Below are positions 1-64,000 of a stretch of 64,000 bases of DNA, one piece after another. The stretch spans positions 558,001 to 622,000 of the forward strand of contig NZ_QRGD01000001.1 in the NCBI RefSeq assembly GCF_003449015.1, in the 5' to 3' direction. The notes under the pieces were generated by a model. It was given only the letters and a program-made list of their open reading frames with translations. It did not search any database and was not told the DNA's origin. The translations under genes were made by a program, and so were the position numbers. The first letter of the stretch is position 1, and each line of letters starts with the position of its first letter. This DNA is from Aureibaculum luteum (GTDB lineage Bacteria > Bacteroidota > Bacteroidia > Flavobacteriales > Flavobacteriaceae).

Positions 1-456
1 TACTTTACTGTAAACCAAATCCGTTTCCCAACCGCGATATAGCAAGTAATCAGCCAATTTTTTTCTTTTCTTTTGAATATTTGTCTCTGTCATCTGAGTA
101 AACTTTTTTTCTGCTAATTGATCAAAAGTAGTAAAATACTCAGATTCATTTATCTCCTTGAGAGCTTGAGTTATATTGTAATTTGTTATTTTTCTAAATT
201 TCAATTCTCTTACTATCCGAACCTTTCCCCATTTTTTTATATTAAATTTACCTCTAGCGAATGATTTAGAAAAACGCTCTTCATTTAAAAAATCATGATG
301 TAATAAGTGTAAAATAATTTCTTCTTTTTCTTCTTGAGATAAATACATCTCATATAACTTTCTTTCCAACTCTGAATGGCAACGCTCTTGATAAGCACAA
401 TAATTTTCTAATCGTCTTTTAGCCTCTTCAAGTGAATAAATTTTCTTATTTGTCAT
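1..456 (-). CDS. recX: RecX family regulatory protein (partial, C-terminus cut by window edge)
   Basis: Reading the minus strand from an ATG at 456 gives 152 codons open to the window edge. The product begins MTNKKIYSLEEAKRRLENYC and continues with repeated three-helix segments (HLLHHDFLNEERFSKSFARG, then KWGKVRIVRELKFRKI), the arrangement seen in RecX proteins, which bind RecA filaments and limit their activity. Family members here are about 155-160 residues, so only a few C-terminal residues should be missing. It is transcribed away from the T9SS gene at 588; the 131 bp between them show no clear feature. The assignment rests on the motif pattern and length. Confidence 0.8.
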   Translation of the reverse strand, partial: MTNKKIYSLEEAKRRLENYCAYQERCHSELERKLYEMYLSQEEKEEIILHLLHHDFLNEERFSKSFARGKFNIKKWGKVRIVRELKFRKITNYNITQALKEINESEYFTTFDQLAEKKFTQMTETNIQKKRKKLADYLLYRGWETDLVYSKV

Positions 457-587
457 AATAGATTACGAATCAATTTATACTACGCTAAAAAATACTGCGT
501 TTAGTTCTTGTAATAATGTGGAAATTATTTATAACTGATTTTTTTTAGAGCTTACCTCCAAAGTAAGCCAATATAATATATTTTATT

Positions 588-2855
588 ATGAAAAATAAAA
601 TAATATTATCATTAAGTATGCTATTACTTAATGTTAATATATATAGTCAAGTCTTACAAGAAAGTTTTGAAAATATCTTAAGTGGATGGAGTCAATTTCA
701 AATTACTGGAAGTGTTCCTTTTAGCAGAACTGCGACACAAGCTAATACGGGAAATTATTCTGAATATACAAACACCCCCAATGCAGTTGGATTTTTTAGC
801 ACAACTAATAATCAAGCTTGGCTAATTTCATCTCCTTTAGATTTATCCTCTTTCGAAGAAATTCAACTCTCTTATTCCGAAAGAAATAGAGACCATCCTG
901 GATCAATACCATCTGATCCAACCCAACAAGTATTATATTCAACTAATTATAGCGGAACTGGAAATCCAAACGCAGCAACTTGGATCGTTATAAATTCAAC
1001 AAATACCACTACTAGCTGGTCTAAAAAGATCATTTCAGGTCAAATTCCAACAGATTCAAATGTGCATATAGCGTTTAGATATATTGGAGATAGTTTCAAT
1101 TTTTTTGTTCCTTTCACAGATCGAGAATGGTATATCGACGATATTGAAATTTTAGGATTACCTTGTTCTTTTACAACAACATGGAACGGTTCTTCTTGGA
1201 ACAATGGTGCACCAAACACCAGTACTTCAGCAATAATCGAGGGGAATTACAACACTAATAGTCATGGCAGTTTTGAATCTTGTAGCTTAACTGTAAATTC
1301 AGGAAACACTGTTAACATAAAACCCAATACCCATATAACTGTTAATAATAATTTGACAATAGATGGAACAGTTCAAGTTCGAAATAAAGCTTCTTTGTTA
1401 ATGACGAATGATAATGCACTAATCTCAGTTAACGGAACATTTAATGTTCATAAAACCACTACTACTTTGAATGATAATAATGATTATACTTATTGGTCAT
1501 CTCCAATTGAAAACATAAATATATCTTCTGTTTTTACTTCACCACTATATAATCAAGGGCGTCTTTATTATTGGGATCAATCTGCTGTTAACGCTATTCC
1601 TTATGGCGGTAGCGAGGCCTTAGGAGAATGGATATCAGCTGCCGGGAATACTATGCAACCTGGAAAAGGTTATATATCTCAGTCACCTACATCGGGTTCA
1701 TATCCTTTAAAAGCAAAAGTAAACTTTTCTGGAAAACCTAATAATGGTATAATTAAACTTTATGGCAATGAAGCTGTATATAATACTGGAAACCCGAATG
1801 ATGACATAAATTTAATCGGTAACCCCTATCCTTCGGCTATAGATGCTGATGAATTTATCAATCAAAATAGTTCTTCCATAAGTGGTACACTTTGGTTTTG
1901 GACACATAATACTTCTAATAATCAAAACAACTCGGGAGAACAATATACAGGTAATGATTATGCGACTTATAATTTGACTGGATCAGTTGGTACTTCTAAG
2001 AAAGCGACAACTGGGGGTGTAAAACCTAATCAATATATAGCTTCAGGCCAGGGTTTTATAGTACAAACAATAGCTACAGTCGACACCATCATTTTTAACA
2101 ACTCCATGAGAATTGAAAATAATAACAACCAATTCTTTAAACCAACAGATACAAAAAACACAACAGTTTTAGAAAAAGATAGGATCTGGTTAAATATTGA
2201 AAGTGATAATGGAGGAGCATTCAGTCAAACCCTAATTGGTTTTTTTGAAAAGGCAACCGATGGAATAGATCAAGGCTATGACGGGATGAAAATCTCTGAA
2301 GGGTGGATTAATTTATACTCAGTAATTGACACTCTAAAATACGCCATACAAGGGTTAAGTAGTTTTAACTCTGAGAAAAAAGTAGCAATAGGTTTTCAAA
2401 CTAATATTGAAGATTCTGCTACTTCTTACAAAATTAGTATTGATAACATTGAAGGTGAATTAAAAAATAGTGACATATTTTTGGTTGATGAAGAACTAAA
2501 CATTATGCACGATTTAAAGCAAGGAGTTTATAATTTTACTACTTCAGAAGCAGGTAATTATCCAGATAGATTTACGTTACAGTTTACACAAACTACATTA
2601 AATACAGAAGACCTCAAATCAACTTATGATTTTATAGTTGTAAATAAAGATCATGCAATCAACGTAAAAGCGAATACGACCATTAATTCTGTAAAGATAT
2701 ATGATATGACTGGTAGATTATTAATCGACCAAAATACTAATAAGAGTCAAGTAAGTGACAATACTGAAAACATAGCAAAAGGTTCAATTTTAATAATAAA
2801 TACCTATTTCGAAAATAATAGTTATATGTCTAAAAAAATAATACTCACGAACTAA
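588..2855 (+). CDS. Secreted T9SS cargo protein with adhesin-like N-terminal domain
   Basis: A 755-residue exported protein. The N-terminus has a signal peptide (MKNKIILSLSMLLLNVNIYS). Residues about 22-190 (ESFEN, W, DREWYIDDIEI) resemble the choice-of-anchor J / cleaved-adhesin beta-sandwich domain. The middle contains segments typical of large flavobacterial surface proteins (YTYWSSPIEN, NLIGNPYPSAIDADEFI). The C-terminal 75 residues (VKIYDMTGRLL ... ending in KKIILTN) match the type A sorting signal of the type IX secretion system. The protein is therefore expected on the cell surface or released after signal removal. No enzymatic motif is visible and the substrate or role is unknown. A strong hairpin terminator follows immediately. 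Confidence 0.8.
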   Translation: MKNKIILSLSMLLLNVNIYSQVLQESFENILSGWSQFQITGSVPFSRTATQANTGNYSEYTNTPNAVGFFSTTNNQAWLISSPLDLSSFEEIQLSYSERNRDHPGSIPSDPTQQVLYSTNYSGTGNPNAATWIVINSTNTTTSWSKKIISGQIPTDSNVHIAFRYIGDSFNFFVPFTDREWYIDDIEILGLPCSFTTTWNGSSWNNGAPNTSTSAIIEGNYNTNSHGSFESCSLTVNSGNTVNIKPNTHITVNNNLTIDGTVQVRNKASLLMTNDNALISVNGTFNVHKTTTTLNDNNDYTYWSSPIENINISSVFTSPLYNQGRLYYWDQSAVNAIPYGGSEALGEWISAAGNTMQPGKGYISQSPTSGSYPLKAKVNFSGKPNNGIIKLYGNEAVYNTGNPNDDINLIGNPYPSAIDADEFINQNSSSISGTLWFWTHNTSNNQNNSGEQYTGNDYATYNLTGSVGTSKKATTGGVKPNQYIASGQGFIVQTIATVDTIIFNNSMRIENNNNQFFKPTDTKNTTVLEKDRIWLNIESDNGGAFSQTLIGFFEKATDGIDQGYDGMKISEGWINLYSVIDTLKYAIQGLSSFNSEKKVAIGFQTNIEDSATSYKISIDNIEGELKNSDIFLVDEELNIMHDLKQGVYNFTTSEAGNYPDRFTLQFTQTTLNTEDLKSTYDFIVVNKDHAINVKANTTINSVKIYDMTGRLLIDQNTNKSQVSDNTENIAKGSILIINTYFENNSYMSKKIILTN

Positions 2856-2867
2856 AAAGCAAAAAAA

Positions 2868-2893
2868 AACCTATAAGCTTTTGCTTATAGGTT
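2868..2893. terminator. Bidirectional intrinsic terminator
   Basis: An 11-bp perfect stem (AACCTATAAGC / GCTTATAGGTT) with a TTTT loop, with A-run upstream and T-run downstream. It lies between the convergent T9SS cargo gene and the RNase G gene and can serve both strands. Confidence 0.9.
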
Positions 2894-2913
2894 TTGTATG
2901 ATATAATACTACC

Positions 2914-4452
2914 TTATTTAATCTCATTGTCATCTTTATCAAAAAAATGATATTCTAGATATTGGTAAGCATCTCTCGGTATAACTTTAATCCACTTTTT
3001 ATATTTAAAAAACCATTTTTGTTGAATTGAGGGCATCCCCTTTTTAAGATATGACTCTACAAAAGAATGTGCATGAAGCGTTAATCCTTTTTTAGATTTA
3101 TCTATAATCCTTCCTAAGTGATTTTCAATTTTATCTACCAAAATTATAGGAGCCTCGACTTCTCCATTGATATTTGGATTTTTTTCTTGTGTTTTAATAA
3201 CCATCTCTGGTCGTACACGTTGTCTAGTAATTTGCACTAGACCAAATTTACTTGGTGGCAATATTTTGTGTTTTGTTCTGTTAGATTTCATCTCATTTTT
3301 TAAATGATCGAACAATTTTTGTCTATGACTTGCAGTGTGCATGTCAATAAAATCTACCACAATAATTCCACCCATATCACGTAACTGCAATTGACGTGCT
3401 ATTTCTGAGGCCGCAATTAAGTTCACTTCTAATGCCGTATCAGCCTGTGAGTTTGCCTTGTTTGAACGATTACCGCTATTTACATCTATTACATGTAAAG
3501 CTTCTGTATGTTCAATAACTAAATAGGCTCCTTTTGGCATTGATACCGTTCGGCCAAATGCTGTTTTTATTTGTTTTTCTATCCCATATTTTTCAAAAAT
3601 AGGTAACTTCGATTTGTAAAGTTTAATCATAGAAACTTTTGTAGGAGCGATGCGTTCTATATATTCTTTAAGTTCTTCAAATAACTGAGCATCATCTGTA
3701 ACGATGCTAGAAAATGAATCATCAAAAATATCTCTAAGAATAGAAGACGCTCTATTTAATTCAGACAACACTTTTGCTGGTGCCTGAGCTCTTGGTAAAT
3801 GTTTACATAAGTTAACCCAACGTTGTAAAGAATTTTGCAAATCTTTATCCAGTTCAGCTACTTTAATACCCTCGGCCACCGTTCTTAAAATAACGCCAAA
3901 GCCTTTAGGTTTAATACTTTTTGCAAGTCGTTTTAGCCTTTCTTTTTCTTTATTGTTCGATATCTTTTGAGATACCGAAACTCTATCTGAAAAAGGTACT
4001 AAAACCAAGTATCTACCTGCTATTGAAAGTTCAGAACTTATTCGAGGTCCTTTTGTAGATATTGGTTCTTTAACAACCTGTACTAATAAATTTTGACCAG
4101 ACTTAATAACTTGGTCAATGGATCCATTTTTATTTATGTCTTTTTCTAAATGGAAATCTTTTAAAGTGTAATCTTTTAGTTTACCCGTGCCTATTAACTT
4201 AATGTACTTAGTTAAAGATAACAACTGTGGCCCTAAATCATGATAATGTAAAAAGGCATCTTTTTCACTGCCTACATTTACAAAAGCTGCATTTAAGCCT
4301 GACAATGTTTTCTTAATCTTAGCTAAAAATATGTCGCCAACATTAAAATTATTGTCATTTGTTTCTTTGTGTAATTCATTAAGTCTACCATCTTTTAATA
4401 AGGCAAAATCTATATCAGAGGAAGTTGATCTAATTATTAATTCTGTTTTCAC
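2914..4452 (-). CDS. rng: Ribonuclease G (RNase E/G family)
   Basis: A 512-residue endoribonuclease of the RNase E/G family, acting on rRNA precursors and mRNA. An S1 RNA-binding domain occupies roughly residues 35-125 (VGDIFLAKIKKTLSGLNAAF ... DAFLHYHDL). The catalytic DNase I-like part shows the two metal-binding aspartate segments, HVIDVNSGNRS and GGIIVVDFIDM. There is no long C-terminal scaffold, so the length fits RNase G rather than RNase E. It lies downstream of the HU and small basic protein genes on the same strand, but a hairpin at 4585-4608 separates them, so separate transcription is likely. Confidence 0.93.
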   Translation of the reverse strand: MKTELIIRSTSSDIDFALLKDGRLNELHKETNDNNFNVGDIFLAKIKKTLSGLNAAFVNVGSEKDAFLHYHDLGPQLLSLTKYIKLIGTGKLKDYTLKDFHLEKDINKNGSIDQVIKSGQNLLVQVVKEPISTKGPRISSELSIAGRYLVLVPFSDRVSVSQKISNNKEKERLKRLAKSIKPKGFGVILRTVAEGIKVAELDKDLQNSLQRWVNLCKHLPRAQAPAKVLSELNRASSILRDIFDDSFSSIVTDDAQLFEELKEYIERIAPTKVSMIKLYKSKLPIFEKYGIEKQIKTAFGRTVSMPKGAYLVIEHTEALHVIDVNSGNRSNKANSQADTALEVNLIAASEIARQLQLRDMGGIIVVDFIDMHTASHRQKLFDHLKNEMKSNRTKHKILPPSKFGLVQITRQRVRPEMVIKTQEKNPNINGEVEAPIILVDKIENHLGRIIDKSKKGLTLHAHSFVESYLKKGMPSIQQKWFFKYKKWIKVIPRDAYQYLEYHFFDKDDNEIK

Positions 4453-4584
4453 TCTGCATAAGTTTTGTATCCATACTAACTAATATAGTACAGATTGATT
4501 AAAAAAATGTTTACGAGTTAAATAACCCGATGAAATTTGTTTTTGCAAATTTCTTTTTCAAAGAACGATTTGATTCAATAAAAG

Positions 4585-4608
4585 AAAAAATAGCTTATGC
4601 TATTTTTT
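4585..4608 (-). terminator. Terminator overlapping the stop of the small basic protein gene
   Basis: A 10-bp stem AAAAAATAGC / GCTATTTTTT with a 4-nt loop. On the minus strand the TAG stop codon of the 30-residue gene is inside the stem and the stem ends in a T-run, so translation and termination share the same bases. Confidence 0.75.
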
Positions 4609-4692
4609 CTTTTTGTGTCTGTTTTGTCTACTTCTCTTTTTACGCTTATGAGTAGAAATTTTACTGCGTTTTCTTTTTTTACCACTTGGCAT
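4600..4692 (-). CDS. 30-residue basic protein, AURKAIP1/COX24 (mS38-like) type
   Basis: A very short gene with ATG at 4692 and TAG at 4600. The 30-residue product begins MPSGKKRKRSKISTHKRKKR and ends in RHKKKK; more than half of it is Lys or Arg. Short proteins of this form are conserved in Bacteroidota and are annotated as AURKAIP1/COX24-domain proteins, related to the C-terminus of mitochondrial ribosomal protein mS38, which suggests a small ribosome-associated protein. The family name is from memory. It starts 27 bp after the HU stop and is probably co-transcribed with HU. Conventional length cut-offs would miss it. Confidence 0.75.
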   Translation of the reverse strand: MPSGKKRKRSKISTHKRKKRSRQNRHKKKK

Positions 4693-4719
4693 AATCTATA
4701 TCTGTTTTATTGTGAGTAC

Positions 4720-5010
4720 TTATTTAACTGGTACATTTTTCTTAACACCTTCTACAAAAACTTTTGCTGGTTTAAAAGATGGAATATTGTGTGCCGGAAT
4801 TTTAATTGTAGTATTTTTAGAAATGTTTCTACCAGTTTTTTCAGCTCTAGTTTTTATAATAAAGCTTCCAAAACCTCTTAAATATACATTTTCGTCATTT
4901 TCTAATGAATCTTTTACTTCCTTCATAAAGTCTTCGACTACTCGTAATACATCAACCTTTTCAATACCAGATTTTTCGGAAATACTGGCTACAATCTCTG
5001 CTTTTGTCAT
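4720..5010 (-). CDS. hup: HU-family DNA-binding protein
   Basis: A 96-residue histone-like protein. It starts MTKAEIVASISEKSGIEK, has the core LRGFGSFIIKTRAEKTGRNI (the beta-arm approach of HU/IHF proteins) and the arm sequence IPAHNIPSFKPAK. HU dimers bend and package DNA in the nucleoid. The length matches the family (about 90-100). A -7 box lies at 5056-5063 on the minus strand. It is divergent from mutY and probably forms a short operon with the 30-residue gene that follows. Confidence 0.95.
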   Translation of the reverse strand: MTKAEIVASISEKSGIEKVDVLRVVEDFMKEVKDSLENDENVYLRGFGSFIIKTRAEKTGRNISKNTTIKIPAHNIPSFKPAKVFVEGVKKNVPVK

Positions 5011-5055
5011 GCTAATTCTATTTTATTTTTATTATATGTGTATTTTAAAGGGTGG

Positions 5056-5127
5056 CAAAGATAAAACAATAAATCAATTTTAACTAGCCAATCAGTTAAA
5101 ATTTAACGGTATAAATCCTTAATTTTG
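5056..5127. promoter_or_regulatory. Divergent promoters for hup and mutY
   Basis: Two matches to the Bacteroidota -7 consensus TAnnTTTG: TATCTTTG on the minus strand (5063-5056), 45 bp before the HU start, and TAATTTTG on the plus strand (5120-5127), 17 bp before the mutY start. The -33 boxes are not clear. Confidence 0.5.
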
Positions 5128-5144
5128 CGTGTTTTAATAAAACT

Positions 5145-6182
5145 ATGGATTTTTCAAAAATTTTAACGAAGTGGTATTTACAAAATAAACGAGACTTACC
5201 TTGGCGTAATACCGTTAATCCATATTACATATGGCTATCAGAAATCATACTACAACAGACTAGAGTTAAACAAGGACTAGCTTATTATGAAAAATTTATT
5301 GTTGCATTTCCTACTGTTTTTGACCTCGCAAAAGCAGATGAAAACATTATACTTAATTTATGGCAGGGCTTAGGATACTATTCAAGAGCTAGGAACTTAC
5401 ATTTTTCAGCAAAATATATAGTCAATGAGCTAGATGGAAAATTTCCTACTACTTATAAGGACATTTTAAAATTAAAAGGTGTTGGCGATTACACCGCATC
5501 AGCAATTGCATCAATATGCTATAATGAACCACACGCAGTAGTGGACGGCAATGTTTATCGAGTATTAGCACGTTATTATGGTATTGACATACCTATTAAT
5601 AGTACTGAAGGAATTAAACTTTTTAAAAAATTAGCACAAGAACTAATAAACATTAAAGATCCAGCTACATTTAATCAGGCCATTATGGAGTTTGGAGCCA
5701 TGCAATGCAAACCTAAAAATCCTGATTGCTCCATTTGCCCTTTTCAAAATTCTTGCAAAGCCAAGGAAGAAAAAATGGTTGAGATTCTTCCTATTAAGGA
5801 TAAAAAAATAAAAGTTACGAAAAGGTTTTTCAATTACTTAGTTTTAATAAGCCCAACGGACAGGACATTATTGAACCAAAGAAAACAAAAAGGTATTTGG
5901 AGGAACCTCTATCAATTTCCCTTAATAGAGACTTCAAAAGAAATTGACATTAGTGAACTAATCAAAATGAATGAACTTCATGAAATAACAAATGAAAGTA
6001 ACAGCGACATCAAATTGTTTAACAAGAAACCTATTATTCATAAATTATCTCATCAACACCTATCCGTAAATTTCTGGGTAATAAATTTAGATAAAGAAAT
6101 GGAAAACAGCATTTCTATTAGCGACTTTGATAAGTATCCTGTACCAATTCTAATTCATAATTTTGCAGAAGCCTATTTTTAA
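5145..6182 (+). CDS. mutY: A/G-specific adenine glycosylase MutY
   Basis: A 345-residue base-excision repair glycosylase that removes adenine opposite 8-oxoguanine. The catalytic glutamate is E33 in SEIILQQT, the helix-hairpin-helix is LKGVGDYTASAI (about 109-121), and the catalytic aspartate is D134 in VVDGNV. The [4Fe-4S] cluster has the expected C-X6-C-X2-C-X5-C spacing (C188, C195, C198, C204). The C-terminal part (about 225-345, with HKLSHQHLSVNFW) is the NUDIX-like 8-oxoG recognition domain. It heads the mutY-ssb-gldE-gldD group that is common in flavobacteria. Confidence 0.97.
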   Translation: MDFSKILTKWYLQNKRDLPWRNTVNPYYIWLSEIILQQTRVKQGLAYYEKFIVAFPTVFDLAKADENIILNLWQGLGYYSRARNLHFSAKYIVNELDGKFPTTYKDILKLKGVGDYTASAIASICYNEPHAVVDGNVYRVLARYYGIDIPINSTEGIKLFKKLAQELINIKDPATFNQAIMEFGAMQCKPKNPDCSICPFQNSCKAKEEKMVEILPIKDKKIKVTKRFFNYLVLISPTDRTLLNQRKQKGIWRNLYQFPLIETSKEIDISELIKMNELHEITNESNSDIKLFNKKPIIHKLSHQHLSVNFWVINLDKEMENSISISDFDKYPVPILIHNFAEAYF

Positions 6183-6218
6183 CTATTGAATTTATATTTT
6201 TAAGATTTTTATTTTCAT

Positions 6219-6226
6219 TATCTTTG
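6219..6226 (+). promoter_or_regulatory. -7 box of the ssb promoter
   Basis: TATCTTTG fits TAnnTTTG and lies 18 bp before the ATG at 6245. It overlaps a possible upstream start at 6224, which supports the downstream start for ssb. Confidence 0.5.
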
Positions 6227-6244
6227 ACACACAATTTTATTATC

Positions 6245-6682
6245 ATGGCAGGTACACTAAATAAAGTAATGTTGATTGGACATTTGGGAGATGAGATAAA
6301 AATGCACTTTTTTGAAGGTGGCAACTCTATTGGCAGGTTTCCTGTTGCTACAAATGAAACCTATACAAACAGACAAACTGGAGAGCGAGTAACAACTACA
6401 GAATGGCACAACGTTGTGGTTAGAAATAAACTAGCTGAAATATGTGAAAAGTATTTGAGTAAAGGCGATAAAGTATATGTAGAAGGACGTATTAAAACCC
6501 GTCAATGGGATGACCAAAGTGGAAATAAAAGATACTCAACTGAAATTCACGCGGTAGAAATGACATTTTTAACTACTAAAAAAGATTTAGATAATAGCTC
6601 ATCTAAACCACCAGTCCATCAAACCACAAAACCAAAAAGTGATGAAACTCCTCAAGAAATTGATGATGATTTACCATTTTAA
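6245..6682 (+). CDS. ssb: Single-stranded DNA-binding protein
   Basis: A 145-residue SSB taking the ATG at 6245, where the product begins MAGTLNKVMLIGHLG, the usual start of Bacteroidota SSBs. An in-frame start at 6224 would fall inside the promoter -7 box. The OB fold includes RFPVATNETY, TEWHNVVVRNKLAEI and KVYVEGRIKTRQW. A short disordered linker leads to the acidic tip DDDLPF, which recruits replication and repair partners. It acts as a tetramer on ssDNA. It lies between mutY and gldE on the same strand. Confidence 0.96.
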   Translation: MAGTLNKVMLIGHLGDEIKMHFFEGGNSIGRFPVATNETYTNRQTGERVTTTEWHNVVVRNKLAEICEKYLSKGDKVYVEGRIKTRQWDDQSGNKRYSTEIHAVEMTFLTTKKDLDNSSSKPPVHQTTKPKSDETPQEIDDDLPF

Positions 6683-6703
6683 TTTTAATTAAACCATATA
6701 ATA

Positions 6704-8020
6704 TTGGATCCTGAACCCTCGAGTTTGTTTTTACTAAATACTATCAACTGGTCTTTTACAATCGGATTAGTTGCACTTGTTGTGCTACTCTTAATTTCTG
6801 CATTAGTTTCAGGGTCAGAGGTTGCCTTTTTTTCGCTATCAAAAACAACATTAAATGAAGCTGAAGAATCTAAAAAAACAACATTAGTTAATACACTGCT
6901 AGGACGTCCAAAAAAATTGTTGGCAACTATCCTAATAGCAAATAACTTTGTAAACATTTTAATAGTTTTACTTTTTGCCTATTTAGGTGATTTTTTCTTC
7001 AGTAGTATAATCAATAGTGGTTTCCGGTTTTTACTCGAAGTAATCTTAGTTACATTTTTAATTTTACTTTTTGGTGAAGTACTCCCCAAAGTTTACGCCA
7101 ACAGAAATGCATTAAAATTCGCCACTTTAATGGTAACTCCAATTAGTATTTTAAATGTACTTCTCACTCCTTTAAGCATTCCATTATTGAACTTGACAAG
7201 TACTATAGAAAAAAGATTAGGTAAAAAGAATTCAGATTTTTCCGTAGAAACATTGTCCCAGGCCTTAGAACTAACCTCTGAAGAAGGGTCTTCAAAACAA
7301 GAACAAAAAATTTTACAAGGCATTGTTACATTTGGTAATACTGAAACGGTACATGTAATGTGCCCTAGAACAGACGTTTTTGCTTTACCCGAAAGTGACA
7401 CTTTCGCAGAAGTAGTTACCAAGATAATTAAAAACGGACACTCAAGAATTCCTGTTTATCATGATAATATTGACGAAATTACAGGAGTTTTATATTCGAA
7501 AGACCTTTTACCACACCTAAATAAGAAAACATTTCAGTGGAAAAAGGTAATGCGTCAACCTTTTTTTGTTCCTGAAAATAAAAAATTAGATGACTTACTA
7601 AAGGAATTTCAAGAAATGAAAAATCATTTAGCTATTGTGGTTGATGAATATGGTGGCACTTCGGGTATCGTAACTTTAGAAGATGTAATTGAGGAGATTG
7701 TAGGTGACATTAGTGATGAATTTGATGACAATGATTTGAGTTATTCTAAACTTGACAACAACAATTACGTTTTTGAAGGTAAAATTGCATTGAAAGATTT
7801 TTATAAAGTATTGAAAATTGACGATTCTATATTTGAGGAACATAAAGGTGAAGCCGAAACTTTGGCAGGATTTATACTAGAAATTAACGAAAAATTCCCT
7901 CAATTAAATGAGCAAATTATTTTTGAAGATTATAAATTCAAAATTGAAGTACTAGAGAAAAAACGTATCAAACAAATAAAAGTAACAAAACCCACTATAC
8001 AAGATGTTACACCAACTTAA
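6704..8020 (+). CDS. gldE: Gliding motility-associated protein GldE (CBS-domain membrane protein)
   Basis: A 438-residue protein with a TTG start at 6704, 21 bp after the ssb stop; no ATG is available near the N-terminus. It has a DUF21 (CNNM-type) membrane domain with about four hydrophobic segments (residues 15-155), two CBS domains (PRTDVFALPESDTFAEVV ... GVLYSKDLLPHL; LAIVVDEYGGTSGIVTLEDV) and a C-terminal CorC/HlyC domain. This layout resembles CorC-type ion-efflux proteins. In flavobacteria the copy next to gldD is GldE, which is linked to gliding and type IX secretion. The stop overlaps the gldD start by 17 bp, suggesting translational coupling. Confidence 0.9.
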   Translation: MDPEPSSLFLLNTINWSFTIGLVALVVLLLISALVSGSEVAFFSLSKTTLNEAEESKKTTLVNTLLGRPKKLLATILIANNFVNILIVLLFAYLGDFFFSSIINSGFRFLLEVILVTFLILLFGEVLPKVYANRNALKFATLMVTPISILNVLLTPLSIPLLNLTSTIEKRLGKKNSDFSVETLSQALELTSEEGSSKQEQKILQGIVTFGNTETVHVMCPRTDVFALPESDTFAEVVTKIIKNGHSRIPVYHDNIDEITGVLYSKDLLPHLNKKTFQWKKVMRQPFFVPENKKLDDLLKEFQEMKNHLAIVVDEYGGTSGIVTLEDVIEEIVGDISDEFDDNDLSYSKLDNNNYVFEGKIALKDFYKVLKIDDSIFEEHKGEAETLAGFILEINEKFPQLNEQIIFEDYKFKIEVLEKKRIKQIKVTKPTIQDVTPT

Positions 8021-8570
8021 TAAAATTATATTATTGGCAGTAATAACATTGCCATTTACTTCATGCTCCAATGAGGAGTATTTACCAAAACCAAAAGCTT
8101 TTTTACGTTTGGCATATGCTGCCCCAAACTATAAAGAAATAGCTTCAGACTGTCCTTACACCTTTGAAGTACCAGATAATACACACACAAAGTTTAATGA
8201 AAAATGCTGGATAAACATTAAATACCCAAAATTAAAAGCATCACTTAATATTACCTACAGGGGTGTAGACAACAATTTATCAGAACTATTAAGTGAAGCT
8301 GAAAAATTGACTTACAACCACACAATAAAAGCTGATAATATAATCACTAAAGATTATGAAAATACGGAATTTCAAAAATACGGTGCATTACGAGAAGTTA
8401 TTGGAAATGCAGCGTCTTCTTTGCAATTTCATCTAACAGACAAAACAGGTCATTTCATTACAGGAGCCCTGTATTTTGAAGCAAAACCAAATTACGATTC
8501 TATATTGCCAGCAGTTAAATTTATTGAAAAAGATATAGAACACATTATGGAAACCTTAAGTTGGAAATAA
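8004..8570 (+). CDS. gldD: Gliding motility lipoprotein GldD
   Basis: A 188-residue lipoprotein. The signal peptide ends in a lipobox (LPFTSCSNEEY), so the mature protein is lipid-anchored. The segments PKPKAFLRLAYAAPNYK and CPYTFEVPDN are characteristic of GldD, one of the lipoproteins required for gliding and type IX secretion in Flavobacterium johnsoniae; its exact biochemical role is not established. The start codon lies inside the end of gldE, and ctaA begins 12 bp downstream. Confidence 0.9.
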   Translation: MLHQLNKIILLAVITLPFTSCSNEEYLPKPKAFLRLAYAAPNYKEIASDCPYTFEVPDNTHTKFNEKCWINIKYPKLKASLNITYRGVDNNLSELLSEAEKLTYNHTIKADNIITKDYENTEFQKYGALREVIGNAASSLQFHLTDKTGHFITGALYFEAKPNYDSILPAVKFIEKDIEHIMETLSWK

Positions 8571-8582
8571 ATTATAATTAAA

Positions 8583-9641
8583 TTGACTACCCATAAATAC
8601 AAATACACCAAAACCATTAGAATATGGTTAATTTTAGGATTAGTTATGTTAATCGGACAAGTCGTTCTTGGCGGCATAACAAGATTAACAGGATCTGGAC
8701 TATCAATAACTCGCTGGGATATTGTTAGCGGAACAATACCGCCTTTAAACCCAACACAATGGCAAGAAGCATTTGAACTTTACAAAGAGACACCACAATA
8801 CCATAAAATAAATTCTCATTTCGACTTAACCGATTTTAAATTTATTTTTTTCTGGGAATATTTTCATAGACTTTGGGTTAGAATATTGGGCTTTGTTTTT
8901 TTAATTCCGTTCATTATATTTATTATAAGAAAACAAATTAACGCATACTTAATAAAACGATTGCTTATAGTTGTGCTATTTACAGCACTTACAGCTTCAG
9001 CAGGATGGATTATGGTAAAAAGCGGATTAGTGAACAGACCTTGGGTTAATGCCTACAAGTTAACTTTACACTTTATACTCGCCTTGGTAAGTACAACTTT
9101 TATGGTTAAAACAATTGCTGATGTTTATAATTACAAAAGTATTTCAGAAAAAAAATCTAGTATTATTCTTCCAATTTTTATCGCAATTACTTTTGTTCAA
9201 ATGATATTTGCTGGGTTAATGGCAGGTATGAAAGCTGGTTTATACTATCCTTCGTGGCCAGATATGAATGGCTATTTTTTACCTGAAGTTATGCACAGCC
9301 TTGAAAATTGGAAATGGATAAACCTAACAAACTATGATACTTTTACTTTTGCTCCTGCATTAATTCAGTTTATTCACCGCTTATTAGCTTATGTATTAGT
9401 CATCTTTACCTTATATCTGTTCTTTATTTACAGAAAGTCAGCTTCAAAACTTTCGAAATTCTGGTTAAATGCAATTTCATTCTTAATTTTAGGACAGCTA
9501 CTTTTAGGAATATTGACTGTTTTAAATGTAAATCCCGGGATACCATTATCTTATGGTGTACTGCACCAATTGGTTGGTTTACTATTCTATATTAGTTTGT
9601 TCTTTTTCTACTTCTCATTAAGAACTAATAAAAATATTTAA
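8583..9641 (+). CDS. ctaA: Heme A synthase (COX15/CtaA family)
   Basis: A 352-residue inner-membrane enzyme that oxidises heme O to heme A for cytochrome oxidase. The start is TTG at 8583, just 12 bp after gldD. It has about eight hydrophobic helices and the family marks RLTGSGLSITRWDIVSGTIPP near the N-terminus (shown from residue ~34), WEYFHRLWVRILG, AGLMAGMKAGLYYPSWPDMN, FIHRLLAYV and LHQLVGLL, whose histidines ligate heme. The gene ends the mutY-to-ctaA run; a terminator follows. Confidence 0.93.
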   Translation: MTTHKYKYTKTIRIWLILGLVMLIGQVVLGGITRLTGSGLSITRWDIVSGTIPPLNPTQWQEAFELYKETPQYHKINSHFDLTDFKFIFFWEYFHRLWVRILGFVFLIPFIIFIIRKQINAYLIKRLLIVVLFTALTASAGWIMVKSGLVNRPWVNAYKLTLHFILALVSTTFMVKTIADVYNYKSISEKKSSIILPIFIAITFVQMIFAGLMAGMKAGLYYPSWPDMNGYFLPEVMHSLENWKWINLTNYDTFTFAPALIQFIHRLLAYVLVIFTLYLFFIYRKSASKLSKFWLNAISFLILGQLLLGILTVLNVNPGIPLSYGVLHQLVGLLFYISLFFFYFSLRTNKNI

Positions 9642-9655
9642 TATTAAAGCATAAA

Positions 9656-9684
9656 AAAAAGGCTTCCAAATTGAAAGCCTTTTT
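9656..9684. terminator. Bidirectional terminator after ctaA
   Basis: Stem AAAAAGGCTT / AAGCCTTTTT with a 9-nt loop, between convergent ctaA and the small lipoprotein gene at 9708. Confidence 0.85.
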
Positions 9685-9707
9685 AATAGTGTTTTTGTTG
9701 TTAAGAA

Positions 9708-10025
9708 TTAGTTACTCACTGCTTCTTTAACATCATTTGCTTTTTCTTTTACTGCTTCAACAGTTTTTTCAGCACCTTCTTTAACACCTTCAACAGCGTC
9801 TTTAGCACCTTCTTTTAAATCTTCAGCTTTAGCTTTAACAGAGTCAATAGCCTCAGTAGCTGTATCCTTTACATCTTCAACAGCTTCAGAAGCTGAATCT
9901 TTAATGTCTCCTGCTGTTTCTTCTACGGTATCCATAGCGTCACCAGCTTTGTCTTTTGCTTCTTTACAAGAAACAGCAATTAAACCTACTAGAGCAATTG
10001 CAAAAAATCCTTTAAGTAATTTCAT
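9708..10025 (-). CDS. Small helical repeat lipoprotein (LEA/apolipoprotein-like)
   Basis: A 105-residue lipoprotein. The signal peptide ends at the lipobox AVSC, and the mature part is a run of short amphipathic helical repeats rich in Lys, Glu, Ala, Asp and Val (AGDAMDTVEETAGDIKDSAS, then VKDTATEAIDSVKAKAEDLK and VEGVKEGAEKTVEAVKEKAN), with a period near 11 residues. This pattern is seen in LEA proteins, apolipoproteins and YtxH-like envelope proteins. It is probably anchored in the envelope. The function is not known; a link to desiccation or envelope stress is only an inference from the repeat type. The T-rich stretch before the start suggests its own promoter. Confidence 0.75.
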   Translation of the reverse strand: MKLLKGFFAIALVGLIAVSCKEAKDKAGDAMDTVEETAGDIKDSASEAVEDVKDTATEAIDSVKAKAEDLKEGAKDAVEGVKEGAEKTVEAVKEKANDVKEAVSN

Positions 10026-10113
10026 TTGTTTTTAAATTTAGTTTTTAATACGTTAACGAAACGCAAAATAACTAATAATATTTCACATGAACAAAGGTTT
10101 TTTTTCGTTTTTT

Positions 10114-10494
10114 CTATTCAGCCTTTTTAACTTCATTTACTTTATATAAATCTCCGCCAGCAATTTGCTCTACAATATCAACTATCTCATCCTCAGTTAT
10201 CCTATTAGAGTCAAACTCAACAACACCCGTTTTATTTTCGAAATCAACCTCCGCCATTTTAACTCCTTTTGTCTTTGAAAGTTTCGATTGTATAGTTCTT
10301 GCACAACCAATTTCACATGTCATTCCGTCTATTTCTAACGAGATCTTCTCTAAATTTGCAGCAATATTTTCATTATTGCCATCAGAATTATGACTCAATA
10401 CATCATTATTTCGTGAATTCGTTTTAGACTCATTGCCACATGAAACAAATACACATACTATAATAAGGAGTACTACTGGCTTTAAAATTTTCAT
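10114..10494 (-). CDS. Heavy-metal-associated (HMA) domain lipoprotein
   Basis: A 126-residue lipoprotein with a lipobox Cys at about residue 19 (FVSCGNES), a polar linker rich in Asn and Ser (20-48), and one HMA ferredoxin-like domain (50-120). The metal-loop motif is GMTCEIGCARTI: the cysteines are C60 and C64, spaced CxxxC rather than the usual CxxC. The second half (VKMAEVDFENKTGVVEFDSN) matches HMA strands. It probably binds copper or zinc in the periplasm or outer envelope. There is no transporter or regulator of metals next to it. Confidence 0.8.
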   Translation of the reverse strand: MKILKPVVLLIIVCVFVSCGNESKTNSRNNDVLSHNSDGNNENIAANLEKISLEIDGMTCEIGCARTIQSKLSKTKGVKMAEVDFENKTGVVEFDSNRITEDEIVDIVEQIAGGDLYKVNEVKKAE

Positions 10495-10629
10495 TAATTT
10501 ATAACTTTATGTCACAAATTTAATGAAAAAATCAGTTTTACACCTATATTCAAAGTGCCACATTGTTGAAATTAACATTATTATAACAGATAGCCAAATT
10601 AAACAATTTACATTTTTTACATTTCGCAT

Positions 10630-10660
10630 GTTGCTTATTTATAAAATAGAAGTATATTTG
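10630..10660 (+). promoter_or_regulatory. Promoter of rplU-rpmA
   Basis: A -33 box GTTG (10630-10633) and a -7 box TATATTTG (10653-10660) separated by 19 bp, matching the TTTG-N19-TAnnTTTG pattern of Bacteroidota. The -7 box is followed by CACTC, as in the tRNA-Arg promoter at 30121. Transcription should begin near 10667. Confidence 0.75.
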
Positions 10661-10679
10661 CACTCATTTTCAAACAAGC

Positions 10680-10701
10680 AAAACCCTAAACAATGGGTTT
10701 T
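10680..10701 (+). promoter_or_regulatory. Leader hairpin before rplU
   Basis: AAAACCC / GGGTTTT with an 8-nt loop followed by more T residues, lying between the predicted transcription start and the ATG at 10721. Its form is that of a small terminator or attenuator in a leader of about 54 nt. A role in feedback control of ribosomal protein synthesis is speculative. Confidence 0.45.
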
Positions 10702-10720
10702 TAATAAAAAACATTAATTT

Positions 10721-11401
10721 ATGTACGCAATTGTAGAGATAGCAGGGCAGCAATTTAAAGTTGCTAAAAACCAGAAGGTTTTTGTACATCGTTTACAAGA
10801 CAAAGAAGGTTCAGAAGTTACTTTTGATAACGTTCTTTTATTGGATGATGGCAAAGTAACCATAGGTGCCCCAGCTATAGAAGGTGCAGCAGTAACTGCT
10901 AAAATCCTTAAACACCTAAAAGGTGACAAAGTAATCGTTTTTAAGAAAAAACGTAGAAAAGGTTACAAAGTAAAAAATGGACACCGTCAATATTTATCTG
11001 AAATTCAGATTGAAAGTATTGTAGCTAGTGGTGCTAAAAAAGCTAAAAAGGAAGAACCAAAAAAGGAAGCTCCTAAAAAAGCGGAACCAAAAGTAGCGGC
11101 AACTCCGAAACCAGCTGCTAAAAAAGCTCCTGTTAAAACGGCTAGTGCTGATGATTTAAGAAAAGTTGAAGGTATTGGTCCAAAAATTGCTGAAATTTTT
11201 GCTGAAGCTGGTATTGATACTTTTGCTAAATTAGCAAAAGCTTCTCAAAAAGAATTAAAAGCTATTTTAGAAGGTGCAGGTTCAAGATATGCATCAAAAA
11301 ATCCTGGTTCATGGTCAAAACAAGCAAAAATGGCTGCTGAAGGTAAATGGGATGAGCTAAAAAAATGGCAAGATGAAACTAAAGGTGGTATTGAAGCTTA
11401 A
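10721..11401 (+). CDS. rplU: Ribosomal protein bL21 with C-terminal helix-hairpin-helix extension
   Basis: A 226-residue protein. Residues 1-103 are standard bL21 (MYAIVEIAGQQFKVAKNQKV ... KKKRRKGYKVKNGHRQYLSE). A Lys/Ala/Pro-rich linker (about 105-145) joins it to a second domain (about 146-226) with the helix-hairpin-helix sequence LRKVEGIGPKIAEIFAEAGI and GSWSKQAKMAAEGKWDELKK. Ordinary bL21 is about 100 residues, so more than half of this protein is an extension. The added domain resembles the predicted nucleic-acid-binding domains fused to L21 in some Bacteroidota. It is followed 39 bp later by rpmA, the usual partner. Confidence 0.95.
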   Translation: MYAIVEIAGQQFKVAKNQKVFVHRLQDKEGSEVTFDNVLLLDDGKVTIGAPAIEGAAVTAKILKHLKGDKVIVFKKKRRKGYKVKNGHRQYLSEIQIESIVASGAKKAKKEEPKKEAPKKAEPKVAATPKPAAKKAPVKTASADDLRKVEGIGPKIAEIFAEAGIDTFAKLAKASQKELKAILEGAGSRYASKNPGSWSKQAKMAAEGKWDELKKWQDETKGGIEA

Positions 11402-11440
11402 TACCTCAAAAAAATATTTAACAATTTAAAACTATAAATC

Positions 11441-11701
11441 ATGGCACATAAAAAAGGTGTAGGTAGTTCTAAGAACGGTAGAGAATCAGAATCGAAACGA
11501 CTTGGCGTTAAAATTTTTGGAGGTCAAGGTGCTATTGCCGGTAATATTATTATCCGTCAAAGAGGTACTAGTCATCATCCAGGTGAAAATGTATATATGG
11601 GAAAAGACCATACATTACATGCAAAAGTTGATGGTATTGTAAAATTTACTAAGAAAAGAAACAATAGATCTTATGTTTCTATTGTACCTATTGAAGCTTA
11701 A
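11441..11701 (+). CDS. rpmA: Ribosomal protein bL27
   Basis: An 86-residue large-subunit protein near the peptidyl-transferase centre. It begins [20 protein letters not shown] and contains [17 protein letters not shown] and [16 protein letters not shown], all standard bL27 motifs. It starts directly at MAHKKG without the cleavable N-terminal extension found in Firmicutes. It is the second gene of the rplU-rpmA operon and is followed by a strong terminator. Confidence 0.98.
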
Positions 11702-11724
11702 CAGCTCTTTAAAATAGAATATAT

Positions 11725-11750
11725 AAACCCTTACCTTTTGGTGAGGGTTT
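11725..11750 (+). terminator. Terminator of rplU-rpmA
   Basis: An 11-bp stem AAACCCTTACC / GGTGAGGGTTT (one G-T pair) with a TTTT loop, then a T-run. The -7 box of the next promoter (TATATTTG, 11757-11764) begins a few bases later. Confidence 0.88.
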
Positions 11751-11756
11751 TTCTTT

Positions 11757-11764
11757 TATATTTG
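11757..11764 (+). promoter_or_regulatory. -7 box for the flippase-dut genes
   Basis: TATATTTG fits TAnnTTTG and lies 22 bp before the TTG start at 11787. A TTTTG at 11736-11740 could be the -33 box but the spacing is short (16 bp) and it sits in the terminator loop. Confidence 0.45.
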
Positions 11765-11786
11765 TATCTATAATAAAAAATTAAAC

Positions 11787-13238
11787 TTGAGTTCGTTAAA
11801 AAAATTTTTTAAAGACACCATTATATACGGAGTAGCTGCGGTTTTACCAAGAGCCATCAATATTCTTTTAACAAGACTCCACACAGAAAAGTTAGAATCA
11901 GCTAAATTCGCCGAAAACACATGGTATTTTGTTTTTGCCGCATATTTTATTGCGTTTTTAACTTTTGGTTTAGAAACGGCTTTTTTTAGATTCTTCTCAA
12001 AAGAGAAAGAAAAAGGTAAAATTGTTTCTACCTCTTTCATTACGTTAATAGCTTCTACACTACTTTTTTTAGTTGTTCTATTGACTTTCAATAATCAACT
12101 ATCCTATTTGTTAGGTTTTGACAACCCAATACATCTAAAAATATTAACATTTGTTACCGCCTTTGATTTGCTAGTTGTTATTCCTTATGCTTATTTAAGG
12201 GTGACAAACAGGCCTATTAAATTTGCTTTTTATAGAATATCAAATATTATAATTTATGCCTTTTTTAATTTGTTCTTTTTATGGTTTATACCCTATGCCA
12301 TAAAAAACGGCATTACCTTACCCTCCTCAATTATTAAATTTCACCAAACCACACCTACTGTTGTCTTTATATTTATAGCCAACTTAATAGCGAGTTTTGT
12401 TACTTTCTTGATGTTATTGCCATCCATGTTCAAATTTGGATTCGGATTTGATAAAAAAATACTTTTAAGAATGTTAACTTATGGCGTACCTATAATGATA
12501 GGTGGCCTTGCATATACAACTAATGAAAATTTAGACAAATTGTTATTAGGTGATATGATTGGTAAAGACCAAATGGGTATTTATGCGGCTTGTTACAAAT
12601 TAGGAGTGTTTATGACCTTATACATTACAGCCTTTAAATTAGGTGCTGAACCCTACTTCTTTAATCAATCTGAGAAGGTAAATGCGAAACAGAATTATGC
12701 TAAAATATTAACGTGGTTTACGATTATTGGTGCCTTTTTTATGTTATTTGTAGTCGTATATATAGATTTTTTAGCAAGTTTTATAATCGCTGATGAATAT
12801 TTTGGTGCACTAGCTATTGTTCCAATTATATTATTGGCCAATTTATTATTAGGAGTTTATAATAATCTATCAGTGTGGTACAAATTAACCGATAAAACAA
12901 AATACGGCATGTATTTTTCAGTGATTGGTGCTTTCATTACCGTTGTTTTAAATCTTGTGTTTATCCCTAAATATGGATTTATGGCTTCCGCTTGGGCAAC
13001 ATTGATTGCATACGCTAGTATGACGCTATTATCATACTATTATGGTAAAAAATATTATCAAGTTCCCTACAAAATGAATAAAGTATTGCTATACATTATA
13101 CTTTCTTTTGGCTTATCCGTATTATCATACTATCAGTTTAAGTCCAATTATTACATATCAACTTTATTTATATTAGTATTTATTAGTTTTATCTACTTTA
13201 ACGAGAAAAACGAAATTAAAACCATCTTCAAAAAATGA
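11787..13238 (+). CDS. Polysaccharide/lipid-linked oligosaccharide flippase (MOP superfamily)
   Basis: A 483-residue inner-membrane protein with about 12-14 hydrophobic helices and a TTG start at 11787 ([20 protein letters not shown]). Motifs such as [20 protein letters not shown] and [20 protein letters not shown] are typical of Wzx-like polysaccharide biosynthesis flippases, which move undecaprenyl-linked sugars to the periplasmic face. No glycosyltransferases adjoin it, so the cargo is unknown; a single conserved flippase next to dut is usual in flavobacteria. Its stop overlaps the dut start by 4 bp, implying coupled translation. Confidence 0.85.
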
Positions 13239-13666
13239 TTGTAAAAATTATCAATAAGTCAAAGCACCCATTACCTAATTATGAAACTATTGCTTCTGCT
13301 GGAATGGATTTGAGAGCAAATATAGTAGCACCTATTACCCTAAAACCCTTAGAGAGAGCCATTGTAAAAACAGGGCTTTTTATTGCCTTACCGATAGCTT
13401 ATGAAGCTCAAGTAAGACCTAGAAGTGGTTTAGCTACTAAAAATGGTATTACGGTTCTCAATGCTCCTGGCACTATTGATGCCGATTATCGTGGAGAAAT
13501 AGGTGTTATTTTGATAAACCTATCAAACCAAGATTTTATTGTAAATGATGGAGAACGTATCGCTCAACTCGTAATTGCACAATATACTCAGGCAAAATGG
13601 GAGCAAGTAGAAATTTTAGATGAAACCAAACGAGGAGCAGGAGGTTTTGGTAGTACAGGTAAATAG
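13235..13666 (+). CDS. dut: dUTP diphosphatase
   Basis: A 143-residue trimeric dUTPase that hydrolyses dUTP to dUMP and PPi. The five family motifs are visible: [52 protein letters not shown] and the C-terminal [11 protein letters not shown] that closes over the substrate. The length is standard. The ATGA overlap with the upstream flippase gene shows that they are co-translated. Confidence 0.97.
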
Positions 13667-13740
13667 TTATTAGATCTTAATGACCAAATAAAGCATTTAG
13701 TTTCATCTACAATCAATTTATTGAAATAATACGCTGAAGC

Positions 13741-14415
13741 TTACTCTGCTATACTTTTCTCTATAACGCTATCAATTTGCTTCTTTGCTTTATCTGGCAA
13801 CAAGGATTGTGCAGCAAGAAAAAGTCCAAATACCATTAATGTGATACCCATACCTCTTCTAATTTTTCTAATAACAATTGGAGTTAGTTTATTCTTTAAT
13901 TGTTTGGCAAGTAAAATTTTCAGCAAATCAGTAATAAAATAAGCTAATAAAACAGCCGCAAAATAAGTAAAAATTCGGGAATCGTCCATTTCTAATTGTG
14001 GGCTCATAACTACTATCATTCCTAACCAAAATGCTAATACTCCAATATTAATAAAGTTCAATAAGAACCCTTTAAAAAACAATCCAAAATAGTTATTTTT
14101 TTCTACTACAACCAAGTCATCATCCGTTATAACTGGCTTTCTTCGTTTAAAAAATATCAGTAGTCCGTAAATAAATAAAATACCACCACCTAGCAAGAAT
14201 AATCTAGGATCATCTTTGATTTTTTCTAATAAAGTACGACTTCCATAATAAGAAAAATACAGAAAAATAATGTCTGCAATAATTACACCTATGTCAAAAA
14301 CCAACGCCGCTCTAAAACCCTTCGTTGCACTTGTTTCTAATAACACAAAGAATACTGGGCCTATCATAAATGCAAGACCTATCCCAATGGGTATAGCATT
14401 TATAATATCATTCAT
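13741..14415 (-). CDS. LysE family translocator
   Basis: A 224-residue membrane protein with about six helices. It starts MNDIINAIPIGIGLAFMIGP, and the GP-containing first helix followed by TSATKGFRAALVFDIGVIIAD is characteristic of LysE/RhtB amino-acid exporters. The region ILFIYGLLIFFKRRKP and a C-terminal VFGLFLAAQSLLPDKAKK are also consistent. The substrate cannot be told from sequence. It is convergent with dut and on the same strand as the oxidoreductase at 14500. Confidence 0.85.
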   Translation of the reverse strand: MNDIINAIPIGIGLAFMIGPVFFVLLETSATKGFRAALVFDIGVIIADIIFLYFSYYGSRTLLEKIKDDPRLFLLGGGILFIYGLLIFFKRRKPVITDDDLVVVEKNNYFGLFFKGFLLNFINIGVLAFWLGMIVVMSPQLEMDDSRIFTYFAAVLLAYFITDLLKILLAKQLKNKLTPIVIRKIRRGMGITLMVFGLFLAAQSLLPDKAKKQIDSVIEKSIAE

Positions 14416-14499
14416 AGGTTATATGTATAAGGAGTTTGCAACAAATTTTATTTCTTATAATTTTAATTTTATTCATGACTTTTAAAATCAATCATAGAT

Positions 14500-15552
14500 T
14501 TATACATCGTCATAATCAATGCTAATGGTAGCCGTTGTCGGATGTGCCTGACATGTTAATATCAATCCTTCTTCAATTTCACCATCGGTTAAGATAGCGT
14601 TTTTATCCATCATTGCCTTGCCCTCTGTAACTTGTGCCAAACACGTACTGCAAATACCACCTTGGCATGAGTACGGAGCATCTAAACCTTTTTTCAAAGC
14701 AACTTCTAAAATAGTCTTTCCTCTATCCATTTCAAAAGTATGTTCCTCATCATCTAACATTACTTTAACGATAGTTTTACCTTCAATATTGGCATCACCT
14801 TCTTTTTCATCAACGTTTGTTGAAAATAATTCAAAATGAACATTTTTTTCTTTCACTCCCTTTTCTATCAAACTTGATTTTATCAAATTTATCATCAGTT
14901 CTGGACCACAAAGAAAATAATCATCAAATTTAAGATCCTTGCACTTATTGTCTAAAATAAAGTTTAGTACAGAAATATCAATCCTACCGAAAAGTGTATC
15001 TTCTTCTTGGTGCTGACTGAATACATATTGTACTGTAAAACTAGTTGGGTATGATGACTGAAGTGCGTCAATTTCTTGTTTAAAAATAACATCTTCTATC
15101 GATTTATTACCATAAACCAATACAAAATGACTCTCCTTTTCCGTTTCTAGTACCGATTTTATCATAGATAAAACAGGTGTTATACCACTCCCAGCTGCAA
15201 GAGCTATATAATTTTTTTTATGCTTATTGTTCGGCATTAAGTCAAACCGCCCCTCTGGTCTTGAAACTTCTAAAACATCACCAACTGCCAAATCATTTAC
15301 AGCAAATTTAGAAAACAGACCATTATCAACCTTTTTAACAGCTATTTTAAGGATATTACTCTGTAATGAAGAGCATATGGAATACGCCCGTCTTACTTCG
15401 TTATCGTTTAATATTTTTTTTATGGTTAAATATTGACCTGGTATAAACTTAAAACGTTCTTGTAGATCTTGAGGCACATCAAAAACTATGGAAACCGAAT
15501 CTTTTGTTTCTTGCTGGATCTCTTTTACTGAGAGCTTATAAAATGTAGACAT
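14500..15552 (-). CDS. Ferredoxin-NADP reductase-like oxidoreductase with 2Fe-2S domain (PaaE type)
   Basis: A 350-residue three-domain electron-transfer protein. It has an FAD-binding barrel (residues 1-100, RRAYSICSS), an NAD(P)-binding domain (105-235, AAGSGITPVLSMI, DYFLCGPELMI) and a C-terminal plant-type 2Fe-2S ferredoxin domain (260-350) with CQGGICSTC and LTCQAHP, giving the C-X4-C-X2-C...C ligand set. This order matches PaaE/HCP-reductase-like proteins. No phenylacetate genes are adjacent, so a role in that pathway is not supported; flavobacteria often carry a stand-alone copy, possibly serving a desaturase or oxygenase. Confidence 0.88.
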   Translation of the reverse strand: MSTFYKLSVKEIQQETKDSVSIVFDVPQDLQERFKFIPGQYLTIKKILNDNEVRRAYSICSSLQSNILKIAVKKVDNGLFSKFAVNDLAVGDVLEVSRPEGRFDLMPNNKHKKNYIALAAGSGITPVLSMIKSVLETEKESHFVLVYGNKSIEDVIFKQEIDALQSSYPTSFTVQYVFSQHQEEDTLFGRIDISVLNFILDNKCKDLKFDDYFLCGPELMINLIKSSLIEKGVKEKNVHFELFSTNVDEKEGDANIEGKTIVKVMLDDEEHTFEMDRGKTILEVALKKGLDAPYSCQGGICSTCLAQVTEGKAMMDKNAILTDGEIEEGLILTCQAHPTTATISIDYDDV

Positions 15553-15610
15553 TAATTGCTTTTTTAAAGCTGTAAAGTTAATAAAACCTCATTAAAATAT
15601 CGAATAATTA

Positions 15611-16048
15611 CTAACTTAAAGATATAGAGTCTGGCAACTCATTTTTATCATCTTTTTGATACGGAAAATACTGTTTTAATTTCGCCCCTGTCTCAAGGAT
15701 TCCTTCTTTTAAACCTTGTGTATAATTACCGTCTTTAAAGGCCGTAATGACGTTATTTTTAACACTGTCCCAAAAATCATCTGGAACAGCGATATCAATA
15801 CCTTTATCTCCTAAAATTGAGAATTTTCTATTGTCAACTGCAACATAAAAAAGCACTCCATTTTGTTGCTCTGTTTCATTCATTTTTAAAAAACGAAATA
15901 CTTCTCTAGCTCTTTCTAAAGGTTCCTTATCAGTAGTTTTCTCTAAGTGAACACGAATTTCACCAGAAGTATTTTGTTCCGCCAAACGAATAGCTTCAAT
16001 TATTTCTTGCTCTTCAGCTTTGGTTAAAAAATCTTCTACTTTAGACAT
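15611..16048 (-). CDS. TPM domain protein
   Basis: A 145-residue protein covered by one TPM (Psb32/YgcG-type) domain: DFLTKAEEQEIIEAIRLAEQ, TSGEIRVHLEK, NGVLFYVAVDNRKFSILGDK and GIDIAVPDDFWDSV. No signal peptide or membrane segment is evident, unlike the longer secreted YgcG proteins. TPM genes commonly sit beside lemA, as here (lemA at 16195), and the pair is usually linked to envelope functions, but no biochemical role is firmly known. The two genes are separated by a palindromic repeat. Confidence 0.85.
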   Translation of the reverse strand: MSKVEDFLTKAEEQEIIEAIRLAEQNTSGEIRVHLEKTTDKEPLERAREVFRFLKMNETEQQNGVLFYVAVDNRKFSILGDKGIDIAVPDDFWDSVKNNVITAFKDGNYTQGLKEGILETGAKLKQYFPYQKDDKNELPDSISLS

Positions 16049-16085
16049 AAAGTTTGAGGTTTAAAAATTAAATATCTAGTTCACC

Positions 16086-16161
16086 TGTCATTCTGACGCA
16101 GGAAGAATCTCATTAATGTTAGTACTCCAATTTAAAAGATTCCTCGTGCCTCGGAATGACA
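16086..16161. repeat. REP-like imperfect palindrome
   Basis: Two 25-nt arms (16086-16110 and 16137-16161) are inverted copies with 21 of 25 positions matching; the left begins TGTCATTCTGACGCAGG and the right ends CGGAATGACA. The 26-nt loop carries no gene. This is the dispersed intergenic palindrome type common in flavobacterial genomes. A decayed relative is at 20889-20960. Confidence 0.75.
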
Positions 16162-16194
16162 GACCATTATTACTTTAGTCTTTTGTCTTATAAA

Positions 16195-16797
16195 TTACTC
16201 TTTCTTATCTCCACTAAAATCAAAATCTACGTCTGGAGCGTTTTCAGAACCAGCCTCTGATTTAAATAATGGTAGATGGTTGAATCCAAAAACCTTTGCA
16301 AATAAATTTGTAGGAAATTTCTCTATATAATCTTTATACACTGTGGCTACCTCATTGAATCTATTTCTCTCTACATTAATTCTATTTTCAGTACCCTCTA
16401 ATTGGCTTTGCAATTCTAAAAAATTCTGATTCGCTTTTAATTCAGGATAGCGTTCTACCACAACCATTAATTTACTTAACGCCCCTGAAAGTCCACTTTG
16501 TGCTTGTTGGAATTTAGCCATGTTTTCTGGTGTTAAGTCACCAACGTTAATAGAGGTTTTGGTAGCTTCTGCCCTTGCCTTGATTACCCCTTCTAATGTT
16601 TCTTTTTCAAAATCAGCTGCACCTTGCACTGTTTTCACAATATTTGGTATTAAATCTGCTCTACGCTGATAAGCACTTTCTACATTTGCCCATTGTTTTT
16701 CTGCAGCATTTCTTTTTGGAATAATAGAATTATAGGTATTTACACCTAAAAAAACTAAAACACCAATAATTATTAAGGGAACTATCCATTTTTTCAT
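16195..16797 (-). CDS. lemA: LemA family protein
   Basis: A 200-residue protein with one N-terminal membrane helix (KKWIVPLIIIGVLVFLGVNT) and a long helical extracytoplasmic domain. Characteristic segments are KQWANVESAYQRRADLIPNI, TVQGAADFEKETLEGVIKAR, RYPELKANQNFLELQSQLEG and ENRINVERNRFNEVATVYKD. LemA proteins are conserved envelope proteins without a settled function. It lies 11 bp after the MerR gene on the same strand, and a TPM protein gene follows beyond the repeat. Confidence 0.93.
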   Translation of the reverse strand: MKKWIVPLIIIGVLVFLGVNTYNSIIPKRNAAEKQWANVESAYQRRADLIPNIVKTVQGAADFEKETLEGVIKARAEATKTSINVGDLTPENMAKFQQAQSGLSGALSKLMVVVERYPELKANQNFLELQSQLEGTENRINVERNRFNEVATVYKDYIEKFPTNLFAKVFGFNHLPLFKSEAGSENAPDVDFDFSGDKKE

Positions 16798-16808
16798 TGT
16801 ATAAATAT

Positions 16809-17138
16809 TTAGAGTTGATTTTTAATTTTTAGAAGTTCCCCTTTGATGGATTCCAAACGAGCAATAATGTCGAAACTATCTTTTATTTCATCAGGTTTCG
16901 ATTTCAATTTTTTACGAGCACCATCTAATGTAAAACCTCTTTCTTTTACCAAATGATAAATCATTTGAATATTTTTAATATCATCAGGCGTAAACATTCT
17001 GTTACCCTTATTATTTTTTTTAGGCTTTATAACATCAAATTCCTTATCCCAAAAACGAATCAAGGAAGCATTCACATTAAATGCTTTGGCTACTTCGCCA
17101 ATTTTATAATATCTTTTATCAGGTAAATTTATATCCAT
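16809..17138 (-). CDS. MerR family transcriptional regulator
   Basis: A 109-residue regulator with an N-terminal winged helix of MerR type (YYKIGEVAKAFNVNASLIRF, then WDKEFDVIKPKKNNKGNRMF and FTPDDIKNIQMIYHLVKERG) and a short C-terminal helix (residues 85-109) for dimerisation. There is no effector-binding domain or cysteine set. The start overlaps the M23 peptidase stop by one base, so the two are co-translated. This M23-MerR-lemA order is widespread in flavobacteria, but the regulator's targets are unknown. Confidence 0.9.
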   Translation of the reverse strand: MDINLPDKRYYKIGEVAKAFNVNASLIRFWDKEFDVIKPKKNNKGNRMFTPDDIKNIQMIYHLVKERGFTLDGARKKLKSKPDEIKDSFDIIARLESIKGELLKIKNQL

Positions 17139-18109
17139 TAATCAAATGATTGTCCTTCTTGAGCAGCAATTTTTAACATTTCTTCAAACTCGTCAGGTGT
17201 TAAGTTACCATAATAGAAATTAATTGGATTGATCGGTTTTCCATTTTTATGCACTTCATAATGCAAATGTGGTCCTGAAGACCTACCTGTATTACCCACA
17301 AACCCAATAAGGTCACCACGTTTAACTTTTTGACCCTGTTTTACATTGTATTTACTTAAGTGAGCGTAAATTGTTTTATAACCATAACCATGGTCTATTT
17401 CTATATGCTCACCAAAACCAGAAGCTCTGTTATCTGCCCTATAAATTTTTCCATTTCCTGAGGCATAAATAGGCGTACCAGTAGGTGCCGTAAAATCCAT
17501 ACCCTTATGCATTTTTCTAGCCTTTGTAAATGGATCTGAACGCCATCCATAACCAGAAGCCATACGCGTTAAATCTTCATTATTAACCGGTTGAATTGCA
17601 GGAATTGAAGCCAATAATTTTTCCTTATCTTCAGCTAAATTTATTATTTCGTCTAAAGATTTTGATTGAATATAAAGTTGTTTTGAAAGAATATCCATTT
17701 TCTTACTTACATCAATTATCATTTCAGAATTTTCAAAACCCTCTAAAGATTTATACCTGTTCACCCCTCCAAATCCAGCTTTTCTTTGTTCATCTGGTAT
17801 TGGGTTCGCTTCAAAATACAACCTATAAATATCATTATCTCTATGTTGGATACCATCTAAAACATTTTCAATTTGAGCCATCTTCTTATCCAACAACCCG
17901 TAACGTAATTTTAAATTTTCTAATTCACGCTTTTGAGCTTTCTCTTTGGGAGATTCTACAAACTGGAAGGAAATAAACATAAAGATTAAGCCGAATGAAA
18001 TAGCACCTAAAAAAAACACTAGGAATTTTTTAAATTTATCGCGTTTACGTAACACTACTTTCTTATAAGATAGTGTATCAGAATCGTAATAATATTTTAC
18101 TTTAGCCAT
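17138..18109 (-). CDS. M23 family metallopeptidase (cell-wall endopeptidase)
   Basis: A 323-residue protein with a short cytoplasmic start, one membrane helix (residues 28-50, FLVFFLGAISFGLIFMFISF), a helical periplasmic stalk (55-180) and a C-terminal LytM/M23 domain. Zinc-binding motifs are complete: HKGMDFTAPTG (HxxxD) and HLHYEVHKNGKPINP (HxH). It should cleave peptidoglycan cross-links or act in cell-shape control at the inner membrane. The coiled stalk and intact active site fit the MepM/NlpD-like group. The first gene of the M23-MerR-lemA run, divergent from alaS. Confidence 0.92.
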   Translation of the reverse strand: MAKVKYYYDSDTLSYKKVVLRKRDKFKKFLVFFLGAISFGLIFMFISFQFVESPKEKAQKRELENLKLRYGLLDKKMAQIENVLDGIQHRDNDIYRLYFEANPIPDEQRKAGFGGVNRYKSLEGFENSEMIIDVSKKMDILSKQLYIQSKSLDEIINLAEDKEKLLASIPAIQPVNNEDLTRMASGYGWRSDPFTKARKMHKGMDFTAPTGTPIYASGNGKIYRADNRASGFGEHIEIDHGYGYKTIYAHLSKYNVKQGQKVKRGDLIGFVGNTGRSSGPHLHYEVHKNGKPINPINFYYGNLTPDEFEEMLKIAAQEGQSFD

Positions 18110-18123
18110 AGATTAAAATATGC

Positions 18124-18131
18124 TATTTTTG
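18124..18131 (+). promoter_or_regulatory. Possible -7 box of the alaS promoter
   Basis: TATTTTTG fits TAnnTTTG, about 100 bp before the alaS ATG. It lies in a short palindrome (GCTATTTTTGTAGC). No clear -33 box is seen. Confidence 0.35.
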
Positions 18132-18231
18132 TAGCATTTAAAATATACTTTAGAATTGCTTAACAAACAAAGTTACAAAATGTTTTGCAAATGAAAAGTA
18201 CTTAATTTTTTTAGTTTATAATCAGTACAAT

Positions 18232-20838
18232 ATGACTTCACAAAAAATCAGACAACAATTTTTAGATTTTTTTAAAGATAAACAACACAAAATAGTGCCA
18301 TCGGCTCCTTTAGTTTTAAAGAACGACCCTACATTAATGTTTAATAATGCAGGTATGGTTCCTTTTAAAGAATATTTTTTGGGTCAAAAAACGATAAAAA
18401 ATAAGCGTATTGCTGACACCCAAAAATGTTTACGTGTATCAGGTAAACATAACGACCTAGAAGAAGTTGGTATTGACACGTATCACCACACATTATTTGA
18501 AATGTTAGGCAATTGGAGTTTTGGTGATTATTTCAAAAAAGAAGCTATTGGTTGGGCTTGGGAGTTATTAACGGAAGTATATAAAATTGACAAAACAAAA
18601 TTATATGTCACCGTTTTTGAAGGAGACAAGCAAGATAATCTAGATTTTGATCAAGAAGCTTATGATTTTTGGAAAAGTCATATTGATGAAGATAGGATTA
18701 TTAATGGTAATAAAAAAGATAATTTTTGGGAAATGGGTGCTCAAGGGCCCTGTGGACCTTGCTCAGAAATACATGTTGATTTAAGAACTGAAGAAGAAAA
18801 AGCTAAAATTCCAGGTAAAGATTTAGTCAACAAAGATCACCCTCAAGTGGTTGAAATATGGAATCTAGTTTTTATGCAGTACAATAGAAAAGCAGATGGT
18901 TCCTTAGTCGATTTATCTGCAAAACATATTGATACTGGTATGGGGTTTGAACGTTTATGCATGGCATTACAAGGCGTAACCTCTAATTATGATACTGATG
19001 TTTTTACACCTTTAATTAGGGAAGTAGAAACCATTACAAATCACAATTACGGTAAAGACAACGAAACAGATATTGCTATAAGAGTAATTGTTGACCATGT
19101 ACGTGCTGTTGCTTTTTCAATCTCAGATGGCCAACTGCCGAGTAATACTGGTGCAGGTTATGTAATTAGACGTATTTTACGTAGAGCAATCCGATATGGA
19201 TTTACTTTTCTCGACCAAAAAGAACCGTTTATCTATAAGTTAACGAAAACCTTGTCTAAGCAAATGGGCGACGTATTTCCGGAAATAAAAAATCAAGAAG
19301 TCTTGATACACAATGTTATTAAAGAAGAAGAGCATTCTTTTTTACGAGCGTTAGACCAAGGGCTTTTATTGTTAGATAGGATTATAGATAATACCAAAGA
19401 CAAGAATATTTCTGGAGGAAAAGCATTCGAATTGTATGATACTTATGGCTTCCCTTTTGATTTAACACAACTTATTGCAAAAGAAAAAGGATATACAGTT
19501 GATGAAGAAGGGTTCAATGCCCATATGCAAAAACAAAAAGACCGTTCTAAGGCAGCTTCAGCTGTGGAAACTTCTGATTGGAATGTTTTAGTTGAAGACG
19601 AAGAAGAGGAATTTATTGGATATGACAGCTTGAATGCTAAGGTTAAAATTACCCAATATAGGAAAGTTACTACCAAAAAAGATGGCGAAATGTATCAATT
19701 GGTATTTAACATGACCCCTTTCTACCCAGAAGGTGGCGGTCAAGTTGGTGATAAAGGGCATCTTGAAATGAACAACGGCGACGTTATTTATGTTTTAGAC
19801 ACTAAAAAAGAGAACAATCTAATAGTTCATTACACGAAGCATTTACCAAAAAATACGACCGAAATATTTAATGCTGTAGTAAATAAAGAACAACGAAAAC
19901 TGTCAGCTAGTAATCATACTGCGACACATTTATTACACCAGGCATTACGGAAAGTATTAGGAAATCATGTTGAGCAAAAAGGGTCTTTAGTAAAACCTAA
20001 ATCATTACGTTTTGACTTTTCTCATTTTGCAAAAGTAGAACCTCAACAACTTCAAGAAATAGAAGATTTTGTAAATGCTCGTATTCGTGAAAATCTACCT
20101 TTGGTAGAAAAACGCAACATCCCAATTCAAGAAGCTATTGACGAAGGTGCCATGGCTTTATTTGGCGAAAAGTATGGTGATAGTGTTAGAGCTATTAGAT
20201 TCGGAAAATCTATTGAGTTATGCGGTGGTACTCACGTTCAGCACACTGGCGAAATCTGGTATTTTAAAATAAAATCTGAAAGTGCTGTTGCCGCTGGTAT
20301 TAGACGAATTGAAGCAATTACCAATGCTGCTGTTGGTGATTATTTTGTAGAGATAGATGAGAATTATGAAGCTATAAAACATGTTTTAAAAAACCCAAAA
20401 GAACCTGTAAAGGCTATAGAAAACTTACAAGAGGAAAACGCTAATTTGAAAAAACAAATTGAAGGTTTTTTAAAAGATAAAGCCTCCAATCTAAAAGATG
20501 AATTAAAAGATAAAGTTCAACAAATAAATGGTGTAAACTTTATAAGTGCGGAAGTGAGTTTAGATGCCAATAGTGTAAAAGATTTGGCCTTTCAGTTAGG
20601 AGGAGAAATTAAAGACTTATTCTTTATTACAGGATCTAATATTGATGGTAAAGCCATTTTAACTATTTATATTTCCAAAAACATTGCTAACGATAAGTTA
20701 CATGCCGGAAACATTGTACGTGACTTGGGTAAACTAATACAAGGTGGCGGTGGTGGTCAAGCTTTCTTTGCAACAGCTGGCGGTAAAAACCCCTCTGGAA
20801 TTAAAGAAGCATTAGAGAAAGCAAAAGGATATTTGTAA
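18232..20838 (+). CDS. alaS: Alanine-tRNA ligase
   Basis: An 868-residue class II aminoacyl-tRNA synthetase of normal length. The N-terminal catalytic core has [20 protein letters not shown] and [15 protein letters not shown]; the editing domain has the zinc-site motifs [17 protein letters not shown] and [15 protein letters not shown]; the C-terminal C-Ala domain ends with [20 protein letters not shown]. All essential motifs are intact. It is monocistronic between the divergent M23 gene and the GSCFA gene 189 bp downstream. Confidence 0.99.
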
Positions 20839-20888
20839 TTAAGTTGATGTATTTGCTAATCCTTAATTTGTTTAATTGATAAAATTAT

Positions 20889-20960
20889 CATTTCGATAAA
20901 GGAAAAGCCTATCAAAATCATGGTGACAATTCGTAATATTGCTTGTACCTCGGAATGACA
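20889..20960. repeat. Degenerate copy of the REP-like palindrome
   Basis: The right arm ACCTCGGAATGACA (20947-20960) shares 12-13 bases with the right arm at 16137-16161. The left arm ATCATTTCGATAAAGGA is strongly diverged. It lies in the 189-bp gap between alaS and the GSCFA gene. Confidence 0.5.
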
Positions 20961-21027
20961 AAGATTAATGGAATTTCCGTATTAGAAATATTCAAGGCAA
21001 TCTGTATTTTATTCTTAACACCAATCA

Positions 21028-21966
21028 ATGAAACTGAAAACGGAAATACCTATTAAAAAACAAAGTAACCCAATTACATATGATAGCAATATCATTCTAA
21101 TTGGCTCTTGTTTTTCTGATAATATTGGTGAGCAATTGAATTATTATAAGTTCAATACATCTGTAAACCCAAATGGTATTTTGTTTAATCCAGTTTCTAT
21201 TGAAAATACGATAAAAGCCGCGGTTAACAAACGAGTATACACCAAAGATGATCTTGTTTTTCATGATGGTTTATGGCATAGTTTTAACCACCATTCTAAG
21301 TTTTCAGAACCTACACCTGATGTATCAAAAAAAAACAAAAATGTATTCGATTTTTATGAGGCTCTCAAATCAGCGACTCATATATTTATTACACTTGGTA
21401 CAGCTTGGGCTTATCGACATTTAGAATCAAATACTATTGTGGCAAACTGTCATAAAATACCACAAGTAGCATTTAAAAAAGAGTTGCTAACCGTTGCTGA
21501 AATTGAAAAAAATTTGGTTTCAATACTTGAACTGGTAAAAACGGTAAATATAAAGGTTTCCGTAACCTTTACGGTAAGCCCTGTCCGTCATTTAAAGGAT
21601 GGATTTATTGAAAATCAGCAAAGCAAAGCTCATTTGTTGTCCGCCATTCACAACGTAATAAACAGCAACAATGTCGCCTATTTTCCAGCTTATGAAATAA
21701 TGATGGATGATTTACGTGATTATCGTTTTTACAAACAGGATATGGTGCATCCTAATAAATTGGCTATCAATTATATTTGGGAAAAATTTACCGATGTTTT
21801 TATGTCTGAGGACACTATTAAAATAATGTCTAAAGTAAATCAATTACAAAAAGATTTAGCACATAGACCTATACATCCACAAAGTGAAAGTCATCAAAAA
21901 TTTGTTGATGCTACTTCAAAGAAATTAAAAACCTTTAAAGAAAACCATCCAAATATTATTTTTTAA
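21028..21966 (+). CDS. GSCFA domain protein
   Basis: A 312-residue protein of the GSCFA family, named for the signature seen here as IILIGSCFSDNIGEQLN. Other conserved parts are NPNGILFNPVSI, HSKFSEPTP, ITLGTAWAYRHLES, VSPVRHLKDGF and the C-terminal HPNKLAINYIWEKF. The family is related to SGNH/GDSL hydrolases: the GSCF serine and the DMVHPN Asp/His are candidate catalytic residues (inference). No signal peptide is present. The substrate is unknown. The stop is one base from that of the convergent rhodanese gene. Confidence 0.9.
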   Translation: MKLKTEIPIKKQSNPITYDSNIILIGSCFSDNIGEQLNYYKFNTSVNPNGILFNPVSIENTIKAAVNKRVYTKDDLVFHDGLWHSFNHHSKFSEPTPDVSKKNKNVFDFYEALKSATHIFITLGTAWAYRHLESNTIVANCHKIPQVAFKKELLTVAEIEKNLVSILELVKTVNIKVSVTFTVSPVRHLKDGFIENQQSKAHLLSAIHNVINSNNVAYFPAYEIMMDDLRDYRFYKQDMVHPNKLAINYIWEKFTDVFMSEDTIKIMSKVNQLQKDLAHRPIHPQSESHQKFVDATSKKLKTFKENHPNIIF

Positions 21967-21967
21967 C

Positions 21968-22273
21968 CTACATGTGTTTGTCCACATTTTGCCAAGGACC
22001 ACCATTTATACAATCGATACCGTGTTCTTTTAAAATACTTTCGGCACTTCCGCTTCTTGCACCACTTCTACAACAAGTAATTACTGGTTTATTTAAGGCT
22101 TTAATTTCATCTATATGATTCTGAATAGTATCTAAAACAATGTTTTTTGAACCTTCAACATGACCTTCACTGTATTCTGCAACCGTTCTTACATCAATAA
22201 CCACTGCTCCTTTTTTAAGGTATTCTTCTATATTATTACTACCCCCTGATCCAAATAAATTAAATAATCCCAT
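21968..22273 (-). CDS. Rhodanese-like domain protein
   Basis: A 101-residue single rhodanese domain: KKGAVVIDVRTVAEYSEGHV, GSKNIVLDTI and the active-site loop TCCRSGARSGSAESILKEHG, where the second cysteine is at the expected catalytic position. It ends GGPWQNVDKHM. It may carry persulfide sulfur in the cytoplasm. No neighbouring sulfur-metabolism gene narrows the role. Confidence 0.92.
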   Translation of the reverse strand: MGLFNLFGSGGSNNIEEYLKKGAVVIDVRTVAEYSEGHVEGSKNIVLDTIQNHIDEIKALNKPVITCCRSGARSGSAESILKEHGIDCINGGPWQNVDKHM

Positions 22274-22396
22274 ATTTCTATTTTTAAGTTTAAGATTGCA
22301 AATGTAAGTATAAAATTGATTTACATACTGTAACTCTTGTTACCAAAGTGATTAAAGTAATCAATTAAAATCTTGCATAATTTTCTTTAATAACAA

Positions 22397-22425
22397 AATA
22401 AATCCCGCTCAAGGCGGGATTTATT
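22397..22425 (-). terminator. Terminator of glnN
   Basis: A 12-bp perfect stem AATAAATCCCGC / GCGGGATTTATT with a 5-nt loop, just downstream of glnN on the minus strand. The T-run on that strand is short and interrupted. Confidence 0.8.
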
Positions 22426-22446
22426 GTACTAATTCTATTTAATTTT

Positions 22447-24630
22447 TTAACGTGTAAAAAGCATTTCTCTATACTTAGTTAAGGTCCAAAGTTCATCATC
22501 AATCATAATTTCTAATTTATCACAATGGTATCTAATATCGTCGAAATAAGGCTTAACCTTATTACAATAAGCATCAGCAGCTTTTTGACCTTCCAATTTA
22601 TTAGCCTTCTTACGTTCTTCAATCATTGCATTAATTTTCGAGTTAATTTCCGATATATGCTCTGAAATTTCTCTAATAAGTTTAATTTGCTCACCAGCTT
22701 CTTTTTTATAGTCCTGTTCAAAGATCTCTTTTAATCCTTTTACATTTTCTATTAACATGTTTTGATATTTTACAGCTGTTGGTATTACATGATTTCTAGC
22801 AATATCACCCAACACTCTGCCTTCAATTTGAATATGCATTGTATATTCTTCCAATTCTATTTCATGCCTTGCCTCTACTTCTACCTTACTCATTACCTCC
22901 ATTTCTTCATATAAAGCTAAAGTTTTTTTAGATATTTGAGCTTTTAAAGCTTCTGGCGTAGTTTTATTATTACTTAGACCCCTTTTCTTAGCTTCTTTTT
23001 CCCATTCTGCACCGTAACCATTTCCTTCAAATAAAACTTTCTTAGAAGATTTAATGTATTCTCTTAACACATTAAATATTGCTTCGTCTTTCTTTAAATC
23101 TTTCTTTTTAATTAAAGCGTCAACTTCTATTTTAAAATCTTTTAATTGCTTGGCAACAATAGTATTTAAAACAGTCATTGGTATCGCACAATTTGCCGTA
23201 GACCCCACCGCTCTAAATTCAAATTTATTACCTGTAAAAGCAAAAGGAGAAGTTCTATTTCTATCTGTATTATCTAACAATACATCAGGAATTTTACCAA
23301 CTACATTCAATTTTAAATCTGTTTTTTCTTCAGGAGAAAGCTTACCATTAGTAACCCCTTCTAATTCTTGTAATACTTTGGTCAATTGCTCACCAATAAA
23401 AACCGATATAATAGCAGGTGGTGCTTCATTTGCACCTAACCTGTGGTCATTACTTGCAGAAGCAATTGTTGCTCTTAACAATTCTTCATTATCATAAACC
23501 GCTTTTATGGTATTGATAAAGAAGGTTAAAAATTGTAGGTTACTCATTGGTGTTTTACCTGGTCCTAATAAGTTAATACCAGTATCTGTAGAAAGTGACC
23601 AGTTATTATGTTTACCTGACCCATTTACACCTGCAAAAGGCTTTTCATGAAAAAGTACTTTAAAATTGTGACGAGAGGCAACCTTACCCATTACATCCAT
23701 TAATAAGGAATTATGATCTACTGCTAAATTAGACTCTTCATAAATAGGTGCCAATTCAAATTGATTTGGGGCAACTTCGTTATGACGTGTTTTAACGGGT
23801 ATACCCAACAACATACATTCTGTTTCCAAATCGCGCATATAGTTTAATGCCCTCGTAGGAATTGATCCAAAATAATGATCATCTAATTGTTGACCTTTAG
23901 CAGGAGAATGACCTAATAAGGTACGGCCTGTTAATATAATATCAGGTCTTGATGCTGCTAATGCTTTATCAATTAAAAAGTATTCTTGTTCCCATCCTAA
24001 AGAAGCAGTTACTTTTTTTACATTTTTATCAAAATACTTACAAACTGCAGTAGCTGATTTATCAATTGCTTGTAATGCTCTTAGTAATGGTGTTTTATTA
24101 TCTAAAGCCTCACCTGTATAGGCAACAAATATAGTAGGAATAGACAATGTTGTTCCAAAGATAAATGCAGGAGAAGTTGGATCCCAAGCAGTATATCCTC
24201 TTGCTTCAAAAGTGTTTCTAATTCCCCCATTCGGAAAACTAGATGCATCTGGCTCTTGTTGAACTAATTCAGAACCTCCAAATTTTTCAACTGCTAAACC
24301 GTTACCTATAGTTTCAAAAAAGGCATCATGTTTTTCAGCGGTACCTCCAGTTAATGGTTGAAACCAATGTGTATAATGAGTTACTCCTTTAGACAAAGCC
24401 CAATCTTTCATAGAAGAAGCTACTTGATCAGCAATCTTTCTATCTATTTTTGTACCATCTTGGATAGCACTCATAACACCTTGATAGGCTTCTTTAGTTA
24501 AATACTGACGCATTGTACTTTCATTAAATACATTTTCGCCAAATAACTCAGAGCGTTTTATACTTTCGTCAACCTCAACAGGTTTTCTATTTAAAGCTTC
24601 TTTTAAAGCATGAAATCTTAATACTGCCAT
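22447..24630 (-). CDS. glnN: Glutamine synthetase type III
   Basis: A 727-residue type III glutamine synthetase, making glutamine from glutamate, ammonia and ATP. The length (about 720-730) and motifs identify the class: YTHWFQPLTGGTAEKHDAFF, LGWEQEYFLID, APNQFELAPIYEESNLAVDH, HEKPFAGVNGSGKHNNWSLS and RTSPFAFTGNKFEFRAVGST. It is divergent from the second, smaller glutamine synthetase, and both presumably share control from the 233-bp region between them. A TAATTTTG box (24661-24654, minus strand) is a candidate -7 element 24 bp upstream of the start. Confidence 0.97.
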   Translation of the reverse strand: MAVLRFHALKEALNRKPVEVDESIKRSELFGENVFNESTMRQYLTKEAYQGVMSAIQDGTKIDRKIADQVASSMKDWALSKGVTHYTHWFQPLTGGTAEKHDAFFETIGNGLAVEKFGGSELVQQEPDASSFPNGGIRNTFEARGYTAWDPTSPAFIFGTTLSIPTIFVAYTGEALDNKTPLLRALQAIDKSATAVCKYFDKNVKKVTASLGWEQEYFLIDKALAASRPDIILTGRTLLGHSPAKGQQLDDHYFGSIPTRALNYMRDLETECMLLGIPVKTRHNEVAPNQFELAPIYEESNLAVDHNSLLMDVMGKVASRHNFKVLFHEKPFAGVNGSGKHNNWSLSTDTGINLLGPGKTPMSNLQFLTFFINTIKAVYDNEELLRATIASASNDHRLGANEAPPAIISVFIGEQLTKVLQELEGVTNGKLSPEEKTDLKLNVVGKIPDVLLDNTDRNRTSPFAFTGNKFEFRAVGSTANCAIPMTVLNTIVAKQLKDFKIEVDALIKKKDLKKDEAIFNVLREYIKSSKKVLFEGNGYGAEWEKEAKKRGLSNNKTTPEALKAQISKKTLALYEEMEVMSKVEVEARHEIELEEYTMHIQIEGRVLGDIARNHVIPTAVKYQNMLIENVKGLKEIFEQDYKKEAGEQIKLIREISEHISEINSKINAMIEERKKANKLEGQKAADAYCNKVKPYFDDIRYHCDKLEIMIDDELWTLTKYREMLFTR

Positions 24631-24653
24631 AATTTATAATTATTTAGTTTAAA

Positions 24654-24828
24654 CAAAATTAGCGATTTTCAATGAAACTTATTATAAATATTTCTCAATT
24701 TTATAGGGTTTTTTTTATATATTTTTAACCTACCCCCCTAAATAAATCGGGGTATCTGTAAAAATATAGTATTAATGTCGATTTTCAATCCTCAAATTTC
24801 CATAGTACTTTATAAATATTTATTTTTG
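24654..24828. promoter_or_regulatory. Divergent glnN / GSII promoter region with a GC-rich dyad
   Basis: A minus-strand -7 box TAATTTTG (24661-24654) faces glnN and a plus-strand TATTTTTG (24821-24828) faces the GSII gene. Between them, TACCCC (24731-24736) and GGGGTA (24749-24754) form an inverted repeat with a 12-nt spacer in otherwise very AT-rich DNA. It could be a regulator-binding site for nitrogen control; that is inference from position. Confidence 0.45.
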
Positions 24829-24863
24829 TCTGAATATTTTAAAACTTAAAATACTTATAAATT

Positions 24864-25880
24864 ATGGCTAAAATAAAATTAGAATACATTTGGTTGGATG
24901 GATACTTCCCAACACAAAACATGAGAAGTAAAACCAAAGTAGAAGAACATGAAAATTTCAAAGGAACTGTTGAAGAAATAGGAAATTGGTCTTTTGATGG
25001 TTCATCTACTAAACAAGCTTCAGGTGGATCATCTGACTGTATTTTAAAGCCAATTGCAATTTACCCAGACCCAACACGTATTAATGGTTATTTAGTAATG
25101 AATGAGGTTATGAACGCTGATGGAACTCCACATGAATCTAACGCACGTGCTACAATTGAAGATGACGATAATGATTTCTGGTTCGGATTTGAACAAGAAT
25201 ACTTTATAATGAATACAAATACTGGATTACCATTAGGTTTTCCAAGAGGTGGTTACCCTGCTCCGCAAGGAATGTACTACTGTTCAGTTGGTGGATTACA
25301 TACTCACGGACGTGATATAGTTGAAGAGCATGCTGATTTATGTATTGAAGCTGGCTTAAACTTTGAAGGTATTAACCAAGAAGTTGCCTCTGGACAATGG
25401 GAATATCAATTATTTGCAAAAGGAGCTAAGAAAGCAGGAGATGAAATCTGGGTTTCTAGATATCTACTAGATCGTTTAACTGAAGGTCGCGGAATGTACA
25501 TCGAGTACCATCCAAAACCACTAGGAGATACTGACTGGAATGGATCTGGAATGCACGCTAATTTTTCTAATACAATCTTAAGAACTTGTGGTTCTAAAGA
25601 TAAATATATTGAAATATGTGAGGCTTTCCGCCCACTAGTAAAAGAACATATTTCTATTTATGGAGAATTTAATGATCAACGTTTAACTGGTAAGCATGAG
25701 ACAGCTTCAATCAATGATTTCTCTTGGGGAGTTTCAGATAGAGGTGCGTCTATACGTATTCCAATTATCGTTGTAGAAAATGGATACAAAGGATGGTTAG
25801 AAGACCGTCGTCCATCTTCAAACTCTGACCCATACAAAGTTGCTGCAAGAATTATTGAAACAGTTAAACCCATAAAATAA
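24864..25880 (+). CDS. glnA: Glutamine synthetase, GSII (eukaryotic-like) type
   Basis: A 338-residue glutamine synthetase with the short beta-grasp plus catalytic arrangement of GSII enzymes. The N-terminus (KLEYIWLDGYFPTQNMRSKT) and the motifs NWSFDGSSTKQASGGSSDC, FWFGFEQEYFIM, GLNFEGINQEVASGQWEYQL, GSGMHANFSN and NDFSWGVSDRGASIRIP match it. It is about half the length of the divergent GlnN. Having both classes together suggests use under different nitrogen conditions, but the sequence does not show which is dominant. Confidence 0.95.
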   Translation: MAKIKLEYIWLDGYFPTQNMRSKTKVEEHENFKGTVEEIGNWSFDGSSTKQASGGSSDCILKPIAIYPDPTRINGYLVMNEVMNADGTPHESNARATIEDDDNDFWFGFEQEYFIMNTNTGLPLGFPRGGYPAPQGMYYCSVGGLHTHGRDIVEEHADLCIEAGLNFEGINQEVASGQWEYQLFAKGAKKAGDEIWVSRYLLDRLTEGRGMYIEYHPKPLGDTDWNGSGMHANFSNTILRTCGSKDKYIEICEAFRPLVKEHISIYGEFNDQRLTGKHETASINDFSWGVSDRGASIRIPIIVVENGYKGWLEDRRPSSNSDPYKVAARIIETVKPIK

Positions 25881-25900
25881 TTTTTCTAACTTTTAATATT

Positions 25901-25930
25901 AAAAAAACACCGCAATTGCGGTGTTTTTTT
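25901..25930. terminator. Bidirectional terminator after the GSII gene
   Basis: A perfect 13-bp stem AAAAAAACACCGC / GCGGTGTTTTTTT around AATT, between the convergent GSII and exchanger genes. Confidence 0.93.
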
Positions 25931-25984
25931 ATTTAAATATATGTTTATATCTCAGATAACATCACTCCAAAATAAGAATTATTT

Positions 25985-26938
25985 TTAGGATGCAGCAAAG
26001 GAAAGGTAAATAAAAGTTAGATATACAAATAAAAGTATCAAGCCTTTATATCTAGAAATTTCCAATTTTTTAGGCATAAATACTAAGGGTAATAACAACA
26101 CTGCGATAGCTAACATCCAAATAATATCATTCGATAAAAGTGCCGTATCATTAACATGTATTGGTGTAATTATTGCTGTTAAGCCCAACACAGATGCTAT
26201 ATTAAAAATATTAGAACCAATTAAATTACCTATCGAAATTGCTTTTTCTTTACGAAGAGCTGCTATTACTGAAGCTGCTAATTCAGGAACACTCGTACCT
26301 AAAGCTACCATACTAACTCCTATTACTCGTTCACTTACGCCCAATTTTGTTGCAATATCAACAGCTCCTTTCACTAACAATTCTGATCCAAAATACAATG
26401 CCGTACCTCCAATGATTAGCCATACTATAATTTTAAATCCCGATGTTTCACTAAGTGATTCATCAACCTCTTCAACAGCTACATTTTTATTATCCTTTCT
26501 TGATAATCTAATCATGAAATAAATAAAAGCTATTAATGAAACGAACAAAATTCCACCTTCAACCTGGGTTAAAACATTATCATTTATTAGAAAAAAGTAA
26601 AGTGCCAATGATGAAATAACCATCATTGGCCAATTCATTTTATAAAAATCTTTATCGACCGTTAAAGGAGAAATAATTGCAGTTATACCTAAAACCAAAG
26701 CTATATTAGCAATATTAGAACCGACCACATTACTCAAAGACAGATCTGGATGACCATCTAAGGCAGCCTGTAAACTAACCAATAATTCTGGTGCAGATGT
26801 AGCAAAAGAAACCACGGTCATACCAATAACTAATTTGGAGAGCTTCAATTTAAATGAAAGTCCTACTGAAGATCTTACCAGAAACTCACCACCAATTACT
26901 AATAATATTAATCCTGCTATTAAATAAAAAATGCTCAT
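25985..26938 (-). CDS. Calcium/sodium antiporter (CaCA family)
   Basis: A 317-residue inner-membrane exchanger with about ten helices in two inverted halves. Each half has the alpha-repeat signature of Na/Ca exchangers: VVSFATSAPELLVSLQAAL with NVVGSNIANIALVLG, and MVALGTSVPELAASVIAAL with NLIGSNIFNIASVLG. The paired acidic residues in the repeats bind the cation. An acidic loop (about 150-165) separates the halves. It resembles YrbG/CaxA. It is divergent from the BlaI-type regulator gene with no evident functional tie. Confidence 0.93.
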   Translation of the reverse strand: MSIFYLIAGLILLVIGGEFLVRSSVGLSFKLKLSKLVIGMTVVSFATSAPELLVSLQAALDGHPDLSLSNVVGSNIANIALVLGITAIISPLTVDKDFYKMNWPMMVISSLALYFFLINDNVLTQVEGGILFVSLIAFIYFMIRLSRKDNKNVAVEEVDESLSETSGFKIIVWLIIGGTALYFGSELLVKGAVDIATKLGVSERVIGVSMVALGTSVPELAASVIAALRKEKAISIGNLIGSNIFNIASVLGLTAIITPIHVNDTALLSNDIIWMLAIAVLLLPLVFMPKKLEISRYKGLILLFVYLTFIYLSFAAS

Positions 26939-27030
26939 AGATATTGTTTCCGCAAATATACTATTTGATTTGATAATTTAAGTTGAATAATTTATACCTA
27001 GTTAAATATTTCTTAAAATAACTACTTTTA

Positions 27031-27063
27031 TAGTTGATTAACTAAAACAATAGTTTAAGTTTG
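27031..27063 (+). promoter_or_regulatory. Promoter and candidate operator of the BlaI-M56 pair
   Basis: A -7 box TAAGTTTG lies at 27056-27063. Just upstream is the palindrome TAGTTGATTAACTA (27031-27044), and TAGTT recurs at 27051-27055, so AACTA/TAGTT half-sites span the region from the -33 to the -7 position. BlaI/MecI repressors bind promoter dyads of this kind; autorepression is inferred. Confidence 0.45.
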
Positions 27064-27080
27064 TAGAAATATTTAGTTAA

Positions 27081-27443
27081 ATGGACAAACTTACCACCAA
27101 AGAAGAAGAATTAATGCAAATTTTATGGAAGCTAAAAAAGGCCTTTGTTAAAGAACTTGTTGCTGAAATTCCTGAACCTAAACCTCATTACAATACCGTT
27201 TCCACGGTAATACGAAAAATGGAAGAAAAAGGGTTTATTGCACATGAAGCTTTTGGTAATACACACAGGTATTATCCAAAAATATCAAAAGAAGACTATA
27301 GAAAAGGTTATTTTTCTAATGCTATTGATAATTATTTTGGAAATTCTTATAAAAATGTAGTCTCCTTTTTTGCGAAAGAAGAAAAAATTAGTGCTGATGA
27401 ATTGCGAGAAATCATAAAAATTATTGAATCCAAAAAAGACTAA
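27081..27443 (+). CDS. BlaI/MecI/CopY family transcriptional repressor
   Basis: A 120-residue winged-helix repressor: LTTKEEELMQILWKLKKAFV, PKPHYNTVSTVIRKMEEKGF, then HRYYPKISKEDYRKGYFSNA and a C-terminal dimerisation helix set. In the family, proteolysis within the C-terminal part releases the DNA. The next gene, 4 bp later, is an M56 membrane metallopeptidase, the standard partner that senses and cleaves such repressors. No beta-lactamase is nearby, so the pair probably senses another envelope signal. Confidence 0.93.
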   Translation: MDKLTTKEEELMQILWKLKKAFVKELVAEIPEPKPHYNTVSTVIRKMEEKGFIAHEAFGNTHRYYPKISKEDYRKGYFSNAIDNYFGNSYKNVVSFFAKEEKISADELREIIKIIESKKD

Positions 27444-27447
27444 CATT

Positions 27448-29586
27448 ATGGACTACTTTTTAAAGGCAAATGGACTCGTTATTTTATGGATTGTTTTTTA
27501 TTACTTATTTCTAAGGAATGAAACCTTTTACAATTCGATAAGAACCTATTTTTTGGTGGGATTGCTATTTATACTTTCCATTCCACTGATTGAAATCCCC
27601 ATCTATATTGAAAAAACAGTTTCGAATATTAATTATATTCTAATTGAAGGCTCAACAACATTGAACACACCTATTGAGCAATCATTTGATTGGTTGCAAA
27701 TAATGACAATTATTTACCTAGTTGGCGTTGTCTTTTTTACTGCTAAATTTATGATGCAATTATTTTCTTTAAGTAAATTAATTTCAAGGCATAAAATATT
27801 TAATGAAGGCAACTATAAATTAGTTGAAACTGAGAAGGATATCTCACCATTTTCATTTTTTAAATATATAATTTACAACAAAAGCCAATTCACTCAAAAT
27901 GAACTAAAGCAAATCATTACGCACGAAAAAACACATGTAAAGCAATGGCACTCTATTGATACTTTACTTATTTATATTTTACAAATTGTTTTTTGGTTTA
28001 ACCCTTTTGCATGGCTTTACAAAAGAGGAGCTCAACAAAACTTAGAATTTTTGGCAGATGTATCAGCAAGTCGACAATCATTCAATTTAAAACAATATCA
28101 ATTTACTTTACTTAAAGCAAGTAATACGTATCATTACGAAGCTATTACTAATAATTTTTACAACTCATTAATAAAAAAACGTATCGTTATGTTAAACAAA
28201 TCAAAATCGAAAAAAATAAATTATTTAAAATATTTCTTAATACTACCTTTATTAGCGGTATTTCTATTTGCTTTTAACACAAAAACTGTAGCTCAAGAAA
28301 AAGAAAAAAAGCAATCTCAATGGGTAGTATCTGCAGGTGTTTCCATTGATAAAAACACTTCAGACACAAAATTAAAAGAAATTAAAAGCACCTATAATAA
28401 AAAAGGAGTGGAATTAAGGTACAAAACAAAACGTAATTCTAATAATGAAATCATTAAAATTGATATTACACTTAAAGACGAAAAAGGAAAAGTGGCATGG
28501 ACTGAGAATAACAATGCCCCTATTAAACCATTTGAAATTATTTACACTCCGGAAACAAAAGAAAAATCAATTAGAGCAGTAAATAGTTTAAAAACAACAA
28601 CAGTTGTTGGTTATGCTCAAAGTAATAATGAAACAGAACCTTTGTATATTGTTAATGGTAAAGAAAGCTCAAAAGAAGTATCCGAATTGATTAATCCTGA
28701 TGAAATTAAGAGTGTAAGTGTTTTAAAAGATAAAAGTGCTTCTGACAAATACGGCGATAAAGGTAAAAATGGTGTTGTTGAAATTAAAACAAGCAAAATT
28801 AACAAATCAGATGAAAAATCCAAAAGTAAAAGTGAATGGAAAATCAATTCTGGGAGTCGTATTGAGAAAAAAACTGATAGTCTTAGTGAATGGAATGTAA
28901 CTGCTGTTAGAAATAATGTTGCTTTTTCTACACCTGACACCTTATATCGGTACGAAAAAAAGGATTCTATGCTTTCTCTTGACATGGATAATTCAACTTT
29001 TCATCCATTATACATTATTGATGGAAAAGAAAGCACTAAATTGGAAGTTGAAAATCTAGACCAGCAAAGAATTGCTTCTGTTTCTGTATGGAAAGGCGAT
29101 CAAGCAACGGCACAATATGGCACCAAAGGAAAAGATGGTGTTATAAGCATCATAACCAATAATTCCAAAAAAATAAAGCCTACCGTTCAATTGAGCAGTA
29201 AAGCTTTATATGTTTTAAATGGTAGAGAAACTACAAAAGAAGCCATAGAGCTTATTTTACCTGATGACATTGCGAGTGTAAATGTCATTAAAAATGAAAA
29301 TGCTATTACTAAATATGGTGATAAAGGTAAAAATGGCGTAGTTGAAATCAAGACAAAAATTATCTACAGAAATCAGATAAATATTGACAGTAAAAACCCT
29401 TCAATTATATTCGGTGAAGAACCTCTAATTATTATAAATGGAAAAGAAAGCTCCATTGAAATGAAGAAAGCGTTAAATCCCGATAATATCAAGAGCATGA
29501 ATGTCTTAAAAGATAAAAATGCCACAGAAAAATATGGAGACAAAGGCAAAAATGGTGTTATTGAAATCACCTTAAAAAAAGAATAA
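27448..29586 (+). CDS. M56 family (BlaR1-like) metallopeptidase with four TonB-plug-like repeats
   Basis: A 712-residue membrane protein counted from the ATG at 27448, 4 bp after the blaI stop; a TTG at 27424 lies inside blaI and is less likely. The N-terminal part has four or so membrane helices and the zinc motif HEKTH (about 159-163) followed by FWFNPFAWLYKRGAQQNLEF. After a last helix (about 268-282) come four tandem copies of a segment of about 55 residues starting near 396, 519, 586 and 657. Each has LYI(V/I)(N/D)GKES, an (I/V)(A/K)SV or SM motif, and KYGDKGKNGVVEI or a close variant, as in the plug domains of SusC proteins. The extracytoplasmic repeats may be the sensory part. Confidence 0.88.
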   Translation: MDYFLKANGLVILWIVFYYLFLRNETFYNSIRTYFLVGLLFILSIPLIEIPIYIEKTVSNINYILIEGSTTLNTPIEQSFDWLQIMTIIYLVGVVFFTAKFMMQLFSLSKLISRHKIFNEGNYKLVETEKDISPFSFFKYIIYNKSQFTQNELKQIITHEKTHVKQWHSIDTLLIYILQIVFWFNPFAWLYKRGAQQNLEFLADVSASRQSFNLKQYQFTLLKASNTYHYEAITNNFYNSLIKKRIVMLNKSKSKKINYLKYFLILPLLAVFLFAFNTKTVAQEKEKKQSQWVVSAGVSIDKNTSDTKLKEIKSTYNKKGVELRYKTKRNSNNEIIKIDITLKDEKGKVAWTENNNAPIKPFEIIYTPETKEKSIRAVNSLKTTTVVGYAQSNNETEPLYIVNGKESSKEVSELINPDEIKSVSVLKDKSASDKYGDKGKNGVVEIKTSKINKSDEKSKSKSEWKINSGSRIEKKTDSLSEWNVTAVRNNVAFSTPDTLYRYEKKDSMLSLDMDNSTFHPLYIIDGKESTKLEVENLDQQRIASVSVWKGDQATAQYGTKGKDGVISIITNNSKKIKPTVQLSSKALYVLNGRETTKEAIELILPDDIASVNVIKNENAITKYGDKGKNGVVEIKTKIIYRNQINIDSKNPSIIFGEEPLIIINGKESSIEMKKALNPDNIKSMNVLKDKNATEKYGDKGKNGVIEITLKKE

Positions 29587-29611
29587 GATAAAAACGTACT
29601 TTATTAAGTTC

Positions 29612-29632
29612 ACGCTCTGTTTTACAGAGCGT
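29612..29632 (+). terminator. Terminator of the blaI-M56 operon
   Basis: A 9-bp perfect stem ACGCTCTGT / ACAGAGCGT with a TTT loop and a following run of T. Confidence 0.92.
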
Positions 29633-29652
29633 TTTTTATGTAATTTTGTAAT

Positions 29653-29811
29653 GTGAAAAAGCATATATTCAAAATAGTAGCAAAATTGAACAAATTACTA
29701 TTGCCAAGTCTCTCTAAAAAAGAGATTGACTTGAGCAAAGCTAGCAAGCTACAATTGGCTTTAATCGGCTGGCGTTATTATGTTACCAAAAACAGTTTAG
29801 ATTCCAACTAA
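29653..29811 (+). CDS. 52-residue conserved-type small protein
   Basis: A GTG-started reading frame of 52 codons, 21 bp after the terminator. The product begins MKKHIFKIVAKLNKLLLPSL, continues SKKEIDLSKASKLQLALIGW and ends RYYVTKNSLDSN. It has the look of a small protein I associate with flavobacterial genomes (K...LLPS...DLSKASK.Q.A.IGWRYYVT), but I cannot name a function. It is basic, has a central amphipathic helix and no clear signal peptide. It is followed 30 bp later by the DUF2007 gene. Confidence 0.6.
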   Translation: MKKHIFKIVAKLNKLLLPSLSKKEIDLSKASKLQLALIGWRYYVTKNSLDSN

Positions 29812-29841
29812 CTTTTCGTATCTTTAAATAAAATTATTATC

Positions 29842-30081
29842 ATGGACAATACTTCTAAACATATCAAATTCTTTACAGGCTCTTTAATTGAAATTCAACG
29901 TTTACAATTAGATTTGGATGACAAGGAAATCCCATCATTGGTAAAAAACAATTTTGAATCAGGATTACGTTCTGGTTTTTATGGAGGATCACCATCTCAA
30001 GTACAATTATTTATCTATCAAGAAGATTTTGATAAGGCGAAACCCATTCTTGAAAGTTTCAAAAAAGAAATGGGAATATAA
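29842..30081 (+). CDS. DUF2007 domain protein
   Basis: A 79-residue protein of the DUF2007 (putative signal-transducing protein) type: KFFTGSLIEIQRLQLDLDDK, then IPSLVKNNFESGLRSGFYGG and VQLFIYQEDFDKAKPILESF. These small ferredoxin-like domains are widespread, sometimes fused to others, without a proven function. There is no signal peptide. It lies just before the tRNA-Arg gene. Confidence 0.85.
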   Translation: MDNTSKHIKFFTGSLIEIQRLQLDLDDKEIPSLVKNNFESGLRSGFYGGSPSQVQLFIYQEDFDKAKPILESFKKEMGI

Positions 30082-30120
30082 ATTTCTTAGACTTATTCTT
30101 TTATTATCTCAAAAAAGGAA

Positions 30121-30128
30121 TATATTTG
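30121..30128 (+). promoter_or_regulatory. -7 box of the tRNA-Arg promoter
   Basis: TATATTTG followed by CACTC, the same 13-base string as before rplU. It lies 18 bp before the tRNA, as expected for a stable RNA promoter. The -33 region is not clear. Confidence 0.65.
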
Positions 30129-30146
30129 CACTCCAAATAAAAAATT

Positions 30147-30220
30147 GGCCTCGTAGCATAACTGAATAATGCACTTGATTACGGCTCAAGAGATTATAGG
30201 TTTGAATCCTATCGAGGTCA
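30147..30220 (+). tRNA. trnR(acg): tRNA-Arg (anticodon ACG)
   Basis: A 74-nt cloverleaf. The acceptor GGCCTCG pairs with CGAGGTC (one G-T), the D stem is GCAT/ATGC, the anticodon arm is CTTGA-TTACGGC-TCAAG with anticodon ACG, the variable loop is AGATT and the T arm is ATAGG-TTTGAAT-CCTAT; the discriminator is A and CCA is not encoded. The T-loop has T56 in place of C56 and the D-loop reads G18-A19, so the usual G19-C56 contact could be A-U. The ACG anticodon is expected to be deaminated to ICG. The last 16 nt recur in the array downstream. Confidence 0.96.
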
Positions 30221-30244
30221 CGAATAAACGTTTTAATAAGAAAA

Positions 30245-30272
30245 AACGCCAAGCTTGCTTGAGCGTTTTTTT
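30245..30272 (+). terminator. Terminator of tRNA-Arg (repeat unit A1)
   Basis: Stem AACGC-CAAG / CTTG-A-GCGTT with one bulged A and a run of seven T residues, 25 bp after the tRNA end. Confidence 0.85.
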
Positions 30273-30525
30273 GTTTAAAATATTTTCAAAGCGGAGCTTT
30301 GTAGGATCATGACCGCAGGAAGCTATCCTATCAAGGTCACATCACAAACAAAATCACGTCCCAAAGGGCGTGATTTTTTATTTTGTGTAGAAATCGAGCT
30401 CGCTCGAAATTTCGAAATAAAATAAAAAATTAGGGCGACAGCCCGTGGTTTTGTATTTGCAAAAGAGAGTTTATTCTGGATATACAATCCTATCGAGGTC
30501 ACGAATAAATATTAAAATAAGAAAA

Positions 30526-30555
30526 AACGCCAAGTTCGCTTGAGCGTTTTTTTGT
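30526..30555 (+). terminator. Terminator-like hairpin in repeat unit A2
   Basis: The same stem as in A1 but the loop is now TTCG, closed by CAAG/CTTG, followed by T7. A2 also has an extra 6-bp hairpin TCCCGA-ACCG-TCGGGA at 30571-30586 that A1 lacks. Confidence 0.8.
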
Positions 30556-30968
30556 TTATAATATTTTCAATCCCGAACCGTCGGGAGGAGCTTTGTTGGA
30601 TCATGACCAAAGGGAGTAATCCTATCGAGGTCACATCACAAACAAAATCACATCCCAAAAGGCGTGATTTTTTATTTTGCGTAGAAATCGAGCTCGCTCG
30701 AAATTTAGGAATAAAATAAAAAATTAGGGCGACAGCCCGTGGTTTTGTATTTGCAAAAGAGAGTTTATTCTGGCTATACAATCCTATTAAGGTCACTTTA
30801 AGCACAAAACAACGTCTCGAAAGGCGTGGTTCTTTTTTTATAGAAAAATGGAACCCGCTCGCATTTTTAATATAAAAAAACTAGAACGATAGCCTGTTGT
30901 TTTGAATTTACAAAAGAGCGTTTATTTAGGGTCATGAAAAAAAACCTATCGAAATCACTAATAAATGG

Positions 30969-31002
30969 AAAAGCAAGCAAAATCATTAAGCTTGCTTTTT
31001 TG
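30969..31002 (+). terminator. Terminator-like hairpin in repeat unit A3
   Basis: A 10-bp perfect stem AAAAGCAAGC / GCTTGCTTTT followed by more T. Its sequence differs from the A1/A2 stems though it holds the same place in the unit. Confidence 0.8.
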
Positions 31003-31236
31003 ATTTTGTAGCATTGTTATTTTAAGAGCAGAGCTTTGTTAGGTTGCCTTGGCAATCCTATTGAAGTTAGGTTACCCTAAACCTAAAATCAAGTTCCAAA
31101 GAACCTGGTTCTTTTTTATAAAAAAATCGAACCCGTTCGAAATTTCAATTAAAATAAGAACTAGGGCGACAGGCTGTGGTTTTACATTTGTAAAAGAGCG
31201 TTTATTCAAGATCATGTATTAATTCTATTAAGGTTA

Positions 31237-31583
31237 GATTAAGCACAAAAACAAAATAACAATAATATCCTTTTACCTTTCTCTTCCTATATTTACATTG
31301 TCTACCTTTTTTTTACAAACTATATTTTAATACTAAAATCCCACCAATTAAATACACCTATTGTAAAAGTCTTTATAATTTCTTTTAATAAAATTACAAG
31401 TTTATGGGTAATTCCTTTTAATCGAATAAGATACTATCGATTTGCATTTCGTTCTTATTCCTTAATTTTTAAGCTCATACATATTATATATAAAATAAGT
31501 TAGCATAATTTGCTACCCAATTTTTAATTTTTCACCACGGCTACTCTTTTTTAATTTGTATTCTAAATAAATATTGAAATTAT
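31237..31583. other. Non-coding gap between the repeat array and the susC promoter
   Basis: About 350 bp of very AT-rich DNA. I see no convincing reading frame, RNA gene or repeat apart from the fading end of the last B-like unit (AAGCACAAAA also follows the tail at 30780). Confidence 0.5.
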
Positions 31584-31662
31584 TTTGTATTACTAATTAA
31601 AAAGAATATATTTGGCAAACCAATCTGGTAAACCAATTTGGAGAACCAATTTGGAGAACCAA
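31584..31662 (+). promoter_or_regulatory. Promoter and four-site operator array for susC1
   Basis: A -33 box TTTG (31584-31587), 19 bp, then a -7 box TATATTTG (31607-31614). Four 12-bp palindromes start at 31612, 31625, 31638 and 31651, exactly 13 bp apart: TTGGCAAACCAA, CTGGTAAACCAA and TTGGAGAACCAA twice. The first overlaps the -7 box by three bases, so bound regulator would cover the transcription start. The same design is found at 46100, 56152 and 61571. The leader to the susC1 ATG is about 215 nt. Confidence 0.8.
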
Positions 31663-31837
31663 ATTTTTCTTTGAAATTTAAATACCATTACTAAAAATTA
31701 ATCTATTTAAAAGGTTGATGTATACCTAAAGTAAAGCCACAATATTATTTTGATTTGGAGCAAACTTCAAACTAAAAGATACTTTACCATAAATGCAATA
31801 TTTAAAATTATCAAATACTAACTTAAGTTAAATAATT

Positions 31838-34800
31838 ATGATGAAAAACAAAGTAAAATTAGTGAGGGCTTACCTTTTGACTTTCCTGCTTTTTACAGCA
31901 GCTATGGCCAACGCCCAACAAAAAAGCGTTACTGGAAAGGTAACCGCTGCTGATGACGGAATGCCATTACCGGGAGTTAATATTTCCGTAAAAGGAAGTA
32001 CTACAGGAGCCTCAACAGATTTTGATGGTTTATATTCAATCGATGTATCTGGTAACGATGCAGTACTTATCTATAGCTTCATCGGTTTTGTAACCCAAGA
32101 AGTGCCAGTGGGTTCACAATCTGAAATTAATGTAATTCTTCAAGCTGACAATAATGAGCTGGATGAAGTTGTTGTGGTTGGATATGGAACTCGAAAAAAG
32201 AGTGATATTACTGGAGCTGTATCTTCAGTTAAGTCTGAAGAATTAACTGCATTTCCCGTAGCTAGTGCAGAACAAGCACTTCAAGGACGTGCAGCCGGTG
32301 TTGTTGTGCAATCTAATAATGGTGGTGAACCTGGAGCTCCTATCAACATAAAAATTAGAGGAAATACTTCTATTAATGCAAGTAGCTCACCTCTAATTGT
32401 TGTAGATGGTTTTGTAGGTGCAAGTATGCCACAAGCGAACGACATTGAATCTATGGAAGTGTTGAAAGATGCGTCTGCAACAGCCATATATGGTTCTAGA
32501 GGTTCAAATGGTGTGGTTTTAGTAACTACTAAAAAAGGTAAAAGTGGTAGATTAAACGTTGAGCTTAACACTTCTTATGCAGTTCAAAATGTTTCTAACA
32601 GATTGGATTTACTTAATGCAAATGAATTTACTGATTATCAAAACCAGGTTAGAGCTAACAATGGTGTTTCTTCAAGTTACCCACAAGGTACTGCTGATAC
32701 TGACTGGCAAGACTTAATTTATTCTACAGGTAGTACTCAGAATCACCAACTTTCTTTTTCAGGTGGTAGTGATAAAATTAATTTTTATGCTTCTACCAAT
32801 TATTTTAAACAAGATGGGATTATTATAAATTCTGATTATATCAAACTATCATTCTTGTCAAATATTGATGCACAAGTTACAGATAAGTTAAAATTAGGTA
32901 TGAACCTTTCAGGAAATAGATCAACTAAAAATGGTGCCTCTACTAAATCAGACGGTTCTGTTTCTGCGGGTGGAGATGACATCATTACATTAGCAATGAG
33001 ATATGCACCAGACCAACCAGTATATAATGATGATGGTAGTTATAATTTCGGTAATACTGTAGGAGATCCAGTTGATAATCCATATGCAATTGCTAAAGAA
33101 AGAATAGACGAAACTAAAGCTGATAACTTTAGAGCGAATTTTTATGCAAATTATGATATTATAGAAAATCTTACTTTTAAGACTACATTTGGCTTTAGTA
33201 CTGATAATTCTACTAATGGAATTTACTTACCAAAAGTATTGACGCAGACTGCAGGTGGAGACGGAGGAAGAGCTATAGTTGAAACTGATAAAAAAACTAG
33301 TGTTTTGAGCGAAAACTACTTAACCTATAATACAGAGTTGGGAAAAGGAAATTTAACTTTATTAGCTGGTTACTCTTATCAAAAAACTGTTTCAGAAAAT
33401 TTTTATTCAGAAGCAACAGGCTTTATTACAGATGCTTTTTCTTATTACGGTCTAGGCTCTGCTACAAATGTATTACAGCCTGATTCTTCAATTTCAACAG
33501 TAGAAATTCAATCTCAATTCGGTAGGGTTAACTACGATTATGATGATAAATATTTACTAACGGCTACTGTAAGACGAGATGGAGCTTCTAATTTTGCAGC
33601 AAATGAAAAATACGCAATTTTTCCTTCAGCAGCTATTGGTTGGAAAATGTCGAATGAAAGTTTTCTAAAAGATAGTGAAACTATATCTAACTTAAAATTA
33701 AGAGCTAGTTATGGTGTAACTGGTAACCCATCTATTGGTGCTTACGAATCTTTAGCTAGATTTGAAACACTATATGCTTCTAGCAATGGAGAAACCGTCA
33801 GTGCAATTACACCAGAACAACCTGAAAACCCAGATTTAAAATGGGAATCTTCTTACCAAACAAATATCGGTGTAGACTTAGGTTTCTTAAATAATAGATT
33901 TACACTTTCGTTAGATTATTATAATATTGATACTAAAGATTTAATTTTAACTGACAATAGTATAACTGAATATTTAGGATATACAGGAGATGACATTTTA
34001 GCGAATGTAGGTGAGATTAATAATAAAGGATTTGAAATTGCTTTAAGTACTAGAAATATATCTACTGATAATTTTAGATGGACTACAGATTTCAATTGGG
34101 CAACTAATAAAAACGAAGTGGTACAATTAGTTAACAATGCAGATTTATTTTACAATGCTGCTCCAAGCTACTTTAGTCATGATAGAAGTTATGTTTTAAG
34201 AGTTGGTGAAGAAGTTGGACTTTTCTGGGGCTATGACTACGCTGGTGTTTTTCAAGGCGGATCAGCACCAACAGGTACTGCAACTTTATCAGGTGGTGTA
34301 GCAGGTGACCCATTGTTCGTAGATCAAGATAGTAGTGGTGATATTACTGAAGCTGATAGAACAACTATAGGTAACCCTAATGCAGATTACACTTTTGGTA
34401 TCACGAATAACTTTACTTACAAGAATTTTGACATGAGTATCTTTTTTCAAGGTTCACAAGGTGGAGATATTTTCAATATGACTAATGTACAGTTGACTAA
34501 CGGAGATGCAAATACTACTAGAGACTATTTTAATAGTGCTTGGACATCTTCTAATACTGACACTAACACTCCTCGCGTTGGAAACAATAGTAATAGAGAA
34601 ATTTCTTCTCGTTTTGTTGAGGACGGAAGTTATGTTAGATTAAAAAATATAGCAGTTGGTTATAATCTACCTTCAGATGTTATAGAAAAATTAGGAATGG
34701 AAAATATAAGATTGTCTTTTAGTGCACAAAACTTATTGACTTTCACAAATTATTCAGGCTTAGATCCAGAAGTGAGCTACTTTGGTAGAGGTGGAAATAA

Positions 34801-34891
34801 CAACACATCGCAGAATACAGCTCAAGGGTTTGATTTTGGGAATTATCCAACAGTTAAGTCTTTTAATTTTAGTCTTAATATTAAATTTTAA
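31838..34891 (+). CDS. susC: SusC-like TonB-dependent outer-membrane transporter (with GH88 partner)
   Basis: A 1017-residue outer-membrane protein. After the signal peptide (ending MANAQ) there is a carboxypeptidase-regulatory-like domain (about 30-115, GKVTAADDGMPLPGVNISVK), a linker with DEVVVVGYGTRKKSDITGAV, a plug (about 115-230, AIYGSRGSNGVVLVTTKKGK) and a long beta-barrel ending in FNFSLNIKF. It should import oligosaccharides with its SusD lid encoded 27 bp downstream. The operator array in front ties it to the alginate regulon, while the GH88 gene after susD points to oligomers with an unsaturated uronic acid. Confidence 0.95.
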   Translation: MMKNKVKLVRAYLLTFLLFTAAMANAQQKSVTGKVTAADDGMPLPGVNISVKGSTTGASTDFDGLYSIDVSGNDAVLIYSFIGFVTQEVPVGSQSEINVILQADNNELDEVVVVGYGTRKKSDITGAVSSVKSEELTAFPVASAEQALQGRAAGVVVQSNNGGEPGAPINIKIRGNTSINASSSPLIVVDGFVGASMPQANDIESMEVLKDASATAIYGSRGSNGVVLVTTKKGKSGRLNVELNTSYAVQNVSNRLDLLNANEFTDYQNQVRANNGVSSSYPQGTADTDWQDLIYSTGSTQNHQLSFSGGSDKINFYASTNYFKQDGIIINSDYIKLSFLSNIDAQVTDKLKLGMNLSGNRSTKNGASTKSDGSVSAGGDDIITLAMRYAPDQPVYNDDGSYNFGNTVGDPVDNPYAIAKERIDETKADNFRANFYANYDIIENLTFKTTFGFSTDNSTNGIYLPKVLTQTAGGDGGRAIVETDKKTSVLSENYLTYNTELGKGNLTLLAGYSYQKTVSENFYSEATGFITDAFSYYGLGSATNVLQPDSSISTVEIQSQFGRVNYDYDDKYLLTATVRRDGASNFAANEKYAIFPSAAIGWKMSNESFLKDSETISNLKLRASYGVTGNPSIGAYESLARFETLYASSNGETVSAITPEQPENPDLKWESSYQTNIGVDLGFLNNRFTLSLDYYNIDTKDLILTDNSITEYLGYTGDDILANVGEINNKGFEIALSTRNISTDNFRWTTDFNWATNKNEVVQLVNNADLFYNAAPSYFSHDRSYVLRVGEEVGLFWGYDYAGVFQGGSAPTGTATLSGGVAGDPLFVDQDSSGDITEADRTTIGNPNADYTFGITNNFTYKNFDMSIFFQGSQGGDIFNMTNVQLTNGDANTTRDYFNSAWTSSNTDTNTPRVGNNSNREISSRFVEDGSYVRLKNIAVGYNLPSDVIEKLGMENIRLSFSAQNLLTFTNYSGLDPEVSYFGRGGNNNTSQNTAQGFDFGNYPTVKSFNFSLNIKF

Positions 34892-34918
34892 TTATAACTC
34901 AAAAAAACAATATATAAT

Positions 34919-36457
34919 ATGAAAACATATAAATATTTATTCTTATTGATAGGTCTATCAATAATAAGTTGCTCAGACTTAGAAGAAGAGCCTATAGGGT
35001 TATTAGCTCCAGATGGTTTCTTTAAAAACACAACGAACATACAAACAGCCGTAGATGGTTCTTTAACACATGCTATTAATGAAAAATTTTGGGGAAGAAA
35101 ACTCTCTATAGCTTTAATGTTAAGATCTGATATGGTAAGTCTTGCTTCTAACGAAACAAGAAGAGTTGAGATGAATGAGTTCACTACTTTAGGTAGTAAT
35201 GGAATGATTAGTGAATTTTGGCCAAAAACTTATGAAGGAATTGCCGCCGCTAATCAAGCCATTGCAGGAGCAGAAGATGTTGATGTAGCTGATGATATTA
35301 AAAACCCGATAACTGCACAAGCTTATTTTTCAAGGGCATTTTATTATTTTCATTTGGTTAGATTATTTGGAGACGTTCCTTACATTGATGCACCAATTAC
35401 AGATGTAGACGCAGCTACTTCTATAAGCAGAACACCTAAAGCTGAAGTTTATGCGAATATTATTGCAGATTTAGAGTATGCGAAAACATGGTTACCAAAT
35501 ACACAAACATCAAGAGCCACACCTTCTAAAGCAGCTGCAAGTGCTTATTTAGCTTTAGTGTATTTAACAATGGAAAATTGGCAAAAAGCTTATGACGAAG
35601 CTAAAGAAGTTATTGACAATGCAGGTACATATGACTTAGCATTAGATTCAAATTTTCAAAATTTATTTAATGCAGAAGTAATCGATGGTTCGAAAGAACC
35701 AATATTTGCATTGGATTATAATAATTTTGAAGCTCCTGATAATGCTTACGATCAAATTGCTCCAATGGCAGGTATAAGAGGTGATGATAGAAATTTAGGT
35801 GGTGGATGGTCTGTTGCAGTTCCTACACTAGAGGTTTACACTACATGGGATGCGGGCGATTACAGAAGAGCAGTAAGTATGGATGATGAAGCTTCTATAA
35901 ATGGTACAATTGTACCTTATACTCAATTTGACGTTAGTGGACATCAGTTTGCAAAAAACAATCCATATGTTGGAAAATACGCACGTTATCCTGGTCTTTT
36001 TGCTCGTGCAAATGCAAGAGCAACAAGTCATAATTATTCTATGATTCGTTATGCAGAAGTGTTGTTGATTGCGGCAGAAGCGGCAGTAGAATTAGGAGAT
36101 AATGCCTCTGCACTTACCTATATCAATAAAGTAAGAGAAAGAGCAAGAATGGGTGGTGCAACTAAAACTGGTGCAGATTCAGAGTACACTTTTGCTCCTA
36201 GTGCAACGCCAGCAGACCTTACAGGAACTGTTACTGTTGCCGATGTGTTAGAAGAACGTAAATTAGAGTTTGCTTTTGAAGGCATAAGATGGTATGATAT
36301 TGCTAGAAGAAAAATGGGAGGGGCACCATACAATGTATTTGATGCTTCTGGTTTAGAAGGAGCCAAACCAGATTTTTCTGCAGATGATTATTTATTACCC
36401 TTACCTGAAGATGAGTTAGAGAGAAATCCTAATTTAACTCAGAATCCAGGGTACTAA
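34919..36457 (+). CDS. susD: SusD-like glycan-binding lipoprotein
   Basis: A 512-residue RagB/SusD protein. The lipobox is LSIISCSDLEEEP, anchoring it at the cell surface. Helical TPR-like parts (AQAYFSRAFYYFHLVRLFGD, VPYIDAPI; KAAASAYLALVYLTMENWQK) and the C-terminal VLEERKLEFAFEGIRWYDIA and ...NPNLTQNPGY are family hallmarks. It caps the SusC barrel and captures the glycan. A strong terminator follows. Confidence 0.95.
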   Translation: MKTYKYLFLLIGLSIISCSDLEEEPIGLLAPDGFFKNTTNIQTAVDGSLTHAINEKFWGRKLSIALMLRSDMVSLASNETRRVEMNEFTTLGSNGMISEFWPKTYEGIAAANQAIAGAEDVDVADDIKNPITAQAYFSRAFYYFHLVRLFGDVPYIDAPITDVDAATSISRTPKAEVYANIIADLEYAKTWLPNTQTSRATPSKAAASAYLALVYLTMENWQKAYDEAKEVIDNAGTYDLALDSNFQNLFNAEVIDGSKEPIFALDYNNFEAPDNAYDQIAPMAGIRGDDRNLGGGWSVAVPTLEVYTTWDAGDYRRAVSMDDEASINGTIVPYTQFDVSGHQFAKNNPYVGKYARYPGLFARANARATSHNYSMIRYAEVLLIAAEAAVELGDNASALTYINKVRERARMGGATKTGADSEYTFAPSATPADLTGTVTVADVLEERKLEFAFEGIRWYDIARRKMGGAPYNVFDASGLEGAKPDFSADDYLLPLPEDELERNPNLTQNPGY

Positions 36458-36494
36458 GATTAGAATAAAATATATTATTTGAGTTAGTTGAATT

Positions 36495-36530
36495 AAAGGC
36501 GTATTTACTTGAAAAAGTAATACGCCTTTT
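36495..36530 (+). terminator. Terminator after susD1
   Basis: A long stem AAAGGCGTATTTACTT / AAGTAATACGCCTTTT (one mismatch) with a GAAA-type loop and T-run. It may separate GH88 from susCD or allow reduced read-through. Confidence 0.88.
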
Positions 36531-36616
36531 TTTATTGCCTAAAATTTAGTTACATTTATTTGAAATTTCTACAGAAATCAGCTCTTTAATCTAATAATTT
36601 ACAAATCAATTAATAT

Positions 36617-37819
36617 ATGAACATGCCCCTAAAGAAAGCTAAATTTTTAATAATTATAAAATTATTGATCTGTACAACCTTACTATTTACCTCTTGTAAA
36701 AATCCCACAAAAGAGAAAAATAATGAACAGATAACTACAGACTCATTATTAACCCTACGTTATCAAAAAATAGTAAACTATCCTGTTAAAGACGATGCAT
36801 TTCCTAGAAGCATGGATACTACTTCCAAAGAAGTTAGACTAGTGAAATCTAATGATTGGACGAGTGGATTTTATCCTGGAAACTTATGGCAACTTTATAA
36901 ATTAACAAATCAAAATGTCTTTAAAGAAAAAGCCAGTGAATGGACTACCTATATGGAAGACCAAAAAATGAATGCAGGGACCCATGATATGGGGTTTAAA
37001 ATGTATTGCAGCTTTGGTGAAGGATATGAAGTAACCAACAATGAGCATTACAAAGATATTCTCATTACAAGTGCTAAAACACTAGCAACACGCTTCAATA
37101 AAAACGTTGGTGCATTACGATCATGGGATTTCAACAAAGACATTTGGGAGTTTCCGGTAATCATAGATAATATGATGAACTTAGAATTGCTATTTGAAGC
37201 TACTAAAATGTCTGGTGATAGCATATACCACAAAATAGCAGTAAAACATGCTAATACTACCTTAAAAAATCAATTTAGAGCAGACAATAGTGTTAATCAC
37301 GTAGTTGTTTATGATACCATTAATGGCAATGTGAAAATGAAAGTTACGCACCAAGGTTTCAACGATGACTCATCTTGGGCAAGAGGTCAAAGTTGGGCAA
37401 TTTATGGATTTACTATGGCATATAGATACACTAAAGATCCAGCCTATTTGGCACAGGCAGAAGCTACAGCAACGTTTTTTATGGAACATCCTAATTTACC
37501 CGAAGATGGTATCCCATATTGGGATTTTAACCATCCTGATATACCAAATGTTCCTAGAGATGCTTCTGCAGCAACTATTTTTGCATCGGCCCTATTTGAA
37601 ATGTATAATTTTACTAAGAATGAGGTCTATCTCGATTTTTCGAATAAAATTTTAGCTAATTTACAGACTTCTAATTATATTTTAGATAAAGATATTGAGG
37701 CACCATTTATTCTAAATCACAGCACTGGAAACGGCCCAAAAAATGATGAAATGGATGTCCCTATAAATTATGCCGACTATTATTTCTTAGAAGCTCTTTT
37801 ACGAAAAAATGAATTTTAA
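36617..37819 (+). CDS. GH88 unsaturated glucuronyl hydrolase (lipoprotein)
   Basis: A 400-residue glycoside hydrolase of family 88, which removes the 4,5-unsaturated uronic acid that polysaccharide lyases leave at the non-reducing end, by hydrating the double bond. The two catalytic aspartates of the family are visible: D124 in GTHDMGFKMY and D184 in IIDNMMNLEL. SSWARGQSWAIYGF is also conserved. A lipobox (LFTSCKNP, Cys27) predicts an envelope-anchored enzyme facing the periplasm or surface. It follows susD1 on the same strand beyond a terminator; no operator of the GntR type is in the 160-bp gap. Confidence 0.92.
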   Translation: MNMPLKKAKFLIIIKLLICTTLLFTSCKNPTKEKNNEQITTDSLLTLRYQKIVNYPVKDDAFPRSMDTTSKEVRLVKSNDWTSGFYPGNLWQLYKLTNQNVFKEKASEWTTYMEDQKMNAGTHDMGFKMYCSFGEGYEVTNNEHYKDILITSAKTLATRFNKNVGALRSWDFNKDIWEFPVIIDNMMNLELLFEATKMSGDSIYHKIAVKHANTTLKNQFRADNSVNHVVVYDTINGNVKMKVTHQGFNDDSSWARGQSWAIYGFTMAYRYTKDPAYLAQAEATATFFMEHPNLPEDGIPYWDFNHPDIPNVPRDASAATIFASALFEMYNFTKNEVYLDFSNKILANLQTSNYILDKDIEAPFILNHSTGNGPKNDEMDVPINYADYYFLEALLRKNEF

Positions 37820-37839
37820 TTGGAACTTTAGAACAAAAT

Positions 37840-37874
37840 AAAGACCTCACAAGTTTATAACTCATGAGGTCTTT
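37840..37874. terminator. Bidirectional terminator between GH88 and kdgA
   Basis: A 10-bp stem AAAGACCTCA / TGAGGTCTTT with a 15-nt loop, between convergent genes. Confidence 0.85.
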
Positions 37875-37899
37875 TATATTCTATCTATGGTAAATAAAA

Positions 37900-38568
37900 C
37901 TATTTTCTTATTTTTTTAATAAGTGCTAAAGCTGCTTTTACATCTTTCTCTAATTTTGCATAATCTTTATTTGCTATAATGTCCTTTGAAATTAACTGAG
38001 ACCCCATACCAACACAAGTTACACCTGCATTAAACCATCCAGACAAATTCTCTTCCGTTGGAGACACTCCACCTGTAGGCATAACACTTGTCCAAGGTTG
38101 AGGACCTTTTACACCCTTAACAAATTGAGGACCGTAAATATCGCCAGGGAATAATTTAACAATCTCACAACCTAATTCTTCCGCTCTAGTAATTTCAGTT
38201 AACGTACCACAACCTGGTGACCATAATACTTTTCTTCTATTACACACAATCGCGATATCCTCTCTTAAAACTGGAGTAACTATAAAATTAGCTCCTAATT
38301 GCATATACAATGAGGCTGCTCCGGCATCAGTTACTGACCCCACACCCATTATCATTCCAGGAAGTTCCTTGATAGCGTATTTCGTTAATTCACCAAAAAC
38401 TTCATGAGCAAAATCACCTCTTGATGTAAATTCCATCAGTCTTGCACCACCATCATAACATGCTTTTAATACTTTTTTACTTAATTCAATGTCGTTATGA
38501 AAAAATAAAGGAATCATTCCTGTTTCTTTCATCGCTTGAGCTACTTCTAATCTTGAAAATTGTGCCAT
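37900..38568 (-). CDS. kdgA: 2-keto-3-deoxy-6-phosphogluconate aldolase
   Basis: A 222-residue class I aldolase splitting KDPG into pyruvate and glyceraldehyde-3-phosphate, the last step of alginate monomer breakdown. The Schiff-base lysine is in EIVKLFPGDIYGPQ; the phosphate/glycine loop is MPTGGVSPTEENL. The N-terminal GARLMEFTSRG carries the catalytic glutamate. The length is typical. It lies downstream of the PFK gene on the same strand; the 127-bp gap holds a palindromic repeat, so it could be the end of the kdgK operon or have its own promoter. Confidence 0.95.
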   Translation of the reverse strand: MAQFSRLEVAQAMKETGMIPLFFHNDIELSKKVLKACYDGGARLMEFTSRGDFAHEVFGELTKYAIKELPGMIMGVGSVTDAGAASLYMQLGANFIVTPVLREDIAIVCNRRKVLWSPGCGTLTEITRAEELGCEIVKLFPGDIYGPQFVKGVKGPQPWTSVMPTGGVSPTEENLSGWFNAGVTCVGMGSQLISKDIIANKDYAKLEKDVKAALALIKKIRK

Positions 38569-38591
38569 TTTATTTGATATTTAATCGTTTG

Positions 38592-38635
38592 TTCTCGATA
38601 CACCATACCGCTGGCATGGCTCTCGAACTGACGAT
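38592..38635. repeat. Small palindromic repeat between kdgA and the PFK gene
   Basis: TTCTCGATACACCAT... and ...ATGGCTCTCGAACTGACGAT form a hairpin (TCGA/TCGA and CCAT/ATGG pairs). The TCTCGATACA...CTCGAACTGACG pattern is a dispersed flavobacterial intergenic repeat as I know it. Confidence 0.6.
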
Positions 38636-38695
38636 GATTGTTAATTTATGTAATTTTATGTTTTATTTTTATTGCAATTTATACTTTACAGTTCT

Positions 38696-39913
38696 TTACT
38701 TCCAGTTTAATATTTTCTTAAAATCATACGCTTCTGGATTAGATACATATTTTTTTGCTTTTTTATAATCCCTTTCATGAATATAGAAAAGGTTATTAAT
38801 AAATAGTTGTGCCATATCAGAATCAATATTGACCAACCTTGGAGGAATTTTACCATTTTCATCTTCAAAATCTTTCAAAAATAAGGGTGTAATATCTCCT
38901 CTAGAATTTGCACTTACAATACAACCAGTTATCCCCTGATCAAATAATTTTTTTACGCCAATTCCTAACAAGGAACAAAGCGTTAAATCAAATGCAATAG
39001 GATTACAACATCGTAATTCATAACCCAGTTCAACAGGTCTTGACTTCACTTCCAACCCAATCTCTTTCAGTTTAACTTGTAATAGATAATTGAATATATG
39101 TGACTTACTTACATTACCCAATTCTGGATGTCCATGAGCATCATAGGTAAAGTTAATTCCTGAGTTAATGATTTCTTTTTCATCCATAAAATGAAAAACA
39201 CCTTCACTAACCAGTGCAACACCATATTCAACTCCCTTTATTTTAGATTTCACAATTGATGAAATAATCATATTGATTATCTTATCGAACGTAATAGTTG
39301 TTTTATTAAACATTTCCGGAATAATCATCATTGGAAAATGGCATGCTGAAGCAATACCAAAAGCCAAATGACCCGCTGAACGTCCCATTGTCGAAAGTAC
39401 AAACCAATTTTGACTTGTTCTTGCATCTTCATAAACCGTATTTCCAATCCGAACCCCTTCATCTTTTGCTGTATGAAACCCAAATGTTGGATTTCTATCA
39501 GGAAGTGGTAAATCGTTATCTATTGTTTTAGGAACGTGAATATGAGCAACTGTTAAATTTTGTGTTTGAAGATATTTGGTTAATCTATTGGCGGTAGATG
39601 CTGTGTCATCACCACCAATAGTAACCAATAATTTTACATTATTCTTTTCAAAAAAATCTGCTTTAAAATCGCTGTCTTTAGGTTTAAATCTACTCATTAT
39701 TAAAGTAGAACCACCACGACTAAAAATGCGATCAGCATGATGAAAATCAAAAACTTTTACCTCTGGATTTTCAGACAATAGGCCTTGATAACCATGATGT
39801 ACACCAATAACCTTATATCCGTCTTTTAAAAACGTTTTGGCTAAAGTACTTATTACCGTATTTATACCAGGAGCCGGACCACCACCACAAATAATTGCTA
39901 TTGATTTTTCCAT
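38696..39913 (-). CDS. pfp: 6-phosphofructokinase, probably PPi-dependent type
   Basis: A 405-residue PfkA-family enzyme. The fold is shown by CGGGPAPGINTVISTL and GRSAGHLAFGIASACHFP. Two diagnostic sites favour pyrophosphate over ATP: GGDDTAS, with Asp where ATP enzymes have Gly, and PKTIDNDLP, with Lys where ATP enzymes have Gly. PPi-type enzymes work reversibly and could return triose carbon from the KDPG pathway to fructose-6-phosphate. It is encoded between the YhcH gene (27 bp upstream) and kdgA. Residue assignments come from family knowledge and need an alignment. Confidence 0.85.
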   Translation of the reverse strand: MEKSIAIICGGGPAPGINTVISTLAKTFLKDGYKVIGVHHGYQGLLSENPEVKVFDFHHADRIFSRGGSTLIMSRFKPKDSDFKADFFEKNNVKLLVTIGGDDTASTANRLTKYLQTQNLTVAHIHVPKTIDNDLPLPDRNPTFGFHTAKDEGVRIGNTVYEDARTSQNWFVLSTMGRSAGHLAFGIASACHFPMMIIPEMFNKTTITFDKIINMIISSIVKSKIKGVEYGVALVSEGVFHFMDEKEIINSGINFTYDAHGHPELGNVSKSHIFNYLLQVKLKEIGLEVKSRPVELGYELRCCNPIAFDLTLCSLLGIGVKKLFDQGITGCIVSANSRGDITPLFLKDFEDENGKIPPRLVNIDSDMAQLFINNLFYIHERDYKKAKKYVSNPEAYDFKKILNWK

Positions 39914-39940
39914 TTTATAATTTCATAAAACTATAAAGAT

Positions 39941-40390
39941 TTAAATTTTGACTTTAAAAATCAGCTTTTTTATTTCACCATTTCCTATCATGGGTGCGTG
40001 AACATCTTCAGGATAAAAAATTGCAAACTGATTATTTGTCAATTGAAAAGACATATCAGGTTCATCTTTAAAAAAACGTACATCCTTCTCTGGGTTATAT
40101 TCTCCATTTGGAATTACACATTTCTCTCTTGGTTTCCAAGCAATAGTTTCTAAACCATTTACACAGATTTGGATGTCGATATTTGCATCATGACACTCAA
40201 ATTTTTCTAAACTGGTCTCTTTGGTTTTTCCATTACCATTACTCACAATGAGTTTTAAACCTTCTGCTATTTCGAATTTTCCTTCTTCAAGATTTACTAA
40301 ATCTTTTTGGTTGATATAATCAAATGCCTTTGCAAATAAGGGATGTAAACCACTATATTTATCAGCATTTTTAAGGGTATCTATGATCAT
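39941..40390 (-). CDS. YhcH/YjgK/YiaL family protein (DUF386)
   Basis: A 149-residue cupin-like protein. It has FECHDANIDIQICVNGLETI, FAIFYPEDVHAPMIGNGEIK and KLIFKVKI, the pattern of the YhcH/YiaL/NanQ family, which act as sugar anomerases or isomerases on sialic or uronic acids. The histidines and acidic residues in CHDANID and EDVHAP probably bind a metal. Placed between kdgK (6 bp upstream) and PFK, it may speed interconversion of KDG forms; that role is inferred. Confidence 0.88.
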   Translation of the reverse strand: MIIDTLKNADKYSGLHPLFAKAFDYINQKDLVNLEEGKFEIAEGLKLIVSNGNGKTKETSLEKFECHDANIDIQICVNGLETIAWKPREKCVIPNGEYNPEKDVRFFKDEPDMSFQLTNNQFAIFYPEDVHAPMIGNGEIKKLIFKVKI

Positions 40391-40396
40391 AATTAG

Positions 40397-41437
40397 TTAT
40401 CTAGCTACTCTACCTGAAGAATCTCCACCCATTAATTTCTTAACTTCATCAATACTTGATAAATTAGCATCTCCTTTTATGGTATGTTTTAAACAAGAAG
40501 CTGCAACAGCAAAATTCAATGCTTTTTGATCGTCTCCTTTATATTCTAATAAACCATAAATTAAACCTCCCATAAATGAATCACCTCCACCTACTCTATC
40601 AACAATATCAGTTATTTGATACTGTGGCGATTCAAACAATGTTGTGCCATCATATAAAACACCAGCCCATGTATTGTGTGAAGCAGAAATAGAACCTCTT
40701 AAGGTAGTAATTACCTTTTTAGCACGTGGGAATTTTTTTAACATTTGATCACAAACAGATAAAAATGCTTCACCTTTTACATGCTCTCCTTGAGTAGTAA
40801 TATCAAGACCTTCTGGTTTAATACCAAAATGTTTTTCAGCATCTTCTTCATTACCTAAAATAATATCACAATATGAAGTTAATTCTGTCATTATCGCCTC
40901 ACGATCACCTCCATATTTCCATAATTTTTGACGATAATTTAAATCTGTTGAAATGGTAAGTCCCATTTCACTGGCAACTTTTACAGCTTCTAAACAAGCA
41001 TCAGCAGCTCCTTGAGAAATTGCTGGCGTAATACCTGTCCAATGAAACCAATCTGACCCTTCAAAAACCTTGTGCCAATCAATCATACCAGGCTCAATTT
41101 CAGCTATTGCCGAATGTTGACGGTCATAAACCACTTTACTTCCTCTATTTACAGCACCAGTTTCTAAAAAGTAAATACCTAAACGATCACCACCCCAAAT
41201 AATATTCTCACAATTCACACCTCTTTTACGCATTTCCATCATGGCACATTCGCCAATATCATTTTTAGGTAAACGAGTAACAAAATCTACAGGCACACCA
41301 TAATTAGCTAAGGAAACAGCTACGTTTGATTCACCACCTCCATAAATAACATCAAAAGAGTTTGCTTGTGAAAATCTTAAAAATCCGTGTGGAGCCAATC
41401 TTAACATGATTTCTCCAAAGGTTACAACTTTTTTCAT
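40397..41437 (-). CDS. kdgK: 2-keto-3-deoxygluconate kinase (PfkB family)
   Basis: A 346-residue PfkB-type sugar kinase that phosphorylates KDG to KDPG. The N-terminal GEIMLRLAPHGFLRFSQAN and YGGGESNVAVSLANYGVPVD mark KDG kinases, and the C-terminal DRVGGGDSFMGGLIYGLLEY has the catalytic Asp and anion-hole glycines. It is the first gene of the kdgK-yhcH-pfp-(kdgA) group, divergent from a LacI gene; a LacI-type operator lies 31 bp upstream of its start. Confidence 0.94.
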   Translation of the reverse strand: MKKVVTFGEIMLRLAPHGFLRFSQANSFDVIYGGGESNVAVSLANYGVPVDFVTRLPKNDIGECAMMEMRKRGVNCENIIWGGDRLGIYFLETGAVNRGSKVVYDRQHSAIAEIEPGMIDWHKVFEGSDWFHWTGITPAISQGAADACLEAVKVASEMGLTISTDLNYRQKLWKYGGDREAIMTELTSYCDIILGNEEDAEKHFGIKPEGLDITTQGEHVKGEAFLSVCDQMLKKFPRAKKVITTLRGSISASHNTWAGVLYDGTTLFESPQYQITDIVDRVGGGDSFMGGLIYGLLEYKGDDQKALNFAVAASCLKHTIKGDANLSSIDEVKKLMGGDSSGRVAR

Positions 41438-41467
41438 TTTTTTAAATTTAATTAGTATAATTTGAAC

Positions 41468-41487
41468 TTGCTTAAACGTTTAACCAA
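41468..41487 (-). promoter_or_regulatory. LacI-type operator before kdgK
   Basis: TTGCTTAAACGTTTAACCAA, a near-palindrome centred on AAACGTTT, 31 bp before the kdgK ATG. On the minus strand it overlaps an AATATTTG sequence resembling a -7 box. It pairs with the perfect copy 90 bp away. Confidence 0.7.
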
Positions 41488-41552
41488 ATATTTAAAATAA
41501 AATCAAAACCCTAGCAGTGACTAAAAATTTTGATTATATAAACAAAAGGTAT

Positions 41553-41578
41553 TACATTTGCTTAAACGTTTAAGCAAA
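41553..41578 (+). promoter_or_regulatory. LacI promoter with overlapping perfect operator
   Basis: The -7 box TACATTTG (41553-41560) runs into a perfect 22-bp palindrome (41557-41578; half-site TTTGCTTAAAC). The ATG of the LacI gene is 15 bp further on, so autorepression is likely. The central CG is typical of LacI-family operators. Confidence 0.75.
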
Positions 41579-41592
41579 TATATAAAATATTA

Positions 41593-42627
41593 ATGAAAAA
41601 AAAGAAAACCACGATAAAAGATATTGCTAACGTTTTAAATATATCTGCTGCTGCAGTTTCTAAAGCTTTACATGATGATACTCGTATTAGTGATAAAACA
41701 AAAAAAGCAGTTAAACAAGTTGCTGAAAATCTAAATTATCAACCCAATCATCTAGCAAGTGCATTAAGAAGTGGTAAAAGTAAATTGGTTGGCGTTATTG
41801 TTCCCAGAACAAACAGTAATTTCTTTTCATCAGTACTACAAAACATTGAGGAAGTATTAAATAAAAAAGGATATAATATTATTATAACACAATCTAATGA
41901 ATCTTACAAAAAAGAATGTGATAATATAGATACCTTACTTTTCACACAAGTTGATGGTATTATTGCATCTATGGCAAATGAAACTGTTGATTTAAGTTAT
42001 TACGAAAAGGTAAAATCAAAAGGAATTCCCTTAATATTATTTGATCGTGGTGAGAATGATTTAAATGTTGATTATATTGGTATTAATGATTATGAAAGTA
42101 GCCATTCTATTGTTGAACATCTTGTAAATAATGGCTGTAAAAGAATTGCTCATATTGGTGGATATAAACGTACAAGAATCTTTAATAATAGAATTAGAGG
42201 TTATATTGATGCTCTTAAAAAATACAATTTACCTTTAGATACTGAATTACTTACCGAAAGTGGTTTAACCATTAAAGACGGTAGAGAAATGATGCAGCAA
42301 TTGCTGAATTTAAAAGAAAGGCCAGATGCCGTTTATGTTGCCGGAGACTATGCTGCTTTAGGTGCTTTACAAGTTTTAAATGAAAACAACATAAAGATAC
42401 CAGAAGAAATTGCTTTAGTGGGTTTTGGTAACGAACCCTTTACAGATATGGTTACTCCAAGAATAACAAGTGTAAAACAACATAGTGAAGAAATAGGAAA
42501 ACAGGCTGCACTTGCATTTTTAAAATACAACAAAGACGAAGTTGTACACCAAACATTAAACAAAATTATTTTAAATGCAGAATTAATTGTTAGAGATTCT
42601 TCAAATAAAAAAGCCCTTCTTAACTAA
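41593..42627 (+). CDS. LacI family transcriptional regulator of the kdgK group
   Basis: A 344-residue regulator with a LacI helix-turn-helix (TTIKDIANVLNISAAAVSKA, residues 5-25), the hinge region NHLASALRSGKSKLVGVIVP and a periplasmic-binding-protein-like sensor domain (about 60-340, FGNEPFTDMVTPRITSVKQH). It is divergent from kdgK with operators at both promoters. The likely ligand is an intermediate such as KDG or KDPG (inference). Its stop codon lies in the loop of a terminator hairpin. Confidence 0.93.
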   Translation: MKKKKTTIKDIANVLNISAAAVSKALHDDTRISDKTKKAVKQVAENLNYQPNHLASALRSGKSKLVGVIVPRTNSNFFSSVLQNIEEVLNKKGYNIIITQSNESYKKECDNIDTLLFTQVDGIIASMANETVDLSYYEKVKSKGIPLILFDRGENDLNVDYIGINDYESSHSIVEHLVNNGCKRIAHIGGYKRTRIFNNRIRGYIDALKKYNLPLDTELLTESGLTIKDGREMMQQLLNLKERPDAVYVAGDYAALGALQVLNENNIKIPEEIALVGFGNEPFTDMVTPRITSVKQHSEEIGKQAALAFLKYNKDEVVHQTLNKIILNAELIVRDSSNKKALLN

Positions 42628-42641
42628 AAGAAAGGCTTTTT
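42608..42641. terminator. Terminator between the LacI and SDR genes
   Basis: AAAAAGCC and TTCTT pair with AAGAA and GGCTTTTT around one C-A mismatch; the hairpin includes the lacI stop codon and works for both convergent genes. Confidence 0.8.
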
Positions 42642-42666
42642 AAAATTCTAATTTAACAATGTTACG

Positions 42667-43431
42667 TTATATTCCTAAAGCTTGACCTCCACCAATTTGG
42701 ATAGTTTCTGCTGTTAAAAAAGAGGCATCATCACTCGCTAAGAACGAAACAACTGATGCTACTTCTTCTGGCTGACCTAATCTTCCTAATAAAATACTAT
42801 TTTTCCATGTTGCAAAAACTTCTGGCTTAGTAGATTTTATTTGAGCATGGAAAGGCGTATCAATTGTACCTGGAGATACTGCATTTACTCTAATTCCATA
42901 TTCTGCCAAATCTTTAGCTAATGCTCTAGTTATTGCATGTACGCCTGCTTTTGAAGTACCATAAATACCTGCACCTGGTCCACCAGCATTCCAACCCGCA
43001 TTAGATGTATAGTTAATTATTGAAGCATTCTCTCCTTTTTTAAGGAAAGGAATAGCTGCTCTTGAAGCAAAAAATACTGAATCAAGGTTTAAAGCCATAA
43101 CAAATCTATAAAACTCAGTTGTCATTTCTTCAAATCTAGATCTTCCACCTAAACCACCTGCATTATTAACAAGTACATCAATTCTACCGTACTTTTCTCC
43201 AATTTTGTTGATGTTTGAAGTTACTTCATCTTCATTAGTAACGTCAAAGCCATAATATTCTGCCGTAATTCCTGCAGAAGTCAACTCTTCAACACATTTA
43301 GCTCCTGCCTCATCTTCAATACCGTTTAAAATTACGATATAGCCATCTTTTCCTAATCTTTTTGCTACTTGAAAACCAATTCCACCTGTCGCTCCTGTTA
43401 TTACAGCAACTTTTTTGTTTAAATTACTCAT
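42667..43431 (-). CDS. Short-chain dehydrogenase, probable DEH reductase
   Basis: A 254-residue SDR. The cofactor motif is TGATGGIG (about 13-20), NNAG is present as VLVNNAGGLG, and the catalytic Tyr and Lys are in IYGTSKAGVHAITRALAKDL with a Ser in NYTSNAGW. As the only oxidoreductase in the alginate locus, between the MFS gene and the kdgK group, it should reduce the unsaturated-uronate-derived ketose (DEH) to 2-keto-3-deoxygluconate in the cytoplasm. Function is inferred from context; the SDR fold is certain. Confidence 0.88.
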   Translation of the reverse strand: MSNLNKKVAVITGATGGIGFQVAKRLGKDGYIVILNGIEDEAGAKCVEELTSAGITAEYYGFDVTNEDEVTSNINKIGEKYGRIDVLVNNAGGLGGRSRFEEMTTEFYRFVMALNLDSVFFASRAAIPFLKKGENASIINYTSNAGWNAGGPGAGIYGTSKAGVHAITRALAKDLAEYGIRVNAVSPGTIDTPFHAQIKSTKPEVFATWKNSILLGRLGQPEEVASVVSFLASDDASFLTAETIQIGGGQALGI

Positions 43432-43459
43432 TTTATAAAATTTTAAATTTTTAATATTT

Positions 43460-45046
43460 TTATTTTTCTACTGATTCAATATTTCTTGCGAAATAATAAA
43501 TTGCTCCAACTCCAAGTGGTACAAATACTGCAATTGCAACAAACACTGGTGTATAAGAAAATTTTTCTACTACTATAGGAACTAAAAAGTTCATTATAAT
43601 AACCGAAGATACCCCAATCATTCCTCCCAATCCCGCTAATGACCCTACAGATTTACCGCTAAAAAAATCACTTGGTAGAGTTTGTACGTTACTAATTGCA
43701 AATTGAAATCCGAATAAAACAAAGAATACTATTGCAACAAATTTTTCAGCAGTATCACCAATAAGCACAGTTGCAATTAAACCTAATAACATAATAATAC
43801 CACCAATAAATATTGTTGTTTTTCTACCTTTATCTATTGAATTTGTTTTCGCAATAATTTTTCCAGAAACAAATCCTCCTGCAATACTGCCAATAGCAGC
43901 ACCAACATAAGGTACCCATAAGAACATACCTACTTCTTTAACATTAAAACCATATACGTCAAAAAGATAAATAGGCATCCAACCTACGAACAACCACCAG
44001 ATTGGTTCTAAAAAGAAACGACCAACAACTACTGACCAAGACTCTTTAAAAGAAAGAATTTCCTTTAAACTTTTACCTTTGGTCTCTTCTGTTGCATTTT
44101 GATCTGCTAAACTTTGTCCTTCAGTAATATATTTTTGTTCTTCTTTAGTAATCCAAGGATGTTTTTTCGGGCCTGCTTTATTAATTAACAACCATGGAAT
44201 AATCCATAATAAACCAAATGAACCTACAACAATAAATGTAGTTCTCCATCCATAAGCAACAAACAACGTAGCAATCAGGAGTGGAGCAATTACAGATCCT
44301 ATAGAAGCACCTGCATTAAACAAACCTTGTGCAATTGCACGCTCTTTAATAGGAAACCATTCCGCATTACTCTTGACAGCTCCTGGCCAGTTACCTGCCT
44401 CAGAAATTCCTAAAGTACTACGAAAGAATAATAAACCACCTAAACCCCGTACTGTAGAATGCAGTAATGATGATAAGCCCCAAATACCAATGGAAAGTAC
44501 ATAACCTATTCTCGTTCCTACTTTGTCAAATAATTTTCCTGAGAAAAGTTGCCCTAAAGCATAGAATACCATAAAGATATTTAAGATAAAAGCATAATCT
44601 TTTTTGGTCAAACCTAAATCTCTTGAAATAGAGTGTTCTTCAACTCTCAAAACTTCAAATACATTTATTTTCTGAGTAATGACACTATTTTTTATTGCAG
44701 CAACTAGCTGCTTGGCCGCATCATCCTGATCTATCTTTCCTCCACCTTTAATTGCCAAGAGGTTTTGCTCAATAGTATTATTTTCAATCTTTGTAAGTGC
44801 ACTTAAATGTTTTACGATACTATCTTGATCAAAAGATTCTTTTTGAAGTTGATTACTCAAATAACTAACAATACTATCCTGATCTACAGTAGAATCTTCA
44901 ACTGCTTTAACTAGGTTAATAACTGTTTCTTTCTCTTCTGTACCCCCTCCCCACATAATTGCGAGTGCACTTCTATCAATATAGTTTACTACTGTAGCCA
45001 AAAATATTAGCCCAATAATTACCCATCTTAAACCTTTTACTTTCAT
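43460..45046 (-). CDS. MFS transporter (hexuronate type) with a large loop insertion
   Basis: A 528-residue major facilitator of the anion:cation symporter (ExuT-like) group. TM1 ends in FLATVVNYIDRSALAIMWGG, and the later LGISEAGNWPGAVKSNAEWF and FNAGASIGSVIAPLLIATLF are family marks. Between TM1 and TM2 there is an insertion at about residues 33-137 made of repeats (VDQDSIVSYLSNQLQ, FDQDSIVKHLSALTK, IDQDDAAKQLVAAIK). It probably brings DEH or unsaturated uronates across the inner membrane. The gene lies between gntR (65 bp) and the SDR (28 bp). Confidence 0.9.
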   Translation of the reverse strand: MKVKGLRWVIIGLIFLATVVNYIDRSALAIMWGGGTEEKETVINLVKAVEDSTVDQDSIVSYLSNQLQKESFDQDSIVKHLSALTKIENNTIEQNLLAIKGGGKIDQDDAAKQLVAAIKNSVITQKINVFEVLRVEEHSISRDLGLTKKDYAFILNIFMVFYALGQLFSGKLFDKVGTRIGYVLSIGIWGLSSLLHSTVRGLGGLLFFRSTLGISEAGNWPGAVKSNAEWFPIKERAIAQGLFNAGASIGSVIAPLLIATLFVAYGWRTTFIVVGSFGLLWIIPWLLINKAGPKKHPWITKEEQKYITEGQSLADQNATEETKGKSLKEILSFKESWSVVVGRFFLEPIWWLFVGWMPIYLFDVYGFNVKEVGMFLWVPYVGAAIGSIAGGFVSGKIIAKTNSIDKGRKTTIFIGGIIMLLGLIATVLIGDTAEKFVAIVFFVLFGFQFAISNVQTLPSDFFSGKSVGSLAGLGGMIGVSSVIIMNFLVPIVVEKFSYTPVFVAIAVFVPLGVGAIYYFARNIESVEK

Positions 45047-45111
45047 GTGTGTACTTTTTAGTTTGAATTCCGTAAATCTATATTAAAATCAGGCCAATAT
45101 GTGCCTCACTT

Positions 45112-45822
45112 TTATTCCTCTTTACCATTGTAACAATACTGATACAATGCCTTAAAATGATCTTTCATTTTTTGTTTTGCAAATTTCGGGTTTTGACTTT
45201 CAATAGCCTTATAAACATCAAGATGTTCTTGAATTGCTAAATGAGCTTGATTTTCATCACAAACATGATATTTTGCAAAGTTTGTAATAATCTCTGGTGT
45301 TATAATTAACATTAATGTATTTAAAGTGCTATTACCACTCGCTTTAGCAATTGATAAATGAAATAACAAATCTTCTTGAACAGCATTTTTACCTTCTAAA
45401 ACTTTCTTACTGTATGCATCCAGTGCCTCTTTTATTTGCTCTAAATCCTTCTTTGATCTTCTAGTTGCCGCTAATCCTGCCGTTTTCAATTCTAACAAAA
45501 TTCTCGTTTCCACTAACGATTTGAAATCTGGTTTTTCTAAGCTCACAATATCATCGATCATTCCATTCATAGCAGTTACACCAATGTTTGCCACGAATGT
45601 TCCACTTTGCGGAATTGATTTTAACAAACCATAAAACTCTAATTTCTGTATGGCTTCGCGAACATTACTTCTTGTAACTTCAAATTTTTCAGACAACATA
45701 CGCTCAGAAGGCAATTTTTCCCCTGGCTCTAGGTTCTTTAAATTTATAAAATCTCTTATTTTAGAAATAATAGAATTCTGTATCTCTTTATTTTCAATTT
45801 GTGTAATAACTTCTAACTTCAT
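45112..45822 (-). CDS. GntR family regulator, FadR subfamily
   Basis: A 236-residue regulator. The N-terminal winged helix has GEKLPSERMLSEKFEVTRSN and VREAIQKLEFYGLLKSIPQS; the C-terminal all-helical FCD domain (about 90-230) has SLVETRILLELKTAG, FHLSIAKASGNS and the final AIESQNPKFAKQKMKDHFKA, with histidines that bind metal in FadR-type regulators. FadR-group uronate regulators such as UxuR/ExuR recognise TTGGTnnACCAA-like sites, and such sites form arrays at four promoters in this window including its own. It is therefore the main candidate for the alginate-responsive repressor. Confidence 0.92.
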   Translation of the reverse strand: MKLEVITQIENKEIQNSIISKIRDFINLKNLEPGEKLPSERMLSEKFEVTRSNVREAIQKLEFYGLLKSIPQSGTFVANIGVTAMNGMIDDIVSLEKPDFKSLVETRILLELKTAGLAATRRSKKDLEQIKEALDAYSKKVLEGKNAVQEDLLFHLSIAKASGNSTLNTLMLIITPEIITNFAKYHVCDENQAHLAIQEHLDVYKAIESQNPKFAKQKMKDHFKALYQYCYNGKEE

Positions 45823-46099
45823 TTTAAACTTTTAATTGGTTAACCTCATTCAATCATTAAATATAAAAAAAACGTTGTAATAGGTTAAATTTAATTTTCT
45901 ATTTAATGTTTTGACTATGCTAAGAACATTTCTTGACTGAATCTAAACACTGTTAACTCAAATAAATACTCTAATAATTTTTATTCATCCGAAGAAAAAT
46001 AGAGCGAAAGATATTTTTGCACTCTTTTTTCTTTTACTATTAGTCACTTTCTTTTTTAATTGACTTCCTTTTTTAAGTACCTAATATTAATTGGTTATT

Positions 46100-46165
46100 T
46101 TGGTTTTCCAAACTGGTTAACCAGTTTGGAAAACCAAATATATGCTATTTTATGGTCTTAAAAAA
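46100..46165 (-). promoter_or_regulatory. Promoter and three-site operator array for gntR-MFS-SDR
   Basis: On the minus strand, a -7 box TATATTTG (46142-46135) follows a T-rich -33 position 19 bp upstream. Palindromes TTGGTTTTCCAA (46100), CTGGTTAACCAG (46113) and TTGGAAAACCAA (46126) are 13 bp apart; the one at the promoter overlaps the -7 box by three bases. The leader to gntR is about 300 nt. Confidence 0.78.
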
Positions 46166-46432
46166 GAAAAATATAAATTTTACTCTCTTATACAATCAAA
46201 TCTTCTATAATAAGAGGGACTACAACCTTTAAAACATCTATTCATCAATTATAGCAGGATGAAAAGCATAAGGTGGAATATTTAACGAATCTTCACAAAT
46301 TAATTACTTCCACTACATGACTAATTGAAAATTCAACTACTCCGAGTTCTGCATAGCTTACGATTTCGGGTGTTGTATATAATTATATATAACAATTAGT
46401 CATGTTACTTTCCACTTATCAAATTTTGTCCA

Positions 46433-46452
46433 AATAAGACCTTCGTCTTATT
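46433..46452 (-). terminator. Possible terminator of the susC2-PL7 operon
   Basis: An 8-bp stem AATAAGAC / GTCTTATT with a CTTC loop, about 40 bp after the last PL7 stop. The T-run is weak. Confidence 0.45.
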
Positions 46453-46490
46453 CTATGACCTATTACTTTTTATTTATAAATTTTTGAGTA

Positions 46491-47411
46491 CTAATGACTC
46501 ACGGTTAAATCGTAATAATTGACTTTAGAAAAAGAACCTGCATCTTTTGTCACCAAATAATTACCTGCTTTAAAGTAATTTTCAAAAACACTCCATTTCT
46601 GAATGTGAATATCATCATAAACAACTGATTCAGTAGCATTCAATATTACTTCCATTTTGCCTTCAGTAACTTTTATTTCTAAGGTAAACTTTTTGAACCC
46701 CACATTCTCCTCAAATGTATAACCGTCATCATCTCCCCAAGCGTCTGTTTCTAATAACTCAGTATCAGAAGCATTTAAATCTTTCAATATTTTCGTTTTC
46801 ACCCTAACTTTACCATCTGTCCAATAAATTTTTAGCATTGGCGGTGCATTATTATCTTTTTGGCCAATCAAATCGCGTTGTGTATTTGTTAGTCTACCAT
46901 GAATTTGCATGATTATAACCCTATGATAATCTCCATCAGCGTCTTTTGATATTTCAGCTATAGACAAAGTTCCCTTCATACTACCACCTTGTTTGAAGGT
47001 CCAATTTGTATTATTACTACCTGGTACCATTTGTTCTCTTAACTCCGTTCTAGAATAAGATGAATTGGCTGTAGATGCTCCAGGGTATGTATAAAATACC
47101 AAAGCTCCATTTACCGAATCATTATAGAAAAACGGTTTTAAAACTTCATTAGTAGCATAATTCAAAATTTCAGGTGGTTTAACCTCCGTCGGGTTGCCAA
47201 TGGGCAACGTTACTTTCCAATTATTTAAATCTATTCCTGGTAATACATAGGTGTCATCTACTGGTTCTTCAACTACAACTATAACCTCGTCTTCAACTAT
47301 CTCTTCTATTGGATCGTCGTTTTGCTGACAACCAACTGCAATTACAAAAAGCAATACAATCACAGTTACTACTTTAAGATATTCTATTTTAAATTGTTTT
47401 GACATGAACAT
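46491..47411 (-). CDS. PL7 alginate lyase, second tandem copy (lipoprotein)
   Basis: A 306-residue PL7 lyase that cleaves alginate by beta-elimination. Active-site motifs are SRTELREQM, VIIMQIHGRL and NYFKAGNYLV, corresponding to the R(S/T)EL, QIH and YFKAGxY regions. A lipobox (VIAVGCQQND) predicts surface anchoring; an acidic linker (EEIVEDEVIVVVEEPVDD) follows. The start at 47411 is two bases after the stop of the other PL7 gene; an ATG at 47405 is an alternative. It is the last gene of the susC2 operon. Confidence 0.93.
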   Translation of the reverse strand: MFMSKQFKIEYLKVVTVIVLLFVIAVGCQQNDDPIEEIVEDEVIVVVEEPVDDTYVLPGIDLNNWKVTLPIGNPTEVKPPEILNYATNEVLKPFFYNDSVNGALVFYTYPGASTANSSYSRTELREQMVPGSNNTNWTFKQGGSMKGTLSIAEISKDADGDYHRVIIMQIHGRLTNTQRDLIGQKDNNAPPMLKIYWTDGKVRVKTKILKDLNASDTELLETDAWGDDDGYTFEENVGFKKFTLEIKVTEGKMEVILNATESVVYDDIHIQKWSVFENYFKAGNYLVTKDAGSFSKVNYYDLTVSH

Positions 47412-47413
47412 AT

Positions 47414-48325
47414 TTAATGACTTACCTCAAGTTCGTAATACCTAACTTTAGAAAACGACCCTTCATCTCTAGATTGAAAGTAGTTACCTGCTTTAAAATA
47501 GTTTTCAAAAATACCCCAGCGTTTCATATGAATACTTTCGTAAACCTTATATTCATTACCATTTAAAATGATTACCATTTTACCATCTGACACTTGAACC
47601 TCCAATGTAAACTTTTTAAAATCTACTTTTTGATCAAAATTGAAACCTTCATCATCACCCCATGCATCTTCATGCAAAATCTCTTCGTCAGTTGCGTTTA
47701 AATTTTTAAGCACTTTAGTTTTAACTCTAACTTTTCCTTTATCCCAATATATTTTTAACATAGGGGGAGCGTTATTATCATCTTCACCTATTAAATCACG
47801 CTGTTCATTGGTTAAACGCCCATGTATTTGCATAATAATGGTTCTATGATACTTACCGTCAGAATCCTTTGTGGTCTGCTCCATAGAAAGCTTACCTTTC
47901 ATATTAGCACCTTGCTTAAATGTCCAATTGGTATTATTATCACCAGGCACCATTTGCTCTCGAAGCTCAGACCTAGTGTATTTAGTATTTGCCGTTTTTG
48001 ATGCTGTAGGCATAGCATGAAATACAATTGCCCCTCTAGTAGAATCTATATACATAAAAGGCTTTGCAATCTCATTTGATGCAAAATCAATGATTTCTGG
48101 TGGCTCTATTTCATAAGGCTTTCCTTTTTCATTAGTTACTGGCAAGGTTACCTTCCAGTGACTTAAATCAATGTCTGGTAACCTGACTTTCTTTTTCTTC
48201 TTCTTTTTCTTTTCAACTTTTACATCCGAATCTGAAACATTGTTTTTCTGTGCTTGACAAGCTACGTTTACAGACAATAATGCTATTAGAATCATGCTTA
48301 CTATACCTATTCGGAGGTTTTTCAT
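47414..48325 (-). CDS. PL7 alginate lyase, first tandem copy (lipoprotein)
   Basis: A 303-residue paralogue of the next gene, with matching motifs TRSELREQM, IIMQIHGRLTNEQRDLIG and NYFKAGNYFQ. It has the lipobox VNVACQAQ (Cys23) and an unusual run of nine lysines (EKKKKKKKKKV region, about 39-47) where the second copy has an acidic linker. The catalytic domains are very alike (long identical stretches such as DNNAPPMLKIYW), indicating tandem duplication. Probable endolyase at the cell surface. Confidence 0.93.
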   Translation of the reverse strand: MKNLRIGIVSMILIALLSVNVACQAQKNNVSDSDVKVEKKKKKKKKVRLPDIDLSHWKVTLPVTNEKGKPYEIEPPEIIDFASNEIAKPFMYIDSTRGAIVFHAMPTASKTANTKYTRSELREQMVPGDNNTNWTFKQGANMKGKLSMEQTTKDSDGKYHRTIIMQIHGRLTNEQRDLIGEDDNNAPPMLKIYWDKGKVRVKTKVLKNLNATDEEILHEDAWGDDEGFNFDQKVDFKKFTLEVQVSDGKMVIILNGNEYKVYESIHMKRWGIFENYFKAGNYFQSRDEGSFSKVRYYELEVSH

Positions 48326-48370
48326 ATTATTATTAATTTATTCTACTGGATCTATTTTAATAATTTTTTA

Positions 48371-49864
48371 TTAAAATCCCGGAGTAATAATATCTATATT
48401 ATCAAAGAACACTTCATTGCTACCATCAACAGCATTTAACGCTCTAACATAAATTACAACTTTATTTGATGTTGCCTCAAATGTAAACGTACTCGTTGTA
48501 AATGTATCCTTCGTACTTGAAGCTTTAGAACTATTAAAGTCATTATCAATTACAAAATAAGCATCTGCATTGGCATTTCGACCAGCTTCTGTATTAATAA
48601 CATCTTCACCTGCAATTTCATTATTTAAAATAAATACTTCAGAATTAATACCTACTGCTTCAGAGCGAGAATCAATTGTAAAAGTATATTCTACGCCTGC
48701 CTCAACTGCTACAACTTGATAGAGACGACGACATTTTTCATTTAACTTTACGCCTCGATCTCCTAAACCTGCAAATTTATTACCATCACCTGAAGAGCCC
48801 GGTTGCTCACTATCATCACCACAATTATCTTTAAGCCAACCATCTAAATCTGAATTAGACCAAATTGCTTTATAAGGACTATCTACAGTTTCACCAGCAT
48901 TATTTTTTACAGTACTATTCGGCGTCATATCCCAAGCATCAGCATTATCATTTGTTTCGACCGTAAAATCATCGGCAGTACCATTTTGAACTATAGCCTT
49001 AAATGTAGCCTCTACACCACCAACTGGAACCTGTATTGTAATACTTTTAGATACACCTGCATCATTTGTAGTTGTTAAGGTAACATCATAAGTACCATTA
49101 GTTGCAAACGTATGTGAAGGATTAACCTCTGTAGAAGTATTTCCATCTCCAAAAGCCCAACTATGTGAAACTGCCAAAATTGAAGCATCCGTAAAATCTA
49201 CAGTTAAATCAGTAGTAGAAAATGTAAAATCAGGAACTGTCGACAATACCAAACCTTCTATATTTTTAATTACAGAAACTTTAACACCCAAATAATTTGT
49301 TGCAGTTAGTGTTGCTTGATATGTATCAGCTGTAGCGTATATATGAACGGGATTAAAATCAGGATCATCTTCTGTATCCTCAGCGTCCCAGCCAATAGTA
49401 TCTCCATCGCCAAAAGCCCATTCTAATGCACTAGCACCAGAGGTTAAATTTTCAAAAGTCACTTCAGAATCTATCATGGTAAAATTAAAGTCAACAAAAA
49501 TTGGAGCTACCGAAGATGAGTCTACAGCTACCAAACCATCAGAACTTGTTGTGGTCAATTTAACATTATATAAACCCCCTTTTGCATAGGTATAATCTGG
49601 ATTTGCATCAGTTGAAGTATTACCATCTCCAAAATCCCATAGGTACGAAGCTGCATCTGTCGAATAACTTCTGAATACTATGGACAAATTATCACTAGCT
49701 TTTGTACTTGTTGTAAAGAGTGTATTTGGCTGTATATTATTTACATTTCCTGTTGGAGGTACAAACTCTTCATAGCCACTATCGTAACATGACACAAGAC
49801 CTAAAAACATAACAAAGAGTACAAAAACACTTGTATTGAATTTTTTAAATATTTTATAATTCAT
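48371..49864 (-). CDS. Multi-PKD surface lipoprotein (candidate alginate-binding protein)
   Basis: A 497-residue lipoprotein (lipobox FLGLVSCYDSG). Three PKD domains follow each other at about residues 45-120, 128-205 and 212-285, with the motifs YLWDFGDGNTST, LEWAFGDGDT and HSWAFGDGNTST and the closing Y/T-V/A-LT signatures. The C-terminal 200 residues form a beta-rich, probably carbohydrate-binding domain (GVEYTFTIDSRSEAVGINSE, FDNIDIITPGF). It stands after susD2 and another PKD protein, the usual place of surface glycan-binding proteins. No catalytic motif is seen. Confidence 0.85.
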   Translation of the reverse strand: MNYKIFKKFNTSVFVLFVMFLGLVSCYDSGYEEFVPPTGNVNNIQPNTLFTTSTKASDNLSIVFRSYSTDAASYLWDFGDGNTSTDANPDYTYAKGGLYNVKLTTTSSDGLVAVDSSSVAPIFVDFNFTMIDSEVTFENLTSGASALEWAFGDGDTIGWDAEDTEDDPDFNPVHIYATADTYQATLTATNYLGVKVSVIKNIEGLVLSTVPDFTFSTTDLTVDFTDASILAVSHSWAFGDGNTSTEVNPSHTFATNGTYDVTLTTTNDAGVSKSITIQVPVGGVEATFKAIVQNGTADDFTVETNDNADAWDMTPNSTVKNNAGETVDSPYKAIWSNSDLDGWLKDNCGDDSEQPGSSGDGNKFAGLGDRGVKLNEKCRRLYQVVAVEAGVEYTFTIDSRSEAVGINSEVFILNNEIAGEDVINTEAGRNANADAYFVIDNDFNSSKASSTKDTFTTSTFTFEATSNKVVIYVRALNAVDGSNEVFFDNIDIITPGF

Positions 49865-49885
49865 AATTCTAAATTTTAAACTTTA

Positions 49886-51058
49886 TTATTGTTTCACTGA
49901 TATATCAAATGCATCCAATCTACTCTCAACACCTGAGTTAGTTAATAAAATGATAACCGATTCATTATCCCCTGCTTCAAAGGTTATGGCATGCTTTTTA
50001 AACACATCAACTACTCTTCCTACATTGTTATCTGTTCTAGAGGCTATTATATTTGCTTCTAACTTCGCTTCTGCTAGCGTTGTAGCATTGGTACTCACTA
50101 TAGATACGGTTACATCTCCAAAAGAATCTAAATTTAGAGCACTGAAATAAGTCAACACATACGTTGCCCCAGGCGTCACTTCAATTTCTTGATAACCAAC
50201 TCTTGTACCATCTCCAGGAAATTTCGAAGCTTGTGTACCTTCAGGTAAAACGCCTTCAGATTTTGTATTAATCTGAAAAACGGATCCCCAATTAGCACTA
50301 CTAGGTGCTCTCCAAGAATCTCTACCATCTCCTGACCCATCAAACAAAGTACCATCCTCAAAACCAGGCTCTCCTATTTCTGGTACTGGAATTGTTGGTA
50401 TTACTTGATTAACTGTAATTGTTTTTTCAGTGTAAGCTGATTTACCAAGGTTATCAGTTACCGTTAAACCCACCGAATATTCTCCTGGGCCTGGAAAAGA
50501 AAAAACTAATTCTCGATCTTGTAGCGTTGCAGGTGGTAATGCAGCAATTTGATTTTCTAAATCAGATACATTTTGTAGTGTTTCATCTGAGAGACCTGCT
50601 TCAGCGGCGTCTAACTGTACTTGCAAATCAGCCATTTGAGCCTCTAATGCATCCACTTTAGCTTGATCACTTTCACATGGTATTTTAAATTCTAACTTCG
50701 AAATTGCATTTTCTAATGCCACAACCGCAGCCAATTCCCCATCAATAGATTGCTCTAAAATAGATACATCTTTATTAATTAAAGAAACGCCTTCTGCAGG
50801 AGTAATAGTCCATTCATAATTGGTACCATTTACAGCTAAATTAGAACCTGCTTGAAAGTTATAATCGTATTTAGCCCATAATTCAACATCATTACAGTCA
50901 AATTCTGAAGACACAACGTTCGTTACACTGTAAAATGGTGTTGGACCTGTAATATCTTCCAAATCGCCAATATTAGCTAAATCGTCGTTGATACAAGAAG
51001 TTAAAGATACCAATGCACCTAAAACTATATATTTTAAATTAAACAAATATTTATTCAT
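49886..51058 (-). CDS. Surface lipoprotein with PKD domain split by a coiled coil
   Basis: A 390-residue lipoprotein (lipobox SLTSCINDD). The first PKD-like half ends near residue 95 (YEWTITPAEGVSLINKD); a predicted coiled coil spans about 97-177 (LEQSIDGELAAVVALENAIS, VDALEAQMADLQVQLDAAEA); the second PKD half follows (LVFSFPGPGEYSVGLTVTDN). Residues about 220-390 form a beta-sandwich carbohydrate-binding-like domain (GFEDGTLFDGSGDGRDSWRA). It is encoded right after susD2 and probably helps bind alginate at the surface. Function is inferred from position. Confidence 0.8.
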   Translation of the reverse strand: MNKYLFNLKYIVLGALVSLTSCINDDLANIGDLEDITGPTPFYSVTNVVSSEFDCNDVELWAKYDYNFQAGSNLAVNGTNYEWTITPAEGVSLINKDVSILEQSIDGELAAVVALENAISKLEFKIPCESDQAKVDALEAQMADLQVQLDAAEAGLSDETLQNVSDLENQIAALPPATLQDRELVFSFPGPGEYSVGLTVTDNLGKSAYTEKTITVNQVIPTIPVPEIGEPGFEDGTLFDGSGDGRDSWRAPSSANWGSVFQINTKSEGVLPEGTQASKFPGDGTRVGYQEIEVTPGATYVLTYFSALNLDSFGDVTVSIVSTNATTLAEAKLEANIIASRTDNNVGRVVDVFKKHAITFEAGDNESVIILLTNSGVESRLDAFDISVKQ

Positions 51059-51070
51059 AATTATTAGATT

Positions 51071-52666
51071 TTAGTAACCGCTGTTCTGCGTATAAAAATT
51101 AGGTAAATTGTCCATTTCTCTTTGTGGAAAAGGAAGATATTTCTTTTCATTTGTATAAAACAAACTGTTTTGTTGCGAAAATCTTGTTAAAACATCATCA
51201 GCTTCACCAAATCTTATTAAATCATACAAACGTTGATTTTCGTATACAAATTCAACTCTTCGCTCATCTAATAATTGTTGCTTGGTTAAATTTGCCACCT
51301 CTTCAAGACCTGCTCTTAATCTTACTTGGTTGAAAGCATCGATAGCTCTAGAATCTGTAGTACTATCATCACCTCCTAAAATTGCTTCTGCATACAATAA
51401 TAACACATCTGCATATCTTAAAACCACCCAGTCATTATCTCCAATCTCTCCTTCTGTTGGGAATTTAGCATTAAAAGTATCATTTGTTTCAACTGTTGGA
51501 TTATAAGATAAAGCATCAATACTAGCATAGAATCTCACCGGTTGTAATTCTGGATTCATAACCTCTAAAAAATCTAGTGTCGCAATATTAATACCGTTAG
51601 ATGGTCCTTGTAAAGTCATCGCAAAACTATGCGATTCTGAATCTGTTTCTACTTGATCGTTTAAACCACTATCACTAGTAACATAATTATCACTACTTAC
51701 CAAATCATAAGCAATTGAAAAAACGACTTCATCATTAATTTCAAGAGCCGGACTATTTGACCATGAACCATCAAGTACCCCATCTGTGTACCCATCAGAA
51801 ATTGCATTACCTAGTACATGACCATAATCTATAACTAAATTGGCATAGTATTCCGCATCTGTTAAAAGATCAACTGAATTATCCAAAGGGTCTGCATTGA
51901 ATTCAAACTGTTCAGCATTACTTCTTTCTGTATAAATTAAATCATAATTATAAGCACCATTATTTTCCACAACCGAAGCTAATAAAAGTTCGGCTTCAGA
52001 ATAATTAGGACTCGGCTGACTTAAATATGCTTTTGCAGCTAAACAAATAGCGGCTCCTTCAGACGGACGATATCTATTTTGATCTACACCATTTAAATAT
52101 GCAATTGAAGTTTTAAAATCGGCTATAATTTTCTCGTAAACATTAGCCTCTGGTAATTGAGGATACTCTAAAGCTTCATCCTTTGTGATGTCTAAAACTT
52201 TATCTATATAAGGAATGTTCTGATAAGCTCTCACCAAATTAAAATGACATAAAGCTCTCATAAAATAAGCTTCCCCAACCGTATACTGTTGATTTTCTGG
52301 AGCTAAAAAACGATTATCAATAATTGTGTTTGCATGCTTAATAGTCGCCATGTTGTTCGAATAATAGGTGGCTACATCTCCATTATTTGGATCTACATTA
52401 TAAGCATTAATTGCTGGGAAATTTCCATTTTCAGAATTCGCCCTTACATTATCAGATCTTAATTCTGTTAGTAGAAATTCGTTCGCCGGAACCTTTTGAT
52501 ACGCATCTAAAACTCCATTGGCCAACAATTCAAATCCGTTATCAGTTTGTAGTAACTCCTCTATTGAAAGAGCTGTAGGGTTACTAAGATCTAGTTCTTC
52601 CTCACAGCTTGCAAATAAAGCTACAAAAGAAAAACAAACTATTATATTTTTATATCTATTCTTCAT
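51071..52666 (-). CDS. susD: SusD-like lipoprotein of the alginate operon
   Basis: A 531-residue RagB/SusD protein. The lipobox is LFASCEEELDLSNP, and family helices AYFMRALCHFNLVRAYQNIP and RYADVLLLYAEAILGGDDST are present, ending with LLDERRVEFVYENQRLYDLI and the terminal NFYTQNSGY. It is the surface lid of the SusC transporter encoded 6 bp upstream and is expected to bind alginate oligomers. Confidence 0.95.
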   Translation of the reverse strand: MKNRYKNIIVCFSFVALFASCEEELDLSNPTALSIEELLQTDNGFELLANGVLDAYQKVPANEFLLTELRSDNVRANSENGNFPAINAYNVDPNNGDVATYYSNNMATIKHANTIIDNRFLAPENQQYTVGEAYFMRALCHFNLVRAYQNIPYIDKVLDITKDEALEYPQLPEANVYEKIIADFKTSIAYLNGVDQNRYRPSEGAAICLAAKAYLSQPSPNYSEAELLLASVVENNGAYNYDLIYTERSNAEQFEFNADPLDNSVDLLTDAEYYANLVIDYGHVLGNAISDGYTDGVLDGSWSNSPALEINDEVVFSIAYDLVSSDNYVTSDSGLNDQVETDSESHSFAMTLQGPSNGINIATLDFLEVMNPELQPVRFYASIDALSYNPTVETNDTFNAKFPTEGEIGDNDWVVLRYADVLLLYAEAILGGDDSTTDSRAIDAFNQVRLRAGLEEVANLTKQQLLDERRVEFVYENQRLYDLIRFGEADDVLTRFSQQNSLFYTNEKKYLPFPQREMDNLPNFYTQNSGY

Positions 52667-52672
52667 AATTAA

Positions 52673-55600
52673 TTAAAATTGAAAGTTAATCCCTGCTGAT
52701 ATTGTTCTTACTACTGGGCCATCTCCTCTTTGATAGCCTGCTGTTAGTGGTGTATTAGCATTATCTGATGTTTGCCCGGCTGCTTCTGGGTTAAATCCTT
52801 CATAACCTTTAGCTGTAAAGTAAAGTAAATTTTCACCCGTAATATATATTCTAAGTCTATCTATATTATTCCTTGACGTAAATGATTCTGGTAAAGAAAA
52901 ACCAAGTGTTATATTTCTTAAAGTTACATAAGAAGCATCCTGTATATGATCATTAGTAAATCTTCTATGGACCGTTAAATCTCTATCCGGAAAATTAGCA
53001 ACCTCATTTACAGCAGACTCACTAGCGTAATACAACTGATCTAAATCGGCAACTCTTACTTCAGCACCATGAGACCCTTGCCATTGAAATGAAAAATCAA
53101 ATTCTTTTAGTCTAAAATCTGAATTGATTCCCCAAGTAAAGTCAGGATATGGACTCCCTAACTCCGTTCTATCTTCATCATCAATAATACCATCATTATT
53201 CAAATCTTTTACATAAACATCTGCAAAATCATTATTAAACCTATTAAATGGATTGTCTACCCACTCTAACGGAATCTCTTTTTCGTAAACCCAACCATAA
53301 AAAGAAGTTATGGGCTGTCCTACTCTAGCTATAAACTCTGTAGGTCTTGTATCTTGATCAATTCTAGAAATAATTTGGTCATTATTACCTAAACTTTGAA
53401 CGGTATTTCTATTTAAAGAAAATTGTCCTGAAGCTAACCAGCTGAACTTTTCAGTAGAGATTATTCTAGAATTTAATTCTATTTCGACCCCTTCATTTTT
53501 AACCTCACCTATATTTTGCAACCAATTATCCGTTCCATAAACGCCAGGCACTGGGGCAAAAAGAATTAAATCTTTACTTGTTCTGGTATAATAATCTACT
53601 GCTAGATTTAAAAGGCCTCTACCAAAGGTAACATCTATACCAGGGTTAAATTCTATTAGTTTTTCCCAACCTAAATTTTGATTTGCCAAAGTCACCCCTT
53701 TAACTCCGGTCTGACCATTATACCCAATCGTACTGTAAGCCTCTTCAAATCTATAAAGTGATTCAAATATATTGTTAGATATTTCATTAGATCCAGAAAT
53801 ACCATAACTGGCTCTTAACTTTAAAAAGGTTACAAATTCACTTTCGGATAAGAAATTCTCTTTTGACAAAATCCAACCTACAGAAGCAGCAGGAAAGAAA
53901 CCAAATCTCGAATTAGAACCAAATCTAGTACTACCATCTGTACGAGCAGATAATTGTACTAAGTACTTTTCATCAAAATTATAATCTAATCTTCCAAAAT
54001 AGGAGACTAACTTATCAGTTCCATTGTCGGTATATGTAGTGCCTCCATCTGCAAGGGCAATATTATTATTGAAATCATTGGTATACCCTACGGCCTCAGA
54101 TTCTTGTGTATAAAAATCTCTTTGTGTAAACTCAAACCCTAGTATGGTATTAAAATTATGTTTACCAAAGTCTTTCTTGTATTTAAGAAGTGATTCGAAA
54201 GCATATTGATTTAATTCATCTCTACCTTCTAATCTATATGACTCTTGTTCTCTATTTTCTTGTCCATATAAATAGTCCGCTTCATTTGCTTTATTATGTC
54301 TAAAAACAGTTGAAATCGTTTGTCTAAAATTAAGACCTTTTGCTAATTCAAAATCAAGATAAGAAGATGCGTTTAAACTCAATTTCTTTTTTGTTCTAGA
54401 TCTTTCAAGAAAGTGTACTAATGGATGCACATTTTTTGTAGTTGATAACGTTAAACCACCAGAGGTTAAATTACTAACCAATGGAAGCCCTGTATTAGGG
54501 TCTCTAGCTATTGCTCTCGGATCATTAGGATCAACTGTAAACACATGATCAAAAGCTCTTGAAAACCCGTAACTACCAACACCTATATTTTCAAATTGAG
54601 CTCCCGCATCTCCAGGATCTGACTGTGTAATGTAGTTTAAATGATCTTCATTTAAGTAAAGAGGTACATGACCTAATTGTCTTAATGGATCTGTAAATCT
54701 TGCTGGTAGTTTGTCTTGATCGTTATAATTAACACGTATACTTGCACCGTACTTTATTTTTTTGTTTTTCGATTTACTATCAACCTTTATTCTAGCATTG
54801 TATTTCTTAAAATTATCGGTTAATGCAATACCTTCATCTTCAAGATACCCCAAAGATGCGGTGTAACTTGTTAATTCAGACCCACCTCTTACGGCAAATG
54901 AGTGACTTGTTATTACACCTCCATTAAAAATTTCATCTTGCCAATTTTTTTCACCACCTCCCAATGAAGCTATAAAATCCATGGCTTCAAGTTCTGCATA
55001 AGCTGAATTATAATCACCATTAATCCTATCATAGTTTTGACTGTCGGACGAAATTGAACTTACCACATCTTGTAAACCATCTAACCTTGACCTTTCATCA
55101 CTTATTGAGGTATTAAAGTTATCGTTTTTATTAGCAAATTTGTAACCTGTAAATGTGTTGTAAGAAAATTTAGTTTGCCCAGAAACACCTTTTTTAAGTG
55201 TCACCAAAATAACACCATTCGCACCACGCGAACCGTATATTGCTACCGATGAAGCATCTTTTAAAACACTGATTGATTCAATATTATTATTATCAATAGA
55301 ACCTAAAATATCAGCTTCTGTACCTAAAACAACACCATCAACAACAATTAAAGGTGATGATGAACCCGTAATAGAACCAGGCCCTCTTAACGTAATTTTA
55401 GGGTCTCCACCAGCTTCCGATGACGCTACTTGAATTCTTAATCCCGCTACTTTCCCTTGTAATGCATCTTCCACACGAGACACCGCAACATCCTGAAGGT
55501 CAGCACCAGAAACTTTGGTTAAAGCACTGGTTATATTTTTCTTTTTTTGATCTCCGTAGGCCACAATAACAACCTCATCCAATTGATTATTATCTTGAAC

Positions 55601-55888
55601 TAAGGATACATTAATTGTTTTATTATCTGATACGGTAATTGTTTGAGAGACGTACCCAATAAATGAAAATTGAAGAATATCACCTTTTTTAGCTTCAATG
55701 GAATATAACCCATCAAAATCTGTAACAACACCTTTAACAGTGCTCACAATTAAAACCGTTGCTCCGGGGATTGGCAACTGATCTTTCGCATCTATAACTG
55801 TACCGGAAATTGTGTAATTTTCTTGTGCAAATAAGGTAACACCTACAAGCAAAGCTACAAACAGAGATAGTTTAGTTTTAAATTTCAT
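52673..55888 (-). CDS. susC: SusC-like TonB-dependent transporter of the alginate operon
   Basis: A 1071-residue outer-membrane transporter. A signal peptide (ending TLFAQ), a carboxypeptidase-regulatory-like domain (GTVIDAKDQLPIPGATVLIV), the linker LDEVVIVAYGDQKKKNITSA, the plug (SVAIYGSRGANGVILVTLKK) and a barrel ending TISAGINFQF give the full SusC layout. The operon continues with susD, two PKD proteins and two PL7 lyases, so the cargo is most likely alginate oligosaccharides. The promoter with three operators is about 300 bp upstream. Confidence 0.95.
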   Translation of the reverse strand: MKFKTKLSLFVALLVGVTLFAQENYTISGTVIDAKDQLPIPGATVLIVSTVKGVVTDFDGLYSIEAKKGDILQFSFIGYVSQTITVSDNKTINVSLVQDNNQLDEVVIVAYGDQKKKNITSALTKVSGADLQDVAVSRVEDALQGKVAGLRIQVASSEAGGDPKITLRGPGSITGSSSPLIVVDGVVLGTEADILGSIDNNNIESISVLKDASSVAIYGSRGANGVILVTLKKGVSGQTKFSYNTFTGYKFANKNDNFNTSISDERSRLDGLQDVVSSISSDSQNYDRINGDYNSAYAELEAMDFIASLGGGEKNWQDEIFNGGVITSHSFAVRGGSELTSYTASLGYLEDEGIALTDNFKKYNARIKVDSKSKNKKIKYGASIRVNYNDQDKLPARFTDPLRQLGHVPLYLNEDHLNYITQSDPGDAGAQFENIGVGSYGFSRAFDHVFTVDPNDPRAIARDPNTGLPLVSNLTSGGLTLSTTKNVHPLVHFLERSRTKKKLSLNASSYLDFELAKGLNFRQTISTVFRHNKANEADYLYGQENREQESYRLEGRDELNQYAFESLLKYKKDFGKHNFNTILGFEFTQRDFYTQESEAVGYTNDFNNNIALADGGTTYTDNGTDKLVSYFGRLDYNFDEKYLVQLSARTDGSTRFGSNSRFGFFPAASVGWILSKENFLSESEFVTFLKLRASYGISGSNEISNNIFESLYRFEEAYSTIGYNGQTGVKGVTLANQNLGWEKLIEFNPGIDVTFGRGLLNLAVDYYTRTSKDLILFAPVPGVYGTDNWLQNIGEVKNEGVEIELNSRIISTEKFSWLASGQFSLNRNTVQSLGNNDQIISRIDQDTRPTEFIARVGQPITSFYGWVYEKEIPLEWVDNPFNRFNNDFADVYVKDLNNDGIIDDEDRTELGSPYPDFTWGINSDFRLKEFDFSFQWQGSHGAEVRVADLDQLYYASESAVNEVANFPDRDLTVHRRFTNDHIQDASYVTLRNITLGFSLPESFTSRNNIDRLRIYITGENLLYFTAKGYEGFNPEAAGQTSDNANTPLTAGYQRGDGPVVRTISAGINFQF

Positions 55889-56151
55889 ATTGATTCTTAT
55901 TATGTTCGTAATTATTTGATTAGTTAATTTTAAAAACCAATGAATAACTTTAAACTTTTACTTCAATACAAAAAAAACAATCTCTCTTTAGATAAATCAA
56001 AATTCTACATATCTTAATTTTAAAGTGGTTTTACACCAATTAAAAATAATTAGAAATAAAACAAAAATTAAATCTATGTTTTATTTAATTGTAAAATTGT
56101 TCTTTTAATAATAGGCTTCAAATTACTTGCTGTTAAGTAACTGTAGTTATT
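55889..56151 (-). other. Leader region of susC2
   Basis: About 290 nt of AT-rich untranslated leader between the promoter at 56187-56194 and the susC2 ATG. I see no reading frame or strong hairpin in it. Confidence 0.45.
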
Positions 56152-56217
56152 TTGGTTTACCAAACTGACTAACCAGATTGGTAAACCAAATATATGTTAA
56201 ATTTTTGTTATAAAAAA
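56152..56217 (-). promoter_or_regulatory. Promoter and three-site operator array for the susC2-PL7 operon
   Basis: Minus-strand -7 box TATATTTG (56194-56187) with palindromes TTGGTTTACCAA (56152), CTGACTAACCAG (56165) and TTGGTAAACCAA (56178), again 13 bp apart and overlapping the -7 box by three bases. The -33 position is T-rich only. Confidence 0.8.
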
Positions 56218-56337
56218 ATAATTCAAAATTTTAACATTATTATTTTATGTAGTAGACAAAATGTTTTTATGGACAAAATCATCATCATAAAATAAAACTG
56301 TTTTAAATACTACCGAAGTTAGCAGCATATTTTCTTA

Positions 56338-56721
56338 TTACTTTTTATCTCCAAAATAAGAAGGTCCATCACCTGTTAAGAAATCTTCTCTTACCGGGCT
56401 AAATGTATCAATGAGCTGTCCTTCTTCTAAACAAACTGCACTATGCAATAAATTAGGTTCAATATACACTCCATCTCCAGCTTCTACTATTTGCTTTACT
56501 CCATCAATTTCAAATTCAAATTTACCTGAAACACAATAAGTAGCTTGCGTATGAAAATGTTGATGTGGGGCACCTAATGCTCCTTTGTCAAATTTCACGC
56601 TTACCATCATGATTTGATTATCATAACCTAAGAATTTTCTTGATACTCCTCCTCCAAGCTCTTCCCATTGTAAGTCTTTTGCAATAACGTATTTTTCACT
56701 AACTCGATTCATTTTTGCCAT
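56338..56721 (-). CDS. kdgF: KdgF-like cupin (unsaturated uronate ring opening)
   Basis: A 127-residue single-domain cupin, taking the ATG at 56721 (17 bp after the PL17 stop); a longer frame from 56766 overlaps PL17 and is unlikely. Cupin motifs are GAPHQHFHTQATYCVSGKFE and GDGVYIEPNLLHSAVCLEEG, giving the three histidines of the metal site. KdgF proteins convert 4,5-unsaturated monouronates, such as those from alginate, to the linear keto form. It follows two lyase genes, which supports this role. No signal peptide is seen, so the action is cytoplasmic. Confidence 0.9.
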   Translation of the reverse strand: MAKMNRVSEKYVIAKDLQWEELGGGVSRKFLGYDNQIMMVSVKFDKGALGAPHQHFHTQATYCVSGKFEFEIDGVKQIVEAGDGVYIEPNLLHSAVCLEEGQLIDTFSPVREDFLTGDGPSYFGDKK

Positions 56722-56738
56722 TTCTTTTATATTTAAGT

Positions 56739-59030
56739 TTATTTGTAATAATAAGAACCTACCCAAGTATAGCTCTTATCGTTTATTTTTAATATATGTT
56801 TAGCTTCTTTTGAAGCGTTTGTATTTGCTGTTATAAACAGTTTAGTATTTCCTCTAATAGTTGTTATTGAAATAGCTGTATACTCAGCTGTATCTAAGAC
56901 CACTTTTAGTGCTATAATACTACTTTTTGAATTCACAGCAGATTCTGAAACTGGACTATAACTCCCATGTGCTTCAATAGTAGAAACAAAAAGTGTGTTT
57001 TTCGTATTTTTTCGTCTGAGCATTATTGCAGCTTCTCTACGTAAGTTAAATTCTGGATCATTTGCTCCAATTCTGGTAAAAAGTATTTCATCATTAACAT
57101 TGGTTGCAGCTGTTAAGGTGTAAAATTTACCTTCGTTCAACCAAGAAAATTTAGTATCATTTTGATTCGCTTTTGCTGAACCTTCCACATATAAATGTTG
57201 GTATCCATTTTTATTTCCTAGAGGTTTTAAAGTAGTAGGTATTTTATATTCGAAATTTGAATTTAATACCTGACCTAAAAAATAATACGGAAAATCATAT
57301 TGATTCGCTTTATTAGAAACCACTTTCATAATATCTAATACATATGGTTTTTCTAATTCATCATCTTTAATAATTGCCATAGTACGCAACATTTCAGTCC
57401 CAGGATATGCATTGACTTCTTTTGCACTTACAACTTTTACAAACTCATTATCTGAAGAAAAATAATTTAGTTCAGGATTATGCTTACTTCCAATTTCAAA
57501 CTCGCCATTATAATGCGAATTTTCATTTTGCGTTACTGTATTATGAGCAATAGTTTGTTTTGCCCATGTTTTGTTTTCTTTCAGATAATTTCCGCCACCT
57601 TTTTGTTCAATATTTACAAAACGTGCTAAACCATAATCTTGAATTATTTCTTCACCATTTTCGTACAATGAATACGATAATTTATCATAATGACCATGAC
57701 TAGAACCTTGAGCAGCATATTTAAAAACAAGTTCTATATCTTCATTTCTTAAAATACCAACACCTCCTTGTTTTCCATCAGGCCCATCAGATAAATTAAT
57801 CGATTTTTTTAAGAAAGGTTTTGTCTTTCCATTTTTTATACCCAGTGCTACCGCCAAACCAGAATCATCTAGCAATACTTTATTTTGTTTTTCTGCAATA
57901 CTTAATAATCCCGGATCTTGTGCTCCAAAATGATATGAAATATCTACTGCAGTAACTAAAGCATCGTTATAATAGGACATTCCTTTTTGACCATCGTTAA
58001 GTGGAAAAAATTCTCCATCTGCATCTGATAAATTTAAAAGTGCATTAATAGATTTTAAAAGGACACCTTCTTTATATTCAAAAATCTTTAATTCTGGTTT
58101 AACATTATGTAATCCTTCAGCAAAAACTAAAAAAGGATACATGGCATAACGTTGATAATATGGACCTTCATTATAATATCCATCTGGAGAAAAAGGTTCT
58201 TCTATATTCGCTAAAAAACCAGCCGTACCGTCTTTATTAATAAACCCACCATCATCATCTTTAGCTGTTTTATCCATTTCAGCTCCTTTAATACCATACA
58301 ATGCACGATCTATTAATACTTCATCATTCATTACTAGACCAATCATTCCCACTGCTGCATTCCCCCATGTACTATGATTGTGGACTCTCTGGTAAAACTG
58401 TGGATTACCAACAGAAATGAAATCTGCAAAGGGTTTAAAAAGATTTGTTTCTAGTTTGTTACGCTCTTCTTCGGTTAAATAGTTATAGATACAATCATAA
58501 GCTTGACTCACATAAACCAACCAATTAGAATCGTTTAAACATTGCCAAAATAATTTACCTCTTGCATAAGATCTTGTTTTTGGATGTACAGGTAATGTTT
58601 TATACATCGCTTCATATTGCATCAACATATCTTTTACATACTTCGCATATTTTTCATCATTTAAAATTTGATATAAGACACCTGCTTTTTGTAATACAAT
58701 CATGTTACGTTTATGACGAACATGTGTATAACCACCAGAGTAATCTTTTGGAATTGGCGTATCTATTCCTAATGCAATTTCCGCATCTATTTCTTCTTGA
58801 ACCGCTTTTAAGGTATTGTCAAAAATGGGAATATTACCTAATTGCTTTCTGATACTTTCTACTCCTGCTTTAGTTAAAATAAGTTTGGGATGATCGCCAT
58901 CATTTAATGTAGTTTTATCGACTTTTTCACCACCCTGTTCATTCGTTGACGATTCTTTACATCCAACTATAGCAACAATTATAAGTAGTGTTATAATTCG
59001 AAATAATTGGGTTTTACTATTTGATCTCAT
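56739..59030 (-). CDS. PL17 oligoalginate lyase (lipoprotein)
   Basis: A 763-residue exolyase that releases unsaturated monomers from alginate oligomers. The N-terminal alpha-toroid domain has HVRHKRNMIVLQKAG, RVHNHSTWGNAAVGMIGLVM (Asn-His of the active site) and GYYNEGPYYQRYAMYPFLVF (catalytic Tyr); the heparinase II/III-like beta-sandwich part has QGSSHGHYDKLSYSLYENGE. A lipobox (AIVGCKESS) indicates lipid anchoring, probably facing the periplasm. It lies 41 bp after PL6. Confidence 0.93.
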   Translation of the reverse strand: MRSNSKTQLFRIITLLIIVAIVGCKESSTNEQGGEKVDKTTLNDGDHPKLILTKAGVESIRKQLGNIPIFDNTLKAVQEEIDAEIALGIDTPIPKDYSGGYTHVRHKRNMIVLQKAGVLYQILNDEKYAKYVKDMLMQYEAMYKTLPVHPKTRSYARGKLFWQCLNDSNWLVYVSQAYDCIYNYLTEEERNKLETNLFKPFADFISVGNPQFYQRVHNHSTWGNAAVGMIGLVMNDEVLIDRALYGIKGAEMDKTAKDDDGGFINKDGTAGFLANIEEPFSPDGYYNEGPYYQRYAMYPFLVFAEGLHNVKPELKIFEYKEGVLLKSINALLNLSDADGEFFPLNDGQKGMSYYNDALVTAVDISYHFGAQDPGLLSIAEKQNKVLLDDSGLAVALGIKNGKTKPFLKKSINLSDGPDGKQGGVGILRNEDIELVFKYAAQGSSHGHYDKLSYSLYENGEEIIQDYGLARFVNIEQKGGGNYLKENKTWAKQTIAHNTVTQNENSHYNGEFEIGSKHNPELNYFSSDNEFVKVVSAKEVNAYPGTEMLRTMAIIKDDELEKPYVLDIMKVVSNKANQYDFPYYFLGQVLNSNFEYKIPTTLKPLGNKNGYQHLYVEGSAKANQNDTKFSWLNEGKFYTLTAATNVNDEILFTRIGANDPEFNLRREAAIMLRRKNTKNTLFVSTIEAHGSYSPVSESAVNSKSSIIALKVVLDTAEYTAISITTIRGNTKLFITANTNASKEAKHILKINDKSYTWVGSYYYK

Positions 59031-59071
59031 AATTAGTTTTATATATTTTATAAAGCAATTAACGTATGAAG

Positions 59072-61420
59072 TTAATACATAAGTTTCATTACTAAATTCT
59101 CTTCTGTTTTTATTTTCCCAGAATTTGAAAAGCTATTTTCAGATGCTACATTATTTTTTGCTCCCCATAAAATAGAAACAAATTGAACACTATTATTAGT
59201 AAATGTATTTTTATTAATAGTTACATTCACAATCCCTCTATGATTTAATAAAATTCTATTCTTTTCTTGAGCTCCACAGTTAGTGAACGTACTGTTGGTT
59301 ACTAATAAATTACCACCAATAGTTGATTCATCATAACCACCACGATAATAATCAATCACATTTTGTTTTACGTTTGTAAATTGACAATTATCTATTGTTA
59401 AGTACTCCGTATTATAATCTCCTCTGTCATTTGTTTCTTCCGATAATTCAATTCCGTTTTCACAATCAGAAATAGCCGTGTTTTTAAAAGTTATTTCCTC
59501 AGCAAATGTCTGCTTATATGCCTTTAAGACATAATTAAAGTTGTTAATTTCACAACCAGAAACGGTCAATCCAAAATGATTTGACATATTTTCTTTAAGG
59601 TTAGAAAAAGCTTGTTGCTTATCATTTCCCGTTAGTATTACATTCTTAATAGTTAAGATTCCGTAAGGATTTAATTCAAATACTGGCGTATTGTCTGCTC
59701 CTGTAAAAACAATTTCAGCTTTCTCGCTATCTTTTGATTGAATTGTAATTATTTTATTAATTACTATTGATTTTGAAACGTTATATGTTCCTGGACTTAA
59801 AGAGATCACATCTCCTGCTTTTGCTGCGGCTATTTTAGTTTCTAACTCCCCTTTAGTTGCCGTAACCTCAATAACATTAGGTACAGCAGTTTCTACAACA
59901 TTAGAATACCAATCGGCTCCATATTTCGTTTTATCTAAAATAGCTGGATCTTTAAACTCCCCTTGAACTGCTGCTCCAATTGAATTTTTATCTTCTCTAG
60001 AATTTCCAAAAAGATCTTTTGTTATTTTTTCAAATCCAAAACCTTTATAAATTTCAAATTCGCTCGTTAATTTAGGTAAAAATATGTTTTCACTAACTTT
60101 AGTCAATTCAAATTCAGTTGCCCCAATCCTTTCTGGATTATCAAAAGCGACACCTTGGTTATTAACAATGTTACTTTTAAAGGTAACACCATCAGCCTTA
60201 TCATGTTCAATAATTATATTTTTATCTCCAATTTTATTATAAATAATATTATTGACAACCTCTGTTCTAAGTGCCCTAGCAGAACGTATTTCTGATTTAG
60301 GCAGTACATCTGCTTGAGCGATATTTGTTCCTACTCCAAATTGCCATGGCGATTTACAATTAACATAGGTATTATATGCAACCACAACATCAGTAACTTG
60401 ATTATATCTATTTAATGGTGATTTTGGAATTCCATTCATAACCGCTAGCGGGCTTCTAAAATTTTCTCCGATAATATTATAAAAATAGTTATTGATAATC
60501 CAATGACCAGTGTTCACAATTCTAATTCCTCCAAATTGTTTGTTTTTACCGTCACCAATAAAATAATTACCATCTATTGTGGCATAATTTCCATGACGAG
60601 TAACCACAGAACCTTCACTTTTATAAAAGACATTATTTTTAATTAGATTGAAATTTGTTTTACTTGAAATGATTTCAACTTCCCCATTACATTCTTCAAA
60701 TAAATTATTTGCAATAGTGGTATTGCTTGGACTCATAGAAGTAAAACTACTTCCTAATTGAATGGTTTCTCCTCTAGCACCTCCTTTTCTGGGTCTTGGT
60801 CCGAAATGATTATTGACAATTTGATGATAATTTCTAATACTTTGATTTCCTTTTAAATCTACCCTAACTGTTGGACCACCATTCGTTTTACCAGCAATAT
60901 AACAATGATCTAGTTTGTTATGTGTACCATAAAACTGAACCCAAAGATTATCTTGATCTCGTTCGAGGTTATTAAAATCAAGAATTACACAATTAGAAAC
61001 ACTACTGTAATTAGCAACACTATCTTTACTAGTTCTAAATGCAATTACATTTTCAGTAGGAGAATGTCCGTTTCTAAAAAACAATCCATTTACTTTTAAA
61101 TAATCTCCACTCATTTCTAAATTAGAAACACCTTCAATAAAAACCTTACCTGGCGTTTCTGCTCTTAATGTAATTGGAGCTTTTTCAGTACCCTCCCCTA
61201 AAAATTTAATTTGAACATCTTTCCAAATACCATTTGCTAAAACAATATTATCACCTGGCCTTGCATTTGAAATGGCCTCATCTAATTCCGCTATATTTTT
61301 TACGACACCAACGGTAACGTCAGTCTTTAGATCGCCCTTACAGCTAATCATCATAATTACTAAACTAAAAAAAAGTAAACCTTTTCTAATATTTAATTGG
61401 GAGTTTAAAATTGTATTCAT
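59072..61420 (-). CDS. PL6 alginate lyase with second beta-helix domain (lipoprotein)
   Basis: A 782-residue enzyme using the ATG at 61420 (MNTILNSQLNIRKGLLFFSL), which gives a proper lipoprotein signal (lipobox MMISCKGD); an upstream start at 61471 adds 17 residues ahead of it. The N-terminal parallel beta-helix (about 40-440) carries the catalytic pair of PL6: Lys in EVEIISSKTNFNLIKNN and Arg in GSVVTRHGNYATIDGNYF. A second helix-like domain (about 500-780) starts TATKGELETKIAAAKAGDVI. It acts on alginate, often on guluronate or mixed blocks. First gene of the PL6-PL17-kdgF operon. Confidence 0.93.
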   Translation of the reverse strand: MNTILNSQLNIRKGLLFFSLVIMMISCKGDLKTDVTVGVVKNIAELDEAISNARPGDNIVLANGIWKDVQIKFLGEGTEKAPITLRAETPGKVFIEGVSNLEMSGDYLKVNGLFFRNGHSPTENVIAFRTSKDSVANYSSVSNCVILDFNNLERDQDNLWVQFYGTHNKLDHCYIAGKTNGGPTVRVDLKGNQSIRNYHQIVNNHFGPRPRKGGARGETIQLGSSFTSMSPSNTTIANNLFEECNGEVEIISSKTNFNLIKNNVFYKSEGSVVTRHGNYATIDGNYFIGDGKNKQFGGIRIVNTGHWIINNYFYNIIGENFRSPLAVMNGIPKSPLNRYNQVTDVVVAYNTYVNCKSPWQFGVGTNIAQADVLPKSEIRSARALRTEVVNNIIYNKIGDKNIIIEHDKADGVTFKSNIVNNQGVAFDNPERIGATEFELTKVSENIFLPKLTSEFEIYKGFGFEKITKDLFGNSREDKNSIGAAVQGEFKDPAILDKTKYGADWYSNVVETAVPNVIEVTATKGELETKIAAAKAGDVISLSPGTYNVSKSIVINKIITIQSKDSEKAEIVFTGADNTPVFELNPYGILTIKNVILTGNDKQQAFSNLKENMSNHFGLTVSGCEINNFNYVLKAYKQTFAEEITFKNTAISDCENGIELSEETNDRGDYNTEYLTIDNCQFTNVKQNVIDYYRGGYDESTIGGNLLVTNSTFTNCGAQEKNRILLNHRGIVNVTINKNTFTNNSVQFVSILWGAKNNVASENSFSNSGKIKTEENLVMKLMY

Positions 61421-61471
61421 TGTAGTGAAATCATTAAGTTTAATAGTTAGTTTGGTTATGATTTTACCCAT

Positions 61472-61841
61472 ATTTCAAAAGGGAAAATTGATAAAATATA
61501 TTAATTTTTAAGAAATTAAAACTTTAGTATTAAATCACTTTTAGTTCAAAGTTTTAGATCAAAACACAAATTGGTTAACCAGTTTGGTTTACCAAATATA
61601 TAGATATTTATTTATTGAACAATGGCTTTCATTCGATAATTTAAAACATTACTAAATTATGATAAAAAATCAACTGCTTCTTTTAACTACTAAAATCAAG
61701 TAAAAGATCTTTTGAATTCAAAAATTAGCTTTTGAAATTAAAACTATTTTTCAGAATCGTTAACGTTCACAATAATTATTTTAAATTTGTTAATAACGAA
61801 GGGCTATCGCCCTTATCATTGAACACTGTTCTAAATACAAT
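61472..61841. other. Divergent region between PL6 and the second LacI gene
   Basis: About 370 bp without a gene. It holds the PL6 promoter and operators (61571-61622) on the minus strand, and on the plus strand a CGTTAACG palindrome (61758-61765), a -7 box TAAATTTG (61782-61789) and a hairpin AAGGGC-TATC-GCCCTT (61799-61814) in the leader of the LacI gene. Confidence 0.55.
61571..61622 (-). promoter_or_regulatory. Promoter and two-site operator array for PL6-PL17-kdgF
   Basis: Minus-strand TTG (61622-61620), 19 bp, -7 box TATATTTG (61600-61593). Palindromes TTGGTTAACCAG (61571) and TTGGTTTACCAA (61584) are 13 bp apart, the latter overlapping the -7 box by three bases. Leader to the PL6 ATG about 165 nt. 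Confidence 0.8.
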
Positions 61842-62873
61842 ATGGGAATAAAACGTATAGCAAAATTAGCCAATGTTTCAATTGGAACAGTAGATAGAGT
61901 GCTGAATAAAAGGTCTGGTGTATCTAAAGAAACAGAGAAAAAAGTTTTAAAAATTATCGAGGAAATTGGCTACTCCAAAAACACCACGGCAAGTCGACTA
62001 AAACTGGCTGCTACTAAAAAAATAAAGATTGCCATATTAACACCGAAAAGCAGTACAAAATGGAGCTATTGGAAACTACCCAAAAAAGGAATTACAAAAG
62101 CAATTGATGAGCTCACAGAACTCGGTGTTATGGCCTATTTTTACGATTTTACGGATTCATCAACATATAAAACACAAGTCAAAAATATTTTCCTTAAAAA
62201 TTATGACGCCATAGTTACCGTTCCTTTTTTCAAGAACGCGAGCAATTCTTTATTAAATCTTGCCGAATCAATAAACATTCCAGTTGTTTTTTTAGACACA
62301 GAAATACCATTACATGCTACTGCAAATTTTATTCGTCAAAACTCAGAAAAAGCGGGTATGGTTGCAGGTAGATTACTACACGGCTTAGTGGGAAACGATG
62401 GTCACTATTTTATAGTTAATATTAGTAACGACAAAGGAATACACGCCAATGGAAAACAAAGAGAAAACGGCTTTAGAACCTTTTTAAAATCCATCGATAC
62501 AGACATAAATATTAAAACGATAACCCACGCTGTAGATAGTAATTTTACATTTACGGAAGAATTGGAAAAGTTATTTAAAAACAACAACACTAAAGGGATT
62601 TTTGTAACAAACTCTAGATCTCATATGATTCCCCCAATTCTTAAAAAACACAATATTAAAAATACATTTGTAATTGGTTTTGACATGAATAAAGAGAACA
62701 TTGAGTGTTTAAAAAATGATAAAATAAACTTTATTCTTGATCAAAATCCAAAATATCAAGGTTATGCTGCCATAAAAGGGTTGTATAAATACATTACAGA
62801 ACAAGATGCTTCAGATTTAAATATTGAAATACCAATAGACATCATCGTAAAGGAAAATATTATTGAAGTGTAA
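61842..62873 (+). CDS. LacI family regulator with sugar-binding domain, second copy
   Basis: A 343-residue regulator. The LacI helix-turn-helix is MGIKRIAKLANVSIGTVDRV (residues 1-20) with the hinge SKNTTASRLKLAATKKIKIA; the remainder is a periplasmic-binding-protein-like domain (type Peripla_BP_4) with VVFLDTEIPLHATANFIRQN and FVIGFDMNKENIECLKNDKI. It differs from the LacI near kdgK in sequence and lacks the AAACGTTT operator. It is convergent with the TRAP permease gene, so it may control that transporter or genes beyond the window. Confidence 0.9.
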   Translation: MGIKRIAKLANVSIGTVDRVLNKRSGVSKETEKKVLKIIEEIGYSKNTTASRLKLAATKKIKIAILTPKSSTKWSYWKLPKKGITKAIDELTELGVMAYFYDFTDSSTYKTQVKNIFLKNYDAIVTVPFFKNASNSLLNLAESINIPVVFLDTEIPLHATANFIRQNSEKAGMVAGRLLHGLVGNDGHYFIVNISNDKGIHANGKQRENGFRTFLKSIDTDINIKTITHAVDSNFTFTEELEKLFKNNNTKGIFVTNSRSHMIPPILKKHNIKNTFVIGFDMNKENIECLKNDKINFILDQNPKYQGYAAIKGLYKYITEQDASDLNIEIPIDIIVKENIIEV

Positions 62874-62891
62874 ACAAAGAAAATCAGCTTT

Positions 62892-64000
62892 TTACAAACC
62901 AAATAATCTAGGTAAAAACATTGATATTTCAGGAATGTAACTAATCAACATTAATACAGCTACCATTATCGCTAAAAACGGCAATAGCGGTTTTATTACT
63001 TGCGTGACTGAAACTTTTGCGACACCACTACCTACAAAGAGCAAGGTACCCACAGGAGGTGTACAAATACCTATACAAAGGTTTAACACAATCACTATTC
63101 CAAAATGCACTGGATCCATCCCTAATGCAGTAACTACTGGTAAAAATATTGGCGTAAATATTAGAACAGCAGGGGTCATATCCATAAATGTTCCAACAAC
63201 AAGTAGAATAATATTAATTGCTAAAAAGATGGCAAATTTATTATTTAAAGAATCTAATAAAAACGTGCTTATCATTTCAGGAATTCCTTCAAAAGAAAAC
63301 AACCAAGACATAGCCATAGAAGTACAGATTAAAAACATAACCACAGCAGTTGTTTTTGCACTCGTTAGTAATACATCAGGAAAGTCCTTTGTTTTCATAT
63401 CTCCATAAATCAGAGACAAGACTGCGGCATATAACACAGCAATTACTGACGCTTCTGTTGCTGTAAAAATACCAGCCACAATTCCGCCAACTACAATTAC
63501 CAATAATAATAAACTAAAAAAGGCTTTTCTAAAGAAAGTCCAAACTTCAAAAAGAGTTGCTCGCTTCCCTCTAGCGTACCCTTTACTTATGGCGATAAAA
63601 GCAACATAACCCATAATAGCAAAACCTAACAAAATTCCCGGAATGTATCCAGCAATAAATAATGCTGCAACAGAAGCTGTTCCTCCACTTGCTAAAGCAT
63701 AAACGATAAGAATATTACTCGGTGGAATTAATAAGCCTGTTGTTGATGCTGTAATATTAATTGAAGCACTTAATGTTCTTGGGTATCCTTCTTCTTCCAT
63801 CCTATCCGTCATAATAGATCCAATAGCAGAAGCAGCAGCTAAAGCAGAACCTGATATAGCACCAAACAGCATTGATGCCAATATGTTTACATAAGCCAAA
63901 CCTCCTGGAAGACTAGACACTAACGATTTTGCAAAATTTATTAATCTATTCGCTATCCCTCCTCGTTTCATTATTTCACCTGCAAGTACAAAAAATGGAA
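62892..64000 (-). CDS. dctM: TRAP transporter large permease DctM (partial, N-terminus outside window)
   Basis: The minus-strand frame stays open to the window edge; the first visible residues are PFFVLAGEIMKRGGIANRL, so the ATG at 63971 is internal. Family motifs follow: LASMLFGAISGSALAAASAI, TASTTGLLIPPSNILIVYAL, and near the end NLCIGICTPPVGTLLFVGSG. About 369 of roughly 430 residues are present. DctM is the transport subunit of TRAP systems, which take up organic acids including uronates using a Na gradient. DctP and DctQ should lie upstream of it beyond 64000. Confidence 0.93.
   Translation of the reverse strand, partial: PFFVLAGEIMKRGGIANRLINFAKSLVSSLPGGLAYVNILASMLFGAISGSALAAASAIGSIMTDRMEEEGYPRTLSASINITASTTGLLIPPSNILIVYALASGGTASVAALFIAGYIPGILLGFAIMGYVAFIAISKGYARGKRATLFEVWTFFRKAFFSLLLLVIVVGGIVAGIFTATEASVIAVLYAAVLSLIYGDMKTKDFPDVLLTSAKTTAVVMFLICTSMAMSWLFSFEGIPEMISTFLLDSLNNKFAIFLAINIILLVVGTFMDMTPAVLIFTPIFLPVVTALGMDPVHFGIVIVLNLCIGICTPPVGTLLFVGSGVAKVSVTQVIKPLLPFLAIMVAVLMLISYIPEISMFLPRLFGL

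Follow-up and report, generated by a model that had tools for sequence, protein, structure and literature searches.

How did the 3′ end of a tRNA gene come to be written seven more times along the DNA that follows it? The question is raised by tRNA-Arg(ACG), the one tRNA gene that ARAGORN reports in the stretch of Flavobacteriaceae DNA analyzed here (64 kb, hereafter the window). Its 17-nt tail has seven further copies in an array reaching position 31237 (Table 1), with 2, 0, 0, 2, 3, 4, and 5 mismatches of 17 from the tRNA outwards. Between the tails lie units of two types, A (102, 115, and 95 nt) and B (145, 145, 145, and 150 nt), in the order A-B-A-B-B-A-B. The copies, the two types and their order had been recognized in a preliminary description and are borne out here, as are six of its seven tail starts, the remaining one having been placed at 30943 instead of 30942. 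The age gradient that it read from the tails holds in part: the distal copies are indeed the most diverged, but the nearest one (two mismatches) is worse preserved than the next two (none). On the plus strand of the 64 kb, five sites, tRNA included, match 16 letters of the tail with at most two mismatches, compared to a mean of 0.04 in 50 mononucleotide shuffles.

The first A unit consists of a terminator hairpin enclosed in a longer stem, a second small hairpin and a pre-tail, i.e., the 40 nt preceding a tail copy. A cmscan search of positions 29500–32000 against Rfam, up to an E-value of 5, returned 16 matches, among which the tRNA alone passed its threshold; SurA and the other non-tRNA candidates scored far under their cut-offs and were discarded. 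In the neighborhood of the array, a BlaI/BlaR1-like pair (by eye) lies upstream of the tRNA at 27081–29586, its second protein harboring four repeats of the type LYIVNGKES...YGDKGKNGVVEI, and about four head-to-tail repeats of 13 bp (consensus ATTTGGAAAACCA) occupy 31610–31662, upstream of a gene at 31838 that looks SusC-like (by eye).

Table 1. Features of the tRNA-Arg(ACG) array, with positions in the window, strand and supporting evidence.
Feature	Position	Strand	Evidence
tRNA-Arg(ACG), encoded to C74	30147..30221	+	ARAGORN; Rfam tRNA 59.6 bits
Tail inside tRNA gene (tRNA positions 58-74)	30205..30221	+	border tally, tail scan
A unit 1	30222..30323	+	R1 99.7 bits
Tail copy, 2 mismatches	30324..30340	+	tail scan
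B unit 1 (four-way junction, pre-tail)	30341..30485	+	R2 130.2 bits
Tail copy, exact	30486..30502	+	tail scan
A unit 2	30503..30617	+	R1 79.1 bits
Tail copy, exact	30618..30634	+	tail scan
B unit 2	30635..30779	+	R2 115.9 bits
Tail copy, 2 mismatches	30780..30796	+	tail scan
B unit 3	30797..30941	+	R2 85.1 bits
Tail copy, 3 mismatches	30942..30958	+	tail scan
A unit 3 (variant terminator)	30959..31053	+	R1 80.3 bits
Tail copy, 4 mismatches	31054..31070	+	tail scan
B unit 4	31071..31220	+	R2 73.8 bits
Last tail copy, 5 mismatches	31221..31237	+	tail scan

The reading that we favor, with a probability of about 0.72, is that small non-coding modules of two structured families, A and B, are stacked in the array, having been inserted repeatedly and site-specifically at tRNA 3′ ends in Flavobacteriaceae, with copying of tRNA positions 58–74 and later recombination. 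An insertion would place the module immediately downstream of the tRNA gene, followed by a second copy of positions 58–74, and the tRNA would be left intact and gain the terminator hairpin of the module. Each later insertion at the tRNA-proximal tail would move the existing units farther from the tRNA, and their tails would decay there; homologous recombination between like units would then duplicate or delete some of them. We infer that the insertion is enzymatic and proximal by rule, with an enzyme that acts in trans and may be a site-specific recombinase using the tail as its attachment core.

The copied block is 17 nt long, covers tRNA positions 58–74 (all such positions follow our own numbering), and is sharp at both ends. 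Among 50 distinct tail copies behind seven tRNA species, 33 of them from tRNA-Arg(ACG), the match to the same tRNA is present at position 57 in 3, at position 58 in 49, at position 74 in 49 and at position 75 in 16. These copies were gathered from 200 distinct tRNA loci, 60–2500 nt downstream and outside other tRNA genes, and positions 57, 74, and 75 are the informative ones because copies were chosen with at most one mismatch over the 16 letters 58–73. An origin of the units from whole pseudo-tRNAs is ruled out by the border at 58. Moreover, the copies follow the local tRNA. At tRNA-Arg loci of other genomes, three exact copies of AATCCTTCCGCGATCA, including the tRNA's own, are found at a tRNA-Arg(TCT) (L035), and three exact copies of AATCCTGGCGCGATCA at L039. 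Similarly, a B unit in L186 is followed by the 17 letters AATCCCTCCGGCTCCAC, identical to the 17 letters preceding it, which are presumably the 3′ end of a tmRNA; ARAGORN reported no tmRNA in this locus.

When used as a query against 100 genomes (its own and 99 relatives), the array found matches in 85, mostly over the tRNA part of the query among the matches listed, and tail copies were also seen behind tRNA-Arg of other genomes in the loci so obtained. Two covariance models were built, R1 for A units and R2 for B units. Each has matches in at least 15 of the 17 genomes of the genus, and R2 in at least 60 of 199 genomes of the family (E-value of 1e-4, stricter filters) and at least 9 of 247 genomes drawn from the phylum, counts that come from the best 150 candidates per genome, or the best 17 or fewer in the family and phylum draws, so that absences are soft. 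Seven of the nine belong to the same family (own genome included) and two to other families of the class, in which three R2 loci adjoin tRNAs Arg(TCG), Arg(ACG), and Ser(TGA). Scanning named genomes with a pattern yielded 71 stretches with an A unit behind GGTCAC, in genera including Gelidibacter, Winogradskyella, Muricauda, Croceivirga, and Christiangramia, as well as in Flavobacterium caeni.

A and B are thus two families of structured modules, with members behind Arg, Ala, Val, Ser, Pro, Met, Lys, His, Phe, Leu, and Tyr tRNAs, and the view of a local case seeded by tRNA-Arg(ACG) alone, as first proposed, is not supported, the modules being accompanied by the tail of the local tRNA. For these comparisons, 127 R2 matches from 78 hand-chosen loci were reduced to 89 distinct B rows and 125 R1 matches from 88 loci to 102 A rows, by removal of other-strand overlaps and identical sequences and, for A, of rows shorter than 70 nt. 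The B unit starts at most 7 nt from the end of a tRNA in 58 of the 89 rows, one of these tRNAs being degenerate. The targets are Val (TAC 10, GAC 6), Arg (ACG 9, TCT 5, TCG 4), Ala(GGC) 7, Ser(TGA) 4, Pro (GGG 3, TGG 2), Met 3, and one each of Lys, His, Phe, Leu(GAG), and the degenerate gene; an A unit lies behind Tyr(GTA) in L049. The 17 nt preceding B are within three mismatches of a known tRNA tail in 85 of 89 rows (72 exact), using a list of tails drawn from the same loci, compared to 1 of 300 random positions. For A, 82 of 102 rows directly follow a recognizable tail (76 exact) and the other 20 do not, a count that is biased because many loci were fetched by a pattern demanding GGTCAC. 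The preliminary description would have been refuted by units lying mostly away from tRNA genes, and these counts did not refute it.

All 35 tRNAs of the own genome were inspected, in the window or in fetched stretches, two of them standing at contig ends without flank; R1 or R2 matches occur behind Arg(ACG), Arg(TCG), Ala(GGC), and Ser(TGA), with a weak one behind Ser(GCT). Among phages, two records matched the array query, both over its positions 43–122, essentially the tRNA (48–122). Plasmids gave eight places in four records, the best four of the eight covering query positions 26–145, i.e., the tRNA and its edges, and viral contigs gave no exact match to one A pattern. Some complete units are followed by sub-repeats (L158, L182, L196, L211), which in L158, L182, and L211 amount to about half a B unit with AATCC at the start or the end; those starting at AATCC (L158, L182) speak against a simple module model. 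At L226:6376–6600, a degenerate tRNA-Ser-like gene (ARAGORN: unknown) precedes a B unit and half-B repeats.

The older proposal of a composite array grown by repeated events at the tRNA end is supported by these data, whereas tandem duplication, offered as the other possible cause, does not suffice by itself. A process in which tRNA 3′ flanks, or entire tRNA genes, simply duplicate in tandem and then decay would account for the near-identical neighboring units in L035, L170, and L232, which resemble its products, and for a tandem of four tRNA-Arg(ACG) genes spanning about 430 nt in L023 (genome G087). It is nevertheless very improbable, as A and B are mutually unrelated sequences, the tail copies stop at 58 on their 5′ side, and related modules carry other tails behind other tRNAs in other genera.

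The clearest trace of an insertion is found behind tRNA-Ala(GGC). In G016 (L136), an alignment shows a stretch of 143 bp between the tRNA and a B unit, with an exact 17-bp duplication of the tail. In G000 (the own genome), G009 and G011, the tRNA is identical up to position 57, B stands flush behind it and the 143-bp stretch is absent; G012, with a more divergent tRNA-Ala gene, also has B flush and likewise lacks the stretch. The simplest reading of these sequences is an insertion in one lineage; this is the sole clean case aligned, its orthology rests on the sequences of the tRNA and B, and on the B tree the B of G011 falls away from those of G000, G009, and G016. Homologous recombination also reshapes the arrays, as indicated by the sister genome G007, in which the first A-B pair of the window array is missing and whose first B is recombinant: it agrees with the first B of G000 at three of six diagnostic sites and with the second at the next three. 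On the B tree, the amino acid of the tRNA changes 29 times, between a possible minimum of 10 and 43.6 with shuffled labels, in a tree of few columns with 32 of 84 forks open and two partial B rows omitted. The excess over 10 speaks for switches of target, in favor of the insertion reading. B sequences also cluster by tRNA type beyond shuffled labels, and inheritance in place explains much of their distribution. The labels are those of the nearest known tail, and the 29 changes may be a few too many or too few because the tails of L184, L185, and L186, tmRNA-like by eye, were labeled Arg or Pro, the tail list holding no tmRNA tail.

Among the forms that the favored insertion could take, one is a target-site duplication by a casposase-like or other integrase cutting any tRNA tail with a 17-nt stagger, in which case growth would be polar, as in CRISPR arrays. 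Such a duplication accounts for the local tails and the fixed 17-nt block, for the G016 insertion with its duplicated tail, and for the adoption of new tails that the 29 changes on the B tree require, given weak forks and some doubtful labels. Casposases also insert at tRNA 3′ ends with duplications of 14–15 bp (PMC6977970). We nevertheless consider this form unlikely. The casposon duplication of M. mazei comprises the last 4 bp of the tRNA and 10 bp beyond (PMC6977970), and a duplication overlapping only the last tRNA bases is not what is found here, where the block is 58–74. Furthermore, A and B have no common ends by eye, and the corresponding block in E. coli is at least 19 nt long.

The folds of both module families show compensatory changes. 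In A, the terminator lies inside a longer stem, with 29 pairs of which 15 are compensated among 17 sequences. B forms a four-way junction of 44 pairs, 27 of them changed on both sides among 12 sequences. An initial MAFFT alignment of 19 B sequences had given a poor consensus fold of seven pairs; the B fold was projected from constrained single-sequence folds and written by hand for the 12 sequences, and is for this reason partly derived from the sequences tested. In B, 89.7% of the fold cells are paired, vs. 76.1% when shuffled and at most 54.1% when slid, and 92% of pairs are standard over the 89 rows, the slid versions and the rows fitted to the model being checks of which neither is fully independent. 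G-T cells outnumber A-C cells beyond the shuffled ratio in B (223 to 73, shuffled 449 to 323, 89 rows) and in A (161 to 23, shuffled 222 to 85, 102 rows, a single column pair giving 76 of the 161), and the single strand in the tRNA sense therefore seems to fold, as RNA or as DNA.

The pre-tails could often pair with the tail that follows. A stem of at least five pairs complementary to the next tail, with loops of 5–22 nt, is present in 31 of 48 pre-tails (shuffles: mean 5.0, highest 11 in 500) and such a hairpin is absent from the other 17. In a stricter five-letter test, the complement of the own positions 60–64 occurs in 21 of 48 pre-tails vs. 88 of 1470 comparisons with differing tails, and in none of four pre-tails of the tail class TCCTA, to which the window belongs. 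The idea that the pre-tail is a copy of the 5′ strand of the tRNA T-stem was examined at the nine loci in which this strand and the tail copy are not perfectly complementary, and was rejected: four hold the Watson-Crick complement and not the copy (L034, L133, L288, L303), two hold both (L006, L047), and three neither (L027, L170, L199).

Compensatory changes in both families and the excess of G-T over A-C cells, which points to folding of the sense strand, raise the question of a function as RNA. The modules may be kept as structured RNAs or as terminators of tRNA transcripts (sponges, processing signals) whose copy number is selected, an explanation compatible with insertion. Most B folds end at their 3′ side in TATTTGCA, e.g., at 30454–30461 in the window, which we take to be close to the −7 promoter box of Flavobacteria; a promoter there, if real, would transcribe the next tail. 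Folding of the sense strand would however suit single-stranded DNA equally, and R1 or R2 matches stand behind only 5 of the 35 tRNAs of the own genome, one of them weak, so that we regard a selected RNA function as rather doubtful.

Another form of the insertion reading is mobility of cassettes through a tyrosine integrase: neighboring tails would recombine, and a unit would leave as a small circle and re-enter at a tRNA tail. The left border would then mark where the crossover begins or ends, and the right border would coincide with the point at which the functional tRNA gene stops. The use of these very sites by integrase islands makes such a mechanism plausible. In the own genome, phage-integrase genes (PF00589, PF13102, PF17293) lie just behind tRNA-Val(TAC) and tRNA-Pro(GGG). 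Some 88 kb downstream of the former, with no change of contig or strand, there is a Val(TAC)-like tail with a B unit, and a displaced Pro(GGG) tail (exact 58–74) with a B unit exists as well; both would be the far ends of islands. The first would be an 88-kb island (G000:C45 237901–326514; L203, L228) with its integrase adjoining the tRNA and, near its far end, sulfatase-like and aldehyde-dehydrogenase-like genes (by eye). For the second, the integrase behind tRNA-Pro(GGG) and the displaced Pro tail with B are on different contigs (G000:C8 25042, G000:C1 3231; L212, L227). In addition, C74 is the last copied position here, and in E. coli the encoded CCA belongs to the block; the 26-bp core of phage Ms6 likewise ends at C74 in our numbering (PMC1762012).

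On the other side, the window units measure 95–150 nt between tails and contain no integrase, and the left borders of other displaced copies vary by eye from 49 to about 61 (L174, L177, L181, L189, L194, L229), whereas array units keep 58. Conservative recombination also leaves unexplained the new tail acquired upon a change of target tRNA. We thus give cassette mobility by a tyrosine integrase somewhat less than an even chance, and we cannot choose firmly between it and the duplication of the target site.

Genes are found within some arrays. In L239:5871–8200 (G174), a tRNA-Arg is followed by a B unit, a tail, 1.9 kb with a KAP NTPase gene (PF07693, 1.7e-38), a tail and a second B, which groups on the tree as sister to the first one; a link to phage defense is common among KAP genes. 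In L230:1754–3400 (G042), the second B behind a tRNA-Ala is split by an open frame of 358 aa that has no Pfam match and presents a lipoprotein-like start (by eye) and repeats with IHGVS. These genes may be cargo of gene-bearing cassettes or later insertions. An A unit behind a tRNA-Arg is interrupted at L037:1084–2600 (G009) by an insertion that is IS3-like by eye.

The preliminary description knew of no earlier account, and none of such arrays in Flavobacteriaceae was found in CC-licensed PMC papers. To our knowledge, the tyrT repeats of E. coli have so far been a single oddity without agreed origin. The arrays reported here are numerous, show two conserved folds, share the left border of E. 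coli and give these repeats a counterpart across a whole family. The origin of tRNA-tail repeats becomes testable with them: there are candidates for recent insertions, the base that is targeted is known, and a mechanism is suggested by the integrase islands occupying the same sites. Should the modules move, they would be mobile modules of very small size and specific for their site; as RNAs, they would make up two new families of structured RNA associated with tRNA genes. The favored reading could be extended to a cassette system attached at tRNA and tmRNA 3′ ends, made of non-coding modules and occasionally genes, that copies position 58 to the encoded end and grows outwards, the same process having made the tyrT repeats of E. 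coli; this extension is possible, though the odds are against it.

Among known systems, integron gene cassettes are also stacked modules with separators resembling recombination sites and a possible recognition of hairpins, whereas the modules here are non-coding. The 17-bp duplication corresponds to the target-site duplication of a MITE; as to terminal inverted repeats, the B core has ends that pair with each other in the outer stem, but by eye A and B have no ends in common. Casposons share the target at tRNA 3′ ends; they differ in the position and length of their duplication and are coding elements with terminal inverted repeats (PMC6977970). The genomic islands that tyrosine integrases place in tRNA and tmRNA genes, collected in Islander (PMC4383910), present the same target, a block restoring the tRNA 3′ end and a displaced tail at the far end. 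On the contrary, islands carry an integrase and are kilobases long, and the window units are non-coding, 95–150 nt long and stacked.

A close likeness is with tyrT/tyrV of E. coli (rtT RNA/rttR), already noticed in the preliminary description, where copies of the local tRNA tail likewise begin at position 58 and take in its encoded 3′ end. In E. coli K-12 (L324), exact copies of the tyrV tail stand at +178, +356, and +534, in line with a repeat of 178 bp, and the tyrT-tyrV spacer holds one copy at +175 of tyrT. All four start at 58, include the encoded CCA and measure 19 nt, so that the left border is common to the arrays of Flavobacteriaceae and the best-known case; the three tyrV copies agree at letters 77 and 78 as well, and the right border of E. 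coli is therefore not fixed. The E. coli unit holds GGGGAAGGAT, by reading a 10-nt reverse complement of tail positions 59–68, like the complement in the pre-tails here. No rtT homology was seen in the window array among the Rfam matches mentioned above, and E. coli differs by a single tRNA species, a single repeat type at tyrV and the CCA in the tail. We place the arrays of Flavobacteriaceae with the tyrT-type tail repeats of E. coli, as a variant of them, with a real chance that they form a distinct mobile system.
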